This document shows, piece after piece, positions 1 through 32,406 of a stretch of DNA of 32,406 bases (the first letter of the stretch is position 1; the number at the start of each line of letters is the position of its first letter). The stretch is from positions 1 to 32,406 of the forward strand of contig CAADGJ010000123.1 in the NCBI GenBank assembly GCA_900696505.1, in the 5' to 3' direction. The translations under genes and the position numbers were made by a program. The notes under the pieces were generated by a model. That model did not search any database, had not been told where the DNA came from, and worked only from the letters and a program-made list of their open reading frames with translations. This DNA is from an uncultured Nitrosospira sp. (GTDB lineage: Bacteria; Nitrospirota; Nitrospiria; Nitrospirales; Nitrospiraceae).

Positions 1-41
1 CTGGCTTTTCCCTCGCAGCATCGGTGTGTTAGCATCCGCGT

Positions 42-968
42 ATGCATCATCTCGTGATCATCGGCTCCGGACCTGCAGGTCTGACCGCGGCCATCTACGC
101 CGCGCGGGCCAACCTGTCGCCTCTTCTCATCGAAGGCTGGCAATCCGGCGGACAACTTACAACCACGACGGAAGTCGAGAACTATCCTGGGTTTTCGAAA
201 GGGATTATGGGGCCGGAGTTGATGAAGGAGATGCGTGGTCAGGCCGAACGATTCGGGACAGAGTTCCTGACCGGCGACGTCTCCGCGATCGATCTGTCGA
301 CCAGACCGTTTCGCCTGACCATCGACGGAGAACAAACGATCGGGGCGAGCGCTCTCATCTTGGCTACCGGCGCCTCCCCCATTCGACTCGGATTGCCGAA
401 CGAACACCGTCTGACCGGGTATGGTGTCTCGACCTGCGCCACCTGCGACGGATATTTTTTTCGCGGCCAGGATTTAGTCGTGGTCGGCGGCGGCGACAGC
501 GCGGTGGAAGAAGCGACCTTCCTGACGAAGTTTGCGCGCACCGTCACCCTTGTGCACCGCCGCGATAAGCTGCGTGCCTCCAAAATCATGCAAGACCGGG
601 CCATGAACAATGAAAAGATCTCCTTTGCCTGGAACTCCATCGTGGAAGACATTCTCGGGAAAGATCTGGTCACCGGTGTCCGGCTCAAGAACCTCGTGAC
701 GGGCCATTCCACAGACCTCCCCTGCGCCGGCGTCTTCGTCGCCATCGGCCACCGTCCCAACACTGATCTCGTCAAGGGTCAATTGGAGATGGACGAGCAG
801 GGCTACATCCTCACCTCGCGCGGGACGAACACCAGTGTGCCCGGCGTGTTTGCCGCAGGCGATGTCCAGGATGCGAAATACCGGCAGGCCATTACGGCAG
901 CCGGCTCCGGCTGCATGGCCGCCATCGACGCCGAACGGTTTCTAGAATCAGCGCTTCATTCTCTCTAA
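42..968 (+). CDS. trxB: Thioredoxin-disulfide reductase
   Basis: Cytosolic flavoenzyme that uses NADPH to reduce thioredoxin. The 308-residue protein has the usual family length. Visible motifs are the N-terminal FAD-binding GSGPAG at residues 8-13, the redox-active pair in CATC at 132-135, a second nucleotide-binding loop GGGDSA at 149-154, and HRRD followed by an Arg near 172-178, which is the NADPH 2'-phosphate signature. A GDVQD motif near residue 272 closes the FAD site. The start is fixed because an in-frame TAG lies only ten bases upstream (30-32) and ATG 42 is the first start after it. No clear Shine-Dalgarno sequence is visible. The gene stands alone, followed by a repeat-filled gap. 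Confidence 0.96.
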
Positions 969-985
969 CCTCCCTAAACCTCCCG

Positions 986-1095
986 CAGGATGCTCAAAAT
1001 GGTTGTCCAACGAGGCCGCAGGCGAGACAGATACCGGAGGCGTACCCGCAGTGGTACGTTGAGGATATCGTCGAGCCGAGAACGAAGTTGCCAGC
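986..1095 (+). repeat. Palindromic intergenic repeat, copy A
   Basis: First of three related copies in the window. It shares an ordered set of blocks with the other two: AGGCCGCAG (1013-1021), a hairpin CGTACC/GGTACG with 6-base stem and loop CGCAGT (1041-1058), then GTTGAGG, then GAGAACG (about 1077-1084). The left arm GGATGCTCAAAAT is visible, but the matching right arm has decayed, so the right boundary is approximate. It lies directly after trxB. No protein-coding potential is apparent. Confidence 0.7.
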
Positions 1096-1147
1096 AGTCG
1101 ACGATCGGCAATTCTTCACAAACCAATACCGAACTTAATTAAAAGGA

Positions 1148-1265
1148 GGTCGCTCAAAAATTTCTCCGGCAAGGCCGCAGGGAGCTTGGCCGACCGAGCG
1201 TACGAGTGGGTACGTGAGGAAGGACAAGCGACTGAGAACGCGGCCGGAGGAAGTTTTCAGCGACC
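1148..1265 (+). repeat. Palindromic intergenic repeat, copy B, ending next to the thiI start
   Basis: Best-preserved copy, 118 bases. The 23-base ends (1148-1170 and 1243-1265) are inverted repeats matching at 20 of 23 positions. Inside are AGGCCGCAG (1172-1180), a central hairpin CGTAC/GTACG with a 6-base loop (1199-1214), GTGAGG and GAGAACG (1234-1240). The whole element could fold into one long cruciform or RNA stem with a forked tip. Its right end is only six bases from the thiI ATG, so it forms the whole proximal leader of that gene. Between copies A and B is a short AT-rich stretch (about 1115-1145) with nothing recognisable. Confidence 0.8.
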
Positions 1266-1271
1266 GGGACT

Positions 1272-2450
1272 ATGCATTGCGCGATCATTCACTACCACGA
1301 ACTCGCCCTCAAAGGCCGTAACCGCGATTTCTTCGAACAGCGGCTCGTCCGCAACATCCGCCTGGCCCTCAAAGACCTGAAGATCCGGCGGATCGAATCG
1401 CTGCAGGGACGCATCCGGGTGACGATTCCCGAGGACGTCACGCCGGACCTGCTGACGGAGCGGCTCCGTCGCATTTGCGGCGTCTCAAACTTCCTGCTGA
1501 GCGAATCCGTGCCGTTAGACATCAGGGAGCCGGACCTGTCGAGCATCAAGCAGGTTGCGCAGCGTCAACTTGGGACACAGACGTTTACCTCGTTTCGAGT
1601 AACGGCCAAACGCGCGGATAAACGCCTGCCGTTGACGTCGATGGATGTGGAGCGCGAAGTCGGCGCCTATCTCCATGAAGCCATGGGGAAAGCCGTCAAG
1701 CTGAAACAGCCGGACGTGACCCTCTACATCGAGCTCCTCACCAAGGAAGCCCATGTTGCAGCGAGGAAAATCGAAGGTCCCGGGGGCATGCCGGTAGGCA
1801 CCAGCGGCAAAGTCGCCTGTTTGATCTCGGGAGGTATCGATTCCCCGGTCGCGGCTTACCGCATGATCAAGCGCGGGTGCAAGGCGGTCTTCGTCCATTT
1901 TTCCGGCCGGCCGCTGGTCAGCCGCGCATCGGAGGAAAAAGTCCAGGAGCTGGTCCAACTTTTAACGACGTACCAATATCACTCCAAGCTCTACATCGTC
2001 CCGTTCGGCGAAATTCAACAGGAGATCGTCGCCAATGCGCCGGCGGCGTTTCGTGTGGTGTTATACCGGCGGATCATGGTGCAGATTGCACAGGAGCTGG
2101 CGCGGCGGGAAGGCTGCTGGGCATTGGTCACCGGAGACAGTCTCGGTCAGGTGGCCTCGCAGACAGCGGAGAATCTGGTGGTCGTCGAAAACGCGGCGGA
2201 GATTCCTTTGCTCCGCCCGCTCATCGGAATGGATAAAATCGAGATCACGGAACAGGCCCAACAGATCGGCAGCTTCACCACATCCATCGAACCCGATCAG
2301 GATTGCTGCAAACTGTTCGTCCCCCTCCATCCAAGCACCAGAACCAAATTGGAGGATATCGTCCGCATCGAACGAGGGCTGGAGATCAGCGCGTTCGTCA
2401 AGCGAGGCGTCGAGAAGGCCGAACTGACGACCTTTACCTTCCCTTCGTAA
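1272..2450 (+). CDS. thiI: tRNA 4-thiouridine synthetase / sulfurtransferase ThiI
   Basis: Adenylates and thiolates U8 of tRNA; in some bacteria it also supplies sulfur for the thiamine thiazole ring. The 392-residue protein has an N-terminal ferredoxin-like region (1-60), a THUMP RNA-binding domain (about 60-165) and a PP-loop ATP pyrophosphatase domain with SGGIDS at 186-191. It lacks the C-terminal rhodanese domain of E. coli ThiI, as is normal for the short form, and carries Cys345-Cys346 in a DCC motif like other rhodanese-less members. The start ATG gives the typical opening MHCAIIHYHELALKGRNRDF. The leader is repeat copy B; a GGAGG about 20 bases upstream is too distant for standard spacing. 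The last 17 bases overlap the convergent gene. Confidence 0.95.
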   Translation: MHCAIIHYHELALKGRNRDFFEQRLVRNIRLALKDLKIRRIESLQGRIRVTIPEDVTPDLLTERLRRICGVSNFLLSESVPLDIREPDLSSIKQVAQRQLGTQTFTSFRVTAKRADKRLPLTSMDVEREVGAYLHEAMGKAVKLKQPDVTLYIELLTKEAHVAARKIEGPGGMPVGTSGKVACLISGGIDSPVAAYRMIKRGCKAVFVHFSGRPLVSRASEEKVQELVQLLTTYQYHSKLYIVPFGEIQQEIVANAPAAFRVVLYRRIMVQIAQELARREGCWALVTGDSLGQVASQTAENLVVVENAAEIPLLRPLIGMDKIEITEQAQQIGSFTTSIEPDQDCCKLFVPLHPSTRTKLEDIVRIERGLEISAFVKRGVEKAELTTFTFPS

Positions 2451-3036
2451 CCAGATCCAGCGCCCGTTGCCGCAGGAGACGAAAGTGCACCGTGAGCTCC
2501 CGCTCCATGGCAACGGCGATCAACCAATCGGGAATCATGGTCTTGGGCTCGACGAGCAATTCAAACTCCGCTCTCGTTTGAGTGCCTTCACCTGCCGCCT
2601 GCAGCCTCCACTCGCGATGGTACTGCTTGAAATCTCCGCCTTTGAGATCGGTCACCAACCCGCCGCCGGGTAACACCTGCGACTCACAGAGCAATCGCTG
2701 CTCGCCTGGCAGCAGCGCATGGGAAATATAGACGTCCGTCAGGACATGGCCTTCGCGCTCCTCCACCTGTGCCATGCGCATACGGGTTTCAAATAGCTCG
2801 GGCCACTTGCGATATTCGGTGAGAATGGAATGCAGGACGGAGGGACTGCCCGGGAAGAGCAGCGTGGCGGTGGCTTTGACCCCGCCACCCGGTTCAGACT
2901 GCACCAGAAGGGGCCGAAGCAAATGGATCGACCCGACCTCTCCTGCCCAGGATTGAGGGGTGGTCGCCAACACGAATGCCATCAAGCAGCCCAGCAGCGT
3001 TCCCAGAAAAGACATGAGCTGTACCATGGCACGCAT
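2434..3036 (-). CDS. Exported SRPBCC/START-like lipid- or ligand-binding protein
   Basis: Unnamed 200-residue protein. Residues 1-32 look like a signal peptide (hydrophobic run FLGTLLGCLMAFVLA, then SWAG). The rest has the pattern of the SRPBCC (polyketide cyclase/START) fold: an early helix 'VLHSILTEYRKWPELF' followed by alternating beta strands, and a long amphipathic C-terminal helix. Proteins of this fold bind hydrophobic ligands in a cavity; most bacterial members are cytosolic, so an exported one is less usual. Starts at residues 1, 4 or 8 are all possible (3036, 3027, 3015). It converges on thiI with a 17-base overlap. The fold is inferred from sequence pattern only and no ligand can be named. 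Confidence 0.75.
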   Translation of the reverse strand: MRAMVQLMSFLGTLLGCLMAFVLATTPQSWAGEVGSIHLLRPLLVQSEPGGGVKATATLLFPGSPSVLHSILTEYRKWPELFETRMRMAQVEEREGHVLTDVYISHALLPGEQRLLCESQVLPGGGLVTDLKGGDFKQYHREWRLQAAGEGTQTRAEFELLVEPKTMIPDWLIAVAMERELTVHFRLLRQRALDLVTKGR

Positions 3037-3302
3037 CAGTCTCTACCGAAGGGCCTGGCGAGTCGCAGAACGCTGGGTGTTACGAAGGGGATCGAGGCGC
3101 GTTCGACGGTGGCACGAGGAATCATGGGTACTCCAGGAAACGGACGGGCCGATGAACCAATCACCGTGGAAGAGGTCATAGGATAAGTATACTGATTGAC
3201 TGCCTGGAGTGCGAGTGCAGAGCATGACGGAATGACCGCCGATACCGATTTCTGCGATCGGTAAATCCGTGACTGACGGCAGCGAGCCGCGGTCCCCAAT
3301 AG
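3037..3302. other. Intergenic region between two minus-strand genes
   Basis: About 266 bases without a credible gene. A hairpin TACCGAT/ATCGGTA with a 7-base loop lies at 3243-3263, just downstream of the regulator gene, but it has no T-run and is at most a weak terminator. A TATACT hexamer sits on the minus strand near 3190, but no matching -35 was found. Confidence 0.4.
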
Positions 3303-4064
3303 CTACTCGATGGCGAGGCGGAATACCAGCACAGCTCCGGTCAGGCCGCCTTGTTCATCGTGGATCACGGTCGCGCTCTCGTGGATCACGTGCTCGACGC
3401 CTTGACGACTCAGGAGCAGGAACGGGCGCGTGCCCCGATCCCCAGCCTTGATCTGCTGCAGCACTGACAGGGCGGGATTCACGAGCGGCGTGCGCCGCTC
3501 CGCATCCACCACGACCATGACATCTTGAATCGGCTTTCCGAGCGCGTCCGGTTGGGACCAGCCGGTCAGCCCCTCCGCCGCCTGGTTGAGCAACGTCACC
3601 TTTCCCTGAGCATCGATTGTCACGACCGCCTCGCTCATCGACTGCAGCACCGAATCAAGCCAGCGGCCGCGCTGCTCGGCAATACGCAGCACACGATGAC
3701 GAAAGAGCGCCAGTTCGATCGCAGCGCGCAGATCACTGCTCACAAAAGGCTTGATCAGATACGCCAATGGCAATGTATACCGTGCACGCTTCAGCGTGTC
3801 CTCATCGGAGAAGGCCGTCAGATAGATGACCGGCGTGCCGTAGCGCGCTTGAATCATGCGAGCGGCATCGATCCCGTCGAGCGGCCCTTTGAGCTTGATA
3901 TCCATGAGGATCAGGTCCGGCCGATGCTCTCCAGCCATATCCACGGCCTCGCTTCCTGAGGCCACCACCCCGACGACAACATACCCCAGCGACCGCAGCT
4001 GGCGCCGAATGTCCTCAGCCACCACCACTTCATCATCGACAATCAAAATTTTTTCCTGAGCCAT
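3303..4064 (-). CDS. Response regulator: receiver plus PAS domain
   Basis: 253-residue cytosolic signalling protein. The receiver domain (4-120) has Asp10/Asp11, phospho-acceptor Asp55 in LILMDIKL, Thr83 and Lys105 in LIKPF, so all phosphorylation residues are present. A PAS domain follows (about 135-250). There is no DNA-binding, kinase or cyclic-di-GMP output domain, so it probably works by protein contact or as an intermediate in a phosphorelay. No partner kinase is adjacent. The reading frame stays open upstream to 4211, but those 49 codons resemble no domain and the family start matches MAQEKILIVDDE, so ATG 4064 was chosen. No good ribosome-binding site supports either choice. Confidence 0.85.
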   Translation of the reverse strand: MAQEKILIVDDEVVVAEDIRRQLRSLGYVVVGVVASGSEAVDMAGEHRPDLILMDIKLKGPLDGIDAARMIQARYGTPVIYLTAFSDEDTLKRARYTLPLAYLIKPFVSSDLRAAIELALFRHRVLRIAEQRGRWLDSVLQSMSEAVVTIDAQGKVTLLNQAAEGLTGWSQPDALGKPIQDVMVVVDAERRTPLVNPALSVLQQIKAGDRGTRPFLLLSRQGVEHVIHESATVIHDEQGGLTGAVLVFRLAIE

Positions 4065-4378
4065 GGTGCAATCAGAAAACGGCTTGAACACAGGATTGTT
4101 GCCCGTCATGCCGGGATCTCGTGGTCCCGTCGCACACCTATGCACACGCACTAGTGGTCTACCGGTTCTCGCAACTAACATGCCACTTGCCCGATCCTGT
4201 TCTTGCACCAAGTTACGCCCTCGCGTTCCTGCTTCTCCCTACACCGACGGTGGTTTTTGAACAATGTCCGGACAGAATCGGAAGATCAGGGCCGGAAATA
4301 GCGGGGCATGCCGGAGATGAGGGTTCGCCGCAGAAACAAGGCTGTGGTACCATGCCCTTTTCACTGGAGCGCTCTACT
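4065..4378. other. Divergent intergenic region
   Basis: About 314 bases between the minus-strand receiver-PAS gene and the plus-strand Cys-rich gene, so it must hold two promoters unless the regulator starts further upstream. I found no convincing -35/-10 pair. Short inverted repeats are present: CGGGA/TCCCG near 4113-4130 and CTTG/CAAG near 4204-4214. Nothing else is recognisable. Confidence 0.35.
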
Positions 4379-4753
4379 ATGTCCTGGCTCGTCCGCCTGA
4401 TTTCCCCTGGCCTACTCAGTGTGCAGATTGCGCTTCTTGTCATGCCGTTCGACGCGCAGGCACAAGCACCTGCTGACTCTGCGGCCACCACCGAACACTC
4501 CTGCAGTTTCGGCATGGCCAAGGGTGATCCGGCCCATCAGTGCCAAGTACCAATTCCAGCCGGCTGTGTCATCGCAACATTTCCCGGGACAGACAAACCC
4601 TGGACGACCGTCTCAAAAGCCGGTCGCACCTTCTGCGCCTTCGACAAAAAAGGGACGGACTGGAAAAACAAGATTACCGGTCAATGCACCCGCTGCGATT
4701 CGAGCCATTGCACCGGCCAATTCATGGTGCGTTTCGAGTGCGCGAAACCGTAA
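4379..4753 (+). CDS. Small secreted cysteine-rich protein, function unknown
   Basis: I do not recognise this 124-residue protein. Residues 1-30 form a signal peptide (hydrophobic stretch about 9-22, cleavage likely after AQA). The mature part of about 95 residues has eight cysteines, including a CTRC and an HC pair near the C terminus, enough for four disulfides or a metal site, and many polar residues. ATG 4379 is preferred because GGAG sits nine bases upstream (4366-4369); an alternative ATG at 4352 would add nine residues. The stop codon overlaps the queG start by one base (TAATG), so the two are probably translated from one mRNA. It is likely periplasmic or extracellular, so a direct role in queuosine synthesis is unlikely. 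Confidence 0.72.
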   Translation: MSWLVRLISPGLLSVQIALLVMPFDAQAQAPADSAATTEHSCSFGMAKGDPAHQCQVPIPAGCVIATFPGTDKPWTTVSKAGRTFCAFDKKGTDWKNKITGQCTRCDSSHCTGQFMVRFECAKP

Positions 4754-5778
4754 TGCCCGAGCCACTCACAGCGCTGATTACACAAGCCGCGCGCGAGCTG
4801 GGATTCGATGTCGTCGGCATCAGCCGGTTGCCACCACAGCCGGCACCGAACCACAATCCCAGCGTTTCTCCCCACCGCCTCCTCGACCGGTTACATGAAT
4901 GGCTGCAGCGAGGCTTCCATGCCTCCATGAACTGGTTGACGCGCGACCCGGAACGACGGGCCGATCCGGCACTGGTCCTGCCCGGATGCCGGTCCATTAT
5001 TTCCGTCGGAATGAATTACTACACGGATCATCGGGCCGATGAACGACCGGGCAACGGGCGGATTGCCCGGTATGCCTGGGGACTGGACTATCACAACATC
5101 ATGGGTGACCGGTTAACGCAGCTGTCTGAACGGCTCGCCACTCTGGCACCTGAGGATCGCCATCGCGCCTACGTCGATACGGGGCCGGTCATGGAAAAAG
5201 CCTGGGCTCAGCAGGCCGGCCTGGGATGGATCGGCAAGCACTCCAACCTGGTCTCCCCTGAGTTTGGTTCATGGCTCCTGTTGGGAGAAATTCTGACGAC
5301 CCTGGAGCTCGATGCGGACGAGGCCGGAACCGATTTGTGCGGCAGTTGCACGCTTTGCATCCAAGCCTGTCCGACAGGTGCGATCACCGAGCCCTATGTC
5401 GTGGATGCCGGGCGATGCATTTCGTACCTCACGATTGAACTTCGAGGCAGCGAGCCCACGCTTTCTGAGGAGCTGCGACGGGGTATCGGCAATCGGATTT
5501 TCGGCTGCGACGATTGTCTCGATATCTGTCCGTATAATCATCAGGCCGAACCGACCAGCGAGCCGGGCTTCCAGCCCACACCGCTCACCACCTCACCGTC
5601 GTTGCGCAGCTTGATGGACATGAACGAGGCAACCTTCGCGGCGACGTTCAAACAGAGTCCGGTTCGACGCGCCAAACATGCCGGACTCCAACGCAACGTC
5701 TCCTGGGCACTGGCCAATGAAGCCGCGCCAGCCGGAAATGGCACGCCCGCCTCATCATCGAGCCGTGATTCCCGGTAA
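4753..5778 (+). CDS. queG: Epoxyqueuosine reductase
   Basis: Cobalamin- and iron-sulfur-dependent enzyme for the last step of queuosine formation in tRNA: epoxyqueuosine to queuosine. The 341-residue protein shows Asp142 in AYVDTGPVMEKAWA, equivalent to the catalytic acid, then GLGWIGKHS, and two [4Fe-4S] cluster motifs: Cys196, 199, 202, 206 (CGSCTLCIQACP) and Cys252, 255, 259 (CDDCLDICPYN), with Cys222 a likely additional ligand. It is slightly shorter than E. coli QueG (379 residues) and ends in a low-complexity Ser/Arg tail. The start overlaps the preceding stop (TAATG); the frame is open further upstream, but that part lies inside the previous gene and is not family-like. Confidence 0.94.
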   Translation: MPEPLTALITQAARELGFDVVGISRLPPQPAPNHNPSVSPHRLLDRLHEWLQRGFHASMNWLTRDPERRADPALVLPGCRSIISVGMNYYTDHRADERPGNGRIARYAWGLDYHNIMGDRLTQLSERLATLAPEDRHRAYVDTGPVMEKAWAQQAGLGWIGKHSNLVSPEFGSWLLLGEILTTLELDADEAGTDLCGSCTLCIQACPTGAITEPYVVDAGRCISYLTIELRGSEPTLSEELRRGIGNRIFGCDDCLDICPYNHQAEPTSEPGFQPTPLTTSPSLRSLMDMNEATFAATFKQSPVRRAKHAGLQRNVSWALANEAAPAGNGTPASSSSRDSR

Positions 5779-5867
5779 GCTCCCCTCTGTTTCTCTTTCG
5801 CCGATAGTGGTAGGCTACGACTCACGTCCTCGCCGAGTCGGGGACCCACCTCAGCGGTTGCGACACC

Positions 5868-7253
5868 ATGCACGCCCCCACCCTCCTGATCGTCGACGAT
5901 GAAGAACGCATGCGGCGGCTCTTTGAGCTGGTGCTGAAAGCAGCCGGCTATCAACTCCTGCTGGCGCGTTCCGGCGACGAAGCTCTTCACATGCTCCAGG
6001 AGCATGATTCGATCGACATGATCATCACGGATCTACAGCTGGGAACCGTCTCAGGCATGGACGTCCTGGAAGCCGCGCATAAACAGGCGCCCGATGTGCC
6101 GGTCCTCATTGTGACCGGATACGGTACGGTGAAGTCGGCCGTCGAAGCGATGCAAAAGGGCGCCTACGATTACATCTCCAAGCCGGTGGACAATGAGGAG
6201 CTGAAAATCGTCATCGCCCGCGCACTACAAGTCCGTCAACTCGCCCGAGACAATCGCACCCTACGCGCAGGGCTACAGGAGCAGTTCGGATTCGACCGGA
6301 TCGTCAGCGTCTCCAAAGAAATGGAGCTCGTGAAACGGCTGGCCAAGGAGGTGGCCCAGACCGATGCCACGGTGTTGATCACCGGCGAGAGCGGGACGGG
6401 CAAAGATCTCCTCGCGCGAGCGATTCATTTGGCCAGTCCGCGTGCCCAAGGCCCGATGGTGGCACTGAATTGCGCCGGGATTCCCGAGCATCTGCTCGAA
6501 TCCGAATTATTCGGTTATGAAAAAGGCGCCTTCACGGATGCCAAAAAATCTAAACCGGGCCGCTTTCAAATGGCAGACCGGGGCACCCTGTTCCTGGACG
6601 AAATCGGCGAACTCAGCCTGACCGCGCAGGCCAAACTGCTGCGTGTGCTCGAGCAGCATGTAGTCGAGCCGCTCGGCGGGGTACGCAGCATTCCGGTCGA
6701 TCTGCGAGTCATTGCCGCGACAAATCAGGAGTTGCCCGATCTCATCAAGGCCGGTCGCTTCCGCCTGGATTTGTATTATCGTCTCAACGTCTATCAGCTT
6801 CGCATGCCGCCCTTGCGCGAACGACCGGGTGACATTGAACCGATCCTGACCCAGTTTCTCGACCGAGCCCGGCGAGAGCGTGGCAGCCGGATCAAAGGCA
6901 TTGCTCAGAATGCGCTGACGCTTTTGACCCAGTACCCTTGGCCCGGTAACGTGCGGGAACTGCATAACGTTGTGGAATGGCTCACCATCACCTGCAAGCA
7001 GGACATGATTCAGCCCGAACATCTCCCCGCCTCGTTAACCGCCGCCGCCCCCCAACCGTCTGCGTCGCCGGCCGGCGCTCCTTCGCTCCTGTCGTTAGGA
7101 CTGTCGGTCGAAGAGGTGGAAAAGGCGATGTTGCAGGAGGCGCTGGCCAAGAGCGGCGGCAATGTGTCCGAAGCCAGCCGGCTGCTCAAAATCACGCGCA
7201 ACACGCTCCGTTATCGCATGGCGAAACATAACCTGTCGCAGCCTCAAGGGTGA
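5868..7253 (+). CDS. Sigma54-dependent response regulator (NtrC family)
   Basis: 461-residue transcription activator. The receiver domain (1-120) has Asp10/11, phospho-Asp55, Thr83 and Lys105. The AAA+ domain (about 140-385) has Walker A GESGTGKD (173-180), Walker B LFLDEIG (241-247) and the arginine region [10 protein letters not shown]. The Fis-type helix-turn-helix is at 420-461 ([20 protein letters not shown]). The sigma54-contact loop reads GAFTDA (220-225) instead of GAFTGA, a known minority variant. Its target genes cannot be told from the sequence. The stop overlaps the kinase start (TGATG), a strong sign of translational coupling and of a cognate pair. A hairpin CGACTC/GAGTCG (5818-5840) precedes the gene; no clear promoter was found. 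Confidence 0.93.
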
Positions 7254-9172
7254 TGCGCGCTGCACGACGGACCGGCGGCCTCCAGAGAAAGTTTTTTGTC
7301 GCGTTATTGATCGTCGGCATCGTCCCCGGCATGGCCGCACTGTGGGCCACGTACCGCTCCAGCACCGCCAGCCTCAAAGAGGCGATCGGCGAAGGGTTCC
7401 AGGAAATTGCGCGCTCGACCTCAATTCGATTGGCCGGCGCCGTCGACGATGAAATCGATCGCGCCGGCCGCCTCGCCATCAGCGTGGCGAATCAGCACGC
7501 ACAGGCTCAATCCAAGGCCGACAGCAACAAGACAGAAGCCGCCCGCATTCATTCCACGCATCGGCCTGTCAACAGTCCCGTCACTGCCGCCTACCTCGAG
7601 GATTGGGCACGCGAAGCGCGGCATTATCTGCGCGTGACCGTGGCCGATCACCGGGGGCTCGTCATTGCCTCAACCGATCCGGCTTTGCCACCGCAGCAGG
7701 CCGATCAATCGTGGTGGCGCGAGGCCATGCAGGCCCCGGCCGGCACGGCCTATGTCAGCAACGTCACGATCGATCCTGCCATCAATGACGCGTCCTTCCA
7801 CGTCGCGGTTCCCATCGTCGAGAAGGCCGGAGGTGCGGTAACCGGTGCCGTAGACCTCGTGATTCGGCACACGCTCCTCACCCAGCTGATTCTTCCCATC
7901 CATATCGGCAATACAGGCCATGCGATGCTCCTCGATACGCAAGGAACACCGCTCATCTGTCCGGTGCTGCCGCCGACTGCCCACCTGATTCCCGCGAACC
8001 TGATGAACCGGCTGGCCCTGGATCATCCCTTATGGTTGGTGGCCGAGGACGATGCCCACGGCGGCCGTGACGCAATCGTGGGAGCCTCGCCGGTCCGCTT
8101 CAGCCATCCGTTGACCCGGTCCAGCTTGGAAGGCAATCGATGGTATGCCTTTGTCCGGCAGGCTCCCGAAGAAACCTATGCGCCGATCTATTCGCTCCTC
8201 CTGTCGGTAGGCGTGATCGGCTTCGGGCTGGTGATCGCGTTGTCCATGTTTGGATTTGTGGTTGGCTACCGTATTGTGCAACCACTCACGGCGCTTCAGC
8301 GGGAGGCCGAAGGGCTGCGCCTCACGCTGGCGACGACTCAGACTGATCACGCTCTCCCCCTCGCTGCTACGCCCTTGTCCCGAGAATACCGCACCGGCGA
8401 TGAGATCGAAGATCTTGCCACCACGTTCAGCGCGATGCGAGCCGTGCTGGAAGAAAATCTGCGCACTATCAGGGCGCAACAACATGAATTGATCCGGCAG
8501 GAAAAGCTTGCCTCCGTCGGACAACTCCTTGCCGCCCTGGCTCACGACCTACGCAATCCCCTCGGTGTAATTCGAAGTTCCGCGCAAGTCGTGCTGGAGG
8601 GTCCGCAGGAGGAAGGAATCCGTCATGAAATGGCCCGCTATATCATCGACGAAGTCGACAAGCTGTCTCAGCGCCTGAACGACTTTTTGCGTTATGCCAG
8701 ACAGAAACCGCCGGATCTGGCCGACTGTGCTGCGGAAGGGATCATTGGCGCTGCGCTGAAGCAATGGGAGGCGCAAGGTGGCCATGAGCATATCCGGGTC
8801 GAACAGCGGTTCTCACGCGATTTGCCCATGATTCGCATCGATCCAGAACAGATCAAAGATGCGTTGGTGAATGTGCTGATTAATGCCCGGGAAGCGATGA
8901 CGGATGGAGGAGGGACTCTGACCCTGACGACTCGCAGCGCGGAAGGAGGCACGGTGGAAATCAACGTGACCGATACAGGATCGGGCATCGCTCCAGATCA
9001 TCTTGGAAGAATCTTCGAACCGTTTTTTACGACCAAGACCTACGGCACCGGCCTCGGCCTCACCAACGTCAAACGGCTCGTGGAAGACAACGGCGGGACC
9101 TTGGTCGTGACCAGCAACCAAGGAAAAGGTACCACGTGTACGCTGCGGTTTCGCCCGGCAACAGTCAGCTGA
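7253..9172 (+). CDS. Membrane histidine kinase with periplasmic Cache-type sensor
   Basis: 639-residue inner-membrane sensor kinase, presumably phosphorylating the regulator encoded just before it. Order: cytoplasmic basic start, membrane segment 1 (about 14-32), a large periplasmic domain (35-310) with dCache-like features including a 'VTVADHRGLVIAS' strand, membrane segment 2 (about 313-339), HAMP (340-405), dimerisation domain with phospho-His431 in LAHDLRNPLG, and a HATPase domain with N box (NVLINAREAM), G1 (DTGSGIAP), F box (FEPFFTTK) and G2 (GTGLGL). ATG 7253 overlaps the previous stop by one base; a GTG directly before it (7250) is an equivalent alternative. Cache domains usually sense small metabolites such as organic or amino acids; the ligand here is unknown. 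Confidence 0.93.
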   Translation: MRAARRTGGLQRKFFVALLIVGIVPGMAALWATYRSSTASLKEAIGEGFQEIARSTSIRLAGAVDDEIDRAGRLAISVANQHAQAQSKADSNKTEAARIHSTHRPVNSPVTAAYLEDWAREARHYLRVTVADHRGLVIASTDPALPPQQADQSWWREAMQAPAGTAYVSNVTIDPAINDASFHVAVPIVEKAGGAVTGAVDLVIRHTLLTQLILPIHIGNTGHAMLLDTQGTPLICPVLPPTAHLIPANLMNRLALDHPLWLVAEDDAHGGRDAIVGASPVRFSHPLTRSSLEGNRWYAFVRQAPEETYAPIYSLLLSVGVIGFGLVIALSMFGFVVGYRIVQPLTALQREAEGLRLTLATTQTDHALPLAATPLSREYRTGDEIEDLATTFSAMRAVLEENLRTIRAQQHELIRQEKLASVGQLLAALAHDLRNPLGVIRSSAQVVLEGPQEEGIRHEMARYIIDEVDKLSQRLNDFLRYARQKPPDLADCAAEGIIGAALKQWEAQGGHEHIRVEQRFSRDLPMIRIDPEQIKDALVNVLINAREAMTDGGGTLTLTTRSAEGGTVEINVTDTGSGIAPDHLGRIFEPFFTTKTYGTGLGLTNVKRLVEDNGGTLVVTSNQGKGTTCTLRFRPATVS

Positions 9173-9196
9173 ACGGAAGCTCGTCGCTCATCACTC

Positions 9197-9263
9197 GTGA
9201 AGCGTATCTCGTGGGAGAGAGCGCACGTTTTTTTCGACAGACGACAGACGAACGACGCTTCAC
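9197..9263 (+). terminator. Possible terminator region after the kinase gene
   Basis: A perfect 9-base inverted repeat GTGAAGCGT (9197-9205) / ACGCTTCAC (9255-9263) brackets a run of seven T (9228-9234), which follows a weak 4-base hairpin CGTG/CACG (9210-9227). The T-run suits rho-independent termination of the two-component operon, but the hairpin is short, so this is tentative. Confidence 0.3.
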
Positions 9264-9270
9264 AAACGAC

Positions 9271-9456
9271 GATGATCCCAGCCGCCACGCAAGGCCGCAG
9301 CAAGGTCCCTGGCGCGAAGCATAATGAGCGCCACGTTTGTGGACGCCGGCGAGACGGTGAGCCGGCAGTGTCTTAGAGGCGAGTCGTACCCTTGCGGTAC
9401 GTTGAGCCGATGAGTGACGCGAGAACGCCGCTGGTAGCCCATTTCAACATCTTGCA
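9271..9456 (+). repeat. Palindromic intergenic repeat, copy C (long form)
   Basis: Third copy of the repeat seen at 986 and 1148. It shares AAGGCCGCAG (9291-9300), the central hairpin CGTACC/GGTACG with 5-base loop (9385-9401), GTTGAG, and GCGAGAACG with a GCTGG tail (9419-9433). The left half carries about 60 extra bases between AGGCCGCAG and the central hairpin, so it is a longer subtype or an element with an insertion. It fills the gap between two convergent genes and ends one base before the complement of the stop codon of the protease gene. Confidence 0.7.
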
Positions 9457-10329
9457 CTAGATGCGTTTGGCCATGCGTGCAAACCGCTCCGGCAACAAGA
9501 CGCCGGTGGCCACGAGGTGTTTGCTCTGAATCGTTTTCTGCACGGCCTCGATACGCGCTGAAAAATTAGGATGGGTCTTAAACAAAGCCCGGTCGTCACC
9601 CTTGAGGTCTCGTAGGCGCGTCAGCAAGTTCACATAGGCGTCCGCATCATAGCCGACTCGCGTCGCAAACACTTCACCGATTGTATCCGCCTCCGTTTCC
9701 TTGTCCTGATCCAGGCCTTCATCGAGCAACTTCTTGACCGCGCCGTCGATCACGGTCTTGAACGCCGCCGGATTGCTCGTCGCGTAGGACAGGCCGGCTT
9801 CGGTCACCCCGGCCAGGCGTTTGCTGCGCTGAATGACATCGAGAATATGCTTTTGGCTCACGTGGGCGATTTCATGGCCCAGGACTGCAGCCAATTCCGC
9901 TTCGTTGCGGACCTGCTTGAGCAGACCACGCGTCACAAAGATGTAGCCGGCCGGCGCGGCAAACGCATTGATGGATTCATGTTCCAGAATCGCGACGCGA
10001 TACGGGATATCCGGCCGGTCAGACGTGTTCGCGACGGCCCGTCCCACCAGATTCACATACCGGACGAGCTCAGGTTGATCCACGACTCCGCCATACCGGG
10101 CGACGACCTGCAAAGCCATCGCCTGGCCGATCGACGACTCTTCCTCGTACCCGATCGGGAACAAACTCCCCACCACATTGCCGACTCCGTGAATGGCACC
10201 GGCCAGCCGCGGATTACCGGATTGCCGCGCGATATCTTCACTGGCGCGCTGCACTTCCGCGCAACCGGCCACCGTCAGTGAGAGGGCGATGAGCGTCGCT
10301 GTCAGGCCATGATTACTTCGCATATTCAC
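9457..10329 (-). CDS. M48-family metalloprotease lipoprotein
   Basis: 290-residue zinc protease, probably anchored to a membrane and facing the periplasm. The signal sequence ends in a lipobox VAGC, giving lipidated Cys23. The zinc site HEIAH is at 152-156, and Glu213 in ETEAD is the likely third ligand. The overall plan resembles BepA/LoiP-type periplasmic proteases but is shorter than BepA, without its TPR repeats. The start is GTG 10329, with AAGGAGG five bases upstream; ATG 10323 is the alternative. It overlaps the end of the SH3-protein gene by 17 bases and is the last gene of a three-gene operon. The likely role is envelope protein quality control; the substrate is unknown. Confidence 0.9.
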   Translation of the reverse strand: MNMRSNHGLTATLIALSLTVAGCAEVQRASEDIARQSGNPRLAGAIHGVGNVVGSLFPIGYEEESSIGQAMALQVVARYGGVVDQPELVRYVNLVGRAVANTSDRPDIPYRVAILEHESINAFAAPAGYIFVTRGLLKQVRNEAELAAVLGHEIAHVSQKHILDVIQRSKRLAGVTEAGLSYATSNPAAFKTVIDGAVKKLLDEGLDQDKETEADTIGEVFATRVGYDADAYVNLLTRLRDLKGDDRALFKTHPNFSARIEAVQKTIQSKHLVATGVLLPERFARMAKRI

Positions 10330-10825
10330 CGAGGCCTCCTTCTCGCAAAAATTCTTCGACCTCCTGATCAGGAATCTGATACGCGGTCATCCGGTCCACC
10401 GCGTCACGATCGCGCGCGGATACGCCGGCGCGATTGGCATAGCCTTCGGAGGCCTTATCCAGGCCCCTGGCGCCTGCCGACGCGGTCGTGGCCGACGCAT
10501 CGTTCCCCCGCATACTCTGCCCGAGTTTGGCCAGGGTATCATTGGTGCCGGACGGTTTGGACGACGAGGTTTTGTTGGCGAAGATCCATCCTTTCGCGCC
10601 AGCGGATGTCTTGACCTCCACCCAACTGCCGTCACGCCCCACCACCTCCAGCGCGTCGCCGAACTTGACGTTGCCGACGACAGCATCCAACGACGTTTTG
10701 CCGGCGCGCAGTTGTGCGGTCTTGGCTTGAACGTAGACGGTTTCGGCCCGGCCTTCTCCGCTCCAGACCAGGAGACCGATCCACAGAACGATCAGGACAA
10801 CGCGAAGCACTCGTGGTGATATCAC
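10313..10825 (-). CDS. Exported SH3-like (SH3b) domain protein
   Basis: About 170 residues. A signal peptide (hydrophobic VVLIVLWIGLLVW, cleavage near GRA) is followed by a bacterial SH3-type domain over roughly residues 30-85 (KTAQLRAGKTSLDAVVGNVKFG...WVEVKTSAGAKGWIF), then a Ser/Ala/Gly-rich linker and an acidic C-terminal segment ending EFLREGGLGEYAK. Such domains bind cell-wall peptides or other proteins in the periplasm. GTG 10825 was chosen because GGGGAGG lies five bases upstream and it gives a cleaner signal peptide. A GTG at 10855 would overlap the cyclase stop by four bases and add ten residues. It is the middle gene of the cyclase-SH3-protease operon. Confidence 0.82.
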   Translation of the reverse strand: MISPRVLRVVLIVLWIGLLVWSGEGRAETVYVQAKTAQLRAGKTSLDAVVGNVKFGDALEVVGRDGSWVEVKTSAGAKGWIFANKTSSSKPSGTNDTLAKLGQSMRGNDASATTASAGARGLDKASEGYANRAGVSARDRDAVDRMTAYQIPDQEVEEFLREGGLGEYAK

Positions 10826-10851
10826 AGCTTCCTCCCCTTCAACACGGCCGC

Positions 10852-13020
10852 TCACTTTGATGTCATTTCATAGACCCCGTCCCAATCCGCTGACGGAGGC
10901 GTCTGGCAATAATTAGTCGCGCGTTCGAGATAGACCCGCGACGGACCGTCCGATGGGTCCAAGGTCACCGCTTCAGAAAATTTGGCGCAGGCGGTCGAGA
11001 AGTTCCGCACTTTATAGGCCGCCAATCCTTCCAGATAGACGTCGATGACCCGCCGCTTCTTTTCCTCCACTTGCCCCTTGCGGGCCAGCAACTCAAAGAC
11101 GACGACCGGGTCTTTTTTGCCCTTCACTCGTAGCAGATCGATCTCTCGCACTTCAACGTCGTTCTTGGCCAATTCGGCCGTTCGCTGGCCGATCAAAATC
11201 AAGGTGTCGTAATACTTGCTGGCGCCCTCCAAGCGGGAAGCCAGATTCACGCTGTCCCCGGTCACCGTGTACTCCATGCGCTCCTCGGATCCCATGTTGC
11301 CCACGATGCAGGGTCCGGAATTAATACCGATGCGGGCGCCGATCTCTGGAAGTCCCTCCTGTTTCCAGACCTGACGGAGCCGGGCCAATTCGACCTGGCA
11401 ATCCAGTGCAGCATAACAGGCCAGCGACGCATGTTTGGGATCGTTCAGGGGCGCGCCGAAGAGCGCCATGATTCCATCGCCAAGATACTTGTTCACATTA
11501 CCGCGATGCGTCGTCTTAATGATGGTCGTCATCGCTGACAAGTACCGGTTCAGCAATGCGACAAGATCCTCCGGCGACATTTTCTCGGAAATGGTTGTGA
11601 AACCGGCGATGTCGGAGAAGAGAATCGAAATCTCCTTCTTCTCGCCACCAAGCTTAATGGCCGCGGGATTCCGCATGATTTCTTCGACCACTTCAGACGA
11701 CATGTATTTGTCGAACGCGGCCCGCATGAGCCGGCGCTGCTTACCTTCAGTGACGTACTCAACCGTCGCGGCCGTGCCGAACGTTAAGGCGAGGGCGACT
11801 TCCGGAAACACCAGATCCAGCCACCGCTCATGCCCCGCGAAGGCATGCGCCACCAACCCATAGTAGGCCAGTGCGAGGCCGATCGTGACGCCGAATTTGA
11901 CCGGATAGGACGGGAACAACATGAAGGCACCGGCTGAGACAAGGCAAAGCAGCAGAAGGATGGAAAGAGAAAACCAGGACGGCGCCGCTTGAAGCCCCTG
12001 CCCATGCAGCAGGTTGTCCAGCGCCGCCATGTGGATGAGCACCCCAGGCGTGGCGGACGAAAACGGTGTCACTCGCAGATCATATAACCCTGCCGCCGTC
12101 CCGGCGATAAACACGATCTTGTCTTTGAACAGGGACGCATCCAAGTCCGGACGGTCCCCTTTTTCTTGCTGCGCGAAGGCCTGCAAGACACGGCCGATCG
12201 AGTATCTCCTGGCGTGGTAGGTCTGCTCCAGGGACCCATGCCATTTGATCAGCAGATTGCCGTCAGCATCCAGAGGAACGCTGCTGTCGCCGATCTGCAA
12301 GCGGTCGTCCCGCATCGCGAGCTCGCTACCGCCTAACACGTATCGGGCTACCGCCAACGAGAGATGCGGCACCAGATTTCCTTGCACCCGCCCCAGCAGG
12401 GGAAGACGCCTTGTAGGCCCGTCGGCGTCGGCAGACAGATTGATGACGCCCAACCCACGCGCCTGTTGCGCCAACACAGGAATGGGCAATTTCACACCCG
12501 GGTGCGCTGCAGCCTGTACCGGTCCTGAGTCCGATCGTTCGGCCTTTACGGTGGCATGGTCCTGCAGCCCGGCTGGAACCGGGGCCGCTTCGGATTGAAA
12601 CAACATCGGCAGGAAGACATTCCCCGCTGCCTTCACATCGTCGGCGAAGGATTGATCGAATTCTTCGGCATTGTCGTCCGGTTCGAAAAACATCACATCG
12701 AAGACGACCGCCTTGGCTCCGGCCCGTTTGAGATACCGCACGACATACCCGTACCTGTCACGCGGCCAGGGCCAGCGCCCGAACGCTTCCAGGCTGGATT
12801 CATCGATGGCCAGCAGCACGAGACTTGAATCGGCCTTGGCAGGATCGGCATAGCGCCGGACGAGATGGTCGAAGGCCTTGAGTTCAACCACCTCGAACCA
12901 TCGCGTCATGCGGAGCCCGGTCACCAGGGCATAGACCGCAACTCCGACGGCAATCGCTGAAAGGATTTTTTTGGTTCGTGGAGAAAATGGCATGAACAAG
13001 ACAGGTCCGCCCCCGATCAT
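10852..13020 (-). CDS. CHASE2-domain class III adenylate cyclase
   Basis: 722-residue membrane protein predicted to make cAMP. Order: membrane segment 1 (about 17-37), CHASE2 extracytoplasmic sensor (45-340, with 'LVLLAIDESSLEAFGRWPWP'), three closely spaced membrane segments (about 350-420), then the cyclase catalytic domain (460-640). Catalytic metal ligands are Asp470 (FSDIAGFT) and Asp515 (LGDGIMALFGAP). Lys511 and Thr585 occupy the base-selecting positions, the class IIIb pattern, and Asn592/Arg596 (VNLASRLE) are the transition-state residues, so it looks active and adenylate-specific. Residues 655-705 look TPR-like. The start may instead be ATG 12993 (residue 10); neither has a good ribosome-binding site. 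It heads an operon with an SH3 protein and a protease. Confidence 0.93.
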   Translation of the reverse strand: MIGGGPVLFMPFSPRTKKILSAIAVGVAVYALVTGLRMTRWFEVVELKAFDHLVRRYADPAKADSSLVLLAIDESSLEAFGRWPWPRDRYGYVVRYLKRAGAKAVVFDVMFFEPDDNAEEFDQSFADDVKAAGNVFLPMLFQSEAAPVPAGLQDHATVKAERSDSGPVQAAAHPGVKLPIPVLAQQARGLGVINLSADADGPTRRLPLLGRVQGNLVPHLSLAVARYVLGGSELAMRDDRLQIGDSSVPLDADGNLLIKWHGSLEQTYHARRYSIGRVLQAFAQQEKGDRPDLDASLFKDKIVFIAGTAAGLYDLRVTPFSSATPGVLIHMAALDNLLHGQGLQAAPSWFSLSILLLLCLVSAGAFMLFPSYPVKFGVTIGLALAYYGLVAHAFAGHERWLDLVFPEVALALTFGTAATVEYVTEGKQRRLMRAAFDKYMSSEVVEEIMRNPAAIKLGGEKKEISILFSDIAGFTTISEKMSPEDLVALLNRYLSAMTTIIKTTHRGNVNKYLGDGIMALFGAPLNDPKHASLACYAALDCQVELARLRQVWKQEGLPEIGARIGINSGPCIVGNMGSEERMEYTVTGDSVNLASRLEGASKYYDTLILIGQRTAELAKNDVEVREIDLLRVKGKKDPVVVFELLARKGQVEEKKRRVIDVYLEGLAAYKVRNFSTACAKFSEAVTLDPSDGPSRVYLERATNYCQTPPSADWDGVYEMTSK

Positions 13021-13101
13021 GTCACAGGCGGGCTATCGTACTGGAGAACGAGAAAGAGCGAAAGGGGCTACGGGTGTTTTTGAGCGGGTCTCGGCGGGAT
13101 C

Positions 13102-15534
13102 TCACCGCAGCTGCACAATCGTGACGCCGTCGCCTCCCTCTGCGCGATCGCCCCCTCGAAACGCCACCACGTACGGTGAGTCTTTCAGGTAGTCTCGCAA
13201 GGCGCTTCTCAACCGGCCGGTCCCGTGCCCATGGATGATGCGTACGAACGGGCTACCGCCGAGAATGGCGCGATCGAGACCGGCGACCACCACATCCAAC
13301 GCATCGTCGGCTGCCTGACCACGGACATCCAGCGTCTCCTGGATGTCTTCAGGCGCCAAGGTCTGGCTGGTTCGCCTCGGTGAGACAACGGTCGTCTTGC
13401 CTGCGGCTGGCGCTTGTGGCTGGCGAGCCTTGGAGACTCCCGTCAGGCTCGCCACATTGGCCAGGATTTCGCCCTCGCCGACCTTCAGACGCACGCGTTT
13501 CTTACCCTGGGGACTTTCCAGCAACGTGCCTGTCATCCCCAGCCCGATCACTTCGACCGCATCTCCGACAGTCAGCTGATCAATCGGAATCGGTTCTTCG
13601 GAGTCTCCGGCCTCGCGCCGGACTGCCTCTTCCAATTCGACCAACCGGGCTTTGGCCTCCTTGGCCTTGAGCAGCTTTTGATCGCGCTTGAGATCGTCCA
13701 TCGTCGCCTGGACCGCGGCGCGGGCCCGCTGAAACTCCTGAGACAACTTTTTCTTCAACCCCTGCCGCTCATCCCGCTCGGATTCCTGCAGGAACGTGAG
13801 CAACTCCTGCGCCTCGCGAGAAGCCTGCTCAGCACCCTGTCTGGCCGCCGTGGCCGCCGTCAGGTCGTCATTGAGTCGTCGTTGTTTGTCCTGCAAATCG
13901 CTCAACAGTGTCTCCAGCAACCGGTGGTCTCCCTGCAGCCGTGCGCGGGCATCCTCCAGCAGCGACTGATCCATCCCGAGCCGCCCGGCAATTTCGATTG
14001 CGGCCGAGCCGCCTGGTTGCCCTTGAATCAAGCGGTAGGTCGGGGAAAGCGTGTCGAGATTAAATTCCACGCTGGCATTGGCGAAACCCGCCCTGTCCTG
14101 GGCCAGACCTTTCAGGAGACTGTAGTGTGTGGTGGCCACCACTTTCACCCCAGCCGCAGCAAGCCGACAGAGCAGTGCACTCGCGAGCGCTGCGCCTTCG
14201 GCCGGATCGGTGGAGGTGACCGGCTCATCTAACAACACCAGCGCTCGTCCGGGAGGCACTGGCTCCCTGTCGTGTTCACTCCCCACTCCATCAGACACTT
14301 CGTTCAGTAACTGCACCATTTGTGTGATGTGGGCAGAAAAGCTGGATAAGTCGCGCGCCAGATCTTGCGCATCCCCGATGTCTGCATACACAGACGGAAA
14401 GATCGCCATCTCCGACTCGGGGGCACAGGGAAGATGCAACCCGCAACGGACCATCAGAGAGAACAGACCCAGTAATTTCAAGATGACCGTCTTCCCGCCC
14501 GTGTTCGGCCCGGAAATGATCAGGACCCGTACGGTTTCATCGAACGCGAGGTCATTCGGCACGACCTGATCTTTGCTCACCACCAGAAACGGGTGCCGCG
14601 CCTGCGTCAGAAGAATGCGTCCCTGGTCATTGAGCCGGGGCGGGGAACCTTGCAGACGTTGACTCAGGCCTGCCTTTGCCGAAATGGCGTCCAGCCGACC
14701 AAGCAGAGCCACACTGCCGGCGAGCGCCGGTTGATGAGGGGCCACCAGCGCCGAAAGTTCCCGAAGAATCCTGCGCACCTCCCGTTCGATATCCAGATCG
14801 ACGACCTTGATGGAGTTATTGAGATCCACCAGTTCCCGAGGCTCCAGAAAAAGTGTGGCACCGCTGGATGAGACGTCATGTACGATACCGGGCATGCGGC
14901 CTTGCATCTCGGCCTTGATCGGAACCACATAGCGCCCTTCCCGCTGCGCGAAATATCGTTCTTGCAACACTTCTTCATAGCGCCGCGAATGCAGAATGTG
15001 CTCGAGCCGATGCCGCATCTGTTGTTTAAAATCGTTGGCCCGTTGGATCAACCGGTGCACCTCAGGGCTGGCCGAGTCACGAATGGACCCATCGGGGTCG
15101 ATGGCCCCGTTCAGCGCGACCGTTAGCCGGCGGTATTCCGTCACCGGTCCCAACTGCTCGGCCATGGCGCCGACCGTCGGAGCGTCGGACTGATGACGCA
15201 GCAGGTATCGCTGGACATCCACGACCAATTCCAACACCAGCGCGATGTCTCGTAGCTCATGCGCCTCCAAACAGGCGCCTTTCACCACTCGCTTCAACCA
15301 CTCCGTCACGTCAGGGAATCGCAGGACAGGAAAAGGGTCGACGCCGGCCCGCAGGCGCAACAGGTCGGAGGTTTCTTCCTGGCGAAGCCGAGCCTGCGCC
15401 ACGTCCCGCTCCAATTCCATGGACCGGCATTGCTCCGCCCCAACCGCCGACTGGGCGTAGCCGGCCAACAGATCCAACAGTTTGGCCCACTCCAAGACCT
15501 TGCACGCTTCGAACTGCAGCTTTTCAGATTGCAT
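13102..15534 (-). CDS. mutS2: Endonuclease MutS2 (MutS-like ATPase with Smr nuclease domain)
   Basis: 810-residue ATPase. In other bacteria MutS2 suppresses recombination or rescues collided ribosomes. The MutS core and clamp lie in 1-320, Walker A GPNTGGKT at 342-349, a long coiled-coil rich in Gln, Arg and Lys at about 540-650, a KOW-like segment (VGDAVEVIGLGMTGTL), and a C-terminal Smr domain with LDVRG and HGHGTGRLR. Two oddities: about ten extra residues (SDGVGSEHDREPVPPG) precede Walker B, and the usual DELGAGTDP reads DEPVTSTDP (436-444). ATG 15534 was chosen because family members begin just before 'KVLEW'; ATG 15564 would add ten residues. It is divergent from gapA. Confidence 0.93.
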   Translation of the reverse strand: MQSEKLQFEACKVLEWAKLLDLLAGYAQSAVGAEQCRSMELERDVAQARLRQEETSDLLRLRAGVDPFPVLRFPDVTEWLKRVVKGACLEAHELRDIALVLELVVDVQRYLLRHQSDAPTVGAMAEQLGPVTEYRRLTVALNGAIDPDGSIRDSASPEVHRLIQRANDFKQQMRHRLEHILHSRRYEEVLQERYFAQREGRYVVPIKAEMQGRMPGIVHDVSSSGATLFLEPRELVDLNNSIKVVDLDIEREVRRILRELSALVAPHQPALAGSVALLGRLDAISAKAGLSQRLQGSPPRLNDQGRILLTQARHPFLVVSKDQVVPNDLAFDETVRVLIISGPNTGGKTVILKLLGLFSLMVRCGLHLPCAPESEMAIFPSVYADIGDAQDLARDLSSFSAHITQMVQLLNEVSDGVGSEHDREPVPPGRALVLLDEPVTSTDPAEGAALASALLCRLAAAGVKVVATTHYSLLKGLAQDRAGFANASVEFNLDTLSPTYRLIQGQPGGSAAIEIAGRLGMDQSLLEDARARLQGDHRLLETLLSDLQDKQRRLNDDLTAATAARQGAEQASREAQELLTFLQESERDERQGLKKKLSQEFQRARAAVQATMDDLKRDQKLLKAKEAKARLVELEEAVRREAGDSEEPIPIDQLTVGDAVEVIGLGMTGTLLESPQGKKRVRLKVGEGEILANVASLTGVSKARQPQAPAAGKTTVVSPRRTSQTLAPEDIQETLDVRGQAADDALDVVVAGLDRAILGGSPFVRIIHGHGTGRLRSALRDYLKDSPYVVAFRGGDRAEGGDGVTIVQLR

Positions 15535-15669
15535 CACGCCCCATCTCGATGAACGCTCAGGCATGAGACTCTACCGGACCCCATACGTCCACAACAAGAC
15601 GGCCAACACCCCATCATTTCCCTGAGGCCCTTTCGCCAATATCCACCGGCCTTCCCTCTTTTTGTATGC

Positions 15670-15698
15670 TTGACACGCAGAAAGTCGGTCAGTACTAT
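15670..15698 (+). promoter_or_regulatory. Sigma70 promoter of gapA
   Basis: A perfect -35 TTGACA (15670-15675), a 17-base spacer, and -10 TACTAT (15693-15698, four of six to consensus). Transcription would begin near 15705, giving a leader of about 45 bases that contains GAGGA (15736-15740) nine bases before the gapA ATG. It probably drives the glycolytic block. Confidence 0.75.
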
Positions 15699-15737
15699 CG
15701 CCCCAGATCTACTCTGTTCAACCCGTTTAATTCTTGA

Positions 15738-16757
<1,020 letters not shown>

Positions 16758-16853
16758 CAGGCGTCACGCACGACACGCTTTTCTGACGTGCAGCACCGGC
16801 CGGAGCTGCCAGCGCCCGGCGCGGACACACCAGAGGAGGAGTGAGGATCTGCC

Positions 16854-18053
16854 ATGAATATTCGCAAACGGATTATCGAGGACCTGCAACTTCGCGGAAA
16901 GCGCGTCATTATTCGCGCCGACTACAACGTACCCCTTGATGATTCCTTGCAGATCACCGACGACACGAGGATTCGATCGACCCTTCCCACCATCAATCGT
17001 GCCGTCGACGAGGGCGCCAAGGTCATTTTGTGCTCCCACCTCGGCCGTCCGAAAGGCAAATTCGATCCGAAGTTCAGCCTGGCTCCAGTGGCCAAACGCC
17101 TCCAGCGCCTGCTCGGCAAAGAAGTGATTTTTGCGCCGGATTGCATCGGCTCCGCCGTTGAAGGCCTGGTTGCCAAGATGCAGCCTGGCGATGTGATGTT
17201 ATTGGAAAACCTCCGCTTTCATCCCGAAGAAGAAAAGAACGACGAAGGATTCTCCAAGGCGCTGGCCGCACTCGCTGATGTGTATATCAATGACGCGTTC
17301 GGTGCCGCCCATCGAGCCCATGCATCCACGGTCGGCATCACCAAATATATTCCCGAAGCGGCAGCCGGGTATCTCCTTAAGAAAGAAATCGAATACCTGG
17401 AGGGAGCCGTCGAAAATCCGGTGCGTCCGTTCGTAGCCATTTTAGGCGGCGCTAAGGTATCCGGGAAAATCGGCGTGATCGAGAATCTCGGCAAGAAAGT
17501 CGACAAGGTCATCATCGGCGGAGGCATGGCGTTCACGTTCCTCAAAGCCATGGGTCTTGAGATCGGCCAGTCACTCGTTGCAAACGACATGCTCGACTTT
17601 GCCAAAGGGGTGCAGGACCACGCCTTTGCCAGTGGCGTCAAATTCTATCTTCCCGTGGACTGCGTCGTTGCGGCCGGCCGGGAGCCCGGAGCCGAAACGA
17701 AAATCGTTCCGGTTCAGGAAATTCCCAAGGGATGGTATGGCCTGGACATCGGTCCCGCCTCCGTAAAATTGTTCTCGGAAGCCGTGCAGGATGCGAAAAC
17801 CATTCTGTGGAATGGTCCCATGGGCATGTTCGAAGTCGACGCCTTCGCGAGAGGCACCCTCGCCATGGCTCACTCCGTGGCCAACGCCTACGCGCTGACC
17901 ATTGTCGGAGGAGGCGAAACAGCCCTGGCTATTCACCGCGCCGGAGAGTCCGAAAGCATTTCGTTTATTTCGACCGGTGGTGGCGCAGCCCTGGAGCTGC
18001 TCGAAGGGAAAACCTTACCGGGACTTGCCGCCCTCCCCAATCGTGCAGCGTAA
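16854..18053 (+). CDS. pgk: Phosphoglycerate kinase
   Basis: Transfers phosphate from 1,3-bisphosphoglycerate to ADP. The 399-residue monomeric enzyme has full family length. N-terminal substrate signature RADYNVPLDD at 21-30 (usually RVDFNVPL) and SHLGRPKG at 61-68; nucleotide-binding lobe with NGPMGMFE and the C-terminal GGGETALA and STGGGAALELL loops. GAGGA lies six bases before ATG 16854. Second gene of the glycolytic operon, 35 bases before tpiA. Confidence 0.97.
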   Translation: MNIRKRIIEDLQLRGKRVIIRADYNVPLDDSLQITDDTRIRSTLPTINRAVDEGAKVILCSHLGRPKGKFDPKFSLAPVAKRLQRLLGKEVIFAPDCIGSAVEGLVAKMQPGDVMLLENLRFHPEEEKNDEGFSKALAALADVYINDAFGAAHRAHASTVGITKYIPEAAAGYLLKKEIEYLEGAVENPVRPFVAILGGAKVSGKIGVIENLGKKVDKVIIGGGMAFTFLKAMGLEIGQSLVANDMLDFAKGVQDHAFASGVKFYLPVDCVVAAGREPGAETKIVPVQEIPKGWYGLDIGPASVKLFSEAVQDAKTILWNGPMGMFEVDAFARGTLAMAHSVANAYALTIVGGGETALAIHRAGESESISFISTGGGAALELLEGKTLPGLAALPNRAA

Positions 18054-18088
18054 CGACACCCTTTCTCCATTCTCCCACTAGAGGCTTC

Positions 18089-18868
18089 GTGAGAACCCGC
18101 TTCCTCATCGGCAACTGGAAAATGAATAAGACCGCCACCGAAGCGGGGGCGTTCGTTCGTCGCCTCACCCAGGAGCTGCCTACGTCTGAAGGAATCCAGG
18201 TCGGTTTTGCACCGCCCTTTACCGCGCTGCATGCAGCCCATGAGGCGCTCGGTTCCTCACCGGATTTTCTGCTTGGCGCACAGGACGTGTATTGGGAAGA
18301 TAAGGGGGCGTTCACCGGAGAAGTGTCGGGAACCATGCTGAAGGATCTCGGCTGTCAATTTGTCCTGGTGGGCCATTCGGAACGCCGCCAATACTTCGGC
18401 GAGCAAGACAGCTGGACCAACCAGAAGGTTCTGGCTGCTTTGCGTAACGGCATCCAACCGGTTCTCTGTGTGGGCGAAACACTTCACGATCGCGATACCA
18501 ATCAAACAGATCACGTAATCCAGCGACAGGTTCGCGCAGGGCTGGCTGGAATCGAGGGGCAACATCTTGAGTCGATGGTCATCGCCTATGAACCAGTGTG
18601 GGCCATTGGAACGGGGCGAGCCGCATCGCCGGAACAGGCGGTGCCGGTCCATCGATTGATCCGCCAAACCATCAATGAACTGAGCGGAGCTGAAGCAGGG
18701 TCGCGTGTTCGGATTCTGTATGGAGGCAGCGTCACTCCGCACAATATCGCCGAATTTCTGGCTTCCGAAGAAATCGACGGCGCATTAGTCGGCGGGGCTT
18801 GTTTAGATCCGGTCTCTTTTGCTACACTCGCCAAAGTCGCGATCGGGTCCAAACCTACCACGGCCTAA
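18089..18868 (+). CDS. tpiA: Triosephosphate isomerase
   Basis: Interconverts dihydroxyacetone phosphate and glyceraldehyde-3-phosphate. 259 residues, normal for a TIM barrel. Motifs: GNWKMNK at 8-14, catalytic His96 in VGHSERR, catalytic Glu168 in IAYEPVWAIGTG (with the mobile loop 6), and the phosphate-binding YGGSV and GALVGGA. The start is GTG 18089, with AGAGG four bases upstream, giving the family opening MRTRFLIGNWK; the frame is open far upstream inside pgk but that part is not TIM-like. It is followed ten bases later by secG. Confidence 0.96.
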   Translation: MRTRFLIGNWKMNKTATEAGAFVRRLTQELPTSEGIQVGFAPPFTALHAAHEALGSSPDFLLGAQDVYWEDKGAFTGEVSGTMLKDLGCQFVLVGHSERRQYFGEQDSWTNQKVLAALRNGIQPVLCVGETLHDRDTNQTDHVIQRQVRAGLAGIEGQHLESMVIAYEPVWAIGTGRAASPEQAVPVHRLIRQTINELSGAEAGSRVRILYGGSVTPHNIAEFLASEEIDGALVGGACLDPVSFATLAKVAIGSKPTTA

Positions 18869-18878
18869 AGACTCAACC

Positions 18879-19232
18879 ATGTACACATTGCTCATCATCA
18901 TTCATGTCATCGTCTGCCTCCTTATGATTGGAGCCATTCTGCTGCAATCCGGTAAGGGCGCTGAAATCGGAGCGGCCTTTGGTGGATCCAGCCAAACCGT
19001 GTTCGGCAGCCGAGGGCCCGCCAACTTCTTGAGCAAGTTCACGGTCATCACCGCGTTTGTCTTCATGTTCACTTCATTGTCTCTAGCCATTCTTGCGAAG
19101 GATCGGAACTTTTCCTCGACGGTCATTGATCTGAACAAGAAACCTGCGGCAACCACTCCCAGTACGACACCGTCAGAAACCGCGACGCCACCGGCGAAAG
19201 ACTCGCATTCCTCCACCGATAGCTCCCACTAA
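18879..19232 (+). CDS. secG: Preprotein translocase subunit SecG
   Basis: Small inner-membrane partner of SecYE that aids protein export. 117 residues with two membrane helices (about 2-20 and 52-73) joined by the conserved Gly-rich cytoplasmic loop LLQSGKGAEIGAAFGGSSQ. The Thr/Ser/Pro-rich tail after residue 85 is low complexity, as is common in SecG. ATG 18879 gives the family start MYTLLIIIHV; only ten bases separate it from tpiA, so it belongs to that operon. No clear Shine-Dalgarno sequence is present. Confidence 0.93.
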   Translation: MYTLLIIIHVIVCLLMIGAILLQSGKGAEIGAAFGGSSQTVFGSRGPANFLSKFTVITAFVFMFTSLSLAILAKDRNFSSTVIDLNKKPAATTPSTTPSETATPPAKDSHSSTDSSH

Positions 19233-19342
19233 GACCTACTGTTCCAGCTAGCCTTCGATTCCACGCAGGTTTCGATCAACGAGCCGAATCGTTTCCTCTC
19301 GCTCTGACTAAAAATTGAGACCCCTATGATTGCTCGCGCGGG

Positions 19343-19381
19343 CACTACGCTAGTAGTGGAATGGAGAAGCACTCTGAGTGC
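19343..19381 (+). other. Two tandem hairpins between secG and ilvE
   Basis: A perfect hairpin CACTAC-GCTA-GTAGTG (19343-19358) is followed ten bases later by GCACT-CTG-AGTGC (19369-19381). Neither is followed by a T-run. They lie in the 240-base gap between the convergent genes secG and ilvE, which holds no credible gene and no tRNA. They could act in termination or transcript-end stability for either gene. Confidence 0.45.
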
Positions 19382-19472
19382 AGGAGTTCGAAGGCCAGTG
19401 CAGCGTTCGCGCCACAGCACATCAATGTGATGAATGCTCGACTAAGAGATCAGGTGAGGTTACCGAGACTTG

Positions 19473-20387
19473 CTAAACGGGAGTCAGCCACTGACTGTGA
19501 GCCGCATCGGTCCCGCGCACGACATCAAAAAACGCTTTCTGTAAGGTCTGCGTGATCGTCCCTGGTTTTCCGGTCCCGATACGCCGCTGATCAATTTCGG
19601 TCACCGGCGTGAGTTCTGCAGCCGTCCCCGTCACAAAAACTTCCTCGGCCACATACATTTCATCACGGGTGAATCGTTCCTCAACCACGGGAATGTTGCG
19701 CTCTTTCGCCAGCTGAATGATGGAATTGCGCGTAATCCCCTCCAGAATCGAGGTTAACGGAGTCGTCTTCAACACACCGCGTCGCACGATGAAGACATTT
19801 TCTCCCGTCCCCTCAGCCACATAACCTTCGGGATCGAGCATAATCGCTTCATCATACCCGTCGGCTTTGACCTCCCGCTTGGCGAGAATCGAGTTCACGT
19901 AGTAGCCGGAAATTTTGCCACGCGTCATGGACACGTTCACATGGTGTCGTGTAAATGAAGACACTCTGGCACGAATGCCCTTCTGCAGCGCCTCATCCCC
20001 CAGATAAGTCCCCCATTTCCAGGCAGCGATACTGACCTTGATGGGATTTTCTCCCGGATACAGTCCCATGGCGCCATAGCCGATATACACGAGCGGGCGA
20101 ATGTAGCAAGCCTCTAGCCGATTGACTCTGACCGTTTCGATAATGGCGTCGGTCATTTGCTTTCGGTCATAGGGAATCTCGATCAGACCGATGTGCGCCG
20201 ACTCAAATAGGCGGTCCACATGCTCGGGTAGCCTGAAAATGGCCGACCCGCTGGTGCCTTTATAGCAGCGGATGCCTTCAAAGGCCGCTAATCCATAATG
20301 AAGTGAGTGGGTCAACACATGAACCTGTGCATCGGCCCACGCCACAAACTTGCCATCCATCCATATTTTTTCGCTGGTTTGTAACAT
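19473..20387 (-). CDS. ilvE: Branched-chain amino acid aminotransferase
   Basis: PLP enzyme for the last step of leucine, isoleucine and valine synthesis. The 304-residue fold-type IV transaminase has the opening KIWMDGKFVAWADAQVHVLT, a substrate Arg in FEGIRCY, PLP-binding Lys158 in TRGKISGYY, Glu194 in EGTGEN, and LEGITRNS and VFVTGTAAELTPV near the C terminus. ATG 20387 is the only start preserving the conserved N terminus. No ribosome-binding site is possible because the predicted promoter -10 ends only eight bases upstream. The gene stands alone on the minus strand, divergent from rplU. Confidence 0.95.
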   Translation of the reverse strand: MLQTSEKIWMDGKFVAWADAQVHVLTHSLHYGLAAFEGIRCYKGTSGSAIFRLPEHVDRLFESAHIGLIEIPYDRKQMTDAIIETVRVNRLEACYIRPLVYIGYGAMGLYPGENPIKVSIAAWKWGTYLGDEALQKGIRARVSSFTRHHVNVSMTRGKISGYYVNSILAKREVKADGYDEAIMLDPEGYVAEGTGENVFIVRRGVLKTTPLTSILEGITRNSIIQLAKERNIPVVEERFTRDEMYVAEEVFVTGTAAELTPVTEIDQRRIGTGKPGTITQTLQKAFFDVVRGTDAAHSQWLTPV

Positions 20388-20394
20388 GCGCGGG

Positions 20395-20424
20395 ATAATA
20401 CCAGCGGCTCGCGATGAGCGTCAA
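20395..20424 (-). promoter_or_regulatory. Sigma70 promoter of ilvE, predicting a leaderless mRNA
   Basis: On the minus strand, -35 TTGACG (20419-20424), an 18-base spacer and -10 TATTAT (20395-20400), each five of six to consensus. Transcription should begin about 20387-20389, at or within two bases of the ilvE ATG (20387). Confidence 0.65.
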
Positions 20425-20535
20425 GATAACAGCCGCCACGCTCCCGGGCCGTAGTTTTGTTGCCTCCGACCGTACGACTCCACTTCTTCGTGCCGCACGA
20501 CAAGGAATGGTTTCGCGCAACACCAGGACTAATTC

Positions 20536-20563
20536 TTGACACTCTCGCCGAGGCTGTGATAAA
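20536..20563 (+). promoter_or_regulatory. Sigma70 promoter of rplU-rpmA
   Basis: Perfect -35 TTGACA (20536-20541), a 16-base spacer and -10 GATAAA (20558-20563) preceded by an extended TG. The start would be near 20570, about 28 bases before rplU, whose leader contains GAGGAG. Confidence 0.65.
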
Positions 20564-20597
20564 CACCCACGTTCTGCTGACGAGGAGAAGGACGCAC

Positions 20598-20912
20598 ATG
20601 TACGCTATTATCGAAACAGGTGGAAAACAGTATCGAGTGGAAACAGGGACCGTACTCCAAGTGGAGTCGCTCCCGGGCGATGTCGGCCATTCCGTGCAGA
20701 TCGACAAGGTTCGATTGCTGAATGGCGACAGTGGACTGGTCATCGGCCAGCCGGTCGTTGCCGGCGCGCGAGTCACCGCGGAAATCATCCGCCAGGGACG
20801 CACCAGGTCCATCACGGTTTTCAAGAAGCAACGTCGCAAAAATTATCGCCGAACCAGAGGCCACCGGCAGGGCTTTACGCAGCTGCGGGTCACTGAGATC
20901 GCATCGAAGTAA
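20598..20912 (+). CDS. rplU: Large-subunit ribosomal protein L21
   Basis: 104-residue 23S rRNA-binding protein of the 50S subunit, normal family length. It begins MYAIIETGGKQYRVETGTVL and ends in the RRKNYRRTRGHRQ region typical of L21. ATG 20598 has GAGGAG/AAGGA in its leader; an open frame extends upstream to 20457 but crosses the promoter and is not L21. It is paired with rpmA 21 bases downstream, the usual arrangement. Confidence 0.97.
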   Translation: MYAIIETGGKQYRVETGTVLQVESLPGDVGHSVQIDKVRLLNGDSGLVIGQPVVAGARVTAEIIRQGRTRSITVFKKQRRKNYRRTRGHRQGFTQLRVTEIASK

Positions 20913-20933
20913 CGACTCGAAGGGGAGTTTGCC

Positions 20934-21197
20934 ATGGCAACAAATAAAGGCGGCGGTTCGACAAGAAACGGCCGTGACAGTAACCCACAATACCTCGGCG
21001 TAAAAGCCTACGGCGGAGAGACCATCAAGGCCGGCTCCATCATTGTGCGCCAACGGGGAACGAAATTCTTCCCCGGCCTCAACGTCGGCCTTGGACGCGA
21101 TCACACCCTCTATGCCTACGTGTCCGGTGTCGTAAAGTTCGAAGGTGGCCGCGGACGGCAAAAGGTCAGCGTCTATCCAGTTACCGCGAAGGCCTGA
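20934..21197 (+). CDS. rpmA: Large-subunit ribosomal protein L27
   Basis: 87-residue 50S protein whose N terminus reaches the peptidyl-transferase centre. It begins [16 protein letters not shown], close to the usual MAHKK(A/G)GGS pattern, with no cleavable extension of the kind found in Firmicutes. The [21 protein letters not shown] core is intact. Classic order rplU-rpmA-obgE. Confidence 0.97.
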
Positions 21198-21217
21198 TCC
21201 CTCCTTAGCTTCAGTCT

Positions 21218-21231
21218 TGTTCCGCGGAACA
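21218..21231. promoter_or_regulatory. 14-base perfect palindrome between rpmA and obgE
   Basis: TGTTCCGCGGAACA reads the same on both strands. It lies 21 bases after the rpmA stop and about 95 bases before obgE. It could be an operator for a dimeric regulator, or in RNA a small hairpin (TGTTC/GAACA, loop CGCG). A TATACT hexamer (21278-21283) downstream may be a -10 of an obgE promoter, but no -35 was found. Function unknown. Confidence 0.4.
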
Positions 21232-21324
21232 GCGCCCCTTCGCTTACGCAGCACCCCCCATGAGCCGGCGGATACGCTATACTGTGATTCCTGAATAAAT
21301 GACGCCGGGTGGGGGCTCGCTGCG

Positions 21325-22356
21325 ATGTCTACATTTGTCGATCAAGTCCAAATCCTGGTAAAGGCCGGGCACGGCGGCAACGGAGCCTGCAGCTTCCGTC
21401 GGGAAAAGTTTGTCCCGCGCGGCGGCCCCGACGGCGGGGACGGCGGGGACGGAGGCAGCGTCATTGTCGAGGCCACGACTCGCCTCAGCACCCTGCTGGA
21501 TCTTCGATACCAAAAACATTACGAAGCAGAAAACGGCGAGGTCGGCGGCGGCAGCAACTGCCAGGGTCGACGCGGCGCAGACGTGCGGATACCTGTCCCG
21601 GTCGGCACGATCGTGCTCGATGCAAATACGCAGGAACTTTTGGCGGACCTGACCGCGGATGGCGAGAGTTGCGTCATCGCCAAGGGAGGACTGGGAGGCC
21701 GCGGCAACTCGCGATTCGCCACCTCAACCAACCGCGTTCCGACTCAGTTCGAGCCGGGCACACCGGGCGAAGAACGCCTCCTGCGCCTCGACTTGAAACT
21801 CCTCGCGGATGTCGGATTAGTCGGCTACCCGAACGCCGGAAAATCGACGCTCATCGCCGCCGTCTCTGCGGCGCGTCCCAAGATCGCTGACTATCCCTTT
21901 ACAACCCTTACACCGAACCTGGGTGTCGTCCGCTCGACGGGCGAACACAGCTTCGTCATTGCCGACATTCCCGGACTGATTGAAGGCGCCCATGAAGGGA
22001 AAGGCCTCGGCTTTCAGTTCCTCCGGCACATCGAGCGCACCAGCCTGCTGATCCATGTCATCGATATTTCAGAGTGGGCCACGGAGGAGCCAGTGGCGAG
22101 CCTCAAGGTCATGCGTCATGAACTCTCCGCCTACGATGAGGCACTCGCCGCGCGTCCCTTTGCCGTAGTAGGCACGAAGCTCGACATCAAAGGCGAAGGC
22201 GAGCGCCTCGAACAACTTCGGAAATATTGCCAGCGGCGCAAGATTCCATTTTTTGCGATTTCGGCAGCCACGCGAGAAGGTCTGGACGAGTGCATACTCT
22301 ACATGGGCCAACAGGTGGAACTGCTCCGGAAGACCCCGTGCGAGACGAACTCCTAA
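21325..22356 (+). CDS. obgE: Obg-family GTPase
   Basis: 343-residue GTPase involved in late 50S ribosome assembly and stress control. The Gly-rich Obg fold covers about 1-158 (FRREKFVPRGGPDGGDGGDG at 24-43), followed by the G domain with G1 GYPNAGKST (167-175), G2 in PFTTL, G3 DIPGLIEGA, and G4 represented by GTKLD. There is no long C-terminal OCT/TGS domain. The start follows a G-rich stretch (GGTGGGGGC) with weak Shine-Dalgarno character. Its end overlaps proB by 19 bases. Confidence 0.96.
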   Translation: MSTFVDQVQILVKAGHGGNGACSFRREKFVPRGGPDGGDGGDGGSVIVEATTRLSTLLDLRYQKHYEAENGEVGGGSNCQGRRGADVRIPVPVGTIVLDANTQELLADLTADGESCVIAKGGLGGRGNSRFATSTNRVPTQFEPGTPGEERLLRLDLKLLADVGLVGYPNAGKSTLIAAVSAARPKIADYPFTTLTPNLGVVRSTGEHSFVIADIPGLIEGAHEGKGLGFQFLRHIERTSLLIHVIDISEWATEEPVASLKVMRHELSAYDEALAARPFAVVGTKLDIKGEGERLEQLRKYCQRRKIPFFAISAATREGLDECILYMGQQVELLRKTPCETNS

Positions 22357-23459
22357 AGCAAGCCAGACGTGTCGTCATCAAGATCGGAAGCAGTCTGGTC
22401 GCCTCACGCGAATCCGGCCTGAGCACCGAGCGCATCGAACGACTCGCCTCCGAAATTGCCCACGTGCGCGCACAGGGGCGAGAAGTGCTGGTCGTCTCGT
22501 CCGGTGCCGTCGTCTCGGGCATCAAAAAACTGGAGCTACGTGAGTACCCCAAAAGCCTGCCGGTCAAACAGGCGGCCGCGGCGGTCGGTCAGAGCCTGCT
22601 GATGTGGGCCTACGAGAAGGCGTTCGAGCGCCTCTCGCTTCGCGTGGCCCAAGTGCTGCTGACCCATGAAGACCTCGCGGATCGCCGCCGGTTTTTGAAC
22701 GCCCGGCACACCCTCACCACGCTGATCAAATTCGGCGTCATCCCCATCATCAATGAGAACGATACGGTTGCCGTCGAAGAGATCCGCGTAGGAGACAACG
22801 ATACGCTGGCAGCACAGGTCGCCCACCTCGTAGACGCCGACCTGCTGATCATTCTGTCAGACGTGGATGGACTGTTCACCGCCGACCCTCGCAAAGATTT
22901 ACAAGCCACCTTGATTCCCCTGATTCAGGAGATCACGGCCGACATTGAACAACGGGCGGGCATGTCCTCCACCTTCGAAGGAACCGGCGGCATGGCCACG
23001 AAGGTCCGCGCCGCTAAGAAAGTGGGCGAATACGGGGTCGCGACCTTGATCCTGAACGGGACTCGCACGGGTCTGCTTCCGGATGTGCTGTCCGGGCAAC
23101 CGGGGGGCAGCCTGTTTCTCGGCCGGGAGCGACGCATGAACAGCCGCAAACATTGGATTGCATTCACGTTGCGGCCCCGCGGACATGTGCAATTGGATCA
23201 AGGCGCGGTGGATGCACTGGTGCGAAACGGCAAAAGCCTTCTGGCCTCAGGCATTCGCGACATCACCGGCCAGTTCGAAGCTGGGGATCCGGTCACCTGC
23301 GCCGGACCTGACGGCAAAGAGTGCGCCAAAGGCCTGGTTAATTTTTCCTCCACGATCCTGACCCGCATCAAGGGCCTCAAGACCGCCGATATCCAAAAGA
23401 TCCCCGGTCTCCAAGAGTATGAAGAGGTCATTCACCGGGACAACCTGGTGCTCTTGTAG
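22338..23459 (+). CDS. proB: Glutamate 5-kinase
   Basis: First enzyme of proline synthesis: phosphorylates glutamate. 373 residues with an amino-acid-kinase domain (VVIKIGSSL near the start; NENDTVAVEEIRVGDNDTL substrate loop; LSDVDGLFTADPR; GTGGMATKVRAA) and a C-terminal PUA domain (about 280-365) as in E. coli ProB. GTG 22338 was chosen because GGAAG lies five bases upstream and the length fits; an open frame from 22227 lies inside obgE and is not family-like. It overlaps obgE by 19 bases. proA is not adjacent within the window. Confidence 0.95.
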   Translation: MRDELLKQARRVVIKIGSSLVASRESGLSTERIERLASEIAHVRAQGREVLVVSSGAVVSGIKKLELREYPKSLPVKQAAAAVGQSLLMWAYEKAFERLSLRVAQVLLTHEDLADRRRFLNARHTLTTLIKFGVIPIINENDTVAVEEIRVGDNDTLAAQVAHLVDADLLIILSDVDGLFTADPRKDLQATLIPLIQEITADIEQRAGMSSTFEGTGGMATKVRAAKKVGEYGVATLILNGTRTGLLPDVLSGQPGGSLFLGRERRMNSRKHWIAFTLRPRGHVQLDQGAVDALVRNGKSLLASGIRDITGQFEAGDPVTCAGPDGKECAKGLVNFSSTILTRIKGLKTADIQKIPGLQEYEEVIHRDNLVLL

Positions 23460-23548
23460 CGGCCGCCAGACGCCGCCGATGCAGGGCGTCGTTCGACGGG
23501 GGCCTGTCCATCCGAGACCTGCACAATCGTGCGTGAAGGTAGCCTCCT

Positions 23549-24229
23549 ATGCGTCTGGGAGTTTTGGGCGGCAGTTTTAATCCGATTCACCGCTGCCATC
23601 TCTCGATTGCGCAGTCGGCGCGGCGTCTGCTGTGTCTGGATCAAGTCTTGTTCATCCCGACCGGAGATCCTCCGCACAAACAACCAGACACCTTGGCGTC
23701 CGCACAGCATCGCTACCGCATGGTGCAATTGGCTATTCAGGACGAGCCTGCCTTCACCCTTACCGATATCGAAATCTGCCGATCCGGCAAATCCTATTCC
23801 ATCGACACGGTCCGTGCCCTTCAAGAGCAATACGGGTCCGACACGGAGATTTTCTTCATCATTGGCCTCGATGCCTTTCTGGACCTGCCTTCCTGGAAGG
23901 ATGCCGCACAGCTTCTTAGCCTGTGTCATTTCGTCGTAATTTCCAGGCCCGCCACAACGTTTCTGACCGTGGCCTCGCTGCCTCTCTTTCCCGAAGTGCC
24001 CAAGGAGGAGTTGCTCGCTCTGGATACAGGCCGGCTGGAGCGAGCGGACGTGCCCCTGAAAACCGGCCGGACCGTGACTTTCCTGAGGCTGCCGCCCTGC
24101 GAGAGCTCTGCCTCGGAAATCAGAGCACGCGTCGCGGATGGCCGTGCACTGGCAAATCTGTTGCCCCCCCTGGTCGAATCCTATATACTTCGCGAGGGGT
24201 TATACAGGGAGGACAGTGAGCGTTTCTGA
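23549..24229 (+). CDS. nadD: Nicotinate-nucleotide adenylyltransferase
   Basis: Converts nicotinate mononucleotide to nicotinate adenine dinucleotide in NAD synthesis. 226 residues with the nucleotidyltransferase signature GGSFNPIHRCHL near residue 8, IPTGDPPHK, and the C-terminal SSASEIR motif. AAGG sits nine bases before ATG 23549. The last 14 bases overlap rsfS. The 89-base gap after proB includes a hairpin GACGCC/GGCGTC (23469-23490). Confidence 0.94.
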   Translation: MRLGVLGGSFNPIHRCHLSIAQSARRLLCLDQVLFIPTGDPPHKQPDTLASAQHRYRMVQLAIQDEPAFTLTDIEICRSGKSYSIDTVRALQEQYGSDTEIFFIIGLDAFLDLPSWKDAAQLLSLCHFVVISRPATTFLTVASLPLFPEVPKEELLALDTGRLERADVPLKTGRTVTFLRLPPCESSASEIRARVADGRALANLLPPLVESYILREGLYREDSERF

Positions 24230-24638
24230 AACAAAAGCCAAAGCTCTCGCGGTGGCGGCCGCCATTCTGGACAAGAAAGCCACCGATGTCCTGATCCTGC
24301 ATATCGCCAAGCTGACCTCTATCGCCGACTATTTAGTCATCGGCTCCGGAGAGTCGGAGCGTCAAGCACGGGCGATCGCGGACCATGTCGGCGATGTGCT
24401 CAAGGCCCAGGGGCATCCGCCGCTCGGTATCGAGGGCGCGTCGTCTGCCAAGTGGGTCGTCATGGACTTTGGTGACGTCATCGTCCACATCTTCCAAAAG
24501 GATATTCGCGAACACTACGCCCTCGAACGACTGTGGGGCGACGCAGGACAGGTCAAGCTGCCGGAAGAGCGCGCCGTGAAGGTGACTCCCCCCGCACGAA
24601 CGAAGGCCCGTCCCGCTCGCACCCGGAAACGGGTCTAG
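24216..24638 (+). CDS. rsfS: Ribosomal silencing factor RsfS
   Basis: 140-residue protein that binds L14 and blocks joining of ribosomal subunits when nutrients are scarce. Conserved features are DVLILHIAKLTSIADYLVIGSG, the SERQARAIAD helix, and WVVMDFGDVIVHIFQKDIREHYALERLWGDA. A basic Pro/Arg/Lys tail of about 25 residues extends beyond the usual domain. GTG 24216 has AGGGAGG just upstream (spacing only three) and overlaps nadD by 14 bases; nadD-rsfS is a very common pair. Confidence 0.93.
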   Translation: MSVSETKAKALAVAAAILDKKATDVLILHIAKLTSIADYLVIGSGESERQARAIADHVGDVLKAQGHPPLGIEGASSAKWVVMDFGDVIVHIFQKDIREHYALERLWGDAGQVKLPEERAVKVTPPARTKARPARTRKRV

Positions 24639-24639
24639 C

Positions 24640-26040
24640 ATGTTTCGGCTCCTCTCCACGATCTTCCTGGTCAGTGTCGGCATCTTTCTCTACAGCTATT
24701 TCCGCGAACTGAACCCGGGCACGATCACCGTCCGGACCAGTCCCGACGCGATCTTCGAGCTCAGCCCCGTCTCCTTGGTGCTATTCTCGATGGCCCTGGG
24801 CGCCACGCTGGTTGCACTGATCGTGACGATCAAAGAAACCTCCCACGTCTTCATGAATTGGCGCACCAATCGCCTCGTCCGCCGTAAAGAGAAAGTGGAC
24901 GCGCTCCACCGGGATGGCACGCACGCCTTCATGTCCAAGCGTACAGCCGATGCGGTGAGTCTGTTTGAGCGGGCCCTGGTCATTGATCCGAACCGGACCG
25001 ATTCGCTGCTCTGGCTCGGAAATATCTATCGCTCTGAAAGCAACTTTACGGAGGCCATCCGGCTCCACCAGCAGGCCTATCGCATTGAAGAACGAAATGT
25101 GGAGGTGCTTCTCGAATTAGCCAAAGATCTTGAAGGCGCCCGTCGCTATGAAGAGGCACTTCAGACACTCCAGAATATTCTGCGGATCGAGCCGGACAAT
25201 CTAATGGCCCTGATCCGCAAGCGCGATCTGCAAATCAGGCTCGAAAAATGGAGCGACGCGCTGGAGATTCAACACCGGTTGGTCAAGGCTAACCTGCCGG
25301 AAAGCGAGCGACGCGCCGAGGCCAATCTGTTATTGGGCTGTATGTACGAAGTCGGCCGCCAACTCTTGGAACGAGGGCACCCGGACAAGGCCCGCCGGTA
25401 CTTCCGAGGCGCGATTAAGAAAGATCGCACCTTTCTGCCGGCCTACATCGGCATCGGGGAAATCTTGGTCCGTGAGGGCAAAATCAAGAACGCGGTCGAA
25501 ATTCTCAAGAAGATTTACGCCAAGACGCGCAGCGTCATCATCCTTCACCGCCTCGAGGAACTGTTCCTGGAGCTGGGAGAACCGGATGAAATCATCCGTG
25601 TCTACCAGGAAGCTCTGCAACAGGATCCGCACAATGCTGTGATCCAGTTCTACCTGGGCAAGCTGTATTACCGGCTCGAAATGGTCGATGAAGCGTACGA
25701 CGTGCTTTCAACGCTGGATGGCACGCAGGAACAGCTCGTTGATTACCATAAGATCATGGCCAATCTGTTCCTGCGCAAGCAACACATGGACGAAGCGGTG
25801 GGCGAGCTCAAGAAAGCCCTGGGCTTCAAAAAGCGAGTCGTGGTGCCCTACCAATGCACCCAGTGCCACCATGAGTTGGCCGAATGGTCCGGCCGGTGCC
25901 GGCGGTGCGGCCGCTGGAATACCTACGTCGCCCTTCCCTGGAGAGACAGCACCAAATCCGGTGCCGATCAGGACGGACAGGCTGCCCGGCTGCCTGCCGT
26001 CCCCTATCAAGGCATTGCATCTCCGTTTGAAACCGTGTAG
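24640..26040 (+). CDS. LapA/LapB-like fusion: membrane-anchored TPR protein with rubredoxin-type zinc ribbon
   Basis: 466 residues. Residues 1-80 hold two membrane segments (about 2-21 and 43-66) around 'NPGTITVRTSPDAIFELSP', the pattern of LapA (DUF1049). Residues 84-400 form about eight TPR repeats. A zinc ribbon follows with Cys406/409 (CTQC) and Cys420/423 (CRRC), then a short tail. The TPR plus C-terminal ribbon is the LapB (YciM) plan; in E. coli LapA and LapB are separate adjacent genes, and LapB steers FtsH-mediated degradation of LpxC to balance lipopolysaccharide synthesis. A similar role is inferred. It starts one base after the rsfS stop, so it is probably co-transcribed. Confidence 0.85.
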   Translation: MFRLLSTIFLVSVGIFLYSYFRELNPGTITVRTSPDAIFELSPVSLVLFSMALGATLVALIVTIKETSHVFMNWRTNRLVRRKEKVDALHRDGTHAFMSKRTADAVSLFERALVIDPNRTDSLLWLGNIYRSESNFTEAIRLHQQAYRIEERNVEVLLELAKDLEGARRYEEALQTLQNILRIEPDNLMALIRKRDLQIRLEKWSDALEIQHRLVKANLPESERRAEANLLLGCMYEVGRQLLERGHPDKARRYFRGAIKKDRTFLPAYIGIGEILVREGKIKNAVEILKKIYAKTRSVIILHRLEELFLELGEPDEIIRVYQEALQQDPHNAVIQFYLGKLYYRLEMVDEAYDVLSTLDGTQEQLVDYHKIMANLFLRKQHMDEAVGELKKALGFKKRVVVPYQCTQCHHELAEWSGRCRRCGRWNTYVALPWRDSTKSGADQDGQAARLPAVPYQGIASPFETV

Positions 26041-26140
26041 GGTTTCCACCGCCCGTTTTTCATGTTACAGACAGATCCTTTGCTCACGGAGGCATTGCTG
26101 AAGGAGCGGGGCTTGCCTGTTTTTTCGAGGAGTAGCGTGC

Positions 26141-27172
26141 ATGACTGATTTCACGATCCTGGCCGACAAGGCCTTGCGGGACGAATTACTCACCCGAGAG
26201 GAATGCCTCACCGTACTACATACACCGGACACCAACCTGCTCGAGCTTCTGCAGGCCGCCTTTAAGGTCCGGGAACGGTACTTCGGTAAGACGGTGCGCC
26301 TGCAAATGCTCTTGAACGCCAAGAGCGGCGCCTGCCAGGAAGACTGCGGCTACTGCTCGCAATCATCCGTGTCCACGGCGCCCATCGAACGATATGGATT
26401 GTTGCCGCAAGATCAAATGGTGACCGGCGCGCGCCGTGCGGCAGCCGCGAAAGCCCAACGCTACTGCATCGTCATCAGCGGACGCAGCCCGCTGGATCGG
26501 GAGATCGCCGATATCGCCTCAGCCGTCCGATCCATCAAGCAGGAAGTCCCGATCCAGATCTGCTGTTCCCTGGGAATCCTCAACGAACGGCAGGCAAAAG
26601 ACCTCAAAGCAGCCGGCGTGGATCGCATCAATCACAATTTGAATACGAGCGAAGCCTATCACACGGAAATCTGCAGCACGCACACCTTTCAAGACCGGCT
26701 CGCCACCATTCGACATGCCAGGACGGCCGGACTGGAAATCTGTTCAGGCGGCATCGTCGGGATGGGAGAAGGCGATGAGGACTTGATCGATTTGGCACTG
26801 GCCCTGCGCGAGGTCAAGCCCGATTCGATTCCGCTCAACATGCTGCATCCGGCCTCCGGCACGCCACTGGAGCATTGCACTCCGCTGACGCCGCAGCGGT
26901 GCCTGAAAGCCCTCTGCCTCTTCCGCTTCCTTCACCCGCGGACGGAGCTTCGTATCGCCGGCGGACGAGAACACAACTTACGCAGCCTCCAGCCATTGGC
27001 ACTCTACCCGGCCGATTCAGTGTTTGTGAACGGGTATCTCACCACTCCGGGACAACCGGCCGCAGAAGTCTGGCGCATGATCGAAGACCTGGGATTCGAC
27101 ATTCAAGTGGACGCGCTTCCGACACAGGGTGCCACTTCGTCCGCCGAACCGGCTGTCGGCCTTCATTCATAA
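26141..27172 (+). CDS. bioB: Biotin synthase
   Basis: Radical SAM enzyme that inserts sulfur into dethiobiotin. 343 residues with the cluster motif CxxxCxxC at Cys65, 69, 72 (GACQEDCGYCSQS), ICCSLG supplying a likely [2Fe-2S] cysteine, the NHNLNTSEAYHTEI signature, and the C-terminal RIAGGRE arginine region. GAGGAG lies in the leader before ATG 26141. No other biotin genes are in the window. A 28-codon open frame (26062-26148) overlaps the start. Confidence 0.95.
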   Translation: MTDFTILADKALRDELLTREECLTVLHTPDTNLLELLQAAFKVRERYFGKTVRLQMLLNAKSGACQEDCGYCSQSSVSTAPIERYGLLPQDQMVTGARRAAAAKAQRYCIVISGRSPLDREIADIASAVRSIKQEVPIQICCSLGILNERQAKDLKAAGVDRINHNLNTSEAYHTEICSTHTFQDRLATIRHARTAGLEICSGGIVGMGEGDEDLIDLALALREVKPDSIPLNMLHPASGTPLEHCTPLTPQRCLKALCLFRFLHPRTELRIAGGREHNLRSLQPLALYPADSVFVNGYLTTPGQPAAEVWRMIEDLGFDIQVDALPTQGATSSAEPAVGLHS

Positions 27173-28541
27173 CGCAGTCCCTCGACCAAGGGTTGTCTGG
27201 CGGCCCAGCGGGCCGGCCAGAACCCTGCGACGAGCGAGGCCACCAGGGCCAAGGCGGCAACCTCCGCCATCAGGCCGATGGGCCACGAAATCTGGATGGT
27301 CCAACCGAATGACTGCCGGTTGATCACCCGGATCAGAATGAGCGCCAGGGCTCCCCCTCCGACCAAACCCATCCCTGTCCCCAGCAATCCCAAATAGCCG
27401 GCCTCCCATAAAATCAACGCCGTGACCTGCCCCCGGCTACTGCCCAAGGCCTGGAGCGTGGCCAATTCACGACGCCGCTCAACCACCGACGTGACCAACG
27501 TGTTGATGATACCTAACGTCGCAATAATCACGGCGATGGCTTCCAGCACATAGGTCAACGTAAACGTCCGGTCGAAAATTCGAAGAAGCTCCTGGCGCAA
27601 TTCTGCATTACTCAATACGGTCGGCATGAGATTTCCCTGCGACGCCTGAGCGAGGGTGCCGAGAATCGCCATTCTTGCCTTCCCCATATCGGCTCCCGAT
27701 TCGACATAGACGGGAAACACGGTCACGCCGTCATCAGGCCACCATTGTTGATACAAGGATCGATCAATGACGATCTTTCCGCCATCGGTGGCATAATCAT
27801 AAAAGACTCCCAGCACCTCCACGGACTGTTCGCCCTTTGGGGTCACGATGGACAATCGATCCCCTTTGCCCAGCGCCAAATGATTCGCCACGACTTCCGA
27901 AAGAATCGCGCCTTCCCCGGCCGCAGCACGAGCCAAGATTGCCGCGGACTCCCCTGCGACGAAGAGATACCGGCTCCGTGCCGCATGGAGTGCCAGGTCT
28001 CTCGAAACCAGCGAGACCGGCCGGCCCTGCAGATCGATACGCAGGTCACGGTACATGTCTACCGCCGAGACCAGAGGAGCATTGGCCAACCGAGCCCGCC
28101 AGGCACCAGGCAGTACCGGACTGGACGACCCGCTGCGCACGGCGTGCGGCCATCCGGCAGGAGCGACAATAAAGTCCGCCATGACGGTCTGATCGATCCA
28201 GATTTCAACCGTGTCGCGAAAGCTGCGGATCATCACCAGCACACCAACCATGATCGCAACGCCCACGAGAAAGGCCGACACCGTGACGGCATTTCTTCCC
28301 ATGCCCCGGCTGGTCTGCTCTCGGGCAATGTGCCGAATGGCTCCGCCCAACGTCGGCGCCTGCGAAAGCGTCGTTAATTCCCGGGTACGGCAGAGGCTCT
28401 GCAACAGGATGGGGACGAGGCAGGACAGGCCGGCAAGAAGACAAAAGGTTGCCACGTACCCGAAGATCGGTACGCCACCCACCGGGCCGGCCAATGCGCA
28501 TCCCAGAGCGATGAGTAACAGCACTCCACCCGCCCCCCCCC
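27163..28541 (-). CDS. FtsX-type ABC permease, C-terminal part (after frameshift)
   Basis: Second half of a broken permease gene. After the G-run (28533-28541) this frame reads GGAGGVLLLIALGCALAGP, a membrane segment, then another one or two (YVATFCLLAGLSCLVPILL), a membrane helix at the start of the second repeat unit (NAVTVSAFLVGVAIMVGVLV), a periplasmic MacB-like domain, and the FtsX core: three helices with 'VVERRRELATLQALGSSRGQV'. It ends GLRYE. The frame remains open upstream to 28635 but those codons duplicate the other half in the wrong frame. The 3' end overlaps bioB by ten bases, converging. No start with a ribosome-binding site was seen for separate translation. Confidence 0.85.
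28533..28541 (-). repeat. G9 homopolymer tract at the permease frameshift
   Basis: Nine consecutive C on the plus strand (G on the coding strand). The upstream frame enters as ...AASLGG and the downstream frame leaves as GAGGVLLL. Removing one G makes one continuous frame from 29818 to 27163: 2655 bases, 885 codons including stop. This is the single point of disruption. Confidence 0.85.
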
Positions 28542-29818
28542 AGTGACGCCGCGCGAACACGTTGAGCGACGTCGTACTCACCCGGTGCCAGAGCCGCGAC
28601 CACAATCGTACGTCCGGCATCGACGCTCGGACCAAGCGCGCCCAGAACCGACACTCCGCTCCCGATCAATACCGCTTCGACCAATAACCGGCCAGACCCG
28701 ACAGGAAAACCAACAGTTCCTGTCGAATGGGACAGCGGTGTATACAGATCATGGATCGTCCTGCCGACCAGCGCGACAAGCACATCGCCCAACAACAGGC
28801 CGAGCATGCCTCCGAGCAGCCCGCCCACGACACCGAACATCCCGGCTTCCGCCAGGAACACAGCGACGACCATCGGCTCCGACATGCCGATGGCGCGGAG
28901 AATCCCCACCTCCCGACGTCGCTGCGCCACCGTAAAGGAGACCGTGTTGTAGATCAGGAAGATCCCGACCAACAGCCCCACCATGCTCAACACGGAGAGA
29001 TTCAGTTGAAAGGCCCCCACCATCGATTCAACCTGCTGGCTGCGCTGAATCGGGCGACGTATGGTGGTAGCCGGGGGCAAAACCCGCCCGATGGCCTCCG
29101 CCACCTGCTCAACCGACGAAGTGGGCGTCGTCACCACATCGATACGATCAAGGCGGCCGATCAGTCCGAACGTCCGCTGCACTGCTGCAATATCCATCAC
29201 CGCCATGCGGTCCCAGGGCGAAGGCCCACCAGGACGCCGGCCCATGACTCCGATAATCGACACCGACACGTGCTGATCCCCGCTCTGCAGCGCCAACTGA
29301 GCCCGTGGCGCGAGACTCAACTCCGACGCTAGGGCGTGCCCGATCAGAAGGCCATTTCTTGCCAGGAGGTCTTCCAGTGGCATTCGCTCACCGGCCCCCT
29401 CCCCTCGATTCGCTGGAGAAACGACACGTCCTCCCTCCGGGCTCAACTCTTCCAATAGGTCCAGGCCAAGGATCGAAAACGACTGCCGGGGGGACCGGCC
29501 GTCTGTGACCCGCACCCCGACCTCCAGCACCGGTCGAGCCGACAAGACACCGGGGACCGTCCGTACGGTGGAGATCAGACGTTCGTCCAAGCCGGTTTCC
29601 CCGGCCGACACCTCCAGCGTGACCGGGCCGGCTACCGTCAAGACTGATTCCTCGAAGGAACGCAGGACTTCCACGTTGGCCGTTTGGACGGCAATAGTGG
29701 CCGCCACGCCAAGCCCGACACCGAACATGGTCAACGCTGTCCGCCCCGGATGGGTGGACAAATGTGTCCACCCCAGGCTCGCACAGACTCTCAGTAAAGA
29801 AGAGTGAAACAACGACAT
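28542..29818 (-). CDS. FtsX-type ABC permease, N-terminal part (before frameshift)
   Basis: First half of an ABC exporter permease of the large eight- to ten-helix FtsX/MacB-like type, probably an inner-membrane component for lipid, lipoprotein or peptide export. It has an N-terminal membrane helix (ALTMFGVGLGVAATIAVQ), a periplasmic MacB-type domain (about 50-270), then the FtsX core (LSVLSMVGLLVGIFLIYNTV, VAQRRREVGILRAIGMSEPM, and two more helices), reaching LAPGEYDVAQRVRAAS at about residue 425. The frame then stays open, but as non-homologous sequence, to a stop at 28205. ATG 29818 is 25 to 30 bases below a candidate promoter. The matching ATPase may be the one at 31295-31993. Confidence 0.85.
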
Positions 29819-29852
29819 ACGTACGCGCGTTCGTCCTACAGTCTAGTAATTG

Positions 29853-29880
29853 TTTTTACAGATTTACCCAGGTATGTTAA
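29853..29880 (-). promoter_or_regulatory. Candidate promoter of the permease, overlapping the opposite promoter
   Basis: Minus strand: -35 TTAACA (29875-29880, five of six), a 16-base spacer, -10 TAAAAA (29853-29858, four of six). The start would fall near 29846, about 28 bases before the permease ATG. Confidence 0.4.
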
Positions 29881-29883
29881 GAT
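29855..29883 (+). promoter_or_regulatory. Promoter of the small LuxR-type gene
   Basis: -35 TTTACA (29855-29860, five of six), a 17-base spacer, -10 TAAGAT (29878-29883, four of six) with an extended TG. The predicted start near 29890 makes ATG 29917 a better start codon than the in-frame TTG at 29899. The stretch is clearly AT-richer than its surroundings. Confidence 0.55.
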
Positions 29884-29916
29884 TACTTTCAGTAGAAATT
29901 GGGGTACAAAATCTTT

Positions 29917-30252
29917 ATGGCACTACGCAAACGACCTCAAGCAAAAAAATCCTCGAAGACCACCAAAGCTGCTCCCGCAGCGAAGAAACGAAAGCCCGTG
30001 AAGTTGGCCAAGGCGTCTCCCGGACGCACAAGGCGCTCAGACGGACTCACTCCCCGACAAAAGGAAATTCTTAAACTGGTGTCGCAAGGAAACACCAACC
30101 GGGACATCGCCCGCCGTCTGGATATCAGCGTGCGAACGGTTGAAGTGCATCGGTTTAACTTGATGCGGCGATTGAAGGTCCGCAACGTGGCCCAACTGCT
30201 CCGCCAGGCGCTGCAGCAAGGTTTCCTGCCGAAGAACTTTGCCTTTAGATAA
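29917..30252 (+). CDS. Small LuxR/GerE-type DNA-binding protein with basic N-terminal tail
   Basis: 111 residues. The first 42 are Lys/Ala/Arg/Pro-rich and probably unstructured, resembling histone-like tails. Residues 43-105 form a LuxR-family helix-turn-helix (LTPRQKEILKLVSQGNTNRDI, RRLDISVRTVEVHRFNLMRRL). There is no receiver or autoinducer domain, so it is not controlled by phosphorylation within the same polypeptide. It is divergent from the ABC permease, with mirror-image overlapping promoters, which suggests, but does not prove, that it regulates that gene or itself. It converges on the dihydroorotate dehydrogenase gene. Confidence 0.85.
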   Translation: MALRKRPQAKKSSKTTKAAPAAKKRKPVKLAKASPGRTRRSDGLTPRQKEILKLVSQGNTNRDIARRLDISVRTVEVHRFNLMRRLKVRNVAQLLRQALQQGFLPKNFAFR

Positions 30253-30265
30253 TCCGACCGAAGAC

Positions 30266-30294
30266 CGCGTGGCGTGAAATCTCCGCGCCACGCG
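30266..30294. terminator. Shared hairpin between two convergent genes
   Basis: A perfect 9-base GC-rich stem, CGCGTGGCG (30266-30274) and CGCCACGCG (30286-30294), with an 11-base loop. It lies directly after the stop of the minus-strand pyrD and 13 bases after the stop of the LuxR-type gene, so it could end both transcripts. No strong T-run follows on either strand. Confidence 0.55.
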
Positions 30295-31221
30295 TTACAA
30301 CTCTTTTAACCTGCCCCGATAGTCCTCCACCCGTCGCGCTCCGCGAGAAGACAGTTCGGCTTCCAGTTCACGCTCCAGGCGTTCGAAGACACCGACACCT
30401 TCTTCCACCAACACCGTGCCCACCTGAACGGCTGACGCCCCGCAGAGGACATGCTCGAACGCATCGAGCCCCTGCACGACTCCGCCGGTCCCGATGATCG
30501 GAATGCGCCCACTGAGCAGCTTCCAGAATGCTCGCACATTGGCCAAGGCAACAGGCTTGATCAACGAACCTCCCAATCCGCCGAACCCCCCCTTGGGTTT
30601 GATGACGGGCGTTTCACGCTTCGGGTCGATCACGAGGCCGTTGCCGACGGAATTGATCAAATTCAAATAGTCCACTCCGCAACGGCCGATCACCTCCGCC
30701 ATCACCGCATGGTGAGCCGGATCAAAATAGGGCGGCAGCTTGACGCCCATCGGCACCGTGATGAGCGGCCGCACCCGCTTCAGAAGCCGTTCGGAATCGA
30801 CCGGGTCATAGGCGATCTGTGGCTTGCCGGGGATGTTCGGACAAGACAGGTTCACCTCGATGAGATCGGGTTTTGCGTGATTGATCACGCGCGCCATGGT
30901 GAGAAAGTCGTCTTCGCACAGACCGGCAATACTGGCAATCACAGGCTTGCCGAACTGCTTCAGCTCCGGAATGAGGTCCGCATAGGCCAGATAGCCGAGA
31001 TTCGGAAGTCCCATGGAATTAATCGACCCGCCGGGAAATCCGTAATAACGCGGTTCAGGATTTCCGCCCCGCGGTTCCACCGTCATCGACTTGGTCACGA
31101 TGGCGCCGGCCCGCGAGCGTCCCAAAGCCAGCAATTCCTCCCGCGTCATACAGAGCGCCCCGGACGCATTCATCAAACAGCTCGGAAACGTGACGCCCGC
31201 AATGGTCATGCTGAGACTCAT
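30295..31221 (-). CDS. pyrD: Dihydroorotate dehydrogenase, class 1A type
   Basis: FMN enzyme oxidising dihydroorotate to orotate in pyrimidine synthesis. 308 residues. The catalytic base Cys127 lies in NLSCPNIPGKPQ, Lys44 and Lys161 are the expected FMN/substrate lysines, and NSMGLPNLG, KLPPYFDPAHH and GTGGVVQGLDAFEHVLCGAS match class 1A, the soluble fumarate-reducing form known from lactococci, yeast and trypanosomes. No N-terminal membrane helix (class 2) and no adjacent pyrK (class 1B) is present. Starts at residue 1 (31221) or 5 (31209) are possible; no good ribosome-binding site is seen. It lies 73 bases below the ABC ATPase gene on the same strand. Confidence 0.88.
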   Translation of the reverse strand: MSLSMTIAGVTFPSCLMNASGALCMTREELLALGRSRAGAIVTKSMTVEPRGGNPEPRYYGFPGGSINSMGLPNLGYLAYADLIPELKQFGKPVIASIAGLCEDDFLTMARVINHAKPDLIEVNLSCPNIPGKPQIAYDPVDSERLLKRVRPLITVPMGVKLPPYFDPAHHAVMAEVIGRCGVDYLNLINSVGNGLVIDPKRETPVIKPKGGFGGLGGSLIKPVALANVRAFWKLLSGRIPIIGTGGVVQGLDAFEHVLCGASAVQVGTVLVEEGVGVFERLERELEAELSSRGARRVEDYRGRLKEL

Positions 31222-31294
31222 ACCGATCCGTTCTCTTCTGCATCACGAACAGGTCCAGCGTTAGGAACAGTAAGCATCCGTCACCCTCCCGGAA

Positions 31295-31993
31295 TCAGTG
31301 CGCAATGCGATTGACCAAACGCCCATCTCGCATGTGCCAGACATAATCTGCAGCTTCCGCCGCGCTGTCGCTGTGGGTCACCAACAACACGGAATGGCCG
31401 AACCGTTGAGGAAGGGTCCGGAAGAGGCTCACGATATCGGCGCCTTGCTTGGAGTCCAAATTTCCCGTCGGCTCATCCGCCAAAATCAGACGGGGCCGAT
31501 GCACGATCGCGCGGGCGATGGCCACCCGCTGCTGTTCTCCACCGGACAATTCACTGGGTCGATGAGAACGGCGTGCCTCCATCCCCACCGCCTGCAGGAC
31601 TTCATCGATCCGATCCGTGACGGCGCGGCCTTGCTCTCCTTTGAGTAACATGGGCAACGCCACATTCTCCGCGACCGTAAGGCCGGGAATCAAATGAAAG
31701 GCTTGAAACACAATGCCAATCAACTCGCGCCGGAGACGGGTCCATTCCGTCGCGCTCGCATCGGTGACGGCCCGACCTTCGATCATGATGGTTCCCGAGG
31801 TGGGTTGATCCAGGCCTCCGATCAAGTTGAGTAACGTGCTTTTCCCGCAGCCGCTGGGCCCCACAAACGCGCAGAACTCTCCGGCCTTTACCTCAAGCGT
31901 GACGCCCTGCAGAGCGCACAAGACCGTTCCGCCACGGCGATATTCTTTCGAGAGGTTGTGTACGCTCACGAGTGGGGCCGCAGAACCGCTCAT
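31295..31993 (-). CDS. ABC transporter ATP-binding protein, LolD/MacB type
   Basis: Cytosolic ATPase of an exporter working with FtsX-type permeases. With this start, 232 residues. Motifs: Walker [11 protein letters not shown]-loop VFQAF, signature [14 protein letters not shown], Walker B LILADEP, then TGNLDS, and the H-loop VTHS. LolD/MacB/FtsE-type proteins carry the same LDS after the D-loop. ATG 31993 places the first beta strand correctly; in-frame ATGs at 32038 and 32080 would add 15 or 29 disordered residues, and none has a clear Shine-Dalgarno. The natural partner is the permease at 27163-29818, separated from it by pyrD and the LuxR-type gene. Confidence 0.9.
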
Positions 31994-32126
31994 ATCAGCA
32001 GGACTGGACGGTGAATGATCGTGGGATGTTCCAAGCATCGTCAGCCGGCCAACCCTGTCCAATGGTGAAATCGCCCGCATGCAGACCGAATGGTGCTATA
32101 TCACACCCCCTTTACAGCCCACAACC

Positions 32127-32156
32127 TTGACAGGTCTGGAGCGTTCCTTAGACAAT
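32127..32156 (+). promoter_or_regulatory. Candidate sigma70 promoter of comF
   Basis: Perfect -35 TTGACA (32127-32132), an 18-base spacer, -10 GACAAT (32151-32156, four of six). The start would be near 32163, about 40 bases before the comF ATG. Confidence 0.45.
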
Positions 32157-32200
32157 CCCACCAGGCTGAAGGGCTTCACGTCAACGATACGTAGTCGACA

Positions 32201-32406
32201 ATGATAATGGACTTTCTCAGGCAGGCCTCGCGGCTGCTGCTTCCGATGGATTGCACCACCTGTGCGCAACCCCTCGCTGATGATCCGGTGCCCTTTTTCT
32301 GCCGCCGGTGCTGGGAGCTGATTCGACCATTGCGCGGGCCTTCCTGTCCACGGTGTCATCGCCCGTTCGCTTCACCCTCGGCCCTCACCTACAGCCCGAC
32401 GCACGA
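32201..32406 (+). CDS. comF: ComF-family protein, N-terminal part (cut by window edge)
   Basis: 68 codons before the window ends. The translation begins MIMDFLRQASRLLLPMDCTT, then shows the double zinc-finger of ComF proteins: CTTC, CRRC and CPRC pairs at about residues 18-21, 34-37 and 50-53 (third pair in GPSCPRCHRPF). The phosphoribosyltransferase-like domain would follow outside the window. ComF takes part in DNA uptake in naturally competent bacteria and is widespread as a ComF/GntX-type protein elsewhere. An in-frame TAG at 32192-32194 limits the start to ATG 32201 or 32207. It is divergent from the ABC ATPase gene. Confidence 0.85.
   Translation, partial: MIMDFLRQASRLLLPMDCTTCAQPLADDPVPFFCRRCWELIRPLRGPSCPRCHRPFASPSALTYSPTH

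Follow-up and report, generated by a model that had tools for sequence, protein, structure and literature searches.

The 466-residue protein encoded at 24640..26040 of the window, i.e. of the whole 32,406-nucleotide stretch of DNA that was analysed, is the LapB-like protein of its genome, divergent from and collinear with E. coli LapB, and it carries a LapA-like membrane hairpin at its N-terminus. The joining of hairpin and LapB body is old and conserved in Nitrospirota, a phylum that comprises nitrite oxidisers and their relatives, and is not a local event. We consider it fairly probable that this protein is the Nitrospirota counterpart of LapB, i.e. an LpxC membrane adaptor provided in cis with a LapA-like module, a function that we infer. 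The features of the gene and of its upstream neighbours are the following:

23549..24229, + strand: nadD, conserved neighbour upstream (ORF list, neighbourhood comparison)
24138..24638, + strand: rsfS ORF, ribosome silencing factor (ORF list, neighbourhood comparison)
24640..26040, + strand: LapB-like coding sequence with N-terminal LapA-like hairpin, 466 aa (ORF list, homologue searches)
24643..24711, + strand: TM helix 1, residues 2-24, without counterpart in E. coli LapB (hydropathy, AlphaFold2)
24712..24765, + strand: putative periplasmic loop, residues 25-42, a predicted two-stranded beta hairpin whose first residue is the invariant Asn25 (orthologue alignment, AlphaFold2)
24712..24894, + strand: LapA_dom (PF06305) match, residues 25-85, 20.9 bits, under the cut-off of 28 (Pfam, profile-profile comparison)
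24766..24837, + strand: TM helix 2, residues ~43-66, with the invariant Gly54, at the position of the sole TM helix of E. coli LapB (hydropathy, alignment, BLASTP, AlphaFold2)
24883..25839, + strand: TPR array, residues ~82-400, collinear with E. coli LapB (profiles, BLASTP, AlphaFold2, Foldseek)
25849..25923, + strand: Zn_ribbon_LapB (PF18073), C406xxC409...C420xxC423 (Pfam, alignment)

In the AlphaFold2 model of the protein (mean pLDDT 85, with 24 aligned orthologues as input; TM helices assigned by hydropathy), a helix spanning residues 2-24 is followed by two short strands (29-34 and 37-41) and by a continuous helix (43-98), which exits the membrane and turns into the first TPR helix. The TPR superhelix then leads to the C-terminal ribbon containing C406, C409, C420 and C423. 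The final 31 residues are modelled at low confidence and are probably disordered.

The LapB plan of TPR repeats followed by a CxxC...CxxC ribbon, as proposed in the original prediction, is borne out by several independent comparisons. Residues 82-428 align by BLASTP to residues 28-379 of E. coli LapB (YciM, b1280) with an E-value of 7e-18 and an identity of ~23%; the alignment includes the rubredoxin-like ribbon, all four cysteines of which are matched. Many TPR models match the protein in a profile scan, and its best NCBIfam match is a LapB equivalog, at 90.4 bits. This score is far from the curated cut-off (>=363 bits), which counts against the adaptor reading; the NCBIfam LapB models nevertheless match 24/24 aligned orthologues, with a best E-value of 1.5e-34. 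The Zn_ribbon_LapB profile scores 28.2 bits in a genome-wide search, above its cut-off of 25.7, and 22.7 bits, below it, when the whole protein is scanned. At the structural level, the solved LapB chains 4zlh, 9up5 and 8v24 give target TM-scores of 0.75-0.77 against the model in Foldseek, as opposed to roughly 0.1-0.47 for other TPR chains among the matches listed. As BLASTP, NCBIfam, Foldseek and the ribbon search agree, the protein can be called the LapB-like protein of this genome. In the search with the LapB-type ribbon profile, RadA is the sole further protein above cut-off in the genome, and no second, separate LapB was found. In both the Nitrospira protein and E. coli LapB, the membrane anchor adjoins the first TPR. 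The two differ in their anchors, with a single TM helix and no periplasmic loop in E. coli LapB against two TM helices and a loop in the Nitrospira protein, and in gene context, the Nitrospira gene having rsfS upstream and lapA on another contig.

The other half of the proposal, that residues 1-80 have the two-helix pattern of LapA, holds once orthologues are included. Taken alone, the window protein matches LapA_dom with an E-value of 3.4e-4 and stays below the gathering cut-off, a further point against the adaptor reading. The same model matches 24/25 divergent orthologues, and at least one of them (L192) exceeds the cut-off, with 28.8 bits. When the hairpin profile is compared by hhalign with a ten-sequence LapA alignment, the score is 41 (probability 93.7), against a mean of 17 and a maximum of 25.7 for 60 shuffles preserving the composition of helix, loop and tail, and about 21 for reversed profiles. 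Two residues, N25 and G54, are invariant across the 25 divergent hairpins; the E. coli LapA residues aligned with them, N24 and G56, are in turn invariant in the LapA set. Two TM helices are predicted by hydropathy in 25/25 representative orthologues. The same plan (helix 2-22, helix 39-101) is predicted, at a modest pLDDT of 70, for the LapA that this genome encodes as a separate protein. The hairpin thus resembles E. coli LapA (YciS, b1279) and the LapA_dom family in its helix-loop-helix arrangement, its Asn after TM1 and its Gly in TM2. It differs from E. coli LapA, a stand-alone protein of ~100 aa, in scoring below the Pfam cut-off and in having a second helix that continues into the TPRs. 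Where LapA closes TM1 with a QN motif, the window protein and most orthologues have LN, the N being invariant and the Q not. The single pre-TPR helix of E. coli LapB is positionally equivalent to TM2 (BLASTP, AlphaFold2), and TM1 and the loop are therefore the added piece. TM2 is common to both modules, and the protein is not a whole LapA placed ahead of a whole LapB.

This organisation is widespread in the phylum. The orthologues in the best-matching GTDB records belong to Nitrospira and are 99-94% identical (95% for Candidatus Nitrospira defluvii FP929003). A search of 41 close relatives recovers the protein in 24/25 members of the genus, the source genome being counted among them, as well as in one other family within the order. 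Sampling of 246 genomes, all of them Nitrospirota, places the LapB-like family in 218, with the listed matches beginning within the first 17 profile positions. At 20 divergent loci, drawn from at least 19 families, hydropathy predicts two TM helices in every case; rsfS lies directly upstream in all 20 and nadD is also present in 19. No relatives of the protein were found among viral contigs. Within the genus, the hairpin is under purifying selection, with dN of 0.014-0.084 for dS of 0.6-1.7; its dN ranges from about that of the TPRs to a few times that value and is below that of the disordered tail. No earlier description of a LapA-LapB fusion was found in the literature searched.

A single base separates the rsfS stop codon from the ATG of the lapB-like gene, which suggests that translation of the latter is coupled to rsfS rather than to lapA. 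The conservation of the rsfS-lapB order throughout the phylum constitutes an unexplained link between ribosome silencing and LPS control.

The hairpin might have arisen without any fusion. The two-helix N-terminus could be ancestral in a wider family of TPR anchors (HemY_N/LapA/LapB), gammaproteobacterial LapB having lost helix 1, a possibility to which we give real but limited credence. HemY_N (PF07219) matches 16/25 hairpins, with a best E-value of 3.7e-6, which also weighs against the adaptor reading, and one orthologue (L200) scores better to HemY_N than to LapA_dom. By hhalign, the hairpin profile scores 31.5 against E. coli HemY, above the shuffle maximum of 25. The near-universality of the architecture in Nitrospirota and the fact that TM2 is common with LapB, and not duplicated, likewise count in favour of an ancestral anchor. 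On the other hand, the majority of hairpins score better to LapA_dom, and LapA outscores HemY at the profile level (41 vs 31.5, HemY being represented by a single sequence). HemY_N gives 12.4 bits with the window protein and at best 27.5 with orthologues run singly, the cut-off being 31. E. coli HemY, which resembles our protein by its two-helix N-terminus followed by TPRs and by this weak profile match, lacks the Asn and Gly invariant in hairpins and LapA; it is also devoid of a zinc ribbon, and its heme-operon context is absent from the Nitrospira locus. Our reading is that the hairpin is LapA-like and may belong to a broader group comprising LapA and HemY_N, its likeness to LapA being convincing only when orthologues are taken into account.

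It could alternatively be argued that the protein is a TPR scaffold that resembles LapB and works in some other process of the envelope in which LpxC has no part. The sequence is only distantly similar to E. coli LapB (the ~23% identity given above), TPR families match many functions, and the gene neighbourhood, nadD-rsfS-bioB, contains no LPS genes. Moreover, none of the 16 genomes sampled from family f3, which belongs to the same order, gave a LapB-like match at the threshold used; RadA is the only LapB-type ribbon in eight of its genomes and lpxC is present in 6/6 genomes checked. Since lpxC persists in this sister family although no LapB ribbon was detected there, LpxC does not require a LapB-like protein, a point that also tells against the adaptor reading. 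Nevertheless, the collinear alignment extends through the ribbon, and LapB structures stand apart from the other TPR matches by TM-score, so that we hold such an unrelated function to be unlikely. In one f3 genome (G026), the stand-alone LapA gene adjoins purH and not any LapB gene.

The partners expected of a LapB-type adaptor were also searched for. The source genome contains two full copies of ftsH. lpxC was not found in this draft, which is 89% complete; it is present in 39/41 relatives, including 33/33 of good quality, and in 108/109 good-quality Nitrospirota genomes. Because all good-quality relatives carry lpxC, its absence is treated as a draft gap. The LpxC tail of the genus (...RPAPSLAI/V) is similar to that of E. 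coli (...FKAPSAVLA). When LpxC C-terminal tails, the possible site of an E. coli-like degron, were set against LapB presence in 40 genomes, no clear pattern was found: tails vary between families throughout the phylum, do not track LapB presence, which is a point against the adaptor reading, and are also nonpolar in families without LapB. LpxC matches lie in frames of ~440-500 aa in one family (f17; G045, G063, G092 and G096) and of ~420 aa in another (f4); in some genomes there are two genes for LpxC, and the long frame holding one of them may represent a fusion of the LpxC-FabZ type.

YejM is the LPS-sensing anti-adaptor of E. coli. YejM/LapC (DUF3413) was detected in 9/118 Nitrospirota genomes and in none of the listed Nitrospira. 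The DUF3413 carriers (G088, G048, G065, G057, G081, G102 of family f20, G079, G146 and G147; loci L223 and L224) belong to a few families, and their proteins are mostly encoded in open frames of ~600-640 aa. Nitrospirota offer a setting in which a LapB system occurs mostly without a detected copy of this anti-adaptor.

In E. coli, the adaptor LapB attaches to FtsH through its TM helix and recruits LpxC with its cytoplasmic part (PMC9356133). LapB and LapA co-purify and their translation is coupled (PMC7730581), and a 2025 review describes the way in which LapA influences LapB as unclear (PMC12444477). The Neisseria LapB homologue holds LpxC at the membrane without FtsH degradation (PMC12444477). 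By analogy, the TPR/ribbon part of the Nitrospirota protein would bind LpxC, and its membrane helices could either dock it on FtsH or simply keep LpxC at the membrane. TM1 and the loop would then provide in cis what LapA provides in trans in E. coli, probably by offering, on the side of the periplasmic leaflet, a surface for contact or sensing. Since YejM is undetected in most of Nitrospirota, the hairpin may be what supplies the signal input that is missing there. A stronger version, that the hairpin itself is a lipid or LPS sensor and that LpxC is controlled without YejM by a one-protein sensor-adaptor, is in our opinion quite doubtful; if it were true, the unexplained role of LapA in E. coli would be that of a detached version of this sensor. 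That LapB and a LapA-like hairpin are naturally joined across a whole phylum provides independent evidence for their acting together. The joined protein also predicts where LapA is placed, its second helix lying against, or in place of, the membrane helix of LapB.

The original prediction went further, in that a fixed one-to-one fusion, with no separate complete lapA elsewhere, would make LapA and LapB work as one unit. That hairpin and LapB body work as one unit is plausible, since they form a single polypeptide that is kept throughout the phylum and evolves under purifying selection. One-to-one replacement, in contrast, does not hold in the genus, as a complete stand-alone LapA is encoded in the same genome, at 4171-4515 of another contig (C118), with a LapA_dom score of 48.1 bits (E=3.4e-12). 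Its gene sits between tsaE and mutS. A LapA_dom match above cut-off is present in all members of the genus that were searched, usually in addition to the fused protein. As Nitrospira retains this second, unlinked LapA, we infer that LapA additionally acts in some way that is auxiliary or does not depend on LapB. In some Nitrospira genomes (G002, G003, G013 and G020 among others; L052-L055 and L058), a second stand-alone LapA-domain protein is found beside the tsaE-lapA-mutS copy.

A true gene fusion replacing separate lapA and lapB genes is therefore refuted for the genus, where a separate LapA scores above cut-off in the source genome and in all genomes sampled, and we judge it improbable overall, even though both parts lie in a single ORF. 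In its favour, 77/246 Nitrospirota genomes are without a LapA_dom match above cut-off, and in some of these the hairpin may be the sole LapA-type domain. In the closed genome G054, the best LapA_dom match has an E-value of 1.2e-4 and the fused hairpin scores 22.9 bits, which fits the possibility that no LapA-type domain other than that of the fused gene is encoded there.

Finally, an assembly artefact joining two genes, conceivable in a 413-contig draft genome, has practically no chance of being the explanation and was rejected, the full-length ORF being also found in closed genomes (FP929003 and NZ_CP011801 among them) and in many families phylum-wide. Elsewhere in the window, at 27163-29818 on the - strand, two overlapping ORFs of 490 and 537 aa resemble the halves of one large permease of the FtsX/MacB type; towards its C-terminus the 537-aa ORF seems to have left the correct reading frame, which suggests a frameshift in the draft.
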